NCBI GenBank assembly: GCA_002839375.1
Contig: PGXY01000003.1
Span: forward strand, 157,863 to 221,862
From: Spirochaetae bacterium HGW-Spirochaetae-1
Lineage (GTDB): Bacteria; Spirochaetota; UBA4802; UBA5550
DNA: 64,000 nucleotides
Reading direction: 5' to 3'
The notes under the pieces are model-generated. The model saw only the letters and a program-made list of their open reading frames with translations, was not told the origin of the DNA and did no database searches. The position numbers and the translations under genes are program-made. Numbering within the stretch: the stretch's first letter is position 1; each line of letters opens with the position of its first letter. Positions 1-64,000 of the stretch are shown here, piece after piece.

Positions 1-56
1 AGTCCCCCTCTGGGGGATTTAGGGGGGCAAGTCCCCCTCTGGGGGATTTAGGGGGC
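1..56. repeat. Two tandem copies of a 27-30 bp GC-rich interspersed repeat
   Basis: Two direct copies, 1-28 and 30-56, each read AGTCCCCCTCTGGGGG followed by ATTTAGGGGG. Each contains a short CCCCC/GGGGG palindrome. The second copy abuts the stop codon of the minus-strand gene at 56. A third copy lies at 13000-13026 within a larger composite repeat, so this is a dispersed family and not a local duplication. The window edge cuts whatever lies to the left. Confidence 0.85.
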
Positions 57-466
57 TATGCACAAACCGAATACGGTACTTCCTCACCGTGCCGCATATC
101 TCTCCCCTCACCCATCTTTCGGCACATCTCCGGCGCTGTGCCGAAATTAAGCAGTATCCCCGCCTCGCAGCACGTGGCCAGAACAGCATTTTCTATTCCA
201 TATTCATCGGCATCGGCCAAAAAGGGATCGGCTTTTATTGATACAATGATCCTGTTATTTATCACCAGGTCCGTATCATAGGTTCCGACTATAATCCCTT
301 CATAGTAAACGTTCAGGGCATGATCGATTCTGTATTCAATATGCATACAGTCCAGCTCCACCATGAAGGCCCGAAGATAGATATCCCGTGCAAAGCCGTA
401 TCCCAAAGTATTATACACCCGGTAGAAGGCCTCACTAATTCTGTTTATCGTGTCAATTTTTTTCAC
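56..466 (-). CDS. GxxExxY family protein (PD-(D/E)XK-like fold), possibly catalytically impaired
   Basis: The 136-residue protein matches the GxxExxY family in length and layout: an N-terminal helix with GYGFARDIY in place of the signature, then DLVINNRIIVSIKA, then ILLNFG near residue 108. The usual family core reads ..VELKA, so the acidic residue expected before Ile-Lys is Ser here. Metal-dependent nuclease activity may therefore be lost. The start is GTG at 466, chosen because AGGAGG lies 6 nt upstream. The gene is followed directly by tandem repeats and appears monocistronic. The cellular role of the family is not established. The family call is good; loss of activity is inference. Confidence 0.75.
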   Translation of the reverse strand: MKKIDTINRISEAFYRVYNTLGYGFARDIYLRAFMVELDCMHIEYRIDHALNVYYEGIIVGTYDTDLVINNRIIVSIKADPFLADADEYGIENAVLATCCEAGILLNFGTAPEMCRKMGEGRDMRHGEEVPYSVCA

Positions 467-501
467 CTGTAACCTCCTGTAGAACTCTCATCCATGAAAG
501 A

Positions 502-1284
502 TTATTCTCTAATAGCATCAAAAAGCTCCGCATCGCCGGGTATATCGAACTTCACACCGCGACGCGCCAGGATCCGTGCCGCCACCATGTACACCGACAG
601 GGCGTCGGCCCTGCAATAGGCGACAAGCTTATCCCGGGCGCTCCTGTCCCCGGCCTGCCACCGGTAGTAAAGATCAACGGCTTCAAATCCGTCCACGTCC
701 TTAATTTCCCCGGGACGCCTGATATTTATTTCTTTCTCAATCGATTTGAGGCCGCCGCGGTACCCTTCGTGATACGCCACCCAGCGCAGGTCAACATGGG
801 GACACGATATTTCCGGAATATTAAAGGTCTTTTCAATGAAGGGAATATCAAAGCAGTTGCCGTTGAAGGTCACCAGGAGCTCGGAATCATCGACGAGCAT
901 AAGAAAATCGTCGAGGTTCTCACCATGTACAAAAGAATACATCTTCCCCCGATGCCAGGCGGCTATGACCGATGCGTGATTGTAGTGCCATGACAATCCC
1001 GTAGTCTCGATATCAAACCAGGTAGCCCGGTCAAAATACTGGGCCAGTATACGCCAGTGTTCCCTGGCAGGATAGGCATTGACAAAATAAGCTATATCCC
1101 CCGTGGCCAGGGCCTCCCTGCTCCGCTCCAGCGTATCGATGACTCTCCGGAGACGCGCTCCCTTCATGGGAATTCTCCCGGTCTCCTCAAGGCAATCGTC
1201 CCAGTTGGAGAGACCCAGTTCCCTGAAGCGTGTTTCAGTCCGTGGACCGATGCCGGGACAGTGTAACAGACATTCCGATATCAA
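502..1284 (-). CDS. mrfB: MrfB/YprB-like DEDD exonuclease
   Basis: The 260-residue protein has an RNase H-like exonuclease core. Visible acidic residues are D91 and E93 (DIETTG), D146 (NGNCFD), and D227 in YCRADA with Tyr223 four residues before, a DEDDy arrangement. An N-terminal segment (residues 8-50) resembles a helix-hairpin-helix (PGIGPRTETRF). It overlaps the upstream helicase gene by 4 nt (ATGA), so the two are translationally coupled. In Bacillus subtilis the MrfA helicase and MrfB exonuclease act together in excision of mitomycin C lesions, independently of UvrABC. The adjacency here argues for the same role. This gene ends the operon. Confidence 0.88.
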   Translation of the reverse strand: MISECLLHCPGIGPRTETRFRELGLSNWDDCLEETGRIPMKGARLRRVIDTLERSREALATGDIAYFVNAYPAREHWRILAQYFDRATWFDIETTGLSWHYNHASVIAAWHRGKMYSFVHGENLDDFLMLVDDSELLVTFNGNCFDIPFIEKTFNIPEISCPHVDLRWVAYHEGYRGGLKSIEKEINIRRPGEIKDVDGFEAVDLYYRWQAGDRSARDKLVAYCRADALSVYMVAARILARRGVKFDIPGDAELFDAIRE

Positions 1285-3725
1285 TGGAGACGCTCCCTCT
1301 TTCTCTGTAGTATTCTGGCCGCCCGGTCCAGCTTTTCATTGATGAGCTTTTTTTCCAGATCAACGGGCGGAGCTTCAATGGGAAATTCAACAGGTGTCGT
1401 AAAATACTGCACTTCCGGCACCACGGTTTCCCCCGACAGCAGGGCCTGTATGAGCGACAGGGTGCACTTCGTCGAGGCGTTTGATTCCACCAGGAATATT
1501 TCCAGCTCCCGGGAATCGACGCCCGGCGGCAGGGGCGGCACGCAGGAAGGGCATCCACCCTTGCAGTCACACTCATCTATGATGGTCCTGCACAGGTCCA
1601 GGCAAAGCTCATGCTTCTCGAATATTTTTTCGGCATAGCCGACACCGCCCTCGATGGTGTCGTACAGGTAAAGGGCGCTCTTCCACTGATCGTCCTCTAC
1701 CTCCACGAGAGAAACATCCGTAGAGATATCGGAAACATCGGCCATACATATAAGGGGAGCGGCGTGGCGCAGGATATAGGCCAGGCCGTGGAAAGCTGCG
1801 CCTACCATTCGTTTGTCTACGGCCTCCAGTGCCCCGGTCCATTTCTTCGGCGCCATGAGGCTAAAGCCCGTTGTATCGTATTCAAAAGCCGCCAGGGTGA
1901 TGGGGCCGTACCCGATATTCTCGTAACTGCGCTCCCGGATCTTTTTGTAAAGCTTGGGCTGTTTGTTCACATTTATAAAACCGAATTCCATCCTGGCGCC
2001 CCGGCTGTATTTCTTTTCCTGTGACTCAATCATTTCAATGCGCCCTTCCCATACGGCCTCGGTAAAATAATCGGCCTCCACGGGCTCCACGTAGCAGAGC
2101 TTCTTTTCGAGATCCAGGTCCAGGGACATGTATTTCCGTCCCAGGTGCTGATAAATGGCGTCCTTGTACAGGGTCCCCCGGGCGCCGATAGGATCTATCT
2201 CGCCGATCACCTCAGAGCCGTGAATTATCTCAATGTTGTAATCAGTGAGGCCCCGGAGATTCACGCCCCGCGAAGGATAATCCTGCAACGCATACCGGAA
2301 GGAATCATGATAAGGAACCACTGTTTTTTCGTTTTTCAGTATATCCAGGGCGCTGGAATAGACAAGGGCATCGAAGCCGGGCTCGCTGGCACGCAGGGGA
2401 TGTTCATGGGCGGCACAGGGCAGATGCTGGAGCATGATATAGGGATTGTCGGCGTTCAGCAGGGCCTGTTCCACGGGAGCGCTGGTGATGAATTCAGGGT
2501 GATGAACCAGGTACTGGTCAATGGGACTGTCCTTGGCGATGTACACGATGACGGCATCGTTTTCCTTACGGCCAACGCGGCCCGACTGCTGCCGGAAGCT
2601 GGCCACGGTTCCGGGATGTCCCGAGAGTATGCACAGCTCCAGGTCGCCGATATCGATGCCCAGTTCAAGGGCGTTGGTGGTGATAATCACGGTTATTTTG
2701 CCGCTCACCAGGTCCCGCTCCAGCTGCCGCCGCTCTCCGGGAAGAAGCCCACCGCGGTAAGGCTTGACTTTCGACCGAAGCTCCGGGTTCCCGTCACAGA
2801 CGGCCCGGTAGAGCCGCTCCACCTCCTGGCGGGCCCGGCAGAAACAGATGGTCCGCACTCCCCTCTTTGCCGCCTCGCGTATGAGGGGAATGGAAACCGA
2901 GGCCGTGCCCTTGCGGTACATGGCATGGCCCTGGCTCTGTACCAGGGAAGGATTGATGAAAAAGAACTCGCGATCGGGCCTCGGCGCCCCGTCTTTTTCT
3001 ATAACATTGAAATCGCGGTGAAAGAGGGCCTTTACATGATCATGGGGATTCCCCACCGTGGCCGACGAGCAGATGAAAACCGGGGAGCTGCCGTGGATTT
3101 CACAGACCCGCCGGAGCCGGCGAAACACATTGGATACATGGGAACCGAAAGCACCGCGATAGATATGCACCTCGTCAACGACAATGTACCGCAGGCGCGA
3201 CAGGAAGGATTTCCATTTCCGGTTATGATTGGGAAGAATACCGTTGTGGAGCATATCGGGATTGGTAATGATGAAGTCAGCGCTGTTCTGGATGCGGGAC
3301 CGTTCATCCTGGGGCGTATCACCGTCAAAGGTGCCCAGGCGCCCGCTTTTCTGCACCACATCCATGAGGGCGCCGAAGGTGCTTTCCTGGTCCCGCGACA
3401 ATGCCTTGGTGGGATACAGGAGCAGAACCGAAAAGGGCTGTTCCGCACTGATATATTCATTGAGTATGGGAAGAAAAAAGGACAGGGTCTTTCCGCTGGC
3501 CGTATGGGATACCAGCAGGGTGTTCTCACCGGCACTGATGGATTCAAAGGCATCCTTCTGATGGGAATAGAGCCGGGTGATTCCCTGGCTCACCAGGACC
3601 GACTTCAGTTTTTCATGCAGTACGCCGGGAAAGGGTTCGAATTCACCCTTTCTTTTATTGATCTTCAGATGAGCACGCGTATCCTTTTCAAAACGTGCCT
3701 GCAGGAAATTCTTTATATCCGCCAT
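1281..3725 (-). CDS. mrfA: MrfA/YprA-like DEAH-box helicase with C-terminal Cys cluster
   Basis: This 814-residue superfamily 2 helicase has a Walker A-type motif HTASGKT (74-80), DEVH (184-187), SAT (221-223), and a second RecA-like half ending in QQSGRVGR. The C-terminal third is the DUF1998-type region with the metal-binding cluster C719, C721, C725 and C728 (ECDCKGGCPSC). These features and the length match MrfA (YprA), a 3'-5' helicase that works with the MrfB nuclease in repair of DNA crosslinks. An AGAGGTG ribosome-binding site precedes the ATG at 3725. The long plus-strand reading frame opposite this gene (2145-3776) is a shadow. Confidence 0.92.
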   Translation of the reverse strand: MADIKNFLQARFEKDTRAHLKINKRKGEFEPFPGVLHEKLKSVLVSQGITRLYSHQKDAFESISAGENTLLVSHTASGKTLSFFLPILNEYISAEQPFSVLLLYPTKALSRDQESTFGALMDVVQKSGRLGTFDGDTPQDERSRIQNSADFIITNPDMLHNGILPNHNRKWKSFLSRLRYIVVDEVHIYRGAFGSHVSNVFRRLRRVCEIHGSSPVFICSSATVGNPHDHVKALFHRDFNVIEKDGAPRPDREFFFINPSLVQSQGHAMYRKGTASVSIPLIREAAKRGVRTICFCRARQEVERLYRAVCDGNPELRSKVKPYRGGLLPGERRQLERDLVSGKITVIITTNALELGIDIGDLELCILSGHPGTVASFRQQSGRVGRKENDAVIVYIAKDSPIDQYLVHHPEFITSAPVEQALLNADNPYIMLQHLPCAAHEHPLRASEPGFDALVYSSALDILKNEKTVVPYHDSFRYALQDYPSRGVNLRGLTDYNIEIIHGSEVIGEIDPIGARGTLYKDAIYQHLGRKYMSLDLDLEKKLCYVEPVEADYFTEAVWEGRIEMIESQEKKYSRGARMEFGFINVNKQPKLYKKIRERSYENIGYGPITLAAFEYDTTGFSLMAPKKWTGALEAVDKRMVGAAFHGLAYILRHAAPLICMADVSDISTDVSLVEVEDDQWKSALYLYDTIEGGVGYAEKIFEKHELCLDLCRTIIDECDCKGGCPSCVPPLPPGVDSRELEIFLVESNASTKCTLSLIQALLSGETVVPEVQYFTTPVEFPIEAPPVDLEKKLINEKLDRAARILQRKRERLH

Positions 3726-3830
3726 AGTTCACCTCTGCAACATATGAAACACCATGGGTACGACTATACTACTTAACGGATATATGTCAACTAATGTTTA
3801 GCATATTTATGTGTGTTAATTTAAAATTTT

Positions 3831-4112
3831 TTAATTTTTGACATTCCGATAGCCATGAAGAACGGCAATTACATCGATCTGATCAGGTTTAAGATGATAG
3901 ATTATACGATACGGTCCATCAAAAACTTCCCGAATCTGATCCATTTCAAACTCAGGTACAATTCTCCCGGATAATGGGAAGTCAGCTATTTGTATGGATT
4001 TTTTTGTTAACCTGTCAACGGTCTTTTTGGCATATAATTCGGAATGTTGCACTATGTAGTTGTAAATCGAATCAAGATGTTTTTCCGCAGTGTCCGTCCA
4101 GTATACTTTCAA
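3831..4112 (-). CDS. ParE/RelE-family toxin
   Basis: The 93-residue basic protein has the ParE/RelE fold signature: an N-terminal VYWTDTAEKHLDSIYNYI helix pair, then FPLSGRIVPEF, YRIIYHL and a C-terminal DVIAVLHGYRN strand. Toxins of this superfamily either poison gyrase (ParE) or cleave mRNA (RelE). The GR..PEF and YRIIY pattern is more ParE-like, but the target cannot be settled by eye. Its ATG overlaps the antitoxin stop by 4 nt, the usual antitoxin-toxin coupling. About 100 bp separates it from mrfA, so it forms its own unit. Confidence 0.88.
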   Translation of the reverse strand: MKVYWTDTAEKHLDSIYNYIVQHSELYAKKTVDRLTKKSIQIADFPLSGRIVPEFEMDQIREVFDGPYRIIYHLKPDQIDVIAVLHGYRNVKN

Positions 4113-4297
4113 TCGTCAAAACCGTATTTTTTTCTCAGTTCATGCACATCTTTTATTTTGCCGGCTTGACTATCTTCCATACCCGATTCAATGGCCTGAC
4201 GTATATAAATTTCACGCATCAAATCATCCCAAGTAGCACCTTCAGGCAATTTATCTATTAAAGATTTTGCCTCCTTTTTGATCATCGTTTTACCCAT
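4109..4297 (-). CDS. Small antitoxin paired with ParE-like toxin
   Basis: This is a 62-residue acidic protein with the pattern EAKSLIDKLPEGATWDDLMREIYIRQ, followed by a C-terminal VHELRKKYG. It matches a common antitoxin type located directly upstream of ParE/RelE toxins, in which the C-terminal tail typically wraps the toxin. The start is the ATG at 4297, because AGAGGTG lies 7 nt upstream; a longer frame reaching 4438 lacks such a site. It overlaps the toxin start by 4 nt. No classical ribbon-helix-helix or HTH is obvious, so autoregulation is uncertain. Confidence 0.8.
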   Translation of the reverse strand: MGKTMIKKEAKSLIDKLPEGATWDDLMREIYIRQAIESGMEDSQAGKIKDVHELRKKYGFDD

Positions 4298-4507
4298 ACA
4301 CTTCACCTCTTTATACTGCACTAACAAAGGTACTATATGCTCATTGCAAAGACAATTACTTTTTGGCATTCCAACTCTTTTCGGACTTCTGATTATATGG
4401 ACTGCACGCCTTGATTGCAGAGTAGTAGAATTAAACAAAGACCAAACAGAACTGCATAAAAATACAATTTAATCTTCTCAAGCATTTTATTATTTTTCAT
4501 TTCCATC

Positions 4508-4529
4508 TTCGCGGCCTTCGCGTACTTCC
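4508..4529. repeat. Fragment of a dispersed repeat (TTCGCGGCCTTCGCG)
   Basis: The 15-mer TTCGCGGCCTTCGCG at 4508-4522 recurs exactly at 18150-18164, also in a non-coding gap. It resembles one arm of the second repeat family described at 17960-18173. It lies between the toxin-antitoxin pair and hypB. Confidence 0.5.
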
Positions 4530-4547
4530 AGTGAGCCCTCTTTCAAC

Positions 4548-5216
4548 TTATTTAATAAACGCATCCACCTGTCCGGCCAGCCACTCAGTCCACCCCTCCA
4601 TGCCCTGGCCGGTCTTGGCGCAAACCTCCACGATCCTGATGTCGGGATTAAGCCTTTTGACACGCTCGTGCACGGCCTGGACATTGAAATCGGAAATGGA
4701 AAGATAATCGATTTTACTGATGATAAGAATGTCGCAAATTGAAAACATGAGAGGATATTTCAGCGGTTTGTCATCACCCTCGGGTACGCTGAGAATCATG
4801 GCGTTCTTCACGGCGCCCGTATCAAACTCGGCAGGACAGACCAGATTGCCCACGTTTTCGATGATGACCAGGTCAAGGTCCTTCAGGGAAAGGGCGTCCA
4901 CGCCCTGAAGGGTCATGGTAGCGTCGAGATGGCAGAAGCCCCCTGTTCGGAGCTGCACGGCCGTTACTCCTTTTGACTGAATGGTCTCGGCATCGACAAT
5001 GGAATCGATGTCGGCCTCGATGACGGCCATACGGTATTTCTGCTTCATCATTTCAATGGTTTTTACGAGAAGCGTGGTCTTGCCCGCGCCGGGCGACGAC
5101 ATGAGGTTCAGCAGGAAGGTCTTCTCCGATTTCATCCGCGCCCGAACACTGTCTGCCAGCTTTACGTTATCCTGCATTACATCTTCTTTCACCTCTATCA
5201 GCCGTATCTGGTCCAT
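4548..5216 (-). CDS. hypB: Hydrogenase nickel incorporation GTPase HypB
   Basis: This 222-residue G3E-family GTPase delivers nickel during [NiFe]-hydrogenase maturation, using GTP hydrolysis. Visible motifs are the P-loop SPGAGKTT (41-48), the switch/metal region TGGFCHLDA with C95 and H96, C127 in NLVCPA, and SKID (167-170) for guanine recognition. It lacks the N-terminal His-rich or CxxCGC nickel-binding extension of some HypB proteins. Its ATG overlaps the hypA stop by one nucleotide (TGATG), so the genes are coupled. No hydrogenase structural genes or hypC-F are in the window. Confidence 0.93.
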   Translation of the reverse strand: MDQIRLIEVKEDVMQDNVKLADSVRARMKSEKTFLLNLMSSPGAGKTTLLVKTIEMMKQKYRMAVIEADIDSIVDAETIQSKGVTAVQLRTGGFCHLDATMTLQGVDALSLKDLDLVIIENVGNLVCPAEFDTGAVKNAMILSVPEGDDKPLKYPLMFSICDILIISKIDYLSISDFNVQAVHERVKRLNPDIRIVEVCAKTGQGMEGWTEWLAGQVDAFIK

Positions 5217-5569
5217 CAGTATGCCTCCATGTTGTTGATAAAATACTCACGGCCCGAGATGAGGGAAAAATTATCCTTTTCATCACACTGGGGACAGTGG
5301 GCCTTGTCCAGGTCTTTCACCGATACTTCGAACTTATTGCTGCATTTCCCGCATTGGAGCACCACGGGAACACGGGTGATCTTCAGCTTTGAATTCTCCG
5401 CCACGGTGCCCTTACTCAGGTAATCGAAATATTTCTGCATCCATTCATCAATAAGGTCTGTCATTTCACCCACACTGAGCGAGATCGACACAACCTTTTT
5501 CACATTGTTGGTCTGGGCATGTTTGATAACAACGTCCAGTATCCGTTCCATGACGGCCATTTCGTGCAT
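5216..5569 (-). CDS. hypA: Hydrogenase maturation nickel metallochaperone HypA
   Basis: This 117-residue HypA begins with the conserved MHE, whose His2 binds nickel. A zinc-binding domain follows, with two CxxC pairs (C73/C76 and C92/C95). The start at 5569 is chosen over a longer frame reaching 5647, because N-terminal Met-His-Glu is essential to the family. The ribosome-binding site there is weak. HypA hands nickel to the hydrogenase large subunit together with HypB, encoded immediately downstream. HypA and HypB can also serve urease in some bacteria, and no client is present here. Confidence 0.92.
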   Translation of the reverse strand: MHEMAVMERILDVVIKHAQTNNVKKVVSISLSVGEMTDLIDEWMQKYFDYLSKGTVAENSKLKITRVPVVLQCGKCSNKFEVSVKDLDKAHCPQCDEKDNFSLISGREYFINNMEAY

Positions 5570-5733
5570 TGCAGTACCACACCATTGTATAAATTTACCT
5601 TTGCAAAACAGGTTGCAATACCATACATGTATATCCTGATGTGACAAGCATTATTTTTTTCGATGCATGCCTCTTAAAACGTCAAAACAATAATGCCCCC
5701 GGCAATTGAACATCATGTTCGTCACGAATTAAT

Positions 5734-5890
5734 CGTTGCCGCCCCCACGGGGGGCTTTTAACTTTTAAAAACTGCCGCGAAAGCTTTGGTGCAACACATA
5801 TTTGCGAAATGGAATGATGGTTTATTAACCCCTTACAGGGGTGGCGACTTCTGATTTAGATACATCTTTAATTAATTCGCCGGGGCGTAT
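5734..5890. repeat. REPIN-like palindromic element, full-length copy
   Basis: This lies in the 498-bp divergent gap between hypA and the SDR gene. A forward arm at 5734-5760 (CGTTGCCGCCCCCACGGGGG) faces a reverse arm at 5826-5848 whose complement reads GTCGCCACCCCTGTAAGGGG. An outer GC box, ATTCGCCGGGGCG, follows at 5876-5888. The same layout recurs at 14118-14241, 15685-15831 and 19354-19540. The rest of the gap (5891-6067) is AT-rich and presumably carries the promoter of the downstream gene. No ORF in the gap is convincing. Confidence 0.7.
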
Positions 5891-6067
5891 ACCACACACT
5901 GACCTATTGCAGACTCTATACAAAATGATGAATATTGCATGATTATCTTTCATCACAATAAACACGGTTCATCATAAAATTTATTTTTTCCTTTCTTTAA
6001 AATATGAACTATATAAATATCTTCCTGAATTTATAATAATTTATATACCATCGAGGAAGGGAAACCC

Positions 6068-7039
6068 ATGGCAGTAAAAACAAAAAAGAAACGAATAGCA
6101 ATCACCGGCGCGTCGGGATACCTGGGCATGCGCCTCATGGAAAAACTCCTGGCCGATAAAAATGTTGAATTTATCACAGGCCTCGACGTCAGGCCGCTGG
6201 ATATGAACGATAAAAAACTCTCCTTTTACCGCATGGATATCCGCGACCGGTCCATGACTGACATTTTTAAAAAGCACGGCGTTGATACGGTCTTTCACCT
6301 CGCCTTTGTCGTTACTCCCATTCATGACGAAGCGCTCATGCACGATGTAGATCTGAACGGTACTGCCAATGTCCTTACCGCATCGGCCGAGGCAGGTGTC
6401 CGGAATATCATCGCCATCACCAGCACCCTGGGATACGGCGCGCACCGTGATAATCCACCTGTGCTCACCGAGGCCCATCTTCTCCGCGGCAACAAATCAT
6501 ATCCATACGGATACAACAAGGCACAGACCGATATGCTGATACAGGACTTTGCCGCACGGAACCCAAAAATGACTGTGACCATACTCCGGCCCTGCACGGT
6601 CTTCGGGCCCTCGGTAAACAATTATGTGTCGCGCATGCTTTTCAAGCCCGTCACGGTGAGCATCATGAATCATGATGCCCCGGTCCAGTTCGTCCATGAA
6701 GACGATTTTGTTGATGCATGCCTGCTGGCCATGAACAAAATGAAAGGCGGCGCCTACAATATTACCGGCGACGGCACCCTGGCGACGAGCGAAATCGCCC
6801 GGATCATGGGAACTAAAACAGTACCGGTTCCTTTCTTCATCATGGCGCCGCTCCTGGAACTCCTGTGGCGACTCCGTGTTCCCGGCATCGAGGTGAACCG
6901 GGGATACCTGGAATACATCCGCTTCCCCTTTGTGGCAGGCAATGAAAAGGCGAAGAAAGAATTGGGATTCAGTCCGAAATACAATTCCCTGGAGACCCTC
7001 ATGGAAACGGTCAGGGTGCACAAAAATGTTCAGAGTTAA
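6068..7039 (+). CDS. NAD(P)-dependent sugar epimerase/dehydratase family SDR
   Basis: This 323-residue extended short-chain dehydrogenase/reductase has the dinucleotide motif TGASGYLG (13-20) and the catalytic pair Y147/K151 (YGYNK). The Ser/Thr of the triad is around 118-120 (TST), and a substrate region RPCTVFGP follows. GAGGAAGGG precedes the ATG. The family includes nucleotide-sugar epimerases and related oxidoreductases; the substrate cannot be assigned. The 3' end overlaps a Cys-rich membrane protein gene by 14 nt, so the two are probably co-translated. It lies away from the polysaccharide locus. Confidence 0.85.
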   Translation: MAVKTKKKRIAITGASGYLGMRLMEKLLADKNVEFITGLDVRPLDMNDKKLSFYRMDIRDRSMTDIFKKHGVDTVFHLAFVVTPIHDEALMHDVDLNGTANVLTASAEAGVRNIIAITSTLGYGAHRDNPPVLTEAHLLRGNKSYPYGYNKAQTDMLIQDFAARNPKMTVTILRPCTVFGPSVNNYVSRMLFKPVTVSIMNHDAPVQFVHEDDFVDACLLAMNKMKGGAYNITGDGTLATSEIARIMGTKTVPVPFFIMAPLLELLWRLRVPGIEVNRGYLEYIRFPFVAGNEKAKKELGFSPKYNSLETLMETVRVHKNVQS

Positions 7040-7511
7040 ACGCAAAGCACATCGCACTGAATTTTCATCAAGAGACACGACGGGAGCCGCGTTTCTGCTG
7101 GCGTCCCTCTTTTTAATGGGACTGTATCTCAGCTGGAAAGGCGGGCCGTATCATGCGGCCCTGTATATACTCCTCTGGGTACTATCCTACATCGTCATCT
7201 ACGCCGGAACATGCCGGCACTGCGCCTATTACGGGAAAAACTGCCCTGTTCCCCTGGAAGGACAGTGCGTCCATTATTTTTTCAAATCCTCAGGTAAACC
7301 TTTCACCTTCATGGCCCTGTTCTGGGCTTCCGTATCGTATCTGCTGCGCGTCATTGTTCCAGCATATATCCTGGTGGTGCACGCCATGGTTTTCTTCGGC
7401 GCCGTCTATCTTGGCATTTTTATACTGTACTGGTTTCTGCACCTTCGCATAACAGGGTGTTCAAAGTGTGTCAATACGGGGTGTCCCCTTAATCCTGATT
7501 ACAACAAATAA
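7026..7511 (+). CDS. Small Cys-rich membrane protein of unknown function
   Basis: The 161-residue protein has four likely transmembrane segments in two hairpins, separated by a loop carrying CRHCAYYGKNCPVPLEGQC. The C terminus carries CSKCVNTGCPLNP. The Cys/Pro spacing suggests metal or Fe-S binding, or redox chemistry, at the membrane face. I do not recognise a named family. The ATG at 7026 lies inside the end of the upstream SDR gene, so a longer frame starting at 6930 is unnecessary. Co-translation with the SDR implies a joint function. Confidence 0.72.
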   Translation: MFRVKRKAHRTEFSSRDTTGAAFLLASLFLMGLYLSWKGGPYHAALYILLWVLSYIVIYAGTCRHCAYYGKNCPVPLEGQCVHYFFKSSGKPFTFMALFWASVSYLLRVIVPAYILVVHAMVFFGAVYLGIFILYWFLHLRITGCSKCVNTGCPLNPDYNK

Positions 7512-7554
7512 GTACTGAAATATATTTTTAAATATTGCACAGGAAGATCGCGAA

Positions 7555-7627
7555 GGTCCCCCGGCGGATAAAGGGTAAGGTTCGACATGAACTCACCATC
7601 GCCGCCCCCGGAGGGGGCTGATAAATG
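7555..7627. repeat. REPIN-like palindromic element, half copy
   Basis: An outer box CCCCCGGCGGATAAAGG at 7558-7574 is followed by one inner arm, ATCGCCGCCCCCGGAGGGGG, at 7598-7617. The matching right half is absent. The outer box closely matches the one at 19355-19368. It lies in the 331-bp gap between convergent genes (7512-7842), which otherwise holds a second repeat fragment and a hairpin. Confidence 0.6.
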
Positions 7628-7676
7628 GATAAAATACTATTGTACAGAAAGGCCGCTAAGTTATAGGCAAAGATCA

Positions 7677-7697
7677 CCACGGAGACACAGAGGGCTT
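7677..7697. repeat. Fragment of the CCACAGAGACACAGAGG repeat family
   Basis: CCACGGAGACACAGAGGGC at 7677-7695 matches the arms seen at 17960-17984 and 26525-26552. It is a dispersed non-coding repeat fragment. Confidence 0.5.
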
Positions 7698-7801
7698 GAT
7701 TGAGCGATAATGTTTTGACAGATGTTATAGAAATAACATATAAAATACAATGTCCAGAGTGATATCACAGATTTTCAATAAACAATTTACATACAAGATC
7801 T

Positions 7802-7827
7802 CCCCCTTCTCCGTGCGGAGAAGGGGG
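7802..7827. repeat. Perfect 12-bp hairpin downstream of the redox operon
   Basis: CCCCCTTCTCCG (7802-7813), a 2-nt loop and CGGAGAAGGGGG (7816-7827) form a strong stem 15 bp past the end of the aldo/keto reductase gene. No U-tract follows on either strand, so it is more likely a dispersed palindromic repeat, though it could still stabilise the operon's mRNA end. Confidence 0.6.
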
Positions 7828-7842
7828 CAGGGGGGATGAGGT

Positions 7843-9057
7843 CTAGGACAGCTTCTCCACGGCTTCCCTGATCAGGGCACCGATGGGGATATTTCTCGGG
7901 CATGCCGATTCTGCCTTTGCGTAATCAAGGGCAAGAAGGTTATTCCTGATTTCCGGAGATATTCCACTGTACAGGTTCCGGGCCATTTCCTCGTTGCCGT
8001 AGCTGTTATAGTACATGAGGCCCCGCATGATATCGCTGACTACCGGGGCTTCGGGCATGGCCGCGTCACAGAGATCAGCGCAGCCCGCGCAGTAGCCGGA
8101 ACAGGTCGAGAGGGCATACTCCCTGAACACCTTCATATCGGCCCTGGTAAGTTTTACTTTATCCAGGGCCGCCTCGGCGTTTGTCGCGATCAACGCGGTA
8201 TTTTCCATGGTGATACAGGCAGCAGCTATCCTGGTGTCGGCAAGCACGGCTTTCAGCTTTGCCTGTCCCTCGGAAAATCCCTTTTTAACAAAATGGTCTG
8301 TGAGCTTTTTATCGCCGTCGGAGCTGATGGACAGACCCATGACCTTCATGGCAATGAGACCGATATTGGCTTTTGCGCAGGCGTCAACGGCCTTCTGCAT
8401 GTCCGGTTCCTGCATAAGTCTGAAGTTATACGACGTCATAACAGCATCGATCCAGTCGAGCTTTGAAGCGGCCATAAGGCAATTGGGCATGTTCTTGTGA
8501 GTACTGAATCCAAAGTATTTAATCAGCTTACGCTTCTTTGCACCCTCGGCCCATTTCCTGAGCTCCGGAGAGAGCTGATCAGGGCTGCTGCAGCCGTGTA
8601 CGCCATAAAAAAGATCGATGTAGGAAGTATTCAGTCTTTTCAGGGAGGTTTGCAGGCAGTCCTCCACTTGATCCGGTGTTCTTGCCCCGGAAGCCTTCGA
8701 TACAAGAAATATATCTTTTCTCTTCTCGGGATGCTTCTTTAAATAAATTCCCATGCCGATCTCACTGTTTCCCTGTGCATAACCATGTGATGTATCCCAG
8801 TGGGCTATGCCCCAGTCGAGGGTCTTTTTAAGCAGTATCTGCTTGTCGACAACATTGTACATGACGCCGTTAGAAATGACCGACACCATGACTCCCGTTT
8901 TGCCGAGCTTTCGCCTCGGGATGCTGGGTAAATTTCCAGCATTCGCCATGGCAGCGTCCAATTCCTTATGACCTCCGGCAAGACCCATGGCTGTTCCCAC
9001 TGTTATGGTACCGGTGATTTTCAAAAAATCCTTTCTGCTCATACGGTTATTTTCCAT
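7843..9057 (-). CDS. Exported aldo/keto reductase with C-terminal [4Fe-4S] motif
   Basis: This 404-residue protein has the AKR catalytic tetrad D88, Y93, K121 and H154. Its N terminus carries a Tat-like signal, SRKDFLK followed by a hydrophobic stretch, with Arg-Lys in place of Arg-Arg. The C terminus has CAGCADLC (C323, C326, C330) and C386-Pro, a ferredoxin-like CxxCxxxC...CP pattern. A strong GGGAGG site precedes the ATG. The gene overlaps the upstream ferredoxin gene by 11 nt and is last in a four-gene operon. Many AKRs use NADPH; an exported, Fe-S-coupled form would more likely draw electrons from the fused ferredoxin next door. The substrate is unknown. Confidence 0.85.
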   Translation of the reverse strand: MENNRMSRKDFLKITGTITVGTAMGLAGGHKELDAAMANAGNLPSIPRRKLGKTGVMVSVISNGVMYNVVDKQILLKKTLDWGIAHWDTSHGYAQGNSEIGMGIYLKKHPEKRKDIFLVSKASGARTPDQVEDCLQTSLKRLNTSYIDLFYGVHGCSSPDQLSPELRKWAEGAKKRKLIKYFGFSTHKNMPNCLMAASKLDWIDAVMTSYNFRLMQEPDMQKAVDACAKANIGLIAMKVMGLSISSDGDKKLTDHFVKKGFSEGQAKLKAVLADTRIAAACITMENTALIATNAEAALDKVKLTRADMKVFREYALSTCSGYCAGCADLCDAAMPEAPVVSDIMRGLMYYNSYGNEEMARNLYSGISPEIRNNLLALDYAKAESACPRNIPIGALIREAVEKLS

Positions 9058-10813
9058 TATGTACCTCCCTCGTTACATATTTTCCTTTTCTGATTGTCAT
9101 ATTCCTTTCGGGATTCCTGGTTTCTCCTTCCGCAGAAATCCTTACGGCCTTCAGCCCGTGCACGGGGCACTCGTGTTCGCATATCCCGCAACCCACGCAT
9201 TTTTCAATGTCCATATACGGCCTCTGCAGATGTACGAGTACCTCGGCCGAGGAATAGTTACTGCGGGAAATTTTTTCCGTGGTTTCGATTTCCCCTGTAC
9301 CGTTTCCCTTGATCCTGTATTTTCTGCCGCCGAGCAGGAGAAAATAGTCGCCCGACGAATACATGCCTTCTATCAGTTTATCAGACTGAAGTTCAATACG
9401 GCTGCCCATAATTTTTTTCACCTGTAAAACGCCATCTCTTACGGGCGAATAAAAGTCATCGGTATAGATCGCCTTGGGGCTCACGGGACAGTTCTCCTGA
9501 CAGACAATGCACGGCATATTCATGGCCCAGGGAAGGCAGCGAGACCGGTCAAAGAAGGCAGTTCCGATTCGCACGGGTCCGCTCTTGCGGTAATCACCTT
9601 TTCCATGCTTTTCTTCAAGCGTGATGGGCCTGATGGCAGCGGAGGGACACGATTTTCCGCAAGCTACGCAGGCATGCTGGCATCCGCTCGTCCCGATTCG
9701 AAAGTTCAGCACCGGCGTCCACAGGCTTTCCATACCACGATCTAATCCCGCGGGCTGTATGATATTTGTCGGGCATATCCTCATGCACTGCCCGCACCGC
9801 AGGCACCTGGCGAGAAATTCCTCTTCGCCGATAGATCCCGGCGGCCTGATACAATCATACTGCCAGTTGTTATCGGTCTGCCCGGATAGCCTCATTGCCG
9901 GGAGGAGAAATATCCCGCTACCCAGCGTTGTCAGAAAAGATTTTCTGGAAACGCCGGGGCCTTTGATCTCGCCGGCCGTCGAAGCTGAAGCCTGGTAACT
10001 GATCGTGCCATGCTGACAATCGTGCAGGCAGTTAAAGCACAGCACACACTCCGCCTGCCGTATCTGACCCGCCGGCTCACACCCTCCTTCGCATGAGCTG
10101 TTGCAAAGGCCGCATTCCGTGCATGCATTTTTATTCTGGCCTATTTTCCATATTGCCAGGCGACTGAATATCCCCATGAGCGCCCCAAGAGGACAGAGAA
10201 CCCTGCAGAAAAATCTCGGTATGACTATGTTCAGCAGCACAAGCGCCGCGAATACGATGAGTATGACCAGACCCCCTTCATACAACCGCCCCGCAGCGGA
10301 TGAGACATGCGATGAGCCGTCAAGCACGGGAAGGAGGATAAGATTCATGCTCCTGGTGAACAGCGGCAGGGGATCAAGAAGGCCCGTCATGAGGCTCCCG
10401 CCGACAACCGGAAAGACGGCCATGACAAGAAAAAGAATCAGGATATAATATTTTATGACATATATTTTTCTGTAGCTGTTGAGCCGTATCTTCTCCCTTT
10501 TCGGCTTTTTACCGTGGGCGATATATCCCGCGAATTGATGAAGGGCGCCGAAGGGACATATCCATCCGCAAAAAAATCTTCCGATGACAAACGTAAGAGC
10601 AATTACAAGGACTGCCCAAATGAAATTATGATAAAGGCGGTGTGTCGACAGAACCGTGCCAATAGCGGAGAGAGCATCAAGCTGGAGAAAAATATTAACG
10701 GGCCATCCCCTGAGCTGCCAGAATGACTCGCCCAGGGTATTGACGATACAGAGCCATATGAACAAAGTGAAAAAGAATATCTGGCTGATGCGGCGTACTG
10801 ACGTAATCTTCAT
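9047..10813 (-). CDS. Fused NapH-like/NapG-like polyferredoxin membrane protein
   Basis: The 588-residue protein joins two halves. The N-terminal half has several membrane helices with the NapH-type motifs FCGWICPFG and FCRVLCPLG, then two Fe-S motifs (CTECGLC, CVLCFNC). The second half begins with an internal Tat-like segment (VSRKSFLTTLG). It then shows NapG-like ferredoxin motifs CLRCGQCMRICP, CVACGKSCP, CIVCQENCP and CVGCGICEHECP. Such proteins pass electrons from the quinone pool to exported reductases. NapH and NapG are usually separate proteins. The stop of the upstream DUF362 gene is 5 nt away and the downstream AKR overlaps, so all are co-transcribed. Confidence 0.85.
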   Translation of the reverse strand: MKITSVRRISQIFFFTLFIWLCIVNTLGESFWQLRGWPVNIFLQLDALSAIGTVLSTHRLYHNFIWAVLVIALTFVIGRFFCGWICPFGALHQFAGYIAHGKKPKREKIRLNSYRKIYVIKYYILILFLVMAVFPVVGGSLMTGLLDPLPLFTRSMNLILLPVLDGSSHVSSAAGRLYEGGLVILIVFAALVLLNIVIPRFFCRVLCPLGALMGIFSRLAIWKIGQNKNACTECGLCNSSCEGGCEPAGQIRQAECVLCFNCLHDCQHGTISYQASASTAGEIKGPGVSRKSFLTTLGSGIFLLPAMRLSGQTDNNWQYDCIRPPGSIGEEEFLARCLRCGQCMRICPTNIIQPAGLDRGMESLWTPVLNFRIGTSGCQHACVACGKSCPSAAIRPITLEEKHGKGDYRKSGPVRIGTAFFDRSRCLPWAMNMPCIVCQENCPVSPKAIYTDDFYSPVRDGVLQVKKIMGSRIELQSDKLIEGMYSSGDYFLLLGGRKYRIKGNGTGEIETTEKISRSNYSSAEVLVHLQRPYMDIEKCVGCGICEHECPVHGLKAVRISAEGETRNPERNMTIRKGKYVTREVHNGK

Positions 10814-10818
10814 CGTTC

Positions 10819-11838
10819 TCAGACCTCGATCTTCACCGGTTTCAATGATGCATAATCGGTTGTGCCGGCCCCGGCTTTTTCAGCCATGGAAAGATAGGGC
10901 AGGTCCCGAACCGCCATTCCCAGAAGACCGGCTCCAAAACTGTCGGCAGCCACCTGGTCGGTACTTGCGATAATCGTGTTTTTTTTCGTGAGATCGGAAA
11001 GGGAACCCCCGGTCGGACCGTTCTGCATCATAACATCAAAGCCGTCGAGCACAACAAGCGTCGGCTTGAACATCATGGTAAGCTCGGTTATTATAACATG
11101 AATATCCTGATGAAAAATGTTTCTCCTGCCGCCCAGGAGACCGTACCAGTTTTTCATGGTCATGGAAGCGCCGCTCCGGTGGTGGCTCTTTACCGGAGCA
11201 GTGCCGATAAGCTTAGTCGCACCCATGAGAGGCTTCGAGAAGACCGGCCAATTCCGTATCAGCCTCCCTCCTTCCAGAGTAAGCTTCTCAAAAAGATTTT
11301 CCCCGGGATAAATGAGTTTCGCCTTTATTTGTGCCGCGGCCTCCTCAATCCCGCTGAGAAGATAACACCCCGCAGGATCATTGATGGGATTATCCATAAT
11401 CGAAACGGATTCAGCTCCCGCCTCAAAGCACATGCGGGCAATACCCGTCACAATCTCCGGGTGGCTCGTTGCACCGAGTGAAGGCGATGACGCGAAGGCG
11501 ATGTTGGGTTTGATGATGACCCTGTCGCCCCGGGTGATGAACCGGTCCATGCCGCCCAGGAGTTCTATCGCCTTCTTAAGACATGCTTCCCTGCCCGCCC
11601 CCCTGACCACTGACATGGATTTACCGGAAATGGCGGGAACGGTAAAATCGGGAAAATTCGCCTTTTTACCATCGGGGCCGGTAACCGGGCCGGTTCTATC
11701 ATACAGAAGGTAGGAAATGCCTCCCGTAGCAGCAACGGCGCTCCCTGCTGCGGCGGACCGCTTTATGAATTCCCTTCTTGTTATGTTTATTGTATCATCA
11801 GACAATTTACTCACCGCCCGAATTTTTCCTGATTGCAT
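10819..11838 (-). CDS. DUF362 family protein with Tat signal
   Basis: The protein has up to 339 residues. Residues 19-40 carry a twin-arginine signal (TRREFIKRS followed by an Ala-rich hydrophobic stretch), so it is exported folded, probably with a cofactor. The body matches DUF362 (VIIKPNIAF, TGIARMCFEAGAESV, KSHHRSGASMTMKNWYG). That family often carries ferredoxin motifs, but this copy lacks the Cys-rich extension. The start could be ATG 11838 or GTG 11814; the latter has AGGA about 12 nt upstream. It overlaps the upstream gene and sits 5 nt from the ferredoxin gene. The function of the family is unknown. Confidence 0.8.
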   Translation of the reverse strand: MQSGKIRAVSKLSDDTINITRREFIKRSAAAGSAVAATGGISYLLYDRTGPVTGPDGKKANFPDFTVPAISGKSMSVVRGAGREACLKKAIELLGGMDRFITRGDRVIIKPNIAFASSPSLGATSHPEIVTGIARMCFEAGAESVSIMDNPINDPAGCYLLSGIEEAAAQIKAKLIYPGENLFEKLTLEGGRLIRNWPVFSKPLMGATKLIGTAPVKSHHRSGASMTMKNWYGLLGGRRNIFHQDIHVIITELTMMFKPTLVVLDGFDVMMQNGPTGGSLSDLTKKNTIIASTDQVAADSFGAGLLGMAVRDLPYLSMAEKAGAGTTDYASLKPVKIEV

Positions 11839-12823
11839 TGTATAAAATTTCAGAAACTTTTATCGCCCTATCTTTTGTATCAGCTTCATGGACACCGGCA
11901 ACAAAATCCCCGGCGTGAAATATCGTCTCATATGACTCATCAAAATTCAGGAGAGTCATATCCTTAACCGAACTCCCGTTCTTTTCAGCAACAGCGCCCT
12001 CGTTCACAAGAAAGCCCGTATAGTTTTTTATTACCGCCTGCCTTTTGTTATAATCATTTGGGCCCGATATAAAAACCGTAGTCGTGACGCCATCCACAAG
12101 AAATTTCGCGCTGTAGACACGGGAAAATCCTTCCATGCCGAAAGCGTCATTTAAATAATAAATTTCACTCTGCGGAACAAGCTCAGCACATTTTAAATAA
12201 TCGAGAACATTGATACTCCTGGCTGCTCCAAGCGTATCTCGTATCTTACGGGAAATCTCTGCTGCCGCGTCCTTTATGATGGCACCGCCCTGGGAACCAT
12301 TAATTTCAATATAATAGGCCCCAGCTGCCATTACCTCGGAATTTTCAGTGGTATAGCAGTACTGAACATCGGGTCTGCTGACCCCATCGGCACGCTTCTG
12401 CTGACTGTACACGGAAAAAGCGTTATTGAAAGAGCCCATATCATACAGGAAGATCTCAATCCAGAGCCCCTTCTGAACAGTATGCATATATCTCCGCGTC
12501 ACCAGTTCCCTGAAACCTGAGGAGAGGTAAAGAGGTGCTTTTCCGTCTATCTTTTCATAGAGTGTAACGGCATCATATATTTCTGCATCTGTATAAACAC
12601 GAAATCCGGCAGGTACAAGAGTTGCCGTATCAAATGTATCACCGTGTTTCTTTCCAGTACCGACGGTTTTTCCACCGGTACTAATTTCCTTGTATTCAAG
12701 ACCGTATTCCGACAGGTTATAGTGAGCCTGCTTCAGTAGAATAGCCACTGCCACCAGGGCCAGGGCCGCCAGTATAAAGGCACCGATAATGGTTTCTCGT
12801 TTTATTGAATGGTCTCGTATCAT
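11807..12823 (-). CDS. DUF6599-like membrane-anchored protein, first gene of redox operon
   Basis: The 338-residue protein has one N-terminal membrane anchor (about residues 10-28) and a long extracytoplasmic part. Features include VPAGFRVYTDAEIYDAVTLY, a GFRELVTRRYMH segment and IEIFLYDMGSFNNAFSVYS, typical of DUF6599-type proteins. No catalytic motif is evident. It overlaps the DUF362 gene by up to 32 nt and leads the operon DUF6599-DUF362-NapHG-AKR. No strong ribosome-binding site is seen at the ATG. The role is unknown; the context suggests an accessory subunit of an exported redox complex. Confidence 0.68.
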   Translation of the reverse strand: MIRDHSIKRETIIGAFILAALALVAVAILLKQAHYNLSEYGLEYKEISTGGKTVGTGKKHGDTFDTATLVPAGFRVYTDAEIYDAVTLYEKIDGKAPLYLSSGFRELVTRRYMHTVQKGLWIEIFLYDMGSFNNAFSVYSQQKRADGVSRPDVQYCYTTENSEVMAAGAYYIEINGSQGGAIIKDAAAEISRKIRDTLGAARSINVLDYLKCAELVPQSEIYYLNDAFGMEGFSRVYSAKFLVDGVTTTVFISGPNDYNKRQAVIKNYTGFLVNEGAVAEKNGSSVKDMTLLNFDESYETIFHAGDFVAGVHEADTKDRAIKVSEILYNAIRKNSGGE

Positions 12824-12920
12824 GGCATGCTTATACTATTTATTTGTATCACGGACTACATCATTGTTGCAACCCTAATTTTTAAAATAGTCTCATTCCC
12901 GACGAATGAAATTGATCCTC

Positions 12921-13050
12921 TGACCCCGGCGGACCAACTGTCTTACTACAGGTACCCACGCTCGCCACCCCTGAAAGGGGTTTAAAACCACCTTTTAAAA
13001 GTCCCCCTCTGGGGGATTTAGGGGGCTTACCCCTCCGGGGTACGGCTCAT
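12921..13050. repeat. Composite REPIN-like element with the AGTCCCCC repeat
   Basis: This lies in the 384-bp gap between divergent genes (12824-13207). In order it holds an outer box TGACCCCGGCGGA (12921-12933), an inner arm CGCCACCCCTGAAAGGGG (12963-12980), an AT-rich stretch, and a copy of the AGTCCCCCTCTGGGGG unit (13000-13026). A short CCCCTCCGGGG palindrome follows. The reverse complement of the same composite order is present at 19441-19492. Nothing else convincing is seen in the gap. Confidence 0.7.
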
Positions 13051-13207
13051 TACTAAAGCCAGGGCAGAATTCCTGACAGTGAGCCCATTAAAAATAGGGT
13101 ACACGGAGAGGGAGATTCAAACTTGGATTGACAATGGATAATTGCCGTATCTTCCTGTCCGTGTTTGATGATATTCTTTGATTGATACAAAAAGCGGGAG
13201 CAAATAA

Positions 13208-13483
13208 ATGAGCGTCTTCGAAATCATCATGCTGGTCTGCTTCGGTGCAGCCTGGCCCTTTTCCATACATAAATCATGGACATCACGTTCGGTGAACGGT
13301 AAAAGCCCGGTCTTTCTTCTCATTGTCATGGCGGGATATTTGTCGGGAATTCTGCACAAGTATCTGTACAATTTCGACGGGGTCGTGTACCTGTACATGA
13401 TCAACTTCACCATGGTGGCCGTTGATACACTGCTCTATGTCAAAAATCTGCGGCTGCAGAAGACAGGCGCCGAATCTGTGTAA
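13208..13483 (+). CDS. Small PQ-loop/SWEET-like membrane protein
   Basis: The 91-residue protein has three hydrophobic segments (about 4-20, 33-50, 58-78). The pattern GAAWPFSIHKSWTSRSVNGK resembles the PQ-loop motif of small half-transporters related to SemiSWEET. A GGGAG site lies 7 nt before the ATG. These proteins act as dimers and carry small solutes such as sugars, but the substrate here is unknown. It stands alone, convergent with idi. Confidence 0.72.
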   Translation: MSVFEIIMLVCFGAAWPFSIHKSWTSRSVNGKSPVFLLIVMAGYLSGILHKYLYNFDGVVYLYMINFTMVAVDTLLYVKNLRLQKTGAESV

Positions 13484-13519
13484 TCATATATTCCAGGTTT
13501 GATCCAGGTATCTTCAGCG

Positions 13520-14071
13520 CTACCTATTCCCCCGGACTGGCAGACTTTCCATATATGCCAGGACCTTATCGATAATAATCTTAAACCATATCGTATAGTT
13601 CCCGGGATTCTCCCGGAGATCGCCCATGAGGTCATCTCTACCGATCCATTTGACCTCTTCAATTTCTTCATTATCATAGGATATGGGGCCGTCGTAAAAT
13701 CCCGTGAAGACATGATCGATCTCATTCTCGACAAGATCGCTTCCTTCCAGCCTGGCCCGGTAGTGAAAGACAAAGGCTTCAGTGACAGGGCAATCAATTC
13801 CCACCTCTTCACGCAGACGGCGCAGCGATGCGGTCTCCGTTGATTCCCCCGGCCGGGGATGGGAGCAGCAGGTGTTGGACCAGAGCCCCGGCGAATGATA
13901 CTTGTCGGCGTGACGTTTTTGAAGCAGCAATTCCTGTTTATTGTTGAATATAAATATGGAGAAGGCACGGTGGAGCAGCCCTTCCTCATGGGCCCGAAGC
14001 TTTTCGCAACTGCCCGCGGGATTGTCATCTTCATCGACGAGAATAACGGAGTCTGGATTCTCAGTGATCAT
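13520..14071 (-). CDS. idi: Isopentenyl-diphosphate delta-isomerase, type I
   Basis: This 183-residue Nudix-fold enzyme interconverts IPP and DMAPP, the isoprenoid building blocks. It shows the type I hallmark WSNTCCSHP (catalytic Cys about 69), the Nudix-like segment ASLRRLREEVGI and the ENEIDHVF motif (catalytic Glu about 117). The start at 14071 is chosen because GGGGAGGGG lies just upstream; a longer frame from 14116 would add 15 unlikely residues. It is the last gene before a repeat-filled gap. Polyprenyl phosphate carriers for the nearby polysaccharide locus depend on this pathway, though a direct link is not shown. Confidence 0.93.
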   Translation of the reverse strand: MITENPDSVILVDEDDNPAGSCEKLRAHEEGLLHRAFSIFIFNNKQELLLQKRHADKYHSPGLWSNTCCSHPRPGESTETASLRRLREEVGIDCPVTEAFVFHYRARLEGSDLVENEIDHVFTGFYDGPISYDNEEIEEVKWIGRDDLMGDLRENPGNYTIWFKIIIDKVLAYMESLPVRGNR

Positions 14072-14117
14072 ATTGCCCCTCCCCCGACGGATGAATATAT
14101 TCCCTCCATGCACCACC

Positions 14118-14241
14118 AGTCGTCACCCCCGGAGGGGGTATATCAATTTTTCATTCAATTTAACGATTAAATACGTACCAGCCCCAACTGGGGGCGGCGA
14201 AGGCCAGTCTCTATTAAAACAACCGATTCTTCCGCCGAGGG
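14118..14241. repeat. REPIN-like palindromic element, full-length copy
   Basis: A forward arm GTCGTCACCCCCGGAGGGGG (14119-14138) faces a reverse arm at 14180-14200 whose complement reads TTCGCCGCCCCCAGTTGGGG. A degenerate outer box, TTCCGCCGAGGG, lies at 14230-14241. It sits directly between idi and the downstream PP-loop gene. Confidence 0.68.
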
Positions 14242-14262
14242 CCGTGGTGATCCAGAATCACA

Positions 14263-15261
14263 CTACTTCACATCAATCCCCAGCAGGTCGGCAGCGTATT
14301 TCACCATTTTTATTTCTTCCGGCTCTGTGGTTTTTTTGACTCCCTCTTCCCTCGTGACACCTCCGGCACGAACAATTCCCGCCATCTCCCAGGCGTAGGG
14401 ATGAAAATGGAATCGTTCCCTGTGCAGGTGATTGGCCAGAGCATTCAGCGTACAGTTGCTGGAGTTGGGGTCCGTGTCCAAAGGCTTTTCCCACCCCCAG
14501 GAAGTGATCTCCTTCAGGATGGTTGCTTCATGATATTCAATGTAGGCCAAGGGGTGAATATTAACTGGCCACTTTTCAGCCGGAATATGCATTTCCTCAT
14601 CAGTGAGAAAATATGAGGATACATCTTCTTTACAATTCTTTATTATAGGATCGCGGACTGTTTTATTCGAAAAAACTTGGAGCCGCGGACTGGTCTGCAT
14701 GATAGCCGAGTTTATGGGAGCCTGTCCCGGTGACCAGCCGTAGGCCACGAGGGGTATGTCCATGCGCAGAGCTGTCTTCAGTACAAGTGATTTAACAAAG
14801 CCAATGCAGGTGGTACATATTGAACTGGCACGGTCCAGGGTCTTGGTATTATACAGGTCCTGAGTAGCCGCCATGGTAAAGGCCGCCTTCAGCTTTTTAA
14901 ACGGCGGACGAACTATCATGCTTGTTGCACCGCAGTAATCCGTCATGCGCGTTATGTTGTCCATGGCCTTTTCCGAGATGAAGCCATTGTCGAAGGTAAG
15001 GGCGAGGACATTCATTTTATATGTTTTGGCAAGATAATGCATAGTATAAGTCGAGTCCTTGCCGCCGCTGAATCCCATTATCACGTCATAGGCATGTCTG
15101 CCGCGCACCGTTTCAATGAGCTCTTCAAACTTTTTTACATATATATCTTTTTTCTCATCGTCGGTAACCTGGGCATTATGACAGTAATTGCATACACCGT
15201 CCTTATCAAATTCTATACCGGGGAAGGTATCGGGAAGTACACACTTGGAACAATGTTTCAT
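14263..15261 (-). CDS. N-acetyl-sugar amidotransferase-like PP-loop ATPase
   Basis: The 332-residue protein belongs to the PP-loop ATP pyrophosphatase family of N-acetyl sugar amidotransferases (WbpG/PseA/LegG type). These use adenylation and ammonia from a glutaminase partner to convert an acetamido group to an acetamidino group. It has N-terminal CxxC pairs (C4/C7, C24/C27) likely binding zinc, the PP-loop SGGKDS (65-70), and CTTC near residue 155. It lies 10 nt downstream of the ACP gene. The family call is good; the substrate is not determined. An alternative is a tRNA-like thiolation or amidation enzyme of the same superfamily. Confidence 0.75.
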   Translation of the reverse strand: MKHCSKCVLPDTFPGIEFDKDGVCNYCHNAQVTDDEKKDIYVKKFEELIETVRGRHAYDVIMGFSGGKDSTYTMHYLAKTYKMNVLALTFDNGFISEKAMDNITRMTDYCGATSMIVRPPFKKLKAAFTMAATQDLYNTKTLDRASSICTTCIGFVKSLVLKTALRMDIPLVAYGWSPGQAPINSAIMQTSPRLQVFSNKTVRDPIIKNCKEDVSSYFLTDEEMHIPAEKWPVNIHPLAYIEYHEATILKEITSWGWEKPLDTDPNSSNCTLNALANHLHRERFHFHPYAWEMAGIVRAGGVTREEGVKKTTEPEEIKMVKYAADLLGIDVK

Positions 15262-15271
15262 GACAACTCCT

Positions 15272-15523
15272 CTAGGCCACGCCTTTTTTCTTCAAAAAAT
15301 TAACCAGATTATTAATGCTATCGAGGTTTTCAGGAACCAGTTCCTCATCATCGATCTCGATGCCGAATGTCTCCTCAAGAAACATGACCAGTTCAAGAAC
15401 CCCTGTGGAATCGATTACGCCGCTCTCGATAAGAGACTCCTCGGGACCCAGGGAAACATCCTTCCGGCCAGCGACAAAGTTCTCCTTAATAAAATTTATA
15501 ATCTGATCCTGTACTGCAACCAT
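15272..15523 (-). CDS. Acyl carrier protein
   Basis: The 83-residue acidic carrier protein has the phosphopantetheine attachment Ser39 in VIDSTGVLELV. The start at 15523 is chosen for AAGGAAGG about 9 nt upstream. It is co-transcribed with the PP-loop enzyme and lies downstream of an AsnB-type amidotransferase. Stand-alone ACPs next to AsnB-like genes are known in exosortase-associated polysaccharide loci and in aminoacyl or acyl transfer pathways. It is not next to fatty acid synthesis genes, so it is probably a dedicated ACP. Which group it carries is unknown. Confidence 0.88.
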   Translation of the reverse strand: MVAVQDQIINFIKENFVAGRKDVSLGPEESLIESGVIDSTGVLELVMFLEETFGIEIDDEELVPENLDSINNLVNFLKKKGVA

Positions 15524-15684
15524 GATATGTACCTTCCTTAAATTATTTGGCAATATAGTGAGCCTAATGTGGAATTACTTTCAATGAGTATAGTATTAAA
15601 AAAACACTATTAATAAGCAGTAATAACCTTAATGCAAGGACAATAAAGAGTTTGTCAAAAAAAATGTCAAGATTAATATGATCA

Positions 15685-15831
15685 GGCGGATATTTGGAAC
15701 CCCTTGAAATCCAGCCCCCATGAATATATTAATTGCACATACAAATCCACTTTCACCGCCTCCTAAGGGGCTGAGAAAAATTCAATATTTAAAAAAAGAA
15801 CAAGTCATTAACCCCCTTCGGGGGTGGCACC
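15685..15831. repeat. REPIN-like palindromic element
   Basis: An outer GGCGGATAT box lies at 15685-15693. A forward inner arm, TTTCACCGCCTCCTAAGGGG, at 15751-15770 faces a reverse arm at 15808-15830 whose complement reads GCCACCCCCGAAGGGGGTTA. It occupies most of the 327-bp gap 15524-15850 between the ACP gene and asnB. The gap is otherwise AT-rich, with no gene seen. Confidence 0.6.
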
Positions 15832-15850
15832 AGAAGATTCTTAAATTGTA

Positions 15851-17785
15851 TCAGCCCTTGTGCCGGGGGCTTGCAACAAAATGATGATGCAGCAATTGCG
15901 TGGAGATTATCCCGGCCACGGCCATATCATCCCGGGCGCTGACTGCGGAGCCATTATCATTAAAAACCTTTTTCTTCAAAGAACGCACCGATGCAGCATC
16001 AAATATGCCGTATGAATCTATGGAATCATCTTCAAGCATCTGTGCTGAAAGAGAACTCCCTTTTTTGAAACAATGACTTATGGGTGCACGGTAGGGCTGT
16101 TTTGGACGGTTCACAATCGACGGTGGAAGCATATCCTGGTATGCTTTTTTCAATACATATTTCTCATTGAGACCATATATCTTATACTTCGGCGGAATTT
16201 TGGCAGCAAACTCCACAACACGGTAATCCAGGAAGGGGAACCGCCCCTCAACGCTGTTACCCATCATCATGCGATCACCCTGGGAAGAAAGGAGATACCC
16301 CGGCAGGAAAAGTTTGGACTCAATATACTGTGCCCTGCACAACGGATGCCACTTCATCATGGCTGGATTGAGATACTGCTCAACTCCACGCAGCACCGCC
16401 TCACCGTTAAAGTATTCACGATAGGCATCGGAGAAATATGACTTAACCTGGGCAGTGTTGTCCCAGCGAATCATGTGGGAATACCAGGGATTGCCGGTAT
16501 CAGTTAGTCCCTTTTTGAAAAAAGCCTGCCAGAAACGGAAGGTCCTGGGGTCCCTCTTGATATAGGGATAGAGAGACTGCAAAAGTTTTGGCCGCTTAAC
16601 CGACAAAGGATTACGGGCCCAAAACCGTCGGATTTTGTCTTCCTTGAAGATATTGTAGCCGCCGAAGACCTCATCAGCCCCTTCACCGGTGAGTACCACT
16701 TTAATATTCTGGCTTCTCACCAATCGAGATAGAAGGAAAAGGGGCCCGGGCGCTGTACGTATAAGAGGCTTTTCCGAATAACGCACTACATCGGAGAAGA
16801 CTTCACCAATATCCTCGTTACATGCCCTGATTATGTGGTGGTCTGTGCCGATGTGTTCTACCATCTGCATCTGGTAATCCGATTCATCATAGTCCTTTTC
16901 ATCAAAGGCCACAGAAAAAGTTATGAGGTCGTTATTATGATGTTTCTTCACCATTCCGGCAATCACCGATGAGTCAAGACCGCCACTGAGATAGGCCGCC
17001 ACCGGAACATCGGCGCGAAGCCGTATAGTCGTGGCGTCATAGATAAGTTCCCGCAGGCCATCCACGTAATACTGAATTGGCTTATCATCGTATTCGTTTT
17101 CTTCCGGATAATCCAGGTCCCAATACTGCCGTGTTTCCATGCGGTCACCCGATACCATGAGCATGCAGCCAGGCGCCAGCTCACTGATATTTTTAAACAC
17201 GGTGCGGGGTGGGATATTTCCCCAGAGAGAAAAGACCTCATTCAGACCGGCCGGATCGAATTCAGGGTTCACCATAGGATGCTGAAAAATGGCCTTCATC
17301 TCAGAGCCGAAGATCAGGCTTCCATCACCTGTAACGGTATAGAAGACGGGACGAATTCCTAGCCGGTCCCGCACCAGGACAAGACTCTTCTTCTTCTCAT
17401 CCCGCAGGGCGATAGCGAACTGACCATTCATGTGATGCACAAAGTCCAGGCCATACTGCTCGTAAAGGTGAACTATTACCTCGGTATCACTGTGGGTATA
17501 AAAGGAGTGTCCTTGCTTCACCAGTGTTTCGCGAAGCTCAATATAATTAAATATTTCACCATTGAATACTACCACGATTGACCGGTCTTCGTTATAGATG
17601 GGCTGAGAGCCTCCCGAAAGGTCAATAATACTGAGCCTGCTGTGTCCCAGAGCCACGGGACCGTTGCAATAAAAGCCCGTTTCATCGGGTCCCCGGTGAT
17701 GCAGGGTCTTTATCATGTCCGCAATCACTTTTTGTGAGGCTGACGTATTGGATCGTCTGTTGTAAATGCCGACTATACCGCACAT
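15851..17785 (-). CDS. asnB: Asparagine synthase (glutamine-hydrolysing), AsnB family
   Basis: The 644-residue enzyme has an N-terminal glutaminase domain (MCGIVG, whose Cys becomes residue 1 after Met removal; FNGEIFNY near 74-81). A synthetase domain with the PP-loop SGGLDS (267-272) follows. The start at 17785 is required by the catalytic Cys, although a frame opens at 17803. AsnB makes asparagine, but many family members amidate other carboxylates. One such group, amidotransferase 1, is linked to exosortase systems. The neighbours (ACP, N-acetyl-sugar amidotransferase-like enzyme) favour a specialised role supplying ammonia or amidating a polymer precursor. Confidence 0.85.
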   Translation of the reverse strand: MCGIVGIYNRRSNTSASQKVIADMIKTLHHRGPDETGFYCNGPVALGHSRLSIIDLSGGSQPIYNEDRSIVVVFNGEIFNYIELRETLVKQGHSFYTHSDTEVIVHLYEQYGLDFVHHMNGQFAIALRDEKKKSLVLVRDRLGIRPVFYTVTGDGSLIFGSEMKAIFQHPMVNPEFDPAGLNEVFSLWGNIPPRTVFKNISELAPGCMLMVSGDRMETRQYWDLDYPEENEYDDKPIQYYVDGLRELIYDATTIRLRADVPVAAYLSGGLDSSVIAGMVKKHHNNDLITFSVAFDEKDYDESDYQMQMVEHIGTDHHIIRACNEDIGEVFSDVVRYSEKPLIRTAPGPLFLLSRLVRSQNIKVVLTGEGADEVFGGYNIFKEDKIRRFWARNPLSVKRPKLLQSLYPYIKRDPRTFRFWQAFFKKGLTDTGNPWYSHMIRWDNTAQVKSYFSDAYREYFNGEAVLRGVEQYLNPAMMKWHPLCRAQYIESKLFLPGYLLSSQGDRMMMGNSVEGRFPFLDYRVVEFAAKIPPKYKIYGLNEKYVLKKAYQDMLPPSIVNRPKQPYRAPISHCFKKGSSLSAQMLEDDSIDSYGIFDAASVRSLKKKVFNDNGSAVSARDDMAVAGIISTQLLHHHFVASPRHKG

Positions 17786-17959
17786 ATTCTCTTTTTCTCT
17801 CATAAACAGGATTAACCATGAAATGAATTTTCATAGCTGTTGCTGATAAAATAGTAAAAAAACAAACGGTTCAATACAAATTTGTACCGGCAGGATTACG
17901 GGAATGTTAAATTGGCGGTGGTTAAATATTTAGTAGGACTAAACTTAGATAAAATAAAT

Positions 17960-18173
17960 ATGCCACAGAGACACAGGGGCACAGAATGTTGGGGTGAGCG
18001 ATGACGGTTATAAAGAAGAAAACAGGAAGGACACGAAGTTGCTGGCTAAACAGTTTGATAAATCAGAATATATTCAGAAATATGCATTTGAATTTAAAAA
18101 AAACCGAGGGGTTGTTCCATAGCTTAGAAAAACCTCATCCTTTCCCTTGTTCGCGGCCTTCGCGCTCTTTGTG
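17960..18173. repeat. Dispersed inverted repeat (CCACAGAGACACAGGGGC family)
   Basis: The left arm ATGCCACAGAGACACAGGGG (17960-17979) is followed by GGGTGAGCGATGACGG, then GAAGGACACGAAG. The far arm reads TTCGCGGCCTTCGCG (18150-18164). The copies at 7677 and 26525 share the left arm, and the one at 4508 shares the right. It fills the 426-bp gap between asnB and nadE (17786-18211). A plus-strand reading frame at 18001-18255 lies in this repeat and is not credible as a gene. Confidence 0.6.
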
Positions 18174-18211
18174 TAAAATCAACTTAAAAAACAAACATTC
18201 TCATTCAGATA

Positions 18212-19180
18212 TCAAACCTTCAATTCATGAGGCATTTCCCGCAGATGGGCTGTAGCGCGGTTCTTTGCCCGGAAGTCCCGGTAGGCCCGTTCAACAGCAT
18301 CGCTTGAGAGATCCAGCACCTTCGCCGCCTCGTGAGCATCGATGCCGTGTTCCCAGGCGTAGAGAAGATGGTCCAGCTTGTCAAAATCGATTCTAAAGAA
18401 GAACTCCTGGTCGGTGACAGGAAGACTGAAGGTGTCGGGACTGGGTGCCCGGTCTATGATTTCGGATATCACATTGAGATACCGGGAAATTTGATATATC
18501 TGGTTTTTATACAGGTATGACAGGGCTTCCATGTCATTGCCGCCGTCACCGAACTTACAGAAGTCACCCAGGATCATCTCGGTACGATTGGTAGTCCCGG
18601 CTACCACCATACTGCGCCGCTCCGCCTCCCAGTATAGATTAATCATCCTGGCCCTGATTTTAATGCTGGCGAAGGCCGTTACGGTGTGAAAGGCCTCAGC
18701 ATTGAGCCGTTTCGTCTTCAGGGTCCCATCGGGAAGCTGCACTTGCAGCTTATAGAAATTAAAGGCGTCACGCTCCAGGAGATCCGTAGGAAGGGTAATA
18801 TTGAATTTGTACCCGGGCTGGAATTCCGGCACCAGTTTTTTGATATATTCATCGCGCCAGGTGTATCCTACCACGCTGTCCACGGTCTTCGATATGTCCA
18901 CAATCCGGTATTCTATACCCAGCTGCTTCGCATGTTTTTCTGCAAACTGGCTGCTTATAGGATTCGATTCCTTTTCCGGAAGTATAAGCCCCACGACCTT
19001 ATCCTTTCCTAGGGCTTCCACGGAAAGGGCTGCCATGACGGCCGAATCGATGCCGCCGGAAAGACCTACAACGATTCCGGTTCTTTTATATACATTTTGG
19101 ACCTGATCTATCAGGAAATCGGATATTTTTTTTACTTCTTTTACAGGATCAATTTTAAGGATATCGAGATTGAATGACAT
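18212..19180 (-). CDS. nadE: NAD(+) synthase, ammonia-dependent type
   Basis: The 322-residue NadE amidates deamido-NAD (NaAD) to NAD with ATP. Motifs include the PP-loop SGGIDS (41-46), the NRTEM...GDFCKFGDGG substrate region and FSLPVTDQEF. There is no N-terminal nitrilase domain, so it uses free ammonia or an ammonia donor protein. The start at 19180 is chosen because AGAGGAG lies 8 nt upstream; the longer frame starts with TTG. It is longer than typical ammonia-dependent NadE (about 275 residues). Its position upstream of asnB may be coincidental, since a 426-bp repeat-filled gap separates them. Confidence 0.88.
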   Translation of the reverse strand: MSFNLDILKIDPVKEVKKISDFLIDQVQNVYKRTGIVVGLSGGIDSAVMAALSVEALGKDKVVGLILPEKESNPISSQFAEKHAKQLGIEYRIVDISKTVDSVVGYTWRDEYIKKLVPEFQPGYKFNITLPTDLLERDAFNFYKLQVQLPDGTLKTKRLNAEAFHTVTAFASIKIRARMINLYWEAERRSMVVAGTTNRTEMILGDFCKFGDGGNDMEALSYLYKNQIYQISRYLNVISEIIDRAPSPDTFSLPVTDQEFFFRIDFDKLDHLLYAWEHGIDAHEAAKVLDLSSDAVERAYRDFRAKNRATAHLREMPHELKV

Positions 19181-19353
19181 GGAAAACACTCCTCTTTGGA
19201 AATTATACAAATTTGTGACAATTTATCGATAATCAACGGAACAAATCAATCTCTATTTTAGAAAATTTCATCCCGGTCAGGCTCTTTTTTCGTTGACACC
19301 TTTATGGGCATATCGAGAATGAATTAAACAGGACAATATAGCCACAGTCTGAA

Positions 19354-19540
19354 GTGCCCCCGGCGGATAGAGGCGATGCATTTTTTTAAAATCGATGTCG
19401 CCACCCCCATAGGGGGTTAAAACGGCCTCCTTAATGTCTAGATAGAGGGGGACTTAAAAAGGTGGATTTTAAAACCCCTTCCAGGGGTGGCGGCCGTGAA
19501 TACTTGTAGCAAGAAAGTCGATTCGCCGGGGTCCGAGGTT
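19354..19540. repeat. REPIN-like palindromic element, most complete copy
   Basis: A nested inverted repeat of about 180 bp. The outer boxes are TGCCCCCGGCGGAT (19355-19368) and ATTCGCCGGGGTCC (19521-19534). The inner arms are GTCGCCACCCCCATAGGGGG (19397-19416) and, on the other side, AAAACCCCTTCCAGGGGTGG (19471-19490). Between them lies the complement of the AGTCCCCCTCT unit. It fills the centre of the 460-bp divergent gap 19181-19640; the remainder presumably holds promoters for nadE and rfbB. Confidence 0.75.
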
Positions 19541-19640
19541 AAAGATTAACCGCATCAGCCAGCGTCTCTGCGCGAATTGTTAATTCATTTTTTATCAGAA
19601 TCGAGTCACTAAACAAATCACACATTCGAGGAATAACACT

Positions 19641-20624
19641 ATGAAAAAAATACTGGTTACGGGCGGCGCGGGATTCATTGGATCCAATTTCATCCATTAT
19701 ATGTTGAAAAAATATCCCGATTATGAAATCATCAATTTCGACACCCTCACCTATGCGGGCAATCTTGACAACCTGAAATCTATTGAAAAAGATAAAAGAT
19801 ACTCATTCATACAGGGTGATATTACCTCCAACTCCGATGTGGAAGCAGCTATGCAAAAAGCCGATCATGTGGTCCATTTTGCAGCCGAATCACATGTAGA
19901 CAGAAGCATTGAAGGGCCCGAGGTATTCATCAAAACAAATGTTCTGGGTACCCAGATACTCCTTGAGCAGGCACGGAAACACAATATCAAGCGTTTTCTC
20001 CACGTCTCCACCGACGAGGTATACGGCAGCCTGGGCGAAACGGGTTTCTTTACCGAGGAAACGCCCCTGGCCCCTAACAGCCCCTACTCGGCCAGTAAGA
20101 CCGGCAGTGATCTCCTTGTGCGGGCCTATTTTCATACCTTCGGGTTTCCCGGCATCATCACACGCTGCTCCAATAACTACGGGCCATACCAGTTCCCGGA
20201 AAAACTCATTCCTCTTATCATCAGCAATGCCCTGGAAAACAAACCCCTGCCGGTATATGGCGACGGCAAAAATATTCGAGACTGGCTCTATGTAGAGGAC
20301 CATTGTTCGGCCATCGACACAGTCCTTCATAAAGGTGAGCCCGGTGAAGTTTACAATATCGGCGGCAATAATGAATGGTATAATATCGATATCGTCAAGC
20401 TGATCCTGAAAGAGCTGGGCAAGCCCGAGTCCCTCATCACCTACGTGAAGGACCGCCCCGGCCACGACCGTCGTTATGCCATTGATGCCACGAAGATGAA
20501 AAATGAGTTTGGATGGGAACCGGCGATTCAGTTTCCTGAGGGGATTAAAAAAACCATTCAGTGGTACGTAAACAATCAGGAATGGATTGGCAGGATAAAA
20601 AGTGGAGGATATCGGAGTAATTAA
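19641..20624 (+). CDS. rfbB: dTDP-glucose 4,6-dehydratase
   Basis: The 327-residue RmlB converts dTDP-glucose to dTDP-4-keto-6-deoxyglucose, step 2 of dTDP-rhamnose synthesis. It has NAD-binding TGGAGFIG (7-14), STDEVYG with T124, D125 and E126, and Y149/K153 (YSASK). GAGGAA precedes the ATG. It opens the plus-strand rhamnose cluster. The other rml genes (25081-27558) are separated from it by three exported-protein genes, an unusual interruption. Confidence 0.95.
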   Translation: MKKILVTGGAGFIGSNFIHYMLKKYPDYEIINFDTLTYAGNLDNLKSIEKDKRYSFIQGDITSNSDVEAAMQKADHVVHFAAESHVDRSIEGPEVFIKTNVLGTQILLEQARKHNIKRFLHVSTDEVYGSLGETGFFTEETPLAPNSPYSASKTGSDLLVRAYFHTFGFPGIITRCSNNYGPYQFPEKLIPLIISNALENKPLPVYGDGKNIRDWLYVEDHCSAIDTVLHKGEPGEVYNIGGNNEWYNIDIVKLILKELGKPESLITYVKDRPGHDRRYAIDATKMKNEFGWEPAIQFPEGIKKTIQWYVNNQEWIGRIKSGGYRSN

Positions 20625-20770
20625 TATATCTGAATTAAAAAAATGTCATTAAAAGCGCATTTTGATTTGACTCTCTGTAAATCTTTAGTATATTCTAAGG
20701 ATTTTTCTTCCCAGCAAGGGGTTTCCAGTCTCAATTGAATATCTATTTTTTTCACACAGGGAGTAAGACT

Positions 20771-21760
20771 ATGCCAGCAATCAATAATTGTATAAAAACA
20801 ACATTGTTCCTTCTTTTTTTATTTTTATTAATGTTCTCCACATCATGTTTTTACTCAATAGCAAGAGATGGTAATCGGAATCTATATCCGGAAAATGGCT
20901 TTATCATAGATCATGCCTGTACTAATTTTTCTCTGGTACCGGAAGAATGGGTCATTGCTGCCAAGAATACACTTCATATCGCTTACCAGCATACCTCGCA
21001 CGGGAGTCAGATTACATCGGGAATGGATGCCCTGGAAAATTATCCCTCTTATGGAAATCTCTACCAGTGGAGTGAGGACGGCAGTGCGGGCCTGGATCTT
21101 GATTCTTACGATCCCATCATGTCCGGATACCACGATCTCAGCACCGAAGATTCAGAGGATGCATCAGGAAACACTCCCTGGGCGAATGCTACCCGGACAT
21201 ATCTGGATAATCCCAGCAACTATGATATCAATGTGGTGATATGGTCATGGTGCAAAATCAGCGGCCACAATATTAACCGGTATATAACAAATATGGAGAG
21301 GCTTCTTGAAGAGTATGGACCTGGCGGGTCGAATAGCCGTGCCGTAGAGCATCCCGTAGAATTTGTCTTTATGACCGGTCACAGCGAGGGCACTGGAGAG
21401 ACAGGTGCTGCTGCCCTTGCAGCTGAGCAGATTCGCTCCCATTGTATTGCCAACAACCGCTGGCTCATCGACTATTATGACATGGAATGCTATGATCCCG
21501 ATGGAAATTATTTTGGTAATTTAAATATAGCTGACAATTTAAATTACAATTCAGGAGCTAACAACTGGGCGGTTGAATATCTTAATCGTCACGACGGTGG
21601 GCTGATGGACATTCTAACCATGGGTGATGGCGGTTCTTTCAGCGGCTGTACTTCCTGTGCTCATTCAGACAGCCCCCGTGCCGCAACCCTGAATTGTGTA
21701 CTTAAAGGTCAAGCCGCATGGTGGCTTTTTGCAGGACTGGCAGGATGGGACGGCAATTGA
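20771..21760 (+). CDS. Exported HTSHGSQ-domain protein of unknown function
   Basis: The 329-residue protein has an N-terminal hydrophobic signal ending FSTSC, so Cys26 may be lipidated. The remaining domain is shared with the C-terminal part of the protein encoded at 23209-24972. Conserved blocks include HIAYQHTSHGSQ, SYDPI..GYHDL, INVV.W.WC.IS, HPV.FVFM, ECYDPDGNY, NNWAVEYLNRH and GDGGSF.GCTSCAHS. The conserved Ser, His, Asp and Trp pattern recalls SGNH-type hydrolases, but I do not recognise a named family. The start is ATG 20771, with AGGGAGT upstream. It is one base from the next gene, clearly an operon. Confidence 0.82.
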   Translation: MPAINNCIKTTLFLLFLFLLMFSTSCFYSIARDGNRNLYPENGFIIDHACTNFSLVPEEWVIAAKNTLHIAYQHTSHGSQITSGMDALENYPSYGNLYQWSEDGSAGLDLDSYDPIMSGYHDLSTEDSEDASGNTPWANATRTYLDNPSNYDINVVIWSWCKISGHNINRYITNMERLLEEYGPGGSNSRAVEHPVEFVFMTGHSEGTGETGAAALAAEQIRSHCIANNRWLIDYYDMECYDPDGNYFGNLNIADNLNYNSGANNWAVEYLNRHDGGLMDILTMGDGGSFSGCTSCAHSDSPRAATLNCVLKGQAAWWLFAGLAGWDGN

Positions 21761-21761
21761 T

Positions 21762-23198
21762 ATGCCCAAAGCATCCCTTCCATCCCTCACTATCATTACA
21801 GTTTTAATATTGTGTTTCATTCCTGGAATGGCAGGCGCACAGAAGGATACTTCATCGCCCGTTGATACAAAAACCATCGTTGTAATTGTCTCTGATCCAG
21901 CAAGCAGCAAAATTAATTCTCTAATAGACAACACTGTTAAAATACTAACCGACATCATTCAACGAGATGACAGATTTTCTATTTCCGATCAGAATAATAA
22001 AATCATATTATCCTCAAACTATTCCTCCTTCTTTGAGAAAAACAGGGATACACTCCTGCAGAAATCGATTGACCAAGTATATCATGTTTCCCTATATGAG
22101 ACAAACAATAAAGCAACAGCAGAAATCAACGTTCTCACTGTCAATAATGAATCTGTTGAAACATTCAATCTCTTCAAGGGTCCTTTAGCAGGAGAATCCA
22201 TTAAAGATATTACTCGCATACTCAATGAAAAATTCAGCCTCATGCCCGTTCAGGGCCTTTCCGCTGAAGGCGGCATGTCAACAGAAAATATTGGACTGAC
22301 ATGGCACCATATTCCCGGCAGAGATACATACAACATCTTCCGTGCAGAAAACGAGAGAGGTCCCTTTGAGCGCATTGGCTCAACAAATAGTAATTCCTTT
22401 ATGGATACTACGGCAATCCCGGGCCGGGAATATTTCTATTCAATACCTTCAACTGAAAACGCAGACCTTCCTGTAGATAACAGCTCAATAAAGCGGGGTT
22501 ACCGAAAATTATCCGCACCGAAACCTGTTGCCAGCGAGGAATATCTCGACAAACTGGTTCTCACATGGGACCCTGTATCTGGTGCTGATAATTACCAGGT
22601 TCATCGATACTCGCATGAAAAGGACGAATACGCGCTTATTGCCACAACGAAAGAAAGCTTATACAGCGACAGGTCAATTGATCGGAACACGGTTTGCCTC
22701 TACAAGGTGACCGCCTGGGCCGCAACAGGTCCGGGTGATGCCAGTCCCATGGTTTCCGGCAAATACACGCGAACCAGGGATGACATGGTCATGCGCGGCA
22801 TCGTCCCCGGCTGGGGACAGTTTTACCGTCATGATATCTTCCGGGGATTCCTCTACTCGGGTCTTTTTACTGCTTCGAGTTCTGCTCTTGTCTGGTCAGC
22901 AGTAAACCGTTCCAATAAAAAAAAGACATATAATACGGCCACATCGGGCTTTGATGAAAAATGGAACGATTATAAGAGCAGCACCTATTTTTTATGGGGA
23001 TTTTCAGCCCTTACATCGCTGATCTATATAGCCAACTGGGTCGATATCCTGCTTTATAACGACTCTCTGGAAACTTCAACAGACCGAAACACAACAAACA
23101 TGTTTTTTCAAAATGATAAAGATATCCATTTCTCTGTCAGCATGTCCAATGATAAAAAAGCAGACCTGTTTTTCTTACAAATAATCCGGTTTATTTAG
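21762..23198 (+). CDS. Exported FN3-domain protein with C-terminal DUF5683-like membrane domain
   Basis: The 478-residue protein has a signal peptide ending AGA/Q around residue 26. It then has an N-terminal globular part and two fibronectin type III-like domains (about 165-260 and 265-345; LVLTWDPVSGADNYQVHR). The C-terminal region, RGIVPGWGQFYRHDIFRGF plus two hydrophobic segments, resembles DUF5683. It starts one nucleotide after the preceding HTSHGSQ gene and ends 10 nt before the next, so it sits between the two paralogues in one operon. It could anchor or scaffold them in the envelope. Function unknown. Confidence 0.75.
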   Translation: MPKASLPSLTIITVLILCFIPGMAGAQKDTSSPVDTKTIVVIVSDPASSKINSLIDNTVKILTDIIQRDDRFSISDQNNKIILSSNYSSFFEKNRDTLLQKSIDQVYHVSLYETNNKATAEINVLTVNNESVETFNLFKGPLAGESIKDITRILNEKFSLMPVQGLSAEGGMSTENIGLTWHHIPGRDTYNIFRAENERGPFERIGSTNSNSFMDTTAIPGREYFYSIPSTENADLPVDNSSIKRGYRKLSAPKPVASEEYLDKLVLTWDPVSGADNYQVHRYSHEKDEYALIATTKESLYSDRSIDRNTVCLYKVTAWAATGPGDASPMVSGKYTRTRDDMVMRGIVPGWGQFYRHDIFRGFLYSGLFTASSSALVWSAVNRSNKKKTYNTATSGFDEKWNDYKSSTYFLWGFSALTSLIYIANWVDILLYNDSLETSTDRNTTNMFFQNDKDIHFSVSMSNDKKADLFFLQIIRFI

Positions 23199-23208
23199 AG
23201 GCAATGTC

Positions 23209-24972
23209 ATGATAAAAACAGCAAAGATGGGCGTGATATTCTTACTTTTCCTCGGCATTCTTCAGGGCTGTTTAGGTGAACGGCTCAATCCCCAGGACCC
23301 TAAAGGCAGACACTACCAGTCAACAGGAAATGATCCGGTTGATAATGATCCCCTTAAGGTTGCCGCGCCTGTAATAACACCGGAAGAGGATGTATATAAC
23401 ACGGAAATTGAGGTGACAATAACATGCTCCACGGTGGACGCTGATATTTTCTACACCCTGGATGGAACGGAACCCTCTCGGGACAATGGATTGCGCTACA
23501 CAGGTTCTCTCGCAATCATTGAAGAAATCATCGTTAGAGCCCGTGCCTTCAAAGAGAGCATGAACGATTCCGATATAACTGAAGCATCATACAGCTTCCA
23601 GGTCCCCAATGTCACGTTCAGCCCGGCAGGAGGTACTTATTCGTCTCAACGAAATGTAGTTCTTTCCACATCTGTCAACGAGACCTCCATCCGTTTTACC
23701 ACGAATGGGTCACAGCCGGGACCGACTTCGCTTTTATACTCCTCGCCGGTCCCTGTTTCCCAAAACACGGTCATCAGAGCCCTGGCATACCGAAATAATT
23801 GGCTTGCGTCCAATACAACCCAAGCAAATTATTCCTTCAGTACGGCAGCGCCTATCATCTCTCCCGCACCAGGAACCTATGATTACGATATTACGATCAC
23901 CATAACAGCCGAAGAAGGCGCAACCATATATTATACTATTGATGGAACAACTCCCACAACAGGTTCACCAGTATATCAAAATGCCATTACGTTTAGCGGC
24001 GATGGAAGCACGATGACTGTGAGGGCCATGGCGATGAAGCCCAACTGCAATACAAGTTCCGTTACAGCATCTTCATTTTCCATCAACACTGCGGGATATA
24101 CTGGAACGACTATCATAGATCACACCTGCAGAGACATCTCACAGATACCCGAAGAATGGATAACTGCCGCCAAGAACACTCTTCACATTGCCTATCAGCA
24201 CACCTCGCATGGAAGCCAGCTAATATCGGGCATGAGAACGCTTGAAGCTTTCCCATCATTTAACAATTTTTATGCGTTTAGTGAAGATGGTAGTGTCGGT
24301 CTTCATTTAGACAGCTATGATCCAATTATACCAGGATACCATGACCTCATTACCGACAGGGATATAGATGAAACAGGAAACACCATTTGGTCGACTGCCA
24401 CTCGAAACTATCTTAACAATCCAAACAACTTCCATATCAACGTAGTAATGTGGGGATGGTGTAGAATATCAGATGACGATAATATTACGACATATATAGA
24501 AAACATGGAACGTCTTATTTCCGAGTATGGTCCTGGTGGAATCAACCCACGTGCAATAGAACATCCCGTACAATTTGTTTTTATGAATGGATGTACCCGA
24601 AACTGGGGTCCAACAGGTGCCCCTGGGAGGGCTGCTGCCCAGATACGAGAGCATTGTGAAACAAATAATCGCTGGTATTATGACTTTTACTCCATGGAAT
24701 GTTATGATCCTGATGGCAATTACTATGATGATAATTATGTTGATGATAATTTGAACTATAACGGAGGATCCAACAACTGGGCTGTAGAATATTTGAATCG
24801 TCACCCCGGAGAATTAGTAAATACACTCACAATGGGTGATGGGGGATCTTTTAATGGATGTACATCATGTGCTCACTCAGAAGTTTATAGGGAGGCTACT
24901 TTAAACTGTGTCCTTAAAGGCGAGGCTGCCTGGCATCTCTGGGCACGACTGGCTGGATGGGACAGCAATTAG
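23209..24972 (+). CDS. Lipoprotein with three chitobiase-C-terminal-like repeats and an HTSHGSQ domain
   Basis: The 587-residue protein has a lipoprotein signal (LQGC, Cys21). Residues about 53-290 hold three tandem modules of about 75 residues with the pattern I.YT.DGT.PT......Y, as in the CHB_HEX_C_1 accessory domain of chitobiases. Residues about 300-587 are a second copy of the HTSHGSQ domain of the gene at 20771, with the same Cys positions including GCTSCAHS. This suggests an outer-membrane lipoprotein that binds a glycan through the repeats and acts through the unknown domain. Third gene of the operon within the rhamnose cluster. Confidence 0.82.
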   Translation: MIKTAKMGVIFLLFLGILQGCLGERLNPQDPKGRHYQSTGNDPVDNDPLKVAAPVITPEEDVYNTEIEVTITCSTVDADIFYTLDGTEPSRDNGLRYTGSLAIIEEIIVRARAFKESMNDSDITEASYSFQVPNVTFSPAGGTYSSQRNVVLSTSVNETSIRFTTNGSQPGPTSLLYSSPVPVSQNTVIRALAYRNNWLASNTTQANYSFSTAAPIISPAPGTYDYDITITITAEEGATIYYTIDGTTPTTGSPVYQNAITFSGDGSTMTVRAMAMKPNCNTSSVTASSFSINTAGYTGTTIIDHTCRDISQIPEEWITAAKNTLHIAYQHTSHGSQLISGMRTLEAFPSFNNFYAFSEDGSVGLHLDSYDPIIPGYHDLITDRDIDETGNTIWSTATRNYLNNPNNFHINVVMWGWCRISDDDNITTYIENMERLISEYGPGGINPRAIEHPVQFVFMNGCTRNWGPTGAPGRAAAQIREHCETNNRWYYDFYSMECYDPDGNYYDDNYVDDNLNYNGGSNNWAVEYLNRHPGELVNTLTMGDGGSFNGCTSCAHSEVYREATLNCVLKGEAAWHLWARLAGWDSN

Positions 24973-25080
24973 TCACATAAATATTAATTACATTACATAA
25001 TCCATTAATTTCTTTACATAAAAGATAAGTAATTCATAATCTGCAAGCAGTATTATTAACAGATTATGAGGTTAATCATC

Positions 25081-25947
25081 ATGAAAGGAATCATCCTGGC
25101 TGGCGGCAAAGCTACCCGTCTTTACCCTATAACAAAAGCAGTGAGCAAACAGCTATTACCAGTCTACGACAAACCTATGATCTATTATCCCCTGTCCATA
25201 CTCATGCTGGCGGGCATTCGGGAAATACTTATAATATCAACACCCGACGTCCTTCCTTTATTTAAAAATCTCTTTGAAGATGGAGATAAACTTGGTCTAT
25301 CCATCAACTATGCTGAGCAGCCCGTACCCCGGGGATTGGCCGACGCCTTTATCGTTGGTGAAAAATTTATCGGCAACGACAGTGTGTGTCTTATATTGGG
25401 TGACAATCTCTTCTATGGCCAGAACCTCAGTTCTATTTTACAAAAAGCGGCAATAAAGCAGAAAGGGGCATCAGTATTTGGCTATTATGTACAAGACCCG
25501 GAACGCTATGGTGTTGTTGAATTTGATGAGCAGAGCAAAGCAATCTCCCTTGAAGAAAAACCACTAAAACCTCGCTCTAACTGGGCCGTGACCGGTCTCT
25601 ATTTTTACGATAATCGCGTCATCGACATTGCTAAAAGTATAAAACCCTCTGCGCGTGGTGAAATTGAAATAACCGATGTGAACAACACATATCTGGAATT
25701 GGGCGAACTGTCGGTATTTAAACTGGGACGAGGGTACGCATGGCTCGACACCGGCACCTATGATTCACTCATGGACGCGGGGATGTTTATAAAGACCATT
25801 GAGGCGCGGCAGGGTCTGAAAGTAGGGGCCATCGAGGAGGTGGCTTTTCGCATGCATTTTATCTCAAAGGAACAGCTTCTTGCAATAGCTGAAGAATATA
25901 ATACTGATTATGGGAAATATCTCATAAACATTGCTAACGAAAGGTGA
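25081..25947 (+). CDS. rfbA: Glucose-1-phosphate thymidylyltransferase
   Basis: The 288-residue RmlA makes dTDP-glucose from dTTP and glucose-1-phosphate, the first step of dTDP-rhamnose synthesis. It has the signature [18 protein letters not shown] at residues 8-25, and [12 protein letters not shown]. The start is ATG 25081 with GAGG upstream; the frame opens at 25066. It lies 4 nt before rfbC, so the two are co-transcribed. It follows the HTSHGSQ operon by 108 bp. Confidence 0.95.
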
Positions 25948-25951
25948 CACT

Positions 25952-26521
25952 ATGCCCTTCTCGTTCAAAGAATTATCCATTCCGGGCGTATGTCTCATCG
26001 AGCCACGGATTTTTCCCGACGACCGGGGATTTTTTTTCGAAACCTTCAAGGCCTCAGATTTCATTAAAAACAATATAGATGGTTTACCCGTTCAGATAAA
26101 CCATTCGCGGTCCTCAAAAAATGTGCTTCGTGGACTGCACTATCAACTGAGCCCAATGGCCCAGGCAAAGTTGGTGCGCGTTCTCTCGGGGGAAATATTC
26201 GATGTGGCAGTGGATATCCGCAAGGATTCCCCTTCTTACGGAAAATGGGCAGGTGAGCTGATAAATTCCGACATCAAAAATATGCTTTATATACCTGCCG
26301 GTTTCGCCCATGGATTCTGCGTTATTTCCGAAACTGCCGAAATTGAATACCTTGTCTTCGGCGGCGAGTATTCCCCACAGCATGACCGGGGCATTCTCTG
26401 GAACGATCCGGCGATTGGCATACAATGGCCTGTGGAGAATCCGATTCTGTCAGCAAAGGATGCATCACTGCCTTTGCTCAAGGATGCTGAAAATAATTTT
26501 ATGTATGAAGAAAATAAATAA
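25952..26521 (+). CDS. rfbC: dTDP-4-dehydrorhamnose 3,5-epimerase
   Basis: The 189-residue cupin-fold RmlC epimerises dTDP-4-keto-6-deoxyglucose at C3 and C5. Typical motifs are IEPRIFPDDRGFFFE, VLRGLHYQ (catalytic His) and YIPAGFAHGF. The start is ATG 25952, supported by AGGTGA; the longer frame overlaps the end of rfbA. It is followed by a 185-bp gap with an inverted repeat before rfbD. Confidence 0.95.
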   Translation: MPFSFKELSIPGVCLIEPRIFPDDRGFFFETFKASDFIKNNIDGLPVQINHSRSSKNVLRGLHYQLSPMAQAKLVRVLSGEIFDVAVDIRKDSPSYGKWAGELINSDIKNMLYIPAGFAHGFCVISETAEIEYLVFGGEYSPQHDRGILWNDPAIGIQWPVENPILSAKDASLPLLKDAENNFMYEENK

Positions 26522-26524
26522 AAC

Positions 26525-26680
26525 ATGCCACAGAGACACTGAGTCACAGAGGGCTAAAGCAGTCGATAAAGTTGGTCAAGAAAATTAGTTTGATGAGTTC
26601 ATTTTTTTATAGAATCAATTTTTGATACGCTAAAAATAACTCCCTCTCTCAACCTCTGTTTCTCCGCGCCCCTGTGGCAT
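26525..26680. repeat. Inverted repeat between rfbC and rfbD (CCACAGAGACAC family)
   Basis: The left arm ATGCCACAGAGACACTGAGT (26525-26544) faces a right arm at 26651-26680 whose complement begins ATGCCACAGGGGCGCGGAGA. The whole is about 156 bp of imperfect palindrome in an intra-operon gap. The same left arm occurs at 17960 and 7677. It could form a hairpin in the rfb mRNA and reduce rfbD expression. Confidence 0.62.
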
Positions 26681-26706
26681 TCTTGATTATTATTAAGAGA
26701 GATGTC

Positions 26707-27558
26707 ATGAAAAAGAAAAAATTCCTAATAACCGGTTCGGGCGGACAGTTAGGCCGCGAGTTTGTCCGAATCCTAACCGAGAAAAGCATCGATTTTACTG
26801 CACCCGACGAAAAGGAATGCAATATAACCGACAGGGACCGTATGTCAGCCCTCATTAAATCTACCAAACCTGACTTACTCATCAACTGCGCCGCCTACAA
26901 TGCCGTGGACAATGCCGAGGATGATGCCGACATGGCTTATAAGGTAAACAGTTCAGCACCAGGCTACCTAGCCGAAATCTGCAAAAATCTAAATATTTTC
27001 TTCATCCACTACAGCAGTGACTATGTTTTCGATGGAAAAAAGGAAAATCTCTATACAGAGAAAGATGAGCCTAATCCTCTCGGTGTTTACGGACGAAGCA
27101 AGCTGGAGGGAGAGAAGGCTGCATTAGAAACAGGGTGCAACTGCCTGATTTTCCGGCTCAGCTGGGTCTTCGGTCTTGGGACACAGAATTTTCTTTACAA
27201 GCTCTCGCAGTGGGCAAAGGCAAATCCTATATTAAAAATCAGCGCTGATGAAGTATCAGTGCCCACATACACCGAAGACGTGGTTTTGGCCACACTCATG
27301 AGTCTTGAAAAAGACTTATCCGATCTATATCACCTGACCAACACTGGTTATGCATCAAGATATGAACTGGCCAGGTTCTACTTAAAGACAGCAGGACTGA
27401 AAAATCTCGTAATACCAGTCGCCATGAGCACCTTTAATACCAAGGCAAAACGGGCTCCCTTTACGGCCATGTCTAATGAAAATATTTCTCAAGCTCTTAA
27501 CACATCAATTCCAACATGGGAAGATGCCGTAACAAGATTCATCGAAAGGAAAAATTAA
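26707..27558 (+). CDS. rfbD: dTDP-4-dehydrorhamnose reductase
   Basis: The 283-residue RmlD reduces dTDP-4-keto-rhamnose to dTDP-L-rhamnose with NAD(P)H. Motifs are TGSGGQLG (residues 9-16), INCAAYNAVDNAE, YSSDYVFDG and the catalytic YGRSK. The start at 26707 is chosen over a frame opening at 26674. It is convergent with the exosortase gene, with only 15 bp between the stops, and no terminator is visible. Confidence 0.93.
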   Translation: MKKKKFLITGSGGQLGREFVRILTEKSIDFTAPDEKECNITDRDRMSALIKSTKPDLLINCAAYNAVDNAEDDADMAYKVNSSAPGYLAEICKNLNIFFIHYSSDYVFDGKKENLYTEKDEPNPLGVYGRSKLEGEKAALETGCNCLIFRLSWVFGLGTQNFLYKLSQWAKANPILKISADEVSVPTYTEDVVLATLMSLEKDLSDLYHLTNTGYASRYELARFYLKTAGLKNLVIPVAMSTFNTKAKRAPFTAMSNENISQALNTSIPTWEDAVTRFIERKN

Positions 27559-27573
27559 AATACGAAATAGTAT

Positions 27574-29100
27574 TTATAAATATTTCAATATTTCAGGAAT
27601 TACCTCATTGGCAAATTGCTTCATTTTTTCTTCTTCCTTGGAAATCTCATTCAAATCTACAGGCTTGGATATTCTGATAAAACTACCACTAATACCTGTG
27701 TTTATGTTTAAAAGGAATGAAAGCCGATATCTTATGCCATCTTTTAGGTTTTTCCCATTTAGATAGTACCAGTAATAAACCAGTAAGCCTTGTTTCTTAT
27801 CTAAGAATAACAGTCTTTTAACAGGGATCATGTTTTTTTTATTTATATATAAATCTAATTCTTCTTGAGTCAATAATTCATAGCCTTCCCCACGCAAACA
27901 CACTTCCGGCCGATGAAAAGCTGATAGAGTATCGTTCGATCGAATAATATACAAATAGACAGTATCACTTTTTGCATTCCCGCCTTTTTCCCGGTATGCT
28001 CTCATGAGCAAATCATTTGTCCCGAGTACGCTGTAGTAGTTTTCACCAAGTACCTCATCCTGTGATTTCCATCCTCCGATGGAAGCAGGAATCTTATCTT
28101 TCAGAAGTATTTCATTAACTGGTTCAGTGATATTATGTTTATCGAAAATGATAAAACCAGCGAAAACCAGTATCAGCATGAACAGTATATACGCATTTAA
28201 TAATTTTTCATTTCTATTCAAATAATCTTTCAGGCGGATGGAAAGACTCTTGGAATCATGGCCCTGGTTTTTTTCAGGCAACTCATTGAAAACTGCTATG
28301 AGTATAACAATGATAATAAAGACAGCCATGCCAATCTCGGAATGCAAGTCATCTAAAGCAATTTTCCCATAGCCATTTACAACCAGGATTGTTATGATAA
28401 CAATCCTGAGAATATTTGAAACAATTGCAGCAGGAATTGATATTAAATAATCAATCACGGATATAATCTTTTTAGATTGAAACAGCGCCATTAACCATAC
28501 TATAGAGAACATACTGACGAGGTTGCTGAGCCCGCTGCACTCATGGGTGATTGCAATATGATGCCCATTTACATTTAGTATGTTGCCATTGCGCAGAATG
28601 GAAGGGTATATGAAGGAAATAAAAATTTCTGAAGTATATGATGCAAATAAATTAAGTTCAAAGGTGAAGCGGTCAATTATAATTTGAGGAACCGGGATTG
28701 CCAGTAAAAGGTATAGATAAATCCCTATATTCTTAATAACAAAATGTCTGCCCAAAAATAATATTGAATTACCAACGATAAAGATATAGATAGCCCATGG
28801 AGCAAATATATCAACATTTTTCCATACTGCAAAAAGGTAAATGATTATTGAAACCGTAATGACAAGAAAACCATATAGTTTTTTAGCAGGATTTTCCGAG
28901 GCAGGATTATATTTTTTTAATCTCCTTAAAAAGAGCCATATAAAGGCTAATACAACAAGAGGGCCGTGACTGTAATAGGACCCATACCAAAACCATTTAT
29001 CGTAGAGTATTAGAAAACCATGAAAAAATAAGACTCCACACAGAAGAATGAAAGCGCCAAATTTGAGATACGCGCTATTCTCCCGAGTAAATGCATTCAT
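27574..29100 (-). CDS. Exosortase fused to EpsI-type C-terminal domain
   Basis: The 508-residue polytopic membrane protein is an exosortase, the transpeptidase-like enzyme that cleaves PEP-CTERM signals and hands proteins to the envelope. The three catalytic residues are visible: C188 (ECSGLSN), R232 (NILRI) and H253 (DLHSEIG). Residues about 300-508 are an EpsI-like domain with HRPEVC (396-401), of the kind fused to or beside exosortases. It lies 26 nt downstream of a PEP-CTERM gene in the same operon, so this is a dedicated pair. The subtype cannot be told by eye. Confidence 0.93.
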   Translation of the reverse strand: MNAFTRENSAYLKFGAFILLCGVLFFHGFLILYDKWFWYGSYYSHGPLVVLAFIWLFLRRLKKYNPASENPAKKLYGFLVITVSIIIYLFAVWKNVDIFAPWAIYIFIVGNSILFLGRHFVIKNIGIYLYLLLAIPVPQIIIDRFTFELNLFASYTSEIFISFIYPSILRNGNILNVNGHHIAITHECSGLSNLVSMFSIVWLMALFQSKKIISVIDYLISIPAAIVSNILRIVIITILVVNGYGKIALDDLHSEIGMAVFIIIVILIAVFNELPEKNQGHDSKSLSIRLKDYLNRNEKLLNAYILFMLILVFAGFIIFDKHNITEPVNEILLKDKIPASIGGWKSQDEVLGENYYSVLGTNDLLMRAYREKGGNAKSDTVYLYIIRSNDTLSAFHRPEVCLRGEGYELLTQEELDLYINKKNMIPVKRLLFLDKKQGLLVYYWYYLNGKNLKDGIRYRLSFLLNINTGISGSFIRISKPVDLNEISKEEEKMKQFANEVIPEILKYL

Positions 29101-29126
29101 GAATAATAATCAATTCTAATTTCTGA

Positions 29127-29351
29127 TTATTTTTTTATTGCCTTTTTTATTCCATAGGCAGCTGCGCCACCGCCAAGTATTAATAACATTGAAACAGGTT
29201 CAGGAACACCACTTCCACCAGGATGATTATTGGTTTCACCATGACGCTGATTGTTATTTCTATGATGCTTATTATCACCAATACGTCCCATAGCAAATAG
29301 TGATGAACTCAAAAACAAACAAAACAGCATTAAAAATAGATACCTTTTCAT
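29127..29351 (-). CDS. Minimal PEP-CTERM sorting-domain protein
   Basis: The 74-residue protein has an N-terminal signal peptide (cleavage likely after LFA, residue 20). A short polar stretch rich in His, Asn and Gly follows, then a canonical PEP-CTERM signal: VPEP (49-52), a hydrophobic helix (53-67) and a basic KKAIKK tail. After processing only about 30 residues would remain, unusually small. It directly precedes the exosortase gene. No other protein in the window ends in a PEP-CTERM signal, so further substrates must lie elsewhere. Confidence 0.92.
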   Translation of the reverse strand: MKRYLFLMLFCLFLSSSLFAMGRIGDNKHHRNNNQRHGETNNHPGGSGVPEPVSMLLILGGGAAAYGIKKAIKK

Positions 29352-29408
29352 AAAAACCTCACACTTAGCAATCTCACATTTTTTTTATCTCAATATTTCT
29401 TACATCGG

Positions 29409-29434
29409 ACATATTAATCCTTCGATTAATATGT
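29409..29434. promoter_or_regulatory. 11-bp perfect inverted repeat, candidate operator upstream of the PEP-CTERM gene
   Basis: ACATATTAATC and GATTAATATGT are perfect inverted copies separated by CTTC. The site lies 58-83 bp upstream of the PEP-CTERM ATG, overlapping the possible -10 of a promoter with TTGACA at 29454-29459. Its size suits a dimeric regulator. The adjacent LuxR-type gene is an obvious candidate, but this is inference. Confidence 0.55.
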
Positions 29435-29459
29435 AATATACCGGATATAATGATGTCAA
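29430..29459 (-). promoter_or_regulatory. Possible sigma-70 promoter for the PEP-CTERM/exosortase operon
   Basis: On the minus strand TTGACA (29459-29454) is followed after 17-18 nt by TTACAT or TACATA, a weak -10. The -10 overlaps the palindrome at 29409-29434. A weak -10 would fit activator dependence. Confidence 0.35.
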
Positions 29460-29547
29460 CATTAATAAGCTAAACAGGCGGAAAAAATACAAGACAAATA
29501 GCACAGCATAATTGTAGATAGTATTTTGCCTACTATTCGGAATATTT

Positions 29548-30177
29548 TTATTCCGGTTTTTGCAAATCCATGGCAAAATTGAGCAAATCCCTGCCCCTTT
29601 TCTTCTTTAGCTTCCGTTTTATGTTGGTAGTATGCCGATCCACGGTACCTTCTTCTATTTCCAATTCGCGGGCTATGGCCACCCTGTTTTTTCCCAGACC
29701 GTAGAGCTCCAATATCTGTTTTTCTTTTTTTGTCAGTTTATCCAGCAACATGGCATTTATTTCTTCTCTCTGTTCCCTGCAGACCTCTTCCAGCTCTTTC
29801 CACTTCTGGATCTTTCTGCCATATACAAGCCAAGCCTTTTTACCATTGAATTCAAGAAACACTTTTTTCGTCTCAAGCCAGACCCGGTGAAATTTCAGAG
29901 TAACAAATAGCTCCTCTTTTAATAAATCATTGTCTCCCAGTTTATAGCCATCCCTGATCAAATCAGAGTAGTCATTCCGATATTCAGGATCGATAATTCT
30001 AAGTAGTTTCCGCTGAAGGACATCATGAGTGGATTCAGCCTCCAGTATACCTGCCCCGGCATCATTGCAGTAAAGAATATCATCGCCTATGAAAACGAGG
30101 ATCATGTCAGGCGATATCTCCCAGTGAATCCTGGCAAGAAGAGCCAGCTCGCTGGCGTTATCTGATTTAACGGCCAT
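29548..30177 (-). CDS. LuxR-family regulator with N-terminal PAS-like domain
   Basis: The 209-residue protein has a PAS-like N-terminal part (about 15-120; SPDMILVFIGDDILYCNDAG). A short linker and a C-terminal LuxR/GerE helix-turn-helix follow (about 143-205; LTKKEKQILELYGLGKNRVA, then EEGTVDRHTTNIKRKL). No receiver domain is seen, so the PAS-like part presumably senses a small signal or partner. It lies between the PEP-CTERM operon and the divergent export genes and could regulate both. Confidence 0.88.
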   Translation of the reverse strand: MAVKSDNASELALLARIHWEISPDMILVFIGDDILYCNDAGAGILEAESTHDVLQRKLLRIIDPEYRNDYSDLIRDGYKLGDNDLLKEELFVTLKFHRVWLETKKVFLEFNGKKAWLVYGRKIQKWKELEEVCREQREEINAMLLDKLTKKEKQILELYGLGKNRVAIARELEIEEGTVDRHTTNIKRKLKKKRGRDLLNFAMDLQKPE

Positions 30178-30313
30178 TTTATGCCTCTTTTTTATATCAT
30201 GAAATCGAGCATTTTATATAAAAACTATATGCCACAGCCAAATAATATACAAATTTTAGTATTATTTAAATTATTTATTTTTATAAAGAAAATCATTAAT
30301 GCTGTACATCGGG

Positions 30314-30335
30314 TATGCAGCTATGGAGACTGCAT
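30314..30335. promoter_or_regulatory. Short inverted repeat upstream of export operon promoter
   Basis: ATGCAG and CTGCAT flank a 9-10 nt spacer just upstream of a sigma-70-like promoter. It could be an operator in the divergent luxR/porin gap; it is short, so chance occurrence is possible. Confidence 0.3.
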
Positions 30336-30348
30336 CTAATATTTAAAC

Positions 30349-30377
30349 TTGACAGCATATTGACGCATTGTATTATA
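30349..30377 (+). promoter_or_regulatory. Sigma-70-type promoter of the porin-like gene
   Basis: TTGACA (30349-30354), a 17-nt spacer, then ATTATA (30372-30377) lie about 87 bp upstream of the ATG at 30464. The -35 is consensus and the spacing ideal. It probably drives the beta-barrel and Wza-like genes. Confidence 0.6.
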
Positions 30378-30463
30378 CACACTTTATATCTTATGCTTGG
30401 AGTATAAAAAAGCAATCATGAACAAACTAAATCATTATAAATTCTTTCAGGTGCATTTTAGTA

Positions 30464-31537
30464 ATGAATAAAAATATTTTACAAAAATCCAGCACTTTCT
30501 TTACGATTATGCTTTTAATAATGATATCTCTTCTATCCACACGGCAAGCTGGCTCCCAGACCATGCCCTCACCCCTGGCTGCCGATGGAGGTCCCGACTG
30601 CCACCTCTATAAGACAGATACGGTAATCCTGGAAAATACCATACTCGATGATGGGAGCGGCATTGCGCCTGCCAACAGCATCACCACCGGTTTAAACCAG
30701 TTCCATTCGCCCAATCTCAAGTTCTTTTTCATACCTGTATCCTGGTCCATCACGAACAACCTTGCCGTGGATATTACCTTGCCCTTGATGCATAAAATGC
30801 TCATCGATAACAGTAATGACATATCAAAACTTGCCTTCGGTGATATAAAGATAGGCCTGGCAGCCAGCTTCCCCTTTGCATACGATACAGTCATATTATC
30901 AACTCATCTCAATACAACAATTCCCACAGGAGACAGCAATGCAGCGGTAAATAGTTCATTCTTAACACCCTTGGGATACGGCAATTTTACATTTTCCCTG
31001 CTGCAGTCACTTTCAGTCAATGCTCCGGAAATACATACCAGGTTTTTCATCAACGCCGGCGGCATTCTGTATCTTCCGACCGAGTATTCATATTCGATTG
31101 CGAATATATACATGGTGGACCTGAGCTATGCCGTATCTTCCATGCTGGGTTTTGAATTTACCCGGTTTAAAAATCTCTCATTATCTCTTAAGGGCAACGT
31201 TGTTTATATTCCTGAAAGAACTTATAAGGAAAAAAATGAAATAACCGGCACCGTTTCTTCCAAAAATGACGTCAATGACCTGCTCGTGACCTCTGATATT
31301 ATTGCTGCATCAACATACTCCTTCAGCAACAACATCAAAGGAACCATGATGATCATTTTTCCAATGTGGACAAAACAAGACGGGGATCTAATAAATACAT
31401 CTGACCGGAAATGGAAAATTTACCTGGCAATTAATAAAGTTTTTTCACTATCAGATTCAGGAAATGACTCTGTACCAATCCCCAAAGCTAGACCGAGTAA
31501 AACAAAAAAGAAGAAAAAGAAGAAAAAAACTTACTAA
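30464..31537 (+). CDS. Outer-membrane beta-barrel (transporter-like) protein with Lys-rich tail
   Basis: The 357-residue protein has a signal peptide (about 1-31). Alternating amphipathic strands follow, resembling the MetA-pathway phenol degradation-like/transporter barrels (SWSITNNLAVDITLPLM, FGDIKIGLAASFPF, THLNTTIPTGDSN). The C terminus ends in a run of nine lysines (one early Thr/Lys alternation, then KKKKKKKK) rather than an aromatic barrel-end strand, which is odd. The coding run is A-rich at 31501-31530. It is first of three export-related genes. Confidence 0.72.
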   Translation: MNKNILQKSSTFFTIMLLIMISLLSTRQAGSQTMPSPLAADGGPDCHLYKTDTVILENTILDDGSGIAPANSITTGLNQFHSPNLKFFFIPVSWSITNNLAVDITLPLMHKMLIDNSNDISKLAFGDIKIGLAASFPFAYDTVILSTHLNTTIPTGDSNAAVNSSFLTPLGYGNFTFSLLQSLSVNAPEIHTRFFINAGGILYLPTEYSYSIANIYMVDLSYAVSSMLGFEFTRFKNLSLSLKGNVVYIPERTYKEKNEITGTVSSKNDVNDLLVTSDIIAASTYSFSNNIKGTMMIIFPMWTKQDGDLINTSDRKWKIYLAINKVFSLSDSGNDSVPIPKARPSKTKKKKKKKKTY

Positions 31538-31576
31538 TTATGCCAGCGATTTACAATAATCCATGACTAAAAACGA

Positions 31577-32710
31577 ATGACATCGACCCTGAAAAAAATT
31601 AGAAATAAATTGATGCTTACAGCAGCGATACTGTTGATTAGCACTATAGCTGCCTACACATGGGATTTTGTCCTTCAGGGCACTCTGAGTGAAACCTTCG
31701 ATGACAATGTCAACGCCTCAGCTGACGACCAGGAATACGATTTTCTCACAAACCTCACGGCAGGTATAGGAGTTGAGCATGAAGGGAAAACATACACCTT
31801 TTCACTCCTGGCGCATGTTTACCAGGATATATATGCCCGTGACACCTCTTTGACAAACAATTCACAGGATATAACAGTAACAATCAACAAGCAATTCACC
31901 GAACTGACAGGATTCAGCATCAATAACGTATTTCACCACTACCCGGAGCCGCGTACCTATAATTACGCTTTCGGCCTCACAGGAGGAAGAAATACCTATT
32001 TTAACAATACCACAACCTGTTCTTTCCAGACCCAGCCTCTCCGTGTATTTCACCTGGAAGCCTCGTATATATACGGTTTCACAAAATACCAGAACGACGA
32101 GCTCATTGATTCACGCAATCATACTGCCAGCGGCACGTTAGGATACCACTGGAGTTCAGCCCATTTTACTTATGCGTCTTATAGTTATACATACACCTTG
32201 TATGATACTAACGAAAAAATACCTTTGCATTCCGCATTCCTGGGACATACCATGTATTTTACCAGGCAGCTCTACGCCAATGTACATGCCGGGGCTGATT
32301 ATTCGGTTACAGATGCAGGTGCAACTTATGGCCCCAACATCCTTCTTTCTCTCATTGATGATATTGATGAAAACAACCAGTTGAACCTAACTTTCGCTTA
32401 TGGACAGTCCTTGAATCCTTACGACGATGAGGTATTTGAAAACTGGAATATTTCTCTCAATTTTACCCGGCAGGTCCTGGAAAGGCTCCACTTTGCCCTT
32501 TCGGCCTTTTATGGACAGGGTGAGTACAGGGAATCGGGAACAAGAAACAGCCTTTTAGGGTTGACAACAAATTTATCCTATGAGATTAAAGAAAATATAT
32601 TTGGGTCAGTTTCATATAACCTGAGTAGAAATGGAACAAGGCTTGAAAACGCCGAAGAAACAGCTTATTTTAGGAACAGAATCACCATATCCTTGGGTGC
32701 CACAATATAG
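31577..32710 (+). CDS. Outer-membrane beta-barrel protein, exopolysaccharide system type
   Basis: The 377-residue protein has a signal peptide (about 1-27) followed by repeated amphipathic beta-strands (GTLSETFDDNVNAS, YTFSLLAHVYQDIYARD, FTYASYSYTYTLYDTNEK). It ends with a typical barrel C terminus, RNRITISLGATI. The layout matches the outer-membrane barrels found beside exosortase-linked exopolysaccharide genes. It sits 39 nt after the porin-like gene and 39 nt before the Wza-like gene. The probable role is polymer export or anchoring. No ribosome-binding site is evident. Confidence 0.78.
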   Translation: MTSTLKKIRNKLMLTAAILLISTIAAYTWDFVLQGTLSETFDDNVNASADDQEYDFLTNLTAGIGVEHEGKTYTFSLLAHVYQDIYARDTSLTNNSQDITVTINKQFTELTGFSINNVFHHYPEPRTYNYAFGLTGGRNTYFNNTTTCSFQTQPLRVFHLEASYIYGFTKYQNDELIDSRNHTASGTLGYHWSSAHFTYASYSYTYTLYDTNEKIPLHSAFLGHTMYFTRQLYANVHAGADYSVTDAGATYGPNILLSLIDDIDENNQLNLTFAYGQSLNPYDDEVFENWNISLNFTRQVLERLHFALSAFYGQGEYRESGTRNSLLGLTTNLSYEIKENIFGSVSYNLSRNGTRLENAEETAYFRNRITISLGATI

Positions 32711-32749
32711 AATATTTTTGATTGATTACGACATATAGCAGGTAGATTC

Positions 32750-33340
32750 ATGACATTTAGGATTCTGAAAAAATTTGTTATTTTAACTCTCTCTTCCTTA
32801 TGCATACTATGTCCTGGTGAAATAAAATCGGCCCAGAACGAACAATACATAGTAGGTGTGGGTGATATTCTTGAAGTAAACATCATCCAGCCGGAACAAT
32901 TACAAACGCGCACAACAGTCTCCCCTGGAGGCGACATTTCAATCCCCTACATCGGCAGTGTAAGAGCGAAAGGCCAGACCATAACGCAACTGCAACAAAC
33001 AATCCAGTGGCGTCTGGCCAATGGATACTTCAAATATCCCGTTGTCACTGTTTCGCTGATAGAATCCCGAAGTAAAAATTATACCATTTCGGGTGAAGTG
33101 GTAACTCCCGGGAATTACCCCCTGGGAGAAAATACGACCGTACTGAAGGCCATTTCTATAGCAGGCGGGTTCACCCGCTTCGGTTCATCAAGCCGCGTAA
33201 AAATTCTGCGGCCTCGTCAGGACAGGCCCGGGTATAGGCAAATAAAGGTTGATATCAAGGCCGTCATGGACGGTGATGCCAGGGCTGATATAGTCATAGA
33301 GGCTGGAGACATTATTGTTGTTTCCGAAGGAATTTTTTAA
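32750..33340 (+). CDS. Wza-like polysaccharide export protein (Poly_export/SLBB)
   Basis: The 196-residue protein has a signal peptide and a Poly_export domain (QYIVGVGDILEVNII...TVSPGGDISIPYIGSV). One SLBB-like domain follows (NYTISGEVVTPGNYPL). It is shorter than Wza (about 380 residues), as in many exosortase-linked loci. It would form the periplasmic and outer-membrane part of the export channel, together with the preceding barrel. No Wzc/GumC-type co-polymerase is in the window. Confidence 0.9.
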   Translation: MTFRILKKFVILTLSSLCILCPGEIKSAQNEQYIVGVGDILEVNIIQPEQLQTRTTVSPGGDISIPYIGSVRAKGQTITQLQQTIQWRLANGYFKYPVVTVSLIESRSKNYTISGEVVTPGNYPLGENTTVLKAISIAGGFTRFGSSSRVKILRPRQDRPGYRQIKVDIKAVMDGDARADIVIEAGDIIVVSEGIF

Positions 33341-33378
33341 ATAATATTAAATTACATTGAATAGCAGAGTTATTTCAA

Positions 33379-33984
33379 ATGAATTTATTAAAAAAGATGA
33401 TACGCTGGATTGCTTTTAAATATGGTCGATTGTCCGGTCTTTATATAAAATTTTGCCAGCCCTCTGGAGATGAATATGCAAAATATTTGAAAAAGCATGG
33501 TCGATTCAGGTCAATTGGAGATAATTGTATAATCTATACTTTTACTAACATACCAGACCCAGAGTTGGTTCGAATAGGAAATAATGTTCTGCTAAGTGGT
33601 TGTTCCCTGTTCGCACACGATGGCTCGATTGCAATACTGAATCGAGCCTATAACGTTAAGCTGGACAAGGTAGGTAAAATCGATATAAAAGACAATGTAT
33701 TTATTGGGCATGGAGCCATTGTCCAGCCTGGAGTAACCATTGGTCCAAACGCCATTGTAGCCGCAGGCAGCGTTGTAGCATCTGATGTAACAGAAGGAAC
33801 TATAGTAGGCGGTGTACCTGCTCGCCCTATTGGGAAAGTTGACGACCTTGTTGTAAAACTTAAAAAAGAAACAGAACAATTACCCTGGAATGACTTGATT
33901 CAAAAACGTATCGGGGCTTATGACCCAGCTTTAGAGCCAGAATTAAAAAAGAGACGAATCGAATATTTTTTTGGTGATAATTAA
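33379..33984 (+). CDS. Hexapeptide-repeat (left-handed beta-helix) acyltransferase
   Basis: The 201-residue protein carries isoleucine-rich hexapeptide repeats (VFIGHGAIVQPGVTIGPNAI, then VAAGSVVASDVTEGTIVGG). It has the usual VPARPIGK closing motif of sugar O- or N-acetyltransferases. Acetyl-CoA is the likely donor, and the target is probably a sugar in the polymer. It follows the Wza-like gene by 38 bp. Confidence 0.87.
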   Translation: MNLLKKMIRWIAFKYGRLSGLYIKFCQPSGDEYAKYLKKHGRFRSIGDNCIIYTFTNIPDPELVRIGNNVLLSGCSLFAHDGSIAILNRAYNVKLDKVGKIDIKDNVFIGHGAIVQPGVTIGPNAIVAAGSVVASDVTEGTIVGGVPARPIGKVDDLVVKLKKETEQLPWNDLIQKRIGAYDPALEPELKKRRIEYFFGDN

Positions 33985-34141
33985 ACCATCCAATAAATTT
34001 GATTTATCTTATGGATATACTACTGATTATACGTCTCGCACTTTCAAAATTTTTCTCGTCAGACGTCAGTAAAGTTATTAATATAATTCTGATCCCAAAT
34101 GACACACTAAAATAACGATAGTTAAAAATATTATAGAATCC

Positions 34142-35257
34142 ATGTTTAGAAAAACCTTCGCTGAAATAGACCTGAGAGCAATCGGGAATAATATCAAGGT
34201 ACTAAAACAAAAAGCGGGCAATGATAAAAAAATTCTTCTGCCCGTAAAAGCCGATGCCTATGGGCATGGCATTGTTGAAGTATCAAGATATGTCGAAAAA
34301 AACAGTCTCATTGACATGCTCGGTGTTGCTACTCTTGATGAGGGTATTGAACTGAGAAATGCCGGCATCCGCCTGCCCATTCTTGTACTTGGCCTGATTA
34401 TACCTAACGAGGAATCAATACAAGCTATACTTGATTATGACCTTACACAGGTTGTTGCTAACATACTATTACCAACTAAAATATCACACTTGGCTAGACT
34501 GAAAGGTAAAAAAGCCAGGGTTCATTTAAAGGTTGATACCGGTATGGGCAGGATTGGATGCAGGCCCGAGGATGCAGCAGAAATAGCTGTGGATGTAGCC
34601 TCTCTTGAATCAATTCAACTTGAAGGTATATGTACACACTTTCCAGTGGCAGACGAAGAAGATACAGCATTTACCACCAGACAGATCAAGACATTTGCAA
34701 ATATCCTGATTCAGGTTGAAAAGCAGGGAATCCATATTCCCCTCAGGCATAGCTCAAACAGCGCCGGAATTGTATACTTTCAAGATGAAACAGTAAACAT
34801 GATAAGGCCTGGAATAATGTCCTATGGATACTTTCCTGCACCAGGCATTGATTTGAATGGCGTCAAGCTTGAACCTGCCATGTCATTAAAAAGCTGTATC
34901 ATTTTTTCCAAAAGAGTCTCCAAAGGCGTAGCCCTTTCCTATGGATTGACTTATACCACACCCGCAGATTCTAACATAGCCACTATCGCAATAGGATATG
35001 GAGATGGTTACAGCAGGTCTCTATCAAACAGAGCAAAAGTAATCATCAGGGGCAAGACCTATCCCGTGGTGGGCAGAGTCACCATGGACCAGCTTCTGAT
35101 AAACCTGGGAAATGATGATTATCCTTTGGGTGAAGAAGTAACTCTTTTTGGAAGGGAGATTGTCACGATCAATACTATTGCGGACTGGACAGGTACCATC
35201 TCATACGAAGTAACCTGCAGTATATCCAAGAGAGTTCCGAGACTATATAAGGAATAA
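34142..35257 (+). CDS. alr: Alanine racemase
   Basis: This 371-residue PLP-dependent, fold-type III enzyme interconverts L- and D-alanine. K36 (VKADAYGHG) binds PLP and Y267 (LSYG) is the second catalytic base. HLKVDTGMGRIG and GYGDGYSR are typical. Alr is a peptidoglycan housekeeping enzyme, so its place inside a polysaccharide locus, beside NRPS genes, suggests D-alanine may also be used for the polymer or peptide. Whether this is the only copy in the genome cannot be told. Confidence 0.95.
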   Translation: MFRKTFAEIDLRAIGNNIKVLKQKAGNDKKILLPVKADAYGHGIVEVSRYVEKNSLIDMLGVATLDEGIELRNAGIRLPILVLGLIIPNEESIQAILDYDLTQVVANILLPTKISHLARLKGKKARVHLKVDTGMGRIGCRPEDAAEIAVDVASLESIQLEGICTHFPVADEEDTAFTTRQIKTFANILIQVEKQGIHIPLRHSSNSAGIVYFQDETVNMIRPGIMSYGYFPAPGIDLNGVKLEPAMSLKSCIIFSKRVSKGVALSYGLTYTTPADSNIATIAIGYGDGYSRSLSNRAKVIIRGKTYPVVGRVTMDQLLINLGNDDYPLGEEVTLFGREIVTINTIADWTGTISYEVTCSISKRVPRLYKE

Positions 35258-35463
35258 ATTTTTGAAATCTCACCATTAATTGCTGTTGAAAAATACAGAA
35301 TGGATAATTTTATAAGTGGCTTAATTGATAGCATGATTTGATTATTCCCTGAAACCGTTCTTTGATAGAAAAATCCTTGCTTTTTTTCTAGTATATTCTT
35401 CCATAGTTTTTCCTGTCATTTTATAATCAATATATTTCTTCATTTTTTTAGAGAGGATTAATA

Positions 35464-36618
35464 ATGTGCAATCCTGGTAATGACAATAATTCCCCGGGCA
35501 GAGAATCCTTAAAAATTAATTTCATATTACCGCGATCATCTCTTGCCGGGGGTATTAAATCCAATAAATTGATAGCCGAAGCCCTTGTCCGTCGGGGACA
35601 CGATGTGCGGATCATCTACATTTCAGCTCCTGCACAGAGACCCAAGATATGGCGTATACGCACTTATATAAAACGAATATGGAATGATATTAAATATAGA
35701 AACAAGATCGGTCATCATCTTGAAGAATCAATCACCAGGCTTATTCCTGTAAATTCCAATATAATAAAACATCACGATGTACCCGATGCTGATGTAACCA
35801 TCGCAACCTGGTGGGAGACCGCAAAATGGTTAAGCACGTGGCCTGAAACAAAGGGATTGAAAGCTCATTTTATACGAGGCTATGAAATATTTGCTGGAAA
35901 CCTTGAAGAGATCAAAGCGGTTTATCGACTACCTTTATTTAAAATTGTTATCTCCAAATGGCTTCAAAATATAATGGAAGATGAGTATGGGTATAAAAAT
36001 ACCCTGCTGGCGCCCAATGGCGTAGACCGCGATCAGTTTCATTCAACACCTCGTTCAAAGACAAAGATACTAACAGTTGGTTTTATGTATAGCCGCCATG
36101 TACTTAAAGACATCGAAACTACTTTAGCTGCTATAGTAAAGGTTCAAAAATATTTCCCTCAACTCAAAGTAGTTTCTTTCGGCGGAAAAGACCTTGACAG
36201 CAATCAGTATTTCCCATCAAATTTCGAATTTCATTTATCTCCACCACAAACACTGATACCGGAATTATATCGTTCTGCTGATTGCTGGATCATTTCTTCA
36301 AAGTCAGAAGGCTTTTACATGCCCGGGATCGAAGCCGCTGCATGCCGTTGTCCTCTCGTTTCCACCCGCTGTGGTGGTCCCGAGGATTATATTGAACATG
36401 GAAAATCCGGCTATCTTGTAGATATTGGCGATTCAGATAGAATGGCAGAATATATTAAAAAGATTTTAGAACTTGACGATAAAAATTGGCAAAAAATGAG
36501 TGAAGCAAGCTATAAGAAATCACTTGAATTTGACTGGGATTTGTCGGCAGAAATCCTGGAGAAGGCCCTTTTGAAGGAGTTGGCTAAAAGAAAAAATGAT
36601 GGACCGTGTAAATACTAA
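35464..36618 (+). CDS. Glycosyltransferase family 4
   Basis: The 384-residue GT-B fold transferase has an N-terminal acceptor domain (PRSSLAGGIKSNKLIAEAL) and a C-terminal GT4 nucleotide-sugar domain. The EX7E-type region is SSKSEGFYMPGIEAAACRCP. AGAGAGG precedes the ATG. The sugar is not predictable. First of a run of three glycosyltransferases leading into the NRPS. Confidence 0.88.
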   Translation: MCNPGNDNNSPGRESLKINFILPRSSLAGGIKSNKLIAEALVRRGHDVRIIYISAPAQRPKIWRIRTYIKRIWNDIKYRNKIGHHLEESITRLIPVNSNIIKHHDVPDADVTIATWWETAKWLSTWPETKGLKAHFIRGYEIFAGNLEEIKAVYRLPLFKIVISKWLQNIMEDEYGYKNTLLAPNGVDRDQFHSTPRSKTKILTVGFMYSRHVLKDIETTLAAIVKVQKYFPQLKVVSFGGKDLDSNQYFPSNFEFHLSPPQTLIPELYRSADCWIISSKSEGFYMPGIEAAACRCPLVSTRCGGPEDYIEHGKSGYLVDIGDSDRMAEYIKKILELDDKNWQKMSEASYKKSLEFDWDLSAEILEKALLKELAKRKNDGPCKY

Positions 36619-36714
36619 TTGACATGAGGCTTTCTTTCCGTAAATCAATGAATGTTTTATTCCAGATCATAATTAATTCAAATAAGAAAAATACTCAGGA
36701 AATAACTACCGTCT

Positions 36715-37704
36715 ATGTCTGCAGATAATATCGATGTTGTCATTATAGGACGCAATGAAGGAAAACGACTCATTGCCTGCTTCAATTCAATTATCGGGCA
36801 AGTCAATCGTATCATATATGTGGATTCCGGTTCCACGGACGGCAGTGTAGAGAATGCACGCCAGATAGGCATTGAAGTAGTTGAACTGGATATGGCAATA
36901 CCTTTCACTGCAGCCAGGGGACGGAATGCGGGACTTGCAAAACTGAAAGAATCAAAACCCGTTCCGGAATTTGTCCAGTTTATCGATGGGGACTGTAAAA
37001 TAGCCGATGGATGGTTCGAAGCAGCCCTGGCAGGCATCAATAATCATCAGGATGTTGCAGCAGTATTCGGCAGAAGACGAGAAGAATTTCCTGATAAAAC
37101 ACCCTACAACAGGATTGTAGACATGGAGTGGCAAAGGCTTGTTGGGGAATCCGATTCCTGCGGCGGCGATGCACTCATGCGGATGAAAGCCCTGGAAGAA
37201 GTAGATGGCTATAATAATTCTCTTATTGCAGGTGAAGAGCCGGAGATGTGTCTTCGCATGCGGAGAAAAGGATGGAAAATTGTAAACATCGGGCATGAAA
37301 TGACCATCCATGATGCGAATATCACCCGGTTCGAACAAATGTGGAAACGAAGTGTACGCTGCGGACATGCCTATTTTGACGGCTTCCTGATGTATGGAAA
37401 ATCCAAAGATCGCTATAGAACTCATGAGGTGGTTTCAGTCCTTTTCTGGGCTCTGGTCATCCCCCTGATATCAATTGGGCTGATCCCGGTTTCAAAAGGA
37501 TTGAGTTTACTTTTATTATTCAGTTATCTTTTGCTCTGGTATCGCCTGAGGAAATGGCGGCTGAAAATGAAAAACAGCCCTGCCCATGCATCGCGATATG
37601 CAGCTTTTTATACTGTAGCAAAATTTGCCGAACTCCAAGGAATGCTTCAGAATTTATTTAAAAGAATGACAAACAAAAAAGCTGAAATCATAGAATATAA
37701 ATAA
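36715..37704 (+). CDS. Glycosyltransferase family 2
   Basis: The 329-residue GT-A transferase has VVIIGRNEGKRL, VDSGSTDGS, a DGDC motif (QFIDGDCKIAD), GGDALMRMKAL and GEEPEMCLRMRRKGW. The C terminus has one or two membrane segments (about 245-290). It lies 17 nt upstream of the next GT2 gene. Donor and acceptor are unknown. Confidence 0.88.
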   Translation: MSADNIDVVIIGRNEGKRLIACFNSIIGQVNRIIYVDSGSTDGSVENARQIGIEVVELDMAIPFTAARGRNAGLAKLKESKPVPEFVQFIDGDCKIADGWFEAALAGINNHQDVAAVFGRRREEFPDKTPYNRIVDMEWQRLVGESDSCGGDALMRMKALEEVDGYNNSLIAGEEPEMCLRMRRKGWKIVNIGHEMTIHDANITRFEQMWKRSVRCGHAYFDGFLMYGKSKDRYRTHEVVSVLFWALVIPLISIGLIPVSKGLSLLLLFSYLLLWYRLRKWRLKMKNSPAHASRYAAFYTVAKFAELQGMLQNLFKRMTNKKAEIIEYK

Positions 37705-37720
37705 CAATAACCAGAAGCCA

Positions 37721-38629
37721 ATGAAAGAAATCAGCATCATCACGGTAACATACAATTCCAAAGATTATATCGGGGAGGCATTTCGCGCCCTGGAAGCACC
37801 CTGTAAAGATGGAATTGTGGAATGGATTGTTGTTGATAATGCCAGCCAGGATGACACTGCAGACTTTATCAGCAAGGAATTCCCCTGGATTGAAGTAATA
37901 AAAAGTGAAGAGAACCTGGGATTCGGGCGGGGGAACAATCTTGGAGTCCGACATTCTCAGGCACCATATATTCTGTTTTTAAATCCCGATGCTGTTATTG
38001 ATATGCCTACTATTGAATGTATGCTCACTTTCATGAAAGAAAATCCCAAAGCAGGTATTACAGCCCCGGCGATTATTGAACCGGAAGGAACGCTTCAACC
38101 CTGGTTTTTATTTCCAACACCGCTGAGAATATTCATCAGAGCGATCGGTCTTGACCGATTGTTCAAACAGATGTTTTATATAAATCCCGGTTCTCTACCC
38201 CAACTGGTAGAATGTGTTGGAGGCGCTGTTTTTACGGTTCGGAGAGATGTATTTGAAGAATTGAGCGGTTTTGATCCAAAATTTTTTTTATACTGGGAAG
38301 AGACGGACCTCTGCCTGAGAGCAACTCAAAACGGCTGGGAAATATGGACCATTGGCGAGGCGGTTGCGCGACACACCAATGCAGTCAGTGCAAAAACACA
38401 TAATAAACCCATGTTCGCTGGCTGTATTTCCGAGCATTTTTTCCGGAGTCGTTACTACTATCTTCAAAAACACTATGGAAAGCTGCACGCATGGCTGACG
38501 GAAACTGTGGAGCTGATTTTATTATTCATATATTCTCTTGCTGGCAGGTTGACAAATCGTTCATTTAAGTATAAATTAAGAGAACGTCTATCGGGAACCC
38601 TTTATAAGCTCCCGGAAGATGTCCAGTGA
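37721..38629 (+). CDS. Glycosyltransferase family 2, rhamnosyltransferase-like
   Basis: The 302-residue GT-A enzyme has SIITVTYNSKDYIGEA, VDNASQDDT, LFLNPDAVI (the NPD form common in rhamnosyltransferases of the WbbL type), GGAVFTVRRDVFEEL and YWEETDLCLRATQNGW. With the rml genes in the same locus, dTDP-rhamnose is a plausible donor. Directly upstream of the NRPS. Confidence 0.9.
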   Translation: MKEISIITVTYNSKDYIGEAFRALEAPCKDGIVEWIVVDNASQDDTADFISKEFPWIEVIKSEENLGFGRGNNLGVRHSQAPYILFLNPDAVIDMPTIECMLTFMKENPKAGITAPAIIEPEGTLQPWFLFPTPLRIFIRAIGLDRLFKQMFYINPGSLPQLVECVGGAVFTVRRDVFEELSGFDPKFFLYWEETDLCLRATQNGWEIWTIGEAVARHTNAVSAKTHNKPMFAGCISEHFFRSRYYYLQKHYGKLHAWLTETVELILLFIYSLAGRLTNRSFKYKLRERLSGTLYKLPEDVQ

Positions 38630-38675
38630 GACTGGATAGTTAAAATCAGTTAATACAACAAGCAATAATAATGAT

Positions 38676-41600
38676 ATGACTACAACATCAGCTACCATTG
38701 CAGGTTCGGCAGAAGAGAACAGCGTTACCCGGATACAGGCATCCCGACAACAGCAGCAGATCTGGATGCTGCAGCAGTTGTATCCAGACAGTCCAGCCTA
38801 TAATATCTCAACCGCTTTCAGGATAACAGGGAAACTGAATGTTGATGCCCTGAATCAGGTGTATATCAAATCAGTATGCTCTCATGATATCCTCCGCACA
38901 TATATCCACATGCACCAGGGAGAACTCCAGCAGGTCATCGCACCAGGCGGAAACATCTCAATGATACAAGAGACACTTGAGACCGGGAATGATCCGGATG
39001 TAAATGAATCTGTTAAACGATATATCCAGGAAAGGATATCGGTACCTTTTGATCCCGGGAAGGCACCACTTGTCAAGGCCTTTTTGTTGCACATAACGCA
39101 CAATGATCACCTGTTTTTACTTGTTGCCCATCAGGCAGTGATGGACCATGCCAGCATCGATTCACTGCTCCGGTATATGTCAAAGCAATACTCCCATTTT
39201 TACAAGGGATCTTCTTCCGTAGAACTGTCAGAACCGGTTCAGTATTCCGATTATGTCAAATATCAACTGCAGCAGATTGAAGATACTTCTTGTACCGAAA
39301 AACTCGGATACTGGAAAAATGCCGTATTGAGTCCTGACGGTTTTATTGATATACCTGTTGCACATACACGTCCCTCGACTCAGTCCTGGGATTTAGAAAA
39401 ATTTGACTACAACCTTCCCGGTCATCTGGCAACTGATATCAGCAAGCTGTCATTAGAAATGAATATTTCATCTCAATCTGTTTTTCTTGGAATATTTAAA
39501 ATCCTTCTGTTCCGTTATACAGGGAATGGAAGTTTTTCCATCGGCTTTCCTTTCTTGAACAGGGACATGGAAAGATTTAAAGATTTTGTTGGCCCCCTCG
39601 AAAATATCCTGCCTTTCACCTGCGACATATCCGATTCACCGGCAGTAAGAGAGGCGCTGATCAGAACTCAAGAAGCGTTGCACGAAGCATCAAAGCATCA
39701 GGACGTTACCTTCGATTCGGTTGTAGAGAACATCAAGCCACAGCCTGACCCCAGCTATAATCCCATATTCCAGGTTGGATTCCGATTCTTTACCTCCCCC
39801 CGCCTGAAGCTGGATGGACTGGAAACAATTATATATGACTGTGTTAATCAGGCTCCCGGCATAGATCTGGTCTTTAACGTTATTGAAGATGGAGGAAAAT
39901 TTACATTACAGATCATCTTTAATCCCACGCTGTTTGATCTTGCAGCAATTAATGCCTTTGCTGAACAATATGAGACTCTGCTTCGCGGGGCTTCGGCATC
40001 GAAAGATATTTCCATATCACTGATCAACCTGCTTCCTGAAACTGAAAAAAATAAACAATTGATCGAATGGAACAATACCGGGAAGCCTTATCCGAAACAT
40101 AGAAAAATACATGAGTTTTTTGAATACCAGGTATCACTGAATCCCGACAGTCTCGCCGTAGCTTTTGAAAAAAATACCCTTACCTACAGTGAATTGAACA
40201 AGCGGGCGAACCAGCTGGCGCACTTTTTACAGAAATTCAACGTCGGTCCCGGCATACTGGTAGGCATATACCTGGAGCGGTCATGTGAAATGATGGTCGC
40301 ATTGCTGGGTGTTCTGAAAGCGGGCAGCGGCTATATTCCCATGGACCCAGAGTATCCGAGGGACCGCATCGCGTATATTGCCGAAAATTCTAATGCGCCG
40401 GTAGTGATAACCCAGAAATCCCTGTTATCACTTCTACCTGAAACAAAGGCATCTATTATCTGCCTGGACAGGGACTGGGGTGAGATTGAAGCATGTCCAA
40501 CAGACAAGTTCCCCGACAATACAGGACCCGAAGATGTTGCTTACGTTATCTACACCTCGGGCTCGACAGGCAGGCCCAAGGGGGTCCAGATACCCCATGG
40601 TGCTGTCGCGAACTTGATGGCCAGCATGGCACGGAAACCGGGAATGAGCGCCGATGACATTCTCGTCTGTGTTACCACCTATTCCTTTGACCTGTCCGTC
40701 CCGGACCTGTACCTGCCGCTTTATACTGGTGCCCACACAATATTCGTTAAACGGGAAATCGCCGCAGATGGTGAACAGCTCTCGAAAATACTGAAAGAAA
40801 CAAGGGCAACCTTCATGCAGGCAACCCCTTCCACGTGGTCACTTCTTCTGGATTCCGGATGGGAGGGTTCAAAAGAGCTGACGGCTCTGTGCGGCGGAGA
40901 AGCATGGCCGGGCAAGCTTGCAAAAAGCCTGGTTCCCAAAGTCAAGGCTCTGTGGAACATGTACGGACCGACTGAAACGACGGTCTGGTCAACCTGTCAT
41001 CATATCGCAACTCCCGATACACCAGTCCTGATCGGTAGCCCCATGGATAACACATCTGTGTATATTCTTGATCAAAACAAGCAGCTGGTTCCCATAGGAG
41101 TTCCCGGAGAACTTTATATCGGCGGCCACGGCGTTTCGTTGGGCTACCTTGGCCGTCCTGATCTCAATGAAGCCAGTTTTATCACAAATCCCTTCAACAT
41201 CGAAGGCCATCCAAGAATTTATAAAACAGGTGATTCCGTCCGCTGCAGACATGATGGAAACCTTGAATACCTGAACCGGCTCGACAACCAGGTAAAAATC
41301 CGCGGACTGCGAATCGAACTGGGGGAAATAGAATCGGTGCTTCTCAAGTTTCCCAATGTAAAGCAGGGTGTTGTTGTTGTAAGGGAAGACAATAAAGATG
41401 ACAAACGCTTAGTCGGCTATTTTGTCTCCGGTGATAGTAAAAAAATTAGTGAGAAAGAACTCCGTGAACATTTAAAAAAAACACTGGCTTCATATATGGT
41501 CCCTCATAATCTTGTCCAGCTTGATGAACTGCCCAGAACCCCCAACGGTAAGGTAGACCGCAAGGCGCTGCCGGTTCCCCAGCAGACCGCGACAGACGAC

Positions 41601-44321
41601 AAGGCGCCCTACAAGGACCCGGCCGATTTGATTAAACTGCCGCTGGAAGATTGGTTTTATAAACCTGTATGGAAGCCAACCCCTTTGCATTCCCATGCCG
41701 AGATGCCGCAGGCCGCCACATGCCTGATTTTTCTCGATGAGGACGGAATCGGAGAAAAACTGGCATCCAGCCTAAGGGAAAAAGAATATGATGTCATTAC
41801 CGTTCGTTCTTCCGATACCTACTACAAGTTCAATGAAGAGGAATATTGTATCAACCCCGAACAGGGGCTTACCGATTATGCATCCCTGGCAGCTGATATT
41901 GCGGCAAGCGGGCGGTTCCCCAATCGAATTGCCCATCTATGGATGTTGACAGGAGAGGAAATATACAGACCCGGATCGAGTTTCTTCCACAGAAACCTGG
42001 AGCATGGATTTTACAGTATATTGTACATGCTGCAGGCATTCAACAGGCAGGGATTGACTGGTAGGAGTCAATTGCTTGTCGCCCTGAATGGTTCTCAAAA
42101 AGTATATAATGAAAATACACCTTACCCGGAAAAAGCATGCGTACTGGGACCGTGTATGGTTATAACCCGGGAGTTTCCTCAAATTAAAACAAGTATGGTC
42201 GATTTTGATTATCCTGTTAAAAGATCTAAAATTTTTCTGAATCCTAAAACTCATGCCAACAGGCTGCTCAAAAAACGTTGCGTCAAGAGACTTGAAAATG
42301 AGTTGCTGTTTCCAGCGGAAAACGAGGTTATCGCATATCGTAAAGGACGGCGATTCATAAAGCAATACGAGAGAGTCGCCCTGCCGTCTTCTTCACCGGC
42401 CGTGCTTCGTGAAAAGAGAGTATACCTAATTGCCGGAGGTCTGGGAAAAAAGGGAAAAGCAATAGCGCGATATCTCGCCGAACATATTCATGCACATCTC
42501 GTCATTGTCGATAAAAAGAAGCTTCCCAACAAAGAAGCATGGAATAATTTCCTAACCGGGGATGGGAAAGATCAGTCTATTGTCGATAATATAAATACGC
42601 TTCGTGAACTTGAATCTTATGGTCAGGAGGTTTTATTTTATTCTGCCGATGTTGCAGACGCCGGCCAGATGCAAAACCTGCTTGATGCTATTAAAATGAG
42701 ACTTGGCGCTGTCCATGGCGTTATCCATGCAGCATCCATAAATACGACAGGACCGATATTTACACAGAACAGCAACAAGCTGGAACATTCCCTTTCTGCC
42801 CGGATAACGGGAACGCTGGTGCTGGATCAGCTTTTCCGGGAATCTCCCCTGGATATATTCGTTTTATTCTCAACAAATGATACCGTAACAGCAATATCAG
42901 GAAAGGTTGCTGCTGTGGGAGCAGGCGCTTTCATGAATGCATATACAGAAAATTGTTCCGTGAACAAAAAAAGGAAAACGATCTGTCTGGATTGGGGAGA
43001 ATGGCGGTATTTTGAAACTCAACTGACTCCATCAGGAACCATGATGACTGATAATAAAAAATTCCAGGATTACATACGCAGGCAGGGGATAGAACCCCAT
43101 GAAGGCCAACTGGTTTTCGAAAAGGCCCTGGGAAAACAATCCGGTGTGCTGGTCGTTTCTCCGGTCAGCCTGCCTGACTACATATCGGAAATTGAGCAAA
43201 GGTACTCGGGTATCGATAGAGATGAATTGGTCGAACCTCGGGATGATATTGAACGAACCCTGGTTGAATACTGGAAAGAAATCATTGGCATCAGGCACTT
43301 AGGCATACGGCAGAATTTCTTTGACGTTGGCGGGCACTCATTGACAGCTGTCCGTCTTTTTGCAAAAATAAAACAGAAATATTCTGTTCAATTCCCCTTG
43401 GCCGTATTATTCAAGGCTCCAACCATAGAGGCCTGTGCAAAACTGATTCGTGATGAAATCCAGGGGAAAAGCGAAGGAGAAGCAGGCCAGGAATTTAAGT
43501 TCCTTGTAAAGATGCACGATGGCCCGGGAAACAATGAAGTTCCCATATACATTGCAGCCGGTGCCTTTGGCAATGTACTGAACCTCAGGCATCTTGCGCA
43601 ACTAATTGGTAATGATCGACCTGTTTACGGAATACAGGCGAAAGGATTACTGGGCTGCGAGCTCCCTCATGAAACCTACGAGACAACAGCAGCCGATTAC
43701 CTTAAAGAAGTGCGGCAGGTTCAGCCAAAGGGCTCGTATTTACTGGCCGGATTCTGCTCAGGCGGAACAATCGCATATGAGATGGCGCAACAGCTCACAG
43801 GTGATGGTGAAACCGTTTCTCATGTCATCATGCTGGATACTATCTCCCCGGACTGGAGGGAGACTCTTACAAGAAAGGACAAGATTACCTTTCATTTAAT
43901 GAATCTCAGATGTATCGGAATTAAATACCCATTTACCTGGTTTATCAGTCGTGTTAAATGGGAGTGGAAGAAAGTTGAGGAAAAGCTTGGCTTGAATAAA
44001 GAGAAAACAGGTCCGGCTGTTTTCCAGGGGAGGGCAATTTTTGATGCCACACTTAGAGCAGAGGACCGGTATAAACCGAAACCATATGACGGTAAAGTGA
44101 CCCTTTTCAGACCGAAACTGGATCAATACATCCACCTTGACGGCGGTCGAGTGATAAACAGGAAGAGGGAATTCGTGAGACCCGATGGCGGATGGTCACC
44201 TCATATAAGGCATTTTGACATTCAGGAAATAGCCGCGGAACCGGGAGACCATGATGGTTTTGTCCTTGAACCGGCAGTGCGCGATTTGTATTTTAAAATG
44301 AAAGCAGTATTGAAAAACTAA
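38676..44321 (+). CDS. NRPS: C-A-(degenerate KR)-PCP-TE, 1881 residues
   Basis: Domains in order are as follows. A condensation domain (about 17-450) has its HHxxxDG site reading HQAVMDH (152-158). An adenylation domain (about 465-970) has YTSGSTGRPKG near 626, FDLS with D672, and NGKVDRKAL. A ketoreductase-like domain (about 990-1490) has NADPH-type GGLGKKG at 1254-1260. PCP S1555 sits in DVGGHSL. The thioesterase has GFCSGG, with C1694 as nucleophile. The KR catalytic Lys, Ser, Tyr and Asn are replaced by R1376, T1400, A1413 and G1417, at exactly the expected spacing. The KR is therefore probably dead, and the C domain impaired. The retained Asp672 points to an amino-acid substrate. The product is unknown. 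Confidence 0.9.
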   Translation: MTTTSATIAGSAEENSVTRIQASRQQQQIWMLQQLYPDSPAYNISTAFRITGKLNVDALNQVYIKSVCSHDILRTYIHMHQGELQQVIAPGGNISMIQETLETGNDPDVNESVKRYIQERISVPFDPGKAPLVKAFLLHITHNDHLFLLVAHQAVMDHASIDSLLRYMSKQYSHFYKGSSSVELSEPVQYSDYVKYQLQQIEDTSCTEKLGYWKNAVLSPDGFIDIPVAHTRPSTQSWDLEKFDYNLPGHLATDISKLSLEMNISSQSVFLGIFKILLFRYTGNGSFSIGFPFLNRDMERFKDFVGPLENILPFTCDISDSPAVREALIRTQEALHEASKHQDVTFDSVVENIKPQPDPSYNPIFQVGFRFFTSPRLKLDGLETIIYDCVNQAPGIDLVFNVIEDGGKFTLQIIFNPTLFDLAAINAFAEQYETLLRGASASKDISISLINLLPETEKNKQLIEWNNTGKPYPKHRKIHEFFEYQVSLNPDSLAVAFEKNTLTYSELNKRANQLAHFLQKFNVGPGILVGIYLERSCEMMVALLGVLKAGSGYIPMDPEYPRDRIAYIAENSNAPVVITQKSLLSLLPETKASIICLDRDWGEIEACPTDKFPDNTGPEDVAYVIYTSGSTGRPKGVQIPHGAVANLMASMARKPGMSADDILVCVTTYSFDLSVPDLYLPLYTGAHTIFVKREIAADGEQLSKILKETRATFMQATPSTWSLLLDSGWEGSKELTALCGGEAWPGKLAKSLVPKVKALWNMYGPTETTVWSTCHHIATPDTPVLIGSPMDNTSVYILDQNKQLVPIGVPGELYIGGHGVSLGYLGRPDLNEASFITNPFNIEGHPRIYKTGDSVRCRHDGNLEYLNRLDNQVKIRGLRIELGEIESVLLKFPNVKQGVVVVREDNKDDKRLVGYFVSGDSKKISEKELREHLKKTLASYMVPHNLVQLDELPRTPNGKVDRKALPVPQQTATDDKAPYKDPADLIKLPLEDWFYKPVWKPTPLHSHAEMPQAATCLIFLDEDGIGEKLASSLREKEYDVITVRSSDTYYKFNEEEYCINPEQGLTDYASLAADIAASGRFPNRIAHLWMLTGEEIYRPGSSFFHRNLEHGFYSILYMLQAFNRQGLTGRSQLLVALNGSQKVYNENTPYPEKACVLGPCMVITREFPQIKTSMVDFDYPVKRSKIFLNPKTHANRLLKKRCVKRLENELLFPAENEVIAYRKGRRFIKQYERVALPSSSPAVLREKRVYLIAGGLGKKGKAIARYLAEHIHAHLVIVDKKKLPNKEAWNNFLTGDGKDQSIVDNINTLRELESYGQEVLFYSADVADAGQMQNLLDAIKMRLGAVHGVIHAASINTTGPIFTQNSNKLEHSLSARITGTLVLDQLFRESPLDIFVLFSTNDTVTAISGKVAAVGAGAFMNAYTENCSVNKKRKTICLDWGEWRYFETQLTPSGTMMTDNKKFQDYIRRQGIEPHEGQLVFEKALGKQSGVLVVSPVSLPDYISEIEQRYSGIDRDELVEPRDDIERTLVEYWKEIIGIRHLGIRQNFFDVGGHSLTAVRLFAKIKQKYSVQFPLAVLFKAPTIEACAKLIRDEIQGKSEGEAGQEFKFLVKMHDGPGNNEVPIYIAAGAFGNVLNLRHLAQLIGNDRPVYGIQAKGLLGCELPHETYETTAADYLKEVRQVQPKGSYLLAGFCSGGTIAYEMAQQLTGDGETVSHVIMLDTISPDWRETLTRKDKITFHLMNLRCIGIKYPFTWFISRVKWEWKKVEEKLGLNKEKTGPAVFQGRAIFDATLRAEDRYKPKPYDGKVTLFRPKLDQYIHLDGGRVINRKREFVRPDGGWSPHIRHFDIQEIAAEPGDHDGFVLEPAVRDLYFKMKAVLKN

Positions 44322-44348
44322 TAAACAGTAAAATAAAAAACTGAAACG

Positions 44349-46064
44349 TTAATGCATCTTAAATCCAACTCGAATATAATCATTGATGACTCCCGCAGTA
44401 AGTTCCTCCCGCCAGTTCAATCGGTTTTGTTTTTTTACAGCAGTAATAAAACCTTCAATTGTATTATGCAATCCAAGTGTTGTTGCATAACTGCCAATGG
44501 TTCGTTCCGGATCGATGAATTTTCGTTTCCAGAAAACAGCACTGGCTTCACCTGAAATGGTTGCCCATTGAGCAAGTGTTTGCCGCACCCCGCTAACGCA
44601 GAACCATTTATCCCCCTTGCCACTGAAATAACGATTATTTTGATACACAACATTAATAAAATTACCCTGATGATCGATAAGACATGAATCATGGGAAGGA
44701 TCAACAATGGTGTTATTTGATATTACGATGTGCTTCCATTCATCTTTGGGAATGACGTAAAGTGAACGTTGTTTTAGATTGTAAAATACATTCCCTCTTA
44801 TGGCGATATATGATTCTGAATTACCTCCAAGCCGAATACCATAGGCGTTGGTGTACCAGGGTTGGTGAAGAAAGTAATTCTTTTCGATAATAGTGTTATT
44901 GTTATCCTGTACATCCAGCATCCAGGAAAAATTTCGTTTTGTCGAATTACATTTTCCAATCTGAGTAAAAACATTATCCCTGATTGTCACGCTTGAAAAC
45001 CGATGTTTTTCTTTAGTGTTGCCTCCAATACTTAAACCAATTTCGCCGCCAGCCAGCAGGTTATTTTCAAACACCAGGTGATTCGTATCACCGATCTCGT
45101 CTGACCGAATTTTAATGCCCATGCTCGAGGCTCGTGTAATGATATTCTCACGCACAATCAGCCTGTTAGCATTGAGATACATATTGTGGTTATACATGGT
45201 GGCACATGCAGTAACTATTTTATTATTCCAGCCGTTGTGATCAAAGATATTGCCTTCTATGGTGAGGTCTGTAACGTGCGATGCATACATGCCTGAAGGA
45301 CGATAGGCTGCGTTCTGGCCACAGGTATTTACATGATAGTTGTATTCAATAATGTTGCGTCGTATCTTCACATTTTCATAATGGTATTGACCATAGGATT
45401 GTATAATCAGTTCACCATACAGGATATGACAGTCTTCTATTAAAAGCCCTGTTCCGCCGCCTACATAGCGGAATCCCCCCCCGGTAGCCCCGTCAAAGGC
45501 GGGATCGCCGGGTATTTTTGTAAACGATACGATTTGCAGACCAGTAACAGCAACAAAGCTGCGGGACTGGCCATCATGGTCAATGAAATGTCCTTTGACT
45601 TCGATACGGGGCCGTCTGGAAGATTCTCCATAAGACCCAATTACCAGGGGGTGCACTGCATCCAGACCTGATTTAAACTGACCCAGACTTTCTCCGCGCC
45701 AGGTATCGCCCCGCTGCAACAGCATGAAATCATTGTGTCCGTCACGGACCAGCCTTGATGCACAATTTAGCGTTTTAACCGCATTTTGAGGTGAACTGCC
45801 ATCGCTGGCATCATTACCCGATGATGAACTAACATAGACGATAATGCTGTCCCTGCCAGGAATTAATGGTGTGAAGCCATTTTCATGCTCAGTTGTGGAA
45901 GTTGAATTATATTCAGTAGCTGCCTTTAAATACAGGTTTCCCAATTGAAACCCATTAAAGATAGCAACTATTAATATTGAATAGAAGGCAACAAAAAAGA
46001 AAAACTTATGGCGTATAACGCTAAATACAAATTTGCAATTAATTCTACTTATATTTATTCTCAT
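44349..46064 (-). CDS. Membrane-anchored right-handed parallel beta-helix protein
   Basis: The 571-residue protein has an N-terminal anchor (about 20-40) and IVYVSSSSGNDASDG, the usual opening of beta-helix polysaccharide-processing proteins. Many beta-helix coils follow (LTIEGNIFDHNG, LIVRENIITRAS, LVFENNLLAGG). It may be a lyase, epimerase or glycan-binding protein. It could start at TTG 46082 (weak GGCGG upstream) rather than ATG 46064. It is convergent with the NRPS, 28 bp away, and downstream of a GT4 gene on the same strand. Confidence 0.8.
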   Translation of the reverse strand: MRINISRINCKFVFSVIRHKFFFFVAFYSILIVAIFNGFQLGNLYLKAATEYNSTSTTEHENGFTPLIPGRDSIIVYVSSSSGNDASDGSSPQNAVKTLNCASRLVRDGHNDFMLLQRGDTWRGESLGQFKSGLDAVHPLVIGSYGESSRRPRIEVKGHFIDHDGQSRSFVAVTGLQIVSFTKIPGDPAFDGATGGGFRYVGGGTGLLIEDCHILYGELIIQSYGQYHYENVKIRRNIIEYNYHVNTCGQNAAYRPSGMYASHVTDLTIEGNIFDHNGWNNKIVTACATMYNHNMYLNANRLIVRENIITRASSMGIKIRSDEIGDTNHLVFENNLLAGGEIGLSIGGNTKEKHRFSSVTIRDNVFTQIGKCNSTKRNFSWMLDVQDNNNTIIEKNYFLHQPWYTNAYGIRLGGNSESYIAIRGNVFYNLKQRSLYVIPKDEWKHIVISNNTIVDPSHDSCLIDHQGNFINVVYQNNRYFSGKGDKWFCVSGVRQTLAQWATISGEASAVFWKRKFIDPERTIGSYATTLGLHNTIEGFITAVKKQNRLNWREELTAGVINDYIRVGFKMH

Positions 46065-46132
46065 TGTTGTAAAACCATTCAACTATTCCGCCTGTATTCT
46101 CAATGCAAAGACTCGATCCTGTGCATGAAATT

Positions 46133-47380
46133 CTATTTTTCAAGGTTCCCTTTCCCCATAATAATTTTATAAATTCTTTCAATATTAACATCTTGGCCGA
46201 ATTCTTTCTCGATCCACTTTCCTGCCTCATTGACTAACCTTTTTCTAAGGTCATTTTCTGTCAGGATTTTTTTAAGATTCATATACAGTGATTCAACATT
46301 TTCCGGTGGAGAGAGCAGTCCTGTCTTTTCATGCTGTATCAGTTCAGGAACTCCTGTTATGAACGTAGAAACAACGGGCACATGATGCGCCATAGCTTCC
46401 ATCAATACAACGGGTATGCCGTCGGCATCCCCGTTTTTATCCTGTTTACATGCCAGCGCAAATACATCAATGCTTTCTAACCATTCAAAAACAAGATCAT
46501 GGCGCAATGCGCCTTTGAACTCGACCATATTACTAATTTTCATGCTTTCAGCAAGAAGTTTAAGATTGTTCAGCAGCGGACCGTCTCCGGCAATTTCCAA
46601 CCTGAATTTTATGCCTTCCTTTTTCAGAAGGGCACATGCGCTGATCAGAATATCCATACCCTTTTTCTCGACCAATCGTCCAAGACTGCCGATGACAGGA
46701 ACAACATTTCGCTGTTTATTATCAATTCCATGAACCGGTTTAACCCCGCAACGCACAATACTGATTTTTCCCGGATTGATCCCCTTTGATATGAGGAAGC
46801 GCTTGTTGTACTCGGATATAGTTATCAATCTTTTGGCCCTGTCGGCCTTTTCTTTTAGAAGCAAGCCCCTTTCAAAAATATCATTGGCATGTGCCGTGAA
46901 GGTAAAGGGAATTCCCGCCAATCCGGCAGCATACATGCCAATCTGGGCAGGAACGTTAGCAAAGTGAATCTGAAGGTGAAAGATTTTATTTTTTTTTAAT
47001 TGATAAGCCAGATAGCTACCAATAAAAAAATGATAGACAAGCTTTATCCAATCCAATGAAAATTTTTTTAATGAAAATATGTCATGTAAAAGCTTGGCAG
47101 CTGTTATTATAAAATTCCTAAAATTAGTTATCAGGTGTATTACAGGAAAAAGAATAAATTTATATTTTGGCAGATTATATAGATATTGCGTCCTGCTCAA
47201 AATACTTCTAGCATTGGGTTCTTCAGCCATAACGACAGGATAATGAACTGAATAAATAAAGACATTTAAATCTTTTTCTTCAAGCCCTAATATTTCATTG
47301 TATACAAAGGTCATGGAAATAGCCGGTATCTCCGGCCCCAGGTAGGCAATATTTTTCTTATGGCTGGAGTGGTTATTCAT
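46133..47380 (-). CDS. Glycosyltransferase family 4 (WcaL-like)
   Basis: The 415-residue GT-B transferase has IAYLGPEIPAISMTFVYNEI, HFANVPAQIG and FTAHANDIF, matching colanic-acid WcaL-type enzymes and GT4s from exosortase-linked loci. The C-terminal domain has GSLGRLVEKKG and DGIPVVLMEAMAHHVPVVST (EX7E type). The sugar is unknown. Co-directional with the beta-helix gene 68 bp downstream. Confidence 0.88.
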   Translation of the reverse strand: MNNHSSHKKNIAYLGPEIPAISMTFVYNEILGLEEKDLNVFIYSVHYPVVMAEEPNARSILSRTQYLYNLPKYKFILFPVIHLITNFRNFIITAAKLLHDIFSLKKFSLDWIKLVYHFFIGSYLAYQLKKNKIFHLQIHFANVPAQIGMYAAGLAGIPFTFTAHANDIFERGLLLKEKADRAKRLITISEYNKRFLISKGINPGKISIVRCGVKPVHGIDNKQRNVVPVIGSLGRLVEKKGMDILISACALLKKEGIKFRLEIAGDGPLLNNLKLLAESMKISNMVEFKGALRHDLVFEWLESIDVFALACKQDKNGDADGIPVVLMEAMAHHVPVVSTFITGVPELIQHEKTGLLSPPENVESLYMNLKKILTENDLRKRLVNEAGKWIEKEFGQDVNIERIYKIIMGKGNLEK

Positions 47381-47659
47381 TATATTCTCATATTTCCTAA
47401 ATTACTCATGTGACAGTCATAAAGTATCTTTAAAAATCCAGCAATTTTTGCAAGTTAAAAACAATTGGCCAATGTTTAAATGTACTATATTTTGCAATTT
47501 TCTCTTCGAAAAAAAGTATATTCAATTAGTCTTCTGTTATAGATGATAGATTTGAAATTGAGTATTTTCTAATTATTTTTCTTTTATAGAAAAAATTTGT
47601 TCGTCACTTGACGAAGAGCAAAATATTACGTATATTCATCTGATTTAATTTTTTAATGG

Positions 47660-47680
47660 TTAGCTGATTTTATCAGCTAA
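47660..47680. promoter_or_regulatory. 8-bp perfect inverted repeat upstream of the beta-helix gene
   Basis: TTAGCTGA, a 5-nt loop and TCAGCTAA lie just upstream of a TATAAT at 47701-47706, within the 435-bp divergent gap 47381-47815. The -35 is not convincing. It could be an operator or a transcript hairpin. The rest of the gap is AT-rich, with nothing else seen. Confidence 0.4.
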
Positions 47681-47815
47681 TTACTATTTTAATTGAAATG
47701 TATAATAAAATTAGAAGCAACCAGTTTTAGCTTTCATTCAAAGATTGAGGTTTTCCAAAAAGGATAAATCTTAAAAACATTAATATGGTTTGCTGCAATT
47801 TAAGGAAGAAATATT

Positions 47816-49687
47816 ATGAAACGAGCCAAAAATAGAATAAATAGAATGCTTCTTTTTATTATAATCTACCTACCCATAATAGTATTTGCCAATAATAGCT
47901 GTTACTACTTGCGGGATTGGCAGGTTTCAAGGATAGGGGAAAATGGTCCGATTGACATATCGGTAAGCACTTCAAGGATAAGTGGCGTTGCCCCCCTGTC
48001 CGTTTTTTTTGATGCTACGGGCACTGAGGGGCTTGGATATACTAATGAAGGATTTTTCTCTGGCGGGGCAAATTACATGGATGCCACCTTTGCCTGGGAT
48101 TTTGATGCAGATAATAATGATCCGTCTGGAAATTATGAAAAAGCCAGCGGATTTGTGGCCGCTCATATCTTTGAGCAACCCGGCACTTACCGGGTACACC
48201 TGGATGTCTATGATTCCACGGGAGAAACAGCATCGGAAGATATTACTATTACTGTTTCTGCTTTCATCGGTACTACGTATTATGTAGCTAGCGCAGCGAA
48301 TGGTGGGTCTGATTCAAATCCCGGGACCATAGCTGAACCATTTTTAACACCTGAACATGCACTCACCGGCCCTCACATGCAACCCAATACAATGATACTA
48401 TTCAGAAGAGGTGATACATTCTATACGCCCCATTTCTGGGTCTGGGATTATAACGGACCTGTTATTATTGATTGCTATGGCAATCCTGCTGACGATAAAC
48501 CTCTTATCTACTCAACTGAGGCAAACGGTGCTTACGCTACTTTCTCTCTATATACCGATGACTGGCGTGTAATGAATCTAGCCGTACAATCCGGGGGATC
48601 AACTTATAATAGTGGCACCCGTTATCCAACCGGAATTAACTTTGGAATTAATTCAAGCCACAATCTCAAATATAGAACAGAAGAGTATTCTCTTGGCAAC
48701 TTACCCATGTCTCCTTCAGGCAATTATAATACAATCGCCGAATGTGAGTTTTATAATGTCAATGGAACCGGGTATACAACCACTTCGGACGGTGATGTCA
48801 ATGATGGCAATGCAATTATCGGGAATTGGGTGTATGACAAAACAGGAGATGACGAAGAACATGTCTTCCGTTTACAGGGCGGCAGCCGTTATTTTATTGC
48901 AAACAATACTTTTGGTCCAAATATTTTAGTTAATTATGATGCAACTACTATAAGAGGAAATTCAGAAAAAGTCGTTATCTATAAAAACAGGATGGAAGGC
49001 TGGATACAGGCCATCTGGCCGCAAAACCGGGATTCTGCCAGTGAATATCAGCATCATTGCATAATGGATTCAAATTTAATTATCGGTCAGGGTTTGTATG
49101 ATGGTGATCGACAAAGCGCAATTGCAATACGAGCAAAAGATATTGTGATCAGAAATAATATTATTTATAATTATCAATACGGGGTCATGATTAGCGATGA
49201 TACGGTTGTTGGTCCTTCTCAAAGAATCAAGGTGTATAACAATACTTTTATAAACCCTGCTGCAAATGATACTTTTAAAATCGTAAATGTCGACGAGGCC
49301 TGTTACAATATTGATATTAAAAATAATTTAATGTTAGACATTGCCGGGGGTAATCCTCTAAATACCTCTTTTCTTGAAGTTACAAGAGGCAGCATTTTTA
49401 ATGGTGAATCAGATTATAACATGTTTTATGGAAGCAGCTGGGGGGTGAATCCCAACCTATTTAGCGGATCGACTTTAGCCGTTTGGCTATCTTCTACAGG
49501 CAATGATCGAAACAGTTCCATTGCCGATCCTCAGCTTTTAAGTACAGATTATAGTAACACGAATTTCTGCAAACCTCAGGCCGGCAGCCCGGTTATAAAT
49601 GCTGGTGGATTTACTCCAAATGCACTTGATTATAACGGTAATTTGAGGGACAGTTCCTGCGATATTGGCGCTTGTGAATATTATTAA
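47816..49687 (+). CDS. Exported PKD + beta-helix protein, choice-of-anchor Q type (copy 1)
   Basis: The 623-residue protein has a signal peptide (about 1-25) and a PKD domain (about 43-155; GVAPLSVFFDATGT, FAWDFDADNNDPSG, GTYRVHLDVYDSTGE). A right-handed beta-helix from about 160 follows (TYYVASAANGGSDSNPGT). The end, GSPVINAGG...DIGACEYY, is the choice-of-anchor Q pattern of surface proteins. AAGGAAG precedes the ATG. The next gene is a close paralogue. Probably secreted and glycan-binding or glycan-processing. Confidence 0.83.
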   Translation: MKRAKNRINRMLLFIIIYLPIIVFANNSCYYLRDWQVSRIGENGPIDISVSTSRISGVAPLSVFFDATGTEGLGYTNEGFFSGGANYMDATFAWDFDADNNDPSGNYEKASGFVAAHIFEQPGTYRVHLDVYDSTGETASEDITITVSAFIGTTYYVASAANGGSDSNPGTIAEPFLTPEHALTGPHMQPNTMILFRRGDTFYTPHFWVWDYNGPVIIDCYGNPADDKPLIYSTEANGAYATFSLYTDDWRVMNLAVQSGGSTYNSGTRYPTGINFGINSSHNLKYRTEEYSLGNLPMSPSGNYNTIAECEFYNVNGTGYTTTSDGDVNDGNAIIGNWVYDKTGDDEEHVFRLQGGSRYFIANNTFGPNILVNYDATTIRGNSEKVVIYKNRMEGWIQAIWPQNRDSASEYQHHCIMDSNLIIGQGLYDGDRQSAIAIRAKDIVIRNNIIYNYQYGVMISDDTVVGPSQRIKVYNNTFINPAANDTFKIVNVDEACYNIDIKNNLMLDIAGGNPLNTSFLEVTRGSIFNGESDYNMFYGSSWGVNPNLFSGSTLAVWLSSTGNDRNSSIADPQLLSTDYSNTNFCKPQAGSPVINAGGFTPNALDYNGNLRDSSCDIGACEYY

Positions 49688-49790
49688 TAGGAAAAGCATT
49701 AATAGAATTTCATAAATAATTGATGAATTTTCCGGCATCGAGTAGATCTGGGAAAGTAAAAGAATATTCAACTTGATAAAAGGTCCTCAT

Positions 49791-49805
49791 AAAGCCGAGG
49801 GCTTT
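49791..49805 (+). terminator. Weak terminator-like hairpin between the beta-helix paralogues
   Basis: AAAGCC, GAG and GGCTTT followed by TTCC lie about 100 bp past the stop at 49687. The stem is only 6 bp. It lies in the 368-bp gap 49688-50055, which otherwise shows no gene; the first part of the gap resembles the 3' flank of the second paralogue. Confidence 0.35.
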
Positions 49806-50055
49806 TCCAGTTCATACAAAGTGTCGCCGTATCTATTTAATCTTGTATCCAGCGGTATAATTATTTACAGCAAATAGTTCATTGCTTTTTAAAAAATTGT
49901 AACAGAAAAGGTATGTTTTTTGCCAACCACAACTTATTGGAAAAACTGCGTAATGACGCCCCTATTTTTGTTTGACAGCATAAAAGCGAGTTTCTACCTA
50001 TATTTAAATGCAGATACAAAAAACATAAAGCAGTCTATTTAAAGGGGAAATAACT

Positions 50056-51930
50056 ATGAATAAAATTTTTCAAAAATTGAAACGTAGTAGAATAATTAAC
50101 ATGATTTTCTTCCTTATCATTTCCTGCCCCATATTATTATTCGCTGGCAGTTATGGTCCAATTAATAAATCAAAGACTGCAAACAGGAATAATCCAATTA
50201 TTATATCAGTAAGTATGTCCAGAGCAAATGGAATTGCTCCTTTGTCTGTATTTTTTGATGCGACAGGAACTTCAGGTCTTGCTAATGATGGTTTTTTTTC
50301 AAATAATGCAGCATATATGGATGCTACTTTTGCCTGGGATTTTGATGCAGATAATAATGATCCGTCAGGTAAAAATGAAAAAGCCAGCGGGTTTTTAGCC
50401 GGTCATGTCTTTGAAAAAACCGGTACATACCGGGTCCGCTTAACTGTTTATGATGCTGCCGGAAGGACAGCATTCAAAGATATTAAAGTTACAGTTCCCG
50501 CTTTTAGCGGAACGACTTATTATGTAGCTAGTGATGGGAGTGACTCAAACAATGGGTTAACCATGGATACTCCTTTTTTAACACCTGGTCATGCCTTGTC
50601 ATCATTTATTCTCGGTGCTAATGTTAGAGTCTTATTTAAAAATGGAGATACTTTTACTATATCTAAACAAGTTACGATATCAAATGAAACTGGACCAATA
50701 ATTATTGGAGCATATATTGATCCAAAAAATTCATCATCAAATAAACCTATTATACATACAAGCGCTGTTGATTCTGATTGGGCAACAATTTATTTTTCAA
50801 AGTGTAGCGATATTCGAATAATGGATATAGCAACCAGGGCAATAGCAGAAAGCAGCGAAGGCCCACGTTATCCTTTTGGAATAACATGGAATAATCGTTG
50901 TACCAATATGCTCAAATATCGAACTGAAGAATTTCAAAATGGCGGTATAGCCATGTCTCCTAATGGAACGTACACTACTATTGCTGAATGTAAATTTCAC
51001 AATACTACACAAACGGGGTATACATCGAATACAGAAGGCGATAATGATGGAAATGCCATTATTGGAAACTGGGTATATGATAAGAATGTTGTTGATAAAT
51101 CAAATGAAGAACACATTTTTCGTTTGCAAGGCGGCAGCCGTTATTTTATTGCAAACAATACTTTTGGTCCGAATATTTTAGTGAATTATGATGCAACCAC
51201 CATAAGAGGAAATTCAGAAAAAGTCGTTATTTATAAAAACAGGATGGAAGGCTGGATACAGGCCTTCTGGCCGCAAAACCGAAATTCTGCTAGAGAATAC
51301 CAACATCATTGTATAATGGACTCCAATTTAATTATCGGTCAGGGTTTGTATGCTAATGATCGACAAATGGCAATTGCAATACGTGCAAAAGATATTGTTA
51401 TAAGGAATAATATTATTTTTAATTATCAATTTGGAGTAGGTATTGATAACGACAGGGTTGTTGGTCCTTCTCAGAGAATAAAAGTATATAACAATACCTT
51501 TATAAACCCAACTGCTAAAGATACCTTTAATAGTATATTTGTGGACACTGCCTGTTCCAATATTGATATTAAAAATAATTTAATGTTAGACCTTGCTACG
51601 GGAACTTCTCTCACTTTTCTGGACCTTAGGTCAGGTTCTACTTTTAATGGAAAATCAAATAATAATATGTTTTTTGGGAGTAGTTGGAAGAGAAATCCTA
51701 ATTTATTTGATGGGAAGACTCTAGCAACCTGGCAATCTTCTACCGGCAATGATAAAAACAGTTCCATTGCAGACCCTCAGTTTTTAAGTACAGCTTATAA
51801 TAACGCAAATTTCTGTAAACCTCGAGCCGGCAGTCCGGTTATAAATGCTGGTGAATTCACTTCTAATGCCCTTGATTTTTACGGCAAATTAAGGGATAGT
51901 TACCACGATATTGGCGCTTGCGAGTATTAA
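50056..51930 (+). CDS. Exported PKD + beta-helix protein, choice-of-anchor Q type (copy 2)
   Basis: The 624-residue paralogue of the preceding gene has the same order: signal peptide, PKD (about 45-155), beta-helix and terminal DIGACEY. Identity is high throughout, and nearly exact at DNA level in a block encoding RLQGGSRYFIANNTFGPNIL and the following 60 residues. This points to recent duplication or gene conversion. AAGGGG precedes the ATG. AT-rich codon use. Confidence 0.83.
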   Translation: MNKIFQKLKRSRIINMIFFLIISCPILLFAGSYGPINKSKTANRNNPIIISVSMSRANGIAPLSVFFDATGTSGLANDGFFSNNAAYMDATFAWDFDADNNDPSGKNEKASGFLAGHVFEKTGTYRVRLTVYDAAGRTAFKDIKVTVPAFSGTTYYVASDGSDSNNGLTMDTPFLTPGHALSSFILGANVRVLFKNGDTFTISKQVTISNETGPIIIGAYIDPKNSSSNKPIIHTSAVDSDWATIYFSKCSDIRIMDIATRAIAESSEGPRYPFGITWNNRCTNMLKYRTEEFQNGGIAMSPNGTYTTIAECKFHNTTQTGYTSNTEGDNDGNAIIGNWVYDKNVVDKSNEEHIFRLQGGSRYFIANNTFGPNILVNYDATTIRGNSEKVVIYKNRMEGWIQAFWPQNRNSAREYQHHCIMDSNLIIGQGLYANDRQMAIAIRAKDIVIRNNIIFNYQFGVGIDNDRVVGPSQRIKVYNNTFINPTAKDTFNSIFVDTACSNIDIKNNLMLDLATGTSLTFLDLRSGSTFNGKSNNNMFFGSSWKRNPNLFDGKTLATWQSSTGNDKNSSIADPQFLSTAYNNANFCKPRAGSPVINAGEFTSNALDFYGKLRDSYHDIGACEY

Positions 51931-52103
51931 TAACAGGCAGGACCATAAAATAATCTCATATATAATTGATGAATTTTCTAAAGTTTATTAGATATAAGGA
52001 ATTTATATTGAATAAAAAATGCTTAGATTCAACAATTAAGTGTGACCTTTCTTTAAAAAAAATGTTCTGTGGGTGTTGAAAAATCAAGCCGTTTCCGAGG
52101 GTA

Positions 52104-52388
52104 TCAGAATTCAGGGGTACCCTCTCCCCGAAATAGGGATTGACCAGCTCGGATATGCACCTCCCGCATGGGCATTAAACCATGTTCGATTTCAACAAAT
52201 ACCGGTTCTTCCGATTGTTTTCCCGTTTGCGTCCCCATAAGTTTCGTTTCCCAGTTCGCGAACGATGAAAAGGAGATGTTGTTGCGACGGCAGTATTCCG
52301 TCTGACTCATACCGCTCACTTCCCAGCTTACCACATGGCTACGCCAGTATTCCCGGTCGCGTCTCTGGTATTTTCTTTTGTCCTGCAT
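52104..52388 (-). CDS. Orphan IS66-type accessory protein TnpA-like
   Basis: The 94-residue protein with RDREYWRSHVVSWEVSGMSQ, then TEYCRRNNISFSSFANWETK, matches the IS66 family accessory protein TnpA (helix-turn-helix; the role in transposition is unclear). The start at 52388 has GGAGG upstream; a longer frame from 52427 is unlikely. No TnpB or TnpC (transposase) follows, so this is a remnant or a domesticated copy. It separates the beta-helix genes from the flippase. Confidence 0.75.
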   Translation of the reverse strand: MQDKRKYQRRDREYWRSHVVSWEVSGMSQTEYCRRNNISFSSFANWETKLMGTQTGKQSEEPVFVEIEHGLMPMREVHIRAGQSLFRGEGTPEF

Positions 52389-52423
52389 ACGGTTCCTCCA
52401 TTTTTCAAAATAGAGGAACCGTA
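52388..52423. promoter_or_regulatory. 11-bp perfect hairpin over the start region of the TnpA-like gene
   Basis: TACGGTTCCTC (52388-52398) and GAGGAACCGTA (52413-52423) are perfect inverted copies with a 14-nt loop. In the minus-strand transcript this hairpin sequesters the GGAGG site and the first base of the start codon. It also lies at the 3' end of the upstream flippase gene and could act on that mRNA. Confidence 0.55.
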
Positions 52424-52440
52424 GCATGCTGCTTCGATTT

Positions 52441-53943
52441 TTACAAGGTGGGGTTGTTTAAACGGTTATGTAAGGTTTCATCGCGAAATGGATTTTTCCC
52501 CTCTAAAATCCGATATGCTATTGCTGAAATAGCGACAAAAATGATTCCTGATAGAACAGCAAAGGGAATATTGTATAAATATTCACTACTTAAATAAGGA
52601 CGGAGTATAAAGTAGACAATGTAACAAAAGCAAGAAGTAACAACAGCCTGAAGCCAGGCGTTAAGTATGATTTTAGTTGAAAAATTAAATCTGAATTTCA
52701 ATAAAATGCATTCCACAATTGTCACAAAAACAAAAACTAAAGCAACAGTAGCGGAACCACCGTTAAGACCTCCGTAGTGAATAGAAAAAGGTAACAAAAT
52801 AACAAGTAGCACTAAGCCGCAGAAGTAGGCTATTGTTTCAAAGATTGGACGTCCCATAGCAAAAAAAGTTATTCCGGTAACTGACGATATCGTGCGAATG
52901 ATCCCAGCTAGTCCAATCCAAAACATGGAAATACAAGAGGGCTGGTAACGTGGATCATATAAAAGTCGAATAATATCTTGAGCAAATAAGGAAAGAGCCA
53001 TTGAAAGCGGGACCATTATTGCGATGAGTAATGTTATTGTCCTGCGGTAAATTCTCTGCACTCTCTCCAAGTCAGACTGAACAGAACTAACAGCTGCCAT
53101 ATACGATTGCGACAGCATTTGAACGCAAAAAGTAGCCAACAAACCGCCTAAATTATGTCCAATATTATAAAATGATACGTCATCCATTCCCAGCAATTTC
53201 CCCATCATTAATACACCCATCTGATTGACAAGCACTGTTATCATGGTATTCAAAATTATCTGTTTGCCGAAGTGTATCAATTCGCGCCCTACAGCTTTAT
53301 TCCATGTGAATGAAGGCCTGTATTTAACAACAAGGTAAGATGCAAACACTTTCAAAATATTCGAAACAATATAGCCAATTGCCAATGCATACACAGATCC
53401 CATTGCTATGGCTAAGACAATAGTAGTAATCAAACCTATTACTTGAGTAGAAATCTCCATCATCACCTGTTTTTCAACCTGAAACTTCTTGACAAGTAAA
53501 GGTAAAGCTGGATTTAAAAAACCATAAACAATTTGGCTGGAGGCCATTATAAGAAGAATCCATGTTAGCTGAGGCTCCTTATAAAACAGTGCCGCAGGCC
53601 AGGCAAGTGCGGAAACCACAAACCACAAAATAATCCCCCGGACAATACTTACTATCCAGGATGTATCTAAAAATTCTTTTTCAGCGCCACGGGGATTCTG
53701 AATGACAGCGAGAGAAACACCCGTATCAGCAAATAAAGAGATCATCATGATTACGACATTGGCAATTGCTATCATTCCGAACGCTTCAGGAAATAAAATT
53801 CGGGTAAGAACCAGATTCCCTGCGATCCTAATAACATTTCCGGCACCCTTACCAGCAATACTCCAAAAGGCTGCCCGGATAGTATTAAACTTCAGTGAAT
53901 AGGTATCGTATTTAAATAGTTTTCTTATTATTTCCAGATTCAT
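52441..53943 (-). CDS. Wzx-like polysaccharide flippase
   Basis: The 500-residue protein has 12-14 hydrophobic helices of the polysaccharide biosynthesis/MATE-like superfamily (AAFWSIAGKGAGNVIRIAGN, FPEAFGMIAIANVV). It most resembles the lipopolysaccharide flippase group (WzxC/TuaB type). It would move lipid-linked repeat units across the inner membrane. GGAG lies 8 nt before the ATG. No Wzy polymerase is evident in the window. Confidence 0.88.
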   Translation of the reverse strand: MNLEIIRKLFKYDTYSLKFNTIRAAFWSIAGKGAGNVIRIAGNLVLTRILFPEAFGMIAIANVVIMMISLFADTGVSLAVIQNPRGAEKEFLDTSWIVSIVRGIILWFVVSALAWPAALFYKEPQLTWILLIMASSQIVYGFLNPALPLLVKKFQVEKQVMMEISTQVIGLITTIVLAIAMGSVYALAIGYIVSNILKVFASYLVVKYRPSFTWNKAVGRELIHFGKQIILNTMITVLVNQMGVLMMGKLLGMDDVSFYNIGHNLGGLLATFCVQMLSQSYMAAVSSVQSDLERVQRIYRRTITLLIAIMVPLSMALSLFAQDIIRLLYDPRYQPSCISMFWIGLAGIIRTISSVTGITFFAMGRPIFETIAYFCGLVLLVILLPFSIHYGGLNGGSATVALVFVFVTIVECILLKFRFNFSTKIILNAWLQAVVTSCFCYIVYFILRPYLSSEYLYNIPFAVLSGIIFVAISAIAYRILEGKNPFRDETLHNRLNNPTL

Positions 53944-54266
53944 TTGTTACTCCGGTATGATCAAGTGTCACGTGGAAACGGTTTGTGATTGGAAGGACAA
54001 ATAGAAGAATCTCAAAAAAAAGCAAAGCATTTTCTTGTATTCAGCATATTCAGAAAAGCTGTATCTATCAAAACAAATCATATTTAATATTGCTTCGATT
54101 TCCCTTATTGAATAGCGTGTCTTTTTCGAGCTCCTCACGCATCTTAAATATTTTTAAGTTTATATATCATATCCCTGCAGTAAACTGCTCTCAAGGCTTC
54201 TGATTATAATTGGTTTAAAATACATTCTCATAGGCCAACAATGTCGAAACATTCGTTTTTAATAGA
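53944..54266. other. 323-bp gap, no gene seen
   Basis: AT-rich spacer between the ATP-grasp gene and the flippase gene, both on the minus strand. It holds a plus-strand frame (53985-54203) with no ribosome-binding site or recognisable protein features. The flippase promoter is presumably here, but no clear -35/-10 pair stands out. Confidence 0.6.
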
Positions 54267-55388
54267 TCAGGTTTTACGAAAACGACGACGAATATCCTCA
54301 ATTAGCTCAGGAAGTGGATCAGCCCAAAGATATTGAGCCCATTTTTTAAGACTTCCTTGTTTAATGCTTATGCCTCGACCTGTTATCTTTCTAACTAAAG
54401 CCGCCAATGATATTGGCAAATATGGACAATCACCAACGACAGGTAGTGACGGAATAATTGATTGTTTGGTGAATATCTGGATACCAAGATATGGAAAATT
54501 CAACCCCATTGCGGTTGAATAATCAAGAGACCCCCAAAAGCGAGGATTAAATTCAATAAATTTTACTCGACCATCTTTATCATCAATCCTCAGATCGATA
54601 TGTCCAACTCCGGTGTATTTAGAGCGCTGAATCAATTCTCTACAAATTGCTGCAACATCTTCATTGACTAAGTACCGGATTAAACCTTTTTGAGAGTTGA
54701 TTCTTTGCTGAATGCTCCAGGCGATTATATTCCCATCCTCTGACAAAACATTATAATCAATGTCCTGTCCATCGATATATTCCTGGGCAAGAATTGGCAA
54801 CCTATTTTTATTTTTAAGCTCTTGTATAGCCGATTTAAAAGCAGAGAAGTTATCTATCTTTTGAATACCAATACTGCCGGCACCAATTAGTGGTTTAAGC
54901 AGAACAGGAAACCCTAATTTTTTCAGATCAAAGTCTTCAACCTTTGATATCAACTGGTATTCAGGTTGTGGAAGATTAAACTGATTTAATAATTCTGCAA
55001 AATTCCATTTATCATGAAGTTTATCAAAGAGATTCAAATCCGGCCCTGGATACACCCTTGCTCCCTTCAATTGATTCCTGCATTTGATCAACATTCGAGT
55101 TGTATCCCCATCAGTGCCTATCAGCACATCAATTTTCTTTTTCCTAACAAAAGAATTGACTTTTTGAAAAAACTGATCATCACCTTCTTCCAGAAATTTT
55201 CTTTTTGTAAAAAAGCCTACATGGCAGTGTTTAGAAAATAGATGCATTGCGAAACGATCATGGCCTACAACATAACACTTAATTCCAACACTGCTTAAGG
55301 CTCTGATAACATGCAGGGCTTGCTGTGAATGAAGGGTAAATATCAACACACGTTGAATTTTTGCGTCCGAGTTGGTGTAGCCTTCCAT
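54267..55388 (-). CDS. ATP-grasp family ligase
   Basis: The 373-residue protein has an N-terminal Rossmann-like part (RVLIFTLHSQQALHVIRALS), then the ATP-grasp fold: KLHDKWNFAELLNQF, FPVLLKPLIGAGSIGI (ATP-binding Lys), and FIEFNPRFWGS with Mg-binding Glu/Asn. ATP-grasp enzymes join a carboxylate to an amine, thiol or hydroxyl through an acyl-phosphate. Here it may ligate an amino acid to a sugar or carrier. The start is ATG 55388 with GGAG upstream. The substrate is unknown. Confidence 0.85.
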   Translation of the reverse strand: MEGYTNSDAKIQRVLIFTLHSQQALHVIRALSSVGIKCYVVGHDRFAMHLFSKHCHVGFFTKRKFLEEGDDQFFQKVNSFVRKKKIDVLIGTDGDTTRMLIKCRNQLKGARVYPGPDLNLFDKLHDKWNFAELLNQFNLPQPEYQLISKVEDFDLKKLGFPVLLKPLIGAGSIGIQKIDNFSAFKSAIQELKNKNRLPILAQEYIDGQDIDYNVLSEDGNIIAWSIQQRINSQKGLIRYLVNEDVAAICRELIQRSKYTGVGHIDLRIDDKDGRVKFIEFNPRFWGSLDYSTAMGLNFPYLGIQIFTKQSIIPSLPVVGDCPYLPISLAALVRKITGRGISIKQGSLKKWAQYLWADPLPELIEDIRRRFRKT

Positions 55389-55644
55389 AATGTGCTCCAA
55401 TTATTCTTGTTATACTTATATATATTCATTATAGTAATCTGGAACTATCATATTTTTCTTATTTTTCTTCTACTCCTTTATTTAGAAGAAAAACATACCA
55501 AAAAAGTAAAGTCAATAAAAATTACATTTCTGAAATCATGAAATATTTTCCCCCCAAACACATTAATTATCGTTTCATTCTTAATCTCCTGTATTATATA
55601 CTTTATTTTTGCAAGAGATTTTCCCTCAATCAGTGGTACTTCTT

Positions 55645-55653
55645 GGGGGGGGG
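55645..55653. repeat. G9 homopolymer in intergenic gap
   Basis: Nine G residues in the AT-rich 435-bp gap 55389-55823 between the GT2 and ATP-grasp genes. No gene is seen in the gap. A second tract lies 230 bp away inside the GT2 gene. It could vary in length. Confidence 0.8.
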
Positions 55654-55823
55654 CAGGTCACTGATAATAGGAACATCGATTGCTGCAATCAATTTAATCC
55701 ACAACACATTATGAAGATTTTATATAAGTGTACGCCTTATACAAAAACAATCATTCAAAACTATAACTATTTCTTTTTAAGAACAAGGAAACTTTCCAAT
55801 AAGTCGTGTATTTTCAAACAAGA

Positions 55824-56564
55824 CTATTTTTTTATAAGAACTTTCATTGTCTCAATAATTGTTTTCTTAAAAGGCATCTTGCTCTCCCCCCCCTTGAAAT
55901 CATAACGCAGGCAAAAGGGCACTTCTAAAAATGTTGCTCCGTTTTTTGCGCATACCGTTAACAGTTCGACCATACAGGCAAAGCTGCGCGCTGTAAGCTG
56001 AACCGGTCCAACCTTTTGAACGATCCTGGACGAATAAGCCCTGAAACCACAGGAATAATCACGTATATTTTCGATTCGGCCGAACATCCTGAACAAAATA
56101 GACATGCCAAAGGAAAGCATCTGCCGGAATTTCGTAACCCCCATTATCATGCTTCCTGTTTGATAACGTGATGCAACTACCACATCGTAACCCTCCCTGA
56201 GTTTAGAAAACATTGGGAAAAAGGTAAGCGGATTGTGAGAATTATCTCCATCAAGAAGTCCAATTCCCAATACATCTTTATCACTCACATACTTCTGCGC
56301 ATCCTTAAATGTTGTTTCCAGGACGCCAACAAGCCCTTTATTAGGATCATGCCTAATCATCGTCACAAAATCATGCTTCTTGATGAAAGACTGGGCATGC
56401 TCAGCCGTGTTATCCGTGCTTTTATCGTCTACCACTATGGCATGTACATCAATACCTATGCCAGTGGAGCAGTTTCTCAACTCCTGTATGTTCTCAAGAA
56501 GGGGAATGATATTCTCCTCTTCATTGTAACAGGGTATATAAATGTAGAACTTTTTCAATTTCAT
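55824..56564 (-). CDS. Glycosyltransferase family 2 (dolichyl-phosphate-mannose synthase-like)
   Basis: The 246-residue GT-A enzyme has YIYIPCYNEEENIIPLLENI, VDDKSTDNTAEHA, LLDGDNSHNP (the DxD site) and YSCGFRAYSSRIV, as in DPM1-like enzymes that make polyprenyl-phosphate sugars. The start at 56564 has GGGAG 6 nt upstream; the frame opens at 56630. The neighbouring GT39-like gene would use such a polyprenyl-phosphate sugar, so the pair makes sense. The coding strand contains a G8 tract about 20 codons from the end. Confidence 0.87.
   Translation of the reverse strand: MKLKKFYIYIPCYNEEENIIPLLENIQELRNCSTGIGIDVHAIVVDDKSTDNTAEHAQSFIKKHDFVTMIRHDPNKGLVGVLETTFKDAQKYVSDKDVLGIGLLDGDNSHNPLTFFPMFSKLREGYDVVVASRYQTGSMIMGVTKFRQMLSFGMSILFRMFGRIENIRDYSCGFRAYSSRIVQKVGPVQLTARSFACMVELLTVCAKNGATFLEVPFCLRYDFKGGESKMPFKKTIIETMKVLIKK
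55886..55893 (-). repeat. G8 tract inside the GT2 gene
   Basis: Eight G on the coding strand encode the Lys-Gly-Gly stretch FKGGESK. Loss of one G would replace the last 20 residues with about 15 others before a stop. A possible slipped-strand site. Confidence 0.7.
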
Positions 56565-56616
56565 ATTCTTCTCCCTTATTGTAGTGCCGCTGATATTTTT
56601 CTTGTTAGATACAACA

Positions 56617-58191
56617 TTACTTTTTTTCATAAATTTTCATGTCCGTTTGAAAATAAGATATAAATATCTGGCTGGTATTTAAGTTCCACTTTCCGGATTT
56701 CTCCAGAATTTCCTGGTAAGTACTGTCAGCAAGTGGCTTTTCCCCATTTTTTATCCGATCTGCGATATCCGAGGCACCGATAGCCTCTGTTCGAAGCAGC
56801 ATAATATATGCTGAATTGATTTCAGAAATGCTTGCTTCATTTTTTAATTCAGGAAATTTTTTTAACAGATGGCGGGAATTTTCACTGGGCATCAGCATAT
56901 ACTGGCTGATTTTTGATTCATAGGTGTATTGAATCGGAAAACAAACCGCTGCATTTCCTTCATGAATAACTGCCACATTTTCAGGCCCGAGTTTCTGTAT
57001 GTATTTATCGATCGAAGAAAAGCGGGAGTGAGAAAAATAAAAACCATTCACAACAAACTGAGAAGCGGCAAAAACACTGGCTCCTACAAGCAATATAACC
57101 GCTGCCACCTTAAGTATTCCGGAAAAACGGAATGTAACGGTCAACGAGGATGAAAGAAGAATCATAAGCCCGGGTATGATCCAGAGGTTGTAACGGGTCT
57201 CAGTGACCAGAGGCGAAACAAAAATTCTGCCAAGAACTATTACCATAAAACCTCCGATCAAAGCCGTCAATATGGCATCTCTTTGTCTGTTCTCACTCCC
57301 CCTCCTTAATAGAGAGAGAATTAATAGTGTCAAGAATCCAAGTGTGGCTGATATGACAGCGAAAATTGAAACTGAGGTTGTTGGATGAGCAACCTGGCGA
57401 TAGAGCAGTCTCACTATTGCACGAATATTGCCTTCATCTGTCCCGCCTACCTTGCTCCCGAGATTGCCAAACATCGTGAGCAAAAATGGCACAAGACCTG
57501 CAGCAGAAACTCCAACCAATGCTATTGCTATAAATACAGGTTTTAAAGATTTCCCCTCTTTCCAGACTTCTGCAAGAACTGCCAGCAGTAAACTCCCTGC
57601 CAAGAGCAGGCCAAAAAAATGCGAGTACGTTGCAAGAATTGAAACTACTATGATGCCTGTCAACCACCTGTTTTGATTCTTTTGAGATTGATCGAAATAA
57701 CGTACGAGGCAGTAAAAGCCGCAGGCCGATAGCAATAACAAGCAGGGGTATACGCGTATATTCACAGCCTGCTCTACTACATTGGGAGATAAGGCAAATA
57801 AAAAACCTGCCAGCAGTCCAGATTTGAATCCAAAGGCGATTCTTGCCGTCTCAAAAACCACGACAACAGCAATGCTGACAACAACCAATGCAAAGCTTCG
57901 CATTGACAGTTCGGTCAATCCGAATATGGACGCCCAGAGCATCTGCAGCCAGTAACCCACTGGTGGTGCATTATCGGGTGGAACATTAAAGTGGTGAAAT
58001 TTCCCCGTCAGCCATCCAATTATTTCGATAGGACCCAGGGTCAAACCACTGAGAACAGTTGTTTCATCAGTCCATAACGATTCGCGAGGCAAAAACAAAA
58101 CTGCAGGGACCAGGAGTGCGAGAACTGGCAGAATTGCCCCTGTAAGCGGAAATCGAACAAAGAAGGAACTGATTGTCGTGAACTTGTTCAT
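56617..58191 (-). CDS. GT39/ArnT-like membrane glycosyltransferase
   Basis: The 524-residue polytopic protein has the GT39 hallmark WTDETT near residue 40 (acidic pair D42/E43) and the FALSPNVVEQAVNIRVY lumenal motif. About 10 hydrophobic helices and a C-terminal soluble part follow. Such enzymes use polyprenyl-phosphate sugars as donors in the periplasm. The GT2 downstream (DPM1-like) would provide the donor. Start at 58191 rather than GTG 58209. It lies 24 nt after the wecB stop. Confidence 0.82.
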   Translation of the reverse strand: MNKFTTISSFFVRFPLTGAILPVLALLVPAVLFLPRESLWTDETTVLSGLTLGPIEIIGWLTGKFHHFNVPPDNAPPVGYWLQMLWASIFGLTELSMRSFALVVVSIAVVVVFETARIAFGFKSGLLAGFLFALSPNVVEQAVNIRVYPCLLLLSACGFYCLVRYFDQSQKNQNRWLTGIIVVSILATYSHFFGLLLAGSLLLAVLAEVWKEGKSLKPVFIAIALVGVSAAGLVPFLLTMFGNLGSKVGGTDEGNIRAIVRLLYRQVAHPTTSVSIFAVISATLGFLTLLILSLLRRGSENRQRDAILTALIGGFMVIVLGRIFVSPLVTETRYNLWIIPGLMILLSSSLTVTFRFSGILKVAAVILLVGASVFAASQFVVNGFYFSHSRFSSIDKYIQKLGPENVAVIHEGNAAVCFPIQYTYESKISQYMLMPSENSRHLLKKFPELKNEASISEINSAYIMLLRTEAIGASDIADRIKNGEKPLADSTYQEILEKSGKWNLNTSQIFISYFQTDMKIYEKK

Positions 58192-58214
58192 ATCCTTTTT
58201 CCCAGACACAGTTA

Positions 58215-59345
58215 TTACCGGGAACCTATTTCCGATACAATTACATCAATGATACGTTCGCTTGCTTTTCCATCGCCATAGGGATTGACACCATTTGCCA
58301 TTGAGGAATAGGCCGCCGAATCAGTCAGCAACCTATTGGCTTCATTTACAATATTATCGCGGGAAGTTCCCACGAGCCTTGCCAGTCCTGATTCGATGGC
58401 CTCGGGACGTTCCGTTGTATCGCGGGTCACCAATACGGGCTTATGAAGAGAAGGGGCTTCCTCCTGGATGCCGCCGGAATCGGTAATAATAAAAAAGCAA
58501 TGGTCCATCAGCGATACAAAGGACAGGTATTCGACCGGTTCGATTAGAAAAACTCTCTCCTCATCTTTAAGTATTTCATTGACGGGTTTCCGTACATTGG
58601 GGTTGAGATGAACTGGGTAAACAATAACAACATCATTGTGACTCCTGGCTATATCGCGCAAAGCCAGACAGAATTGTTCAAAAGGTTTCCCAAAGCTTTC
58701 CCGCCTGTGCCCCGTAACTAAAATCATACGTTTATTTTGGATAGTGCCAAGATCGAATCCATTAATTAGGGTTTTGCTCCTGTCTATTTTTTCCCGGCTG
58801 AGCAGCAAGGCATCGACAATTGTATTGCCGGTGATATGAATGTGTGATTCGGGAATTTTCTCTTCTATTAAATTTTGAGCGGCTCGTTTTGTAGGCGCAA
58901 AACACCATTTACAGATAGGATCGGTTAAACGGCGATTTATCTCTTCCGGCCACGGGGCATCAAAATTATATGTTCGGAGCCCTGCTTCAACATGGCCGAC
59001 GGGAATCTTTTCATAATTCGCAGCAAGGGCGGCAAACAGGCACGTTGCCGTATCTCCATGAACAAGAACAACATCGGGCTTAACTCTTGCCAGCGCCTCC
59101 TGTACTTTAACGATCAATCGGGCCGATAATTCCGGCAGCGTCTGGTTTGCCTGCATAATATTCAGGTCAATGTCAGGTTCGATCGCAAATATTGCCAGTG
59201 TCTCGTCGAGCATCTGACGGTGCTGGGCAGTTGCTATCAGAATTACTTCTATCCGGCTATCAGCTTTCATTTTTAAATATACCGGCGCCATTTTTATTGC
59301 TTCCGGACGGGTTCCGATAACTATCGCGATCTTTAATTTATTCAT
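58215..59345 (-). CDS. wecB: UDP-N-acetylglucosamine 2-epimerase
   Basis: The 376-residue non-hydrolysing WecB interconverts UDP-GlcNAc and UDP-ManNAc. Motifs are GTRPEAIKMAPV, VHGDTATCLF, HVEAGLRTYNFDAPWPEEIN and TDSGGIQEEAP. GGAG lies about 12 nt before the ATG. It supplies ManNAc-type sugars for the polymer and is co-directional with the GT39-like gene. Confidence 0.94.
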   Translation of the reverse strand: MNKLKIAIVIGTRPEAIKMAPVYLKMKADSRIEVILIATAQHRQMLDETLAIFAIEPDIDLNIMQANQTLPELSARLIVKVQEALARVKPDVVLVHGDTATCLFAALAANYEKIPVGHVEAGLRTYNFDAPWPEEINRRLTDPICKWCFAPTKRAAQNLIEEKIPESHIHITGNTIVDALLLSREKIDRSKTLINGFDLGTIQNKRMILVTGHRRESFGKPFEQFCLALRDIARSHNDVVIVYPVHLNPNVRKPVNEILKDEERVFLIEPVEYLSFVSLMDHCFFIITDSGGIQEEAPSLHKPVLVTRDTTERPEAIESGLARLVGTSRDNIVNEANRLLTDSAAYSSMANGVNPYGDGKASERIIDVIVSEIGSR

Positions 59346-59463
59346 TTTAAATATAATCTCCAGGGATAAAACATCATTGCATTATTTATTTCGTATGTTT
59401 TCTATACATATAACAAAAGGTTTCAATTCTTGCTCATCACTCCTTGCAGTCAAGGGCTTTTTA

Positions 59464-60387
59464 TTAATCGGTCTTTGTCGTTTGCCTGTTTTTATGAAGC
59501 AATATGTAAACAGCTCCTATAAGACCCGGTAAGGCAATGAGAAAGATGTTGATTATTATAGACGCAGCCAAGGCTTCAGACTTAGCCATACCCATATCGG
59601 CAAAGAGATAGATTATTAAAGCATCGGCTGATCCCAGGCCGCTGATAGAAATTGGTATAGCCCGTACAATATTGATAAGCGGGGCTGTTGCAAAAACATA
59701 CAACGCATCTGCGGCAGGATTGAAAGCGATGCATGCATAGTAATACATCAAATTTGTAAATGCCCATCCTATCAATGAAATCGCCACACATCCCAGCATT
59801 GTTGTCGCGTCCATCTGAAATGTCGCCAGTAATTTATCCACATCAAGATCTTTCTTGATTATACGTTTTACCAGTTTTGAGAGAATATTCCAGGGAAGAC
59901 GCCATGGAATAAAAAGCAACAGGCCCAGTGGAATTGTCAATAGTGATGTGATCCAGACTATCTGGTATGTGCCTATGGCCAATCCGCAAATAATCCCCAG
60001 GAGGCACAGCGTAAATAGCGCCACGGCTTTATCGGAAACCGAGGTGGCCAGCATCGCCTCTTTATGCCCATGGGACTGCCAGCCATAATAGCTTCTCGCG
60101 ATATCCCCCCCACCTCCTGGAATAAAAAGATTGAGGGCCATACCGATAAAGGTTACTCGACTCATGGTACTCATAGGTACATCAATATTCTTTCTTCTTA
60201 GAATATAATACCAGCGCCATGCCCGTACAAGAACAGCAGGAAACATGAGAATGAACACGATTACCAGTGCGCCTACTCGTGCATTTTTAAAAACATCTAC
60301 CAGTACATCAAACTGGATAAATCTTGACAGTGTATAGAAGCATAGAACAGATACCAGGAGCTGCAGAAGATATTCAATCTTTTTCAT
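59464..60387 (-). CDS. Lysylphosphatidylglycerol synthase transmembrane-like (UPF0104) protein
   Basis: The 307-residue protein has about 8 hydrophobic segments matching the flippase-like UPF0104/LPG-synthase TM family (VIFILMFPAVLVRAWRWYYI, FIPGGGGDIARSYY). Related proteins flip lipids or act beside glycosyltransferases. The start is ATG 60387 with GGGTGG upstream. It is between the FemAB-like and wecB genes on the same strand, so it may move a lipid-linked intermediate. The exact role is unknown. Confidence 0.82.
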   Translation of the reverse strand: MKKIEYLLQLLVSVLCFYTLSRFIQFDVLVDVFKNARVGALVIVFILMFPAVLVRAWRWYYILRRKNIDVPMSTMSRVTFIGMALNLFIPGGGGDIARSYYGWQSHGHKEAMLATSVSDKAVALFTLCLLGIICGLAIGTYQIVWITSLLTIPLGLLLFIPWRLPWNILSKLVKRIIKKDLDVDKLLATFQMDATTMLGCVAISLIGWAFTNLMYYYACIAFNPAADALYVFATAPLINIVRAIPISISGLGSADALIIYLFADMGMAKSEALAASIIINIFLIALPGLIGAVYILLHKNRQTTKTD

Positions 60388-60463
60388 TATTTCCACCCTG
60401 AACGAGAATAATAAATTTTCTACCGGCATGTGTCAACTTTTAAATCTGTGCCACCGGCTATAT

Positions 60464-61600
60464 TCAATCGTCCTCTTTCTCCGCTTTTTGGGGCAAAGCT
60501 TTTGAGCTAATTGCTTCACGTATATTAATGATGGCTCGCAGAGCATCAACAGCCAGGTTGCTCAACAATGAGCCGTTTGAAGTATAGAAAATTCCTACGC
60601 TTACAAAGTCTGGATGCCAGCGATCAATCCAGCCAACACCTGTCACAAAGCTTATCGTATCAATGCTCTTCTCCTGACAATAATGCTCTATCAATTTGTA
60701 AAGGAGCAAAAAGCCCGGGCTGTACTCTGAAAAATCTTCTCGAAAACCGATTTTTAAAAGATGAAGCCTGTTTCTAATAGCTATTCCAAACTGGGCTGCA
60801 ATTGCCTCGCCATTTAATGTCAGAAGGATAATCCTACATAATCCGAGCTCACCAAAGTGCTGTTTAAAATATTGATAATACCTCAATTTATCTGCCTGTT
60901 TTATTATGCTGGTGCCATCATGTCCCTTCCAACCGGAATCTTCCACATGCAGAAAGTAATCAAATGCCGCATTCAGTTCATCACTGTTTTTAAAAATCCT
61001 TAATTCAAGCTGCCCTTGCTCCTCAATTTTTCGCATTTTTTTTAACAGCCCTTTGCGAAACTTACTGCTATACCGTTCAATAAATTCCAAAAAGCCACTT
61101 TCAAAGTGAAGATACTTCGAATAATGGGTATGACGAAATGATTTATCCATATCCAATGAAACAGCATATCCATTTTCCGGAAGGCATTGCCAGCGCATTA
61201 ATAGAAAAAAAGGCAATGCTTTTCGGAGTGTCTTTACGGCATCGTTCCAGTAAGGAGATAGTGAAGTACTGGCAATAACATCGTTCACACCCATTTCATT
61301 TGGGTAGTATAATTGAACAATTGGAATGTTAAATAATTTTACTTTAATTTTTACCCATTGAAATGAAAGCACTGCAAAAAGAGAACCTTTTAAATCCGAA
61401 AGGGATACAAAATATGTATTATCACCACCACTTCGTTGAAGCTCCGCTCCATACCAGGCGGGAAAGTGCAGAAAATGCGTACCCGATTTCCCTGCCAGTT
61501 CATTCCAGGCGGCTTCCAGCTTCTCAAATCCTTGCAGTCCCTTATATACTGCTATTTGAATTCCCGAACTAGTCGTTTTTAATAGCGGATTCTGGTTCAT
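60464..61600 (-). CDS. FemAB/BioF2-like GNAT acyltransferase
   Basis: The 378-residue protein has the Acetyltransf_6 (BioF2-like) domain at about 170-320 (FRKGLLKKMRKIEEQG, VEDSGWKG, GEAIAAQFGIAI), as in FemAB-type proteins of exosortase-associated polysaccharide loci. These transfer amino acids or acyl groups to amines. The start overlaps the upstream NRPS by 32 nt, so the two are coupled and probably act on the same product. No ribosome-binding site is visible, which fits translational coupling. Confidence 0.85.
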   Translation of the reverse strand: MNQNPLLKTTSSGIQIAVYKGLQGFEKLEAAWNELAGKSGTHFLHFPAWYGAELQRSGGDNTYFVSLSDLKGSLFAVLSFQWVKIKVKLFNIPIVQLYYPNEMGVNDVIASTSLSPYWNDAVKTLRKALPFFLLMRWQCLPENGYAVSLDMDKSFRHTHYSKYLHFESGFLEFIERYSSKFRKGLLKKMRKIEEQGQLELRIFKNSDELNAAFDYFLHVEDSGWKGHDGTSIIKQADKLRYYQYFKQHFGELGLCRIILLTLNGEAIAAQFGIAIRNRLHLLKIGFREDFSEYSPGFLLLYKLIEHYCQEKSIDTISFVTGVGWIDRWHPDFVSVGIFYTSNGSLLSNLAVDALRAIINIREAISSKALPQKAEKEDD

Positions 61601-64000
61601 ATTGTTGCATTATGTCGTAAATATTTTTTACGCATTTTCCGTCCAGCATTTCGATATGATCTGCCTTTATATTATGAATGCGTAATTTTCCTTTGACATA
61701 CTCCGTAAGCCGATAATCCTGATAAGACCGCATGCCAAATCCGAAATATGTCTCTGTGGCTTTTATCAAAACGCAGTCAATTGCATAAGTATTATTTTCT
61801 TTCATGAAAACGCGTGCAGCCCGGTCAAATGCTCTTTCCCTCTCTTTTTGATCATTAACTGCGGATTCAGCAGATTTTCTTATTTCCGGCTTTTGAGAAT
61901 ATATAAATTTGCGAATTTTCCCAAGAAAACGCTTAAACATCTCTGAAGGCCCTTCGATACTAATGCACTTAATTGCGTCCGCTGCTAAACCCCGGCATGA
62001 GCGATATATGCTGATATCGGTATAGGAATCAAGCAGATACGTGTTGTGTACAACAACACCCTCCGCGATTAATTTTTTAGCAACTTCGAGACATATAAAC
62101 CCACCAAAAGACAGTCCTACCAGTGTGAGCGCTTGAGGTCTGCCCTGACGAAGAAGTGCACTTTTGTATGATTCCACCAAAGCATCAAAGGAAAAATCAA
62201 TACTTTGATTATTGGCTTCTGCATTAAGAAAAGTAACTTCCTCTGATGCGAAGATACCATACACCGGTCTCAGGCCCTGAAAGCATTCAGCCAGTTCGGC
62301 GTATATCTGAACTCCGCACATACAAAATATAGGATCACCATGTCTGGCGTTATTCAGCTTAACAACGTTTGATGCCCGCCTTTCTTCTTTACCTATATGA
62401 CAGCGAATTTGACGAATTGTCGGAGATTCGAAAAATACGGATAACGGGAAATCCAACCCGGTAGCTACTTTCATTTCCTTTATAGCCTGCAAAACCAGGA
62501 GAGAATGCCCACCCAAATCGAAAAAATTATCGTCTATACTGATCTTATTTATACAAAGTAAAGAGGCCCATACATACATCAAACTCCGATCGAGGTCATC
62601 CCGCGGATCAATAACATAGATGCTTTCGGCCTCCCCCAATCGGTCAACACCTTCCCTTGCCAGAGCTTTTCGGTCAATTTTAAAATTTGCCGTCATTGGA
62701 AATAATGTAACATAAATGAAATGCTGCGGTACCATATACTCAGGCAATCGTTGTTTGCAGAAATCACGTAATGTGGTATTTTTGTCAGGTTCGCCCATGT
62801 AAAAGGCAATTAAACGAACGTCACCAGCGCTTAATTCAGAGGCGACGACAACACTTTGTTGCACTAAAGAATGTTGTGCTAAAACCTGTTCAATTTCCGA
62901 TGGTTCTATTCGAAATCCGCGGATTTTAATCTGATTGTCGATGCGGTTGATATACTCAATATTTTCATCAGGCCCCTTTTTAACAAGGTCTCCCGTACGA
63001 TAAACTCTTTCACCGGATTTCAGCGTTATAAACATTTTATCGGTTAACGTATCATTGTTATAGTAACCGAGAGCAACACCTTCACCTCCTATCAACAATT
63101 CTCCCGACGATTTTTCGGAAACAGGTTCCAGTTTTTCGTCAACGATATAAAGCCGGGTATTTTTAATCGGCCTTCCGAGATATACTTTTTTATAACTATC
63201 CAATTTAAAACATGTGGACCATACTGTTGTCTCGGTAGGACCATACATGTTCCAGACTTCCTTTGCCGCCCGAAGGAGTGTTGCCTTTAAATCAAGAGGG
63301 AAAATTTCTCCACCTATTAAAATTTTTAGCTTGCGCTTAGGTCGCCAGCCATTTTCCAGGATCATGCGCCAGGTCGCGGGTGTTGCCTGCATTACAGTAA
63401 TATTACGGCTGTCAATAAGCTCACGCAACAAACTTTGCGATATGCTTTCTTCTCTCGTAGCCAAAATCAGATGCGCTCCAACAAATAGAGGCAGAAATAT
63501 TTCCAGAACATGAATATCAAATGAAATTGTAGTTATCGCTAATAAACAATCATTGTTTGCTAGACCAGGTTCAATGGCCATGGATTCGATAAAATTGAGC
63601 AAATTTGCCTGACTCACAGCCACTCCCTTAGGATTCCCCGTTGAACCGGATGTATAGATAATGTAGGCGACGTCATTTTTATCAGCGGTATCACTTGCCA
63701 GAGACACGTTATTCGAAACCGTCAACGCTGAAGAGCGTGCAACTAATTCGTTCAAGTTAACAACGGAACCACCAAACTTCGGCACTATTTTGTTATGATC
63801 AAATATCGCAATTTTTGCCCGAGAGTTCTCCAGAATACAGGATTGTCTTTGTTGAGGAAAAGCAGGATCGACCGGGACATAAGCGGCTCTTAAAGACCAT
63901 ATGGCCAGCAATAATGGAACCAGTGATTCATTGCGGGAAATCCCCACAGCGACTTTATCACCCGGGTAAATTCCATGACTTTTCAATGCCAGAGCAAACG
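61569..64000 (-). CDS. NRPS: adenylation-PCP-thioesterase, partial (continues past right edge)
   Basis: The visible 810 or so residues start inside the adenylation domain; the frame is open to the window end, so upstream domains such as condensation may exist. The A domain has YTSGSTGNPKG, ISFDIHVLE, MYGPTETTVW and NRIDNQIKIRGFRIEPSE, ending FKIDRKAL. A PCP (DLGGHSL) and a type I thioesterase with GLSFGG (canonical Ser) follow. The A domain's specificity pocket looks Gly-like. It overlaps the FemAB-like gene by 32 nt. The product is unknown. Confidence 0.9.
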   Translation of the reverse strand, partial: FALALKSHGIYPGDKVAVGISRNESLVPLLLAIWSLRAAYVPVDPAFPQQRQSCILENSRAKIAIFDHNKIVPKFGGSVVNLNELVARSSALTVSNNVSLASDTADKNDVAYIIYTSGSTGNPKGVAVSQANLLNFIESMAIEPGLANNDCLLAITTISFDIHVLEIFLPLFVGAHLILATREESISQSLLRELIDSRNITVMQATPATWRMILENGWRPKRKLKILIGGEIFPLDLKATLLRAAKEVWNMYGPTETTVWSTCFKLDSYKKVYLGRPIKNTRLYIVDEKLEPVSEKSSGELLIGGEGVALGYYNNDTLTDKMFITLKSGERVYRTGDLVKKGPDENIEYINRIDNQIKIRGFRIEPSEIEQVLAQHSLVQQSVVVASELSAGDVRLIAFYMGEPDKNTTLRDFCKQRLPEYMVPQHFIYVTLFPMTANFKIDRKALAREGVDRLGEAESIYVIDPRDDLDRSLMYVWASLLCINKISIDDNFFDLGGHSLLVLQAIKEMKVATGLDFPLSVFFESPTIRQIRCHIGKEERRASNVVKLNNARHGDPIFCMCGVQIYAELAECFQGLRPVYGIFASEEVTFLNAEANNQSIDFSFDALVESYKSALLRQGRPQALTLVGLSFGGFICLEVAKKLIAEGVVVHNTYLLDSYTDISIYRSCRGLAADAIKCISIEGPSEMFKRFLGKIRKFIYSQKPEIRKSAESAVNDQKERERAFDRAARVFMKENNTYAIDCVLIKATETYFGFGMRSYQDYRLTEYVKGKLRIHNIKADHIEMLDGKCVKNIYDIMQQYEPESAIKND

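Follow-up and report, generated by a model that had tools for sequence, protein, structure and literature searches.

The gene and its neighbourhood

The window, by which we mean the whole stretch of 64,000 nucleotides that was analysed, carries an uninterrupted forward-strand reading frame of 1881 aa (38676-44321) in which Pfam matches give the order condensation (C), adenylation (A), ketoreductase (KR), carrier (PCP) and thioesterase (TE). The gene stands in a polysaccharide locus with an EpsH exosortase with DUF3485, rhamnose-pathway genes, a PEP-CTERM-type export protein, several glycosyltransferases, a flippase, a UDP-GlcNAc 2-epimerase and an alanine racemase. The features are listed below, where L022 is the single relative of the protein that we found.

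33379..33984, + strand: hexapeptide acetyltransferase; a clear ortholog adjoins the L022 NRPS gene
36715..37704, + strand: glycosyltransferase, 44% identity to a glycosyltransferase of the Parasedimentitalea PKS locus
37721..38629, + strand: family 2 glycosyltransferase, directly upstream of the NRPS gene
38676..44321, + strand: putative NRPS-PKS chimera (ORF call), 1881 aa, Pfam order C-A-KR-PCP-TE
38736..40058, + strand: condensation domain (Pfam Condensation, residues 21-461)
40107..41570, + strand: adenylation domain (residues 478-965; Pfam AMP-binding at 482-825 and its C-terminal part at 884-959)
41628..42380, + strand: structural (N-terminal) subdomain of the KR (residues 985-1235; 75% identity to L022; Pfam Beta-ketacyl_N at 1017-1180)
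42417..43010, + strand: catalytic subdomain of the KR, without the catalytic tetrad (residues 1248-1445; Pfam KR at 1249-1444)
43230..43475, + strand: peptidyl/acyl carrier domain with the serine of GGHSL intact (residues 1519-1600; Pfam PP-binding at 1528-1590)
43497..44318, + strand: thioesterase domain with nucleophile Cys1694 in GFCSGG (Pfam Thioesterase at residues 1624-1729)
61569..63986, - strand: second NRPS-like protein, A-PCP-TE, 855 aa from an ATG (L007); its start lies beyond the window

The alanine racemase gene (34142-35257) lies upstream of the NRPS gene, with three glycosyltransferase genes intervening. Convergent with the NRPS gene is a gene for a 577-aa protein (44349-46082, - strand) that matched no family and by eye resembles a secreted beta-helix.

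Ketoreductase, condensation and thioesterase sites

The Lys-Ser-Tyr-Asn tetrad of functional PKS/SDR ketoreductases is absent from the KR of the window protein, where the four positions are occupied by R1376, T1400, A1413 and G1417, confirming what the sequence-only reading had proposed. That reading also held the alignment to be firm from the spacing of 24-13-4, and this is borne out by alignments to the PksJ and MlnE KRs from the PDB, which are gap-free around the catalytic positions, and by a 20-row alignment of the window protein, L022 and 18 other KRs, in which the others keep the Lys (18/18), the Ser (18/18), the Tyr (17/18) and the Asn (17/18). We found no alternative alignment that would restore Tyr and Asn. 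AlphaFold models of the KR region were too poor for use, with a pLDDT of 34 for the sequence alone and 37 with a two-sequence alignment.

A scan of 84,980 genomes returned only L022. Its contig, of 3.7 kb, comes from a MAG that carries the label Oligoflexia and may be misbinned. Because the scan recognises only exact peptide patterns from the region, absence elsewhere is weak evidence. Searches with the KR gave no ortholog in the rest of the class (45 genomes, or 46 with the window's own) or among about 390 genomes of the phylum. The C domain and the greater part of the A domain are missing from L022, which puts the C motif outside the comparison, and a search of its MAG for the N-terminal half led only to the contig edge. 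Over the 950 residues that they have in common the two proteins are 71% identical, with values of 57% for the KR catalytic subdomain, 75% for its N-subdomain and 80-81% for TE and PCP. For the KR the ratio dN/dS is about 0.13, a rough figure with dS near saturation. Its catalytic subdomain is less conserved than the neighbouring parts, yet it is still constrained by purifying selection.

The tetrad of L022 reads K-S-V-G and that of the related PKS KRs K-S-Y-N. Because L022 has kept Lys and Ser, the loss of Tyr and Asn is a derived state common to both proteins, and the changes of Lys to Arg and Ser to Thr are local to the window protein. A purely local mutation is thus rejected for Tyr and Asn, which L022 is also without, and accepted for Lys and Ser; of the four substitutions put forward for a survey of homologues, only the losses of Tyr and Asn are conserved.

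The earlier statement that the NADPH motif is kept holds for the glycines of GxGxxG and fails for the rest of the site, where T1253 is replaced by Ala, L/I1259 by Lys, G1279 by Asp and G1354 by Ser, unlike most or nearly all relatives. All four changes are present in both the window protein and L022; the Arg that follows strand 2 is retained in L022 and is Lys in the window KR. Because the nucleotide-binding site has changed as well, binding of a cofactor by the window KR is doubtful. Of the proposal that the domain was retained as a structural or binding unit after catalysis was lost, retention fits the purifying selection and the common loss of Tyr and Asn, and cofactor binding is the part in doubt.

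PKSs are known to contain inactive KRs that may persist for structural reasons (PMC6941969; PMC5331325), and the residue losses described here are consistent with the C1 type, which neither reduces nor epimerises. Similar to the C1-type or KR0 domains of modular PKSs, a non-reducing KR has been retained with a possible structural role (PMC6941969, PMC5331325). The window KR differs from them in that it belongs to an NRPS module, where it follows an A domain of the amino-acid type, and in that all four residues of the tetrad are lost, two of them (Tyr and Asn) in L022 also. Epimerising, non-reducing KRs of the C2 type are known as well (PMC5331325), and together with the retained GxGxxG glycines and the purifying selection they could suggest that the domain uses other residues for a non-reductive activity, either epimerisation or NAD(P)-dependent gating. 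We regard this as unlikely, because epimerisation implicates the active-site Tyr and Ser (PMC5331325), of which the first is absent here and the second is Thr, because the nucleotide site carries the changes of Gly to Asp, Thr to Ala and Leu/Ile to Lys, and because glycine, the substrate predicted below, has no stereocentre.

Two further sites have changed. The HHxxxDG motif of the C domain reads HQAVMDH (residues 152-158; 39129-39149), with the second His replaced by Gln. Almost all C domains aligned from other NRPSs have HH at this place, among them those of all five NRPS loci in this genome. The TE nucleophile is Cys1694 (43755-43757), as in L022, whereas the seven related PKS thioesterases have Ser in G[FY]SGGG. 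With the C motif reading HQxxxDH, the KR tetrad lost and the TE Ser changed to Cys, the whole protein might be taken for a decaying pseudo-enzyme whose product is no longer made. We find this quite improbable: the frame is open over 1881 aa, a relative of 71% identity keeps both GFCSGG and GGHSL, nonsynonymous change is much rarer than synonymous change, and Cys-type thioesterases occur in other NRPSs, as with the GWCFGG of 4zxh.

Ancestry of the KR-ACP-TE half and substrate of the A domain

Among plasmids the KR is best matched by type I PKSs of alphaproteobacteria, and the same PKSs are the best matches of the ACP-TE part, at 41-44% identity. Two of them that we checked (L029, L030) have the domain order KS-AT-KR-DH-ACP-TE, and the window protein aligns with their KR and ACP-TE and skips the DH region. 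In the KR phylogeny (IQ-TREE), the window protein and L022 join seven alphaproteobacterial PKS KRs with support of 100/98. A grouping of this KR with L043 and L044, two cyanobacterial A-KR proteins that we read as keto-acid modules because of their A-KR fusion, is rejected (p-AU 0.00014). The KR and ACP-TE thus belong to the lineage of the polysaccharide-locus type I PKSs that neighbour Atu3671, and C-A stands where these have KS-AT, with DH absent, so that the window protein is a derivative of this PKS family and not a member of it. Because of the KR tree, the ACP-TE matches, the skipped DH and the rejected keto-acid origin, the protein is best read as the back half of a PKS to which C-A has been joined instead of KS-AT. 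Searching the genome for the KS family gave only two short matches (frames of 395 and 438 aa), and therefore no type I PKS that would feed a KR is evident.

The related PKSs, from Ruegeria, Aminobacter, Shinella, Parasedimentitalea and Paracoccus, are collinear with the window protein (29-37% identity in KR, 41-44% in ACP-TE), and like it they have glycosyltransferase genes nearby in polysaccharide loci; that of Ruegeria also includes exosortase and rhamnose genes. They differ in having KS-AT for C-A, an intact Lys-Ser-Tyr-Asn tetrad, a DH (in the two checked) and a Ser TE. They also adjoin an NRPS with a monooxygenase of the MupA/Atu3671 family, and this partner has a Gly-like A-domain code; the window's genome gave no TIGR04020 monooxygenase match, in a search where control genomes gave sub-cut-off matches only. 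On the alphaproteobacterial plasmids L038 and L033-L036 we observed the type I PKS together with the MupA/Atu3671 monooxygenase NRPS and glycosyltransferases, and on L038 also exosortase XrtD. Neither Atu3670 nor Atu3671 was found mentioned by name in the open-access literature searched.

The A domain has the code DLPQLGMVWK, with the equivalents of Asp235 (D672) and Lys517 (K959) present and YGPTE intact. The codes of its closest A domains are DILQLGMIWK and DILQLGLVWK, of which the first, alike at 7/10 positions, has been reported for Gly (PMC12283262). From the code, glycine is the most likely predicted substrate, and because glycine carries no keto group the KR would have nothing to reduce.

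The order C-A-KR-PCP-TE had been read as that of a protein which has abandoned the activation of an alpha-keto acid and its reduction to a hydroxy acid. The nominal order does match the A-KR-PCP of StsA-type depsipeptide modules, and the PDB matches include an A-KR structure (6ulw). In keto-acid A domains Asp235 is replaced, and StsA also replaces a proline conserved in amino-acid A domains (PMC11253843), which we assume to be that of YGPTE. The window protein has both residues and a code like that for glycine, so that the A-domain specificity residues are unlike those of such modules (PMC11253843); nor is the KR one of the A-KR lineage with an intact tetrad, since KR and TE are both of PKS lineage and the grouping with the A-KR proteins is rejected as above. 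These results speak against the former claim, and we consider it very improbable that the protein descends from a depsipeptide-type module which activated and reduced an alpha-keto acid before the reduction was lost.

A predicted glycyl-loading chimera in a polysaccharide locus

The reading that we think probable is that of a chimera of C-A on a KR-ACP-TE half, which loads glycine, keeps its KR in a non-catalytic role and releases or transfers the product by a Cys thioesterase. An NRPS C-A would have taken the place of KS-AT in a polysaccharide-locus type I PKS, with DH lost and the KR-ACP-TE back half remaining. The A domain would charge the carrier domain with an amino acid, glycine being the most likely, and with neither a beta-keto nor an alpha-keto thioester formed the KR would be left without a substrate. 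It would then have lost Tyr and Asn, as in L022, and in the window protein also Lys and Ser. Most likely, catalysis was lost because the partner A domain loads glycine, which is without a reducible keto group, and the folded KR may have stayed between A and PCP as a linker or scaffold without catalytic function. The Cys thioesterase would release the aminoacyl group or transfer it, with some constituent of the exopolysaccharide that the surrounding genes make as a plausible acceptor. As a functional analogy only, AlmE has an A domain that loads Gly for a surface glycan (PMC11253843); the window protein differs as a C-A-KR-PCP-TE megasynthase, for which we infer the glycan transfer.

A role in surface polysaccharide is likely because of the genes of the locus and because its glycosyltransferases are related to those of the PKS loci. 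Besides the 44% match to Parasedimentitalea, the family 2 glycosyltransferase (37721..38629) is 33% identical to the one that immediately follows the related PKS gene in Ruegeria. The Ruegeria locus includes exosortase XrtD, rfbABCD and a flippase, and the related PKSs stand among glycosyltransferase genes. The acetyltransferase adjoining the L022 gene is a clear ortholog of that at 33379-33984, and therefore the link to polysaccharide-type genes is also common to both proteins. In this setting the polysaccharide could plausibly be decorated with glycyl groups. More broadly, and tentatively, exosortase/exopolysaccharide loci may carry a PKS/NRPS family for acyl or aminoacyl decoration, of which one branch would have become, through the exchange of KS-AT for C-A, a glycyl-loading transferase whose altered C domain, dead KR and Cys-type TE cooperate in aminoacyl transfer.

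What is new is the setting, in which an exosortase-linked polysaccharide locus encodes an apparent NRPS-PKS chimera whose C, KR and TE sites have all changed; a text search of the open-access literature for megasynthases in such loci gave an incidental match at most. The protein would represent a natural replacement of PKS by NRPS domains that left the inherited KR in place without its catalytic residues, which bears on the question of which domains a megasynthase requires as scaffold, and it points to megasynthases embedded within exosortase-linked polysaccharide loci. The second NRPS-like protein of the window (61569..63986) also has a glycine-like code, DILQLGMVWK, and its TE nucleophile is Ser (GLSFGG).
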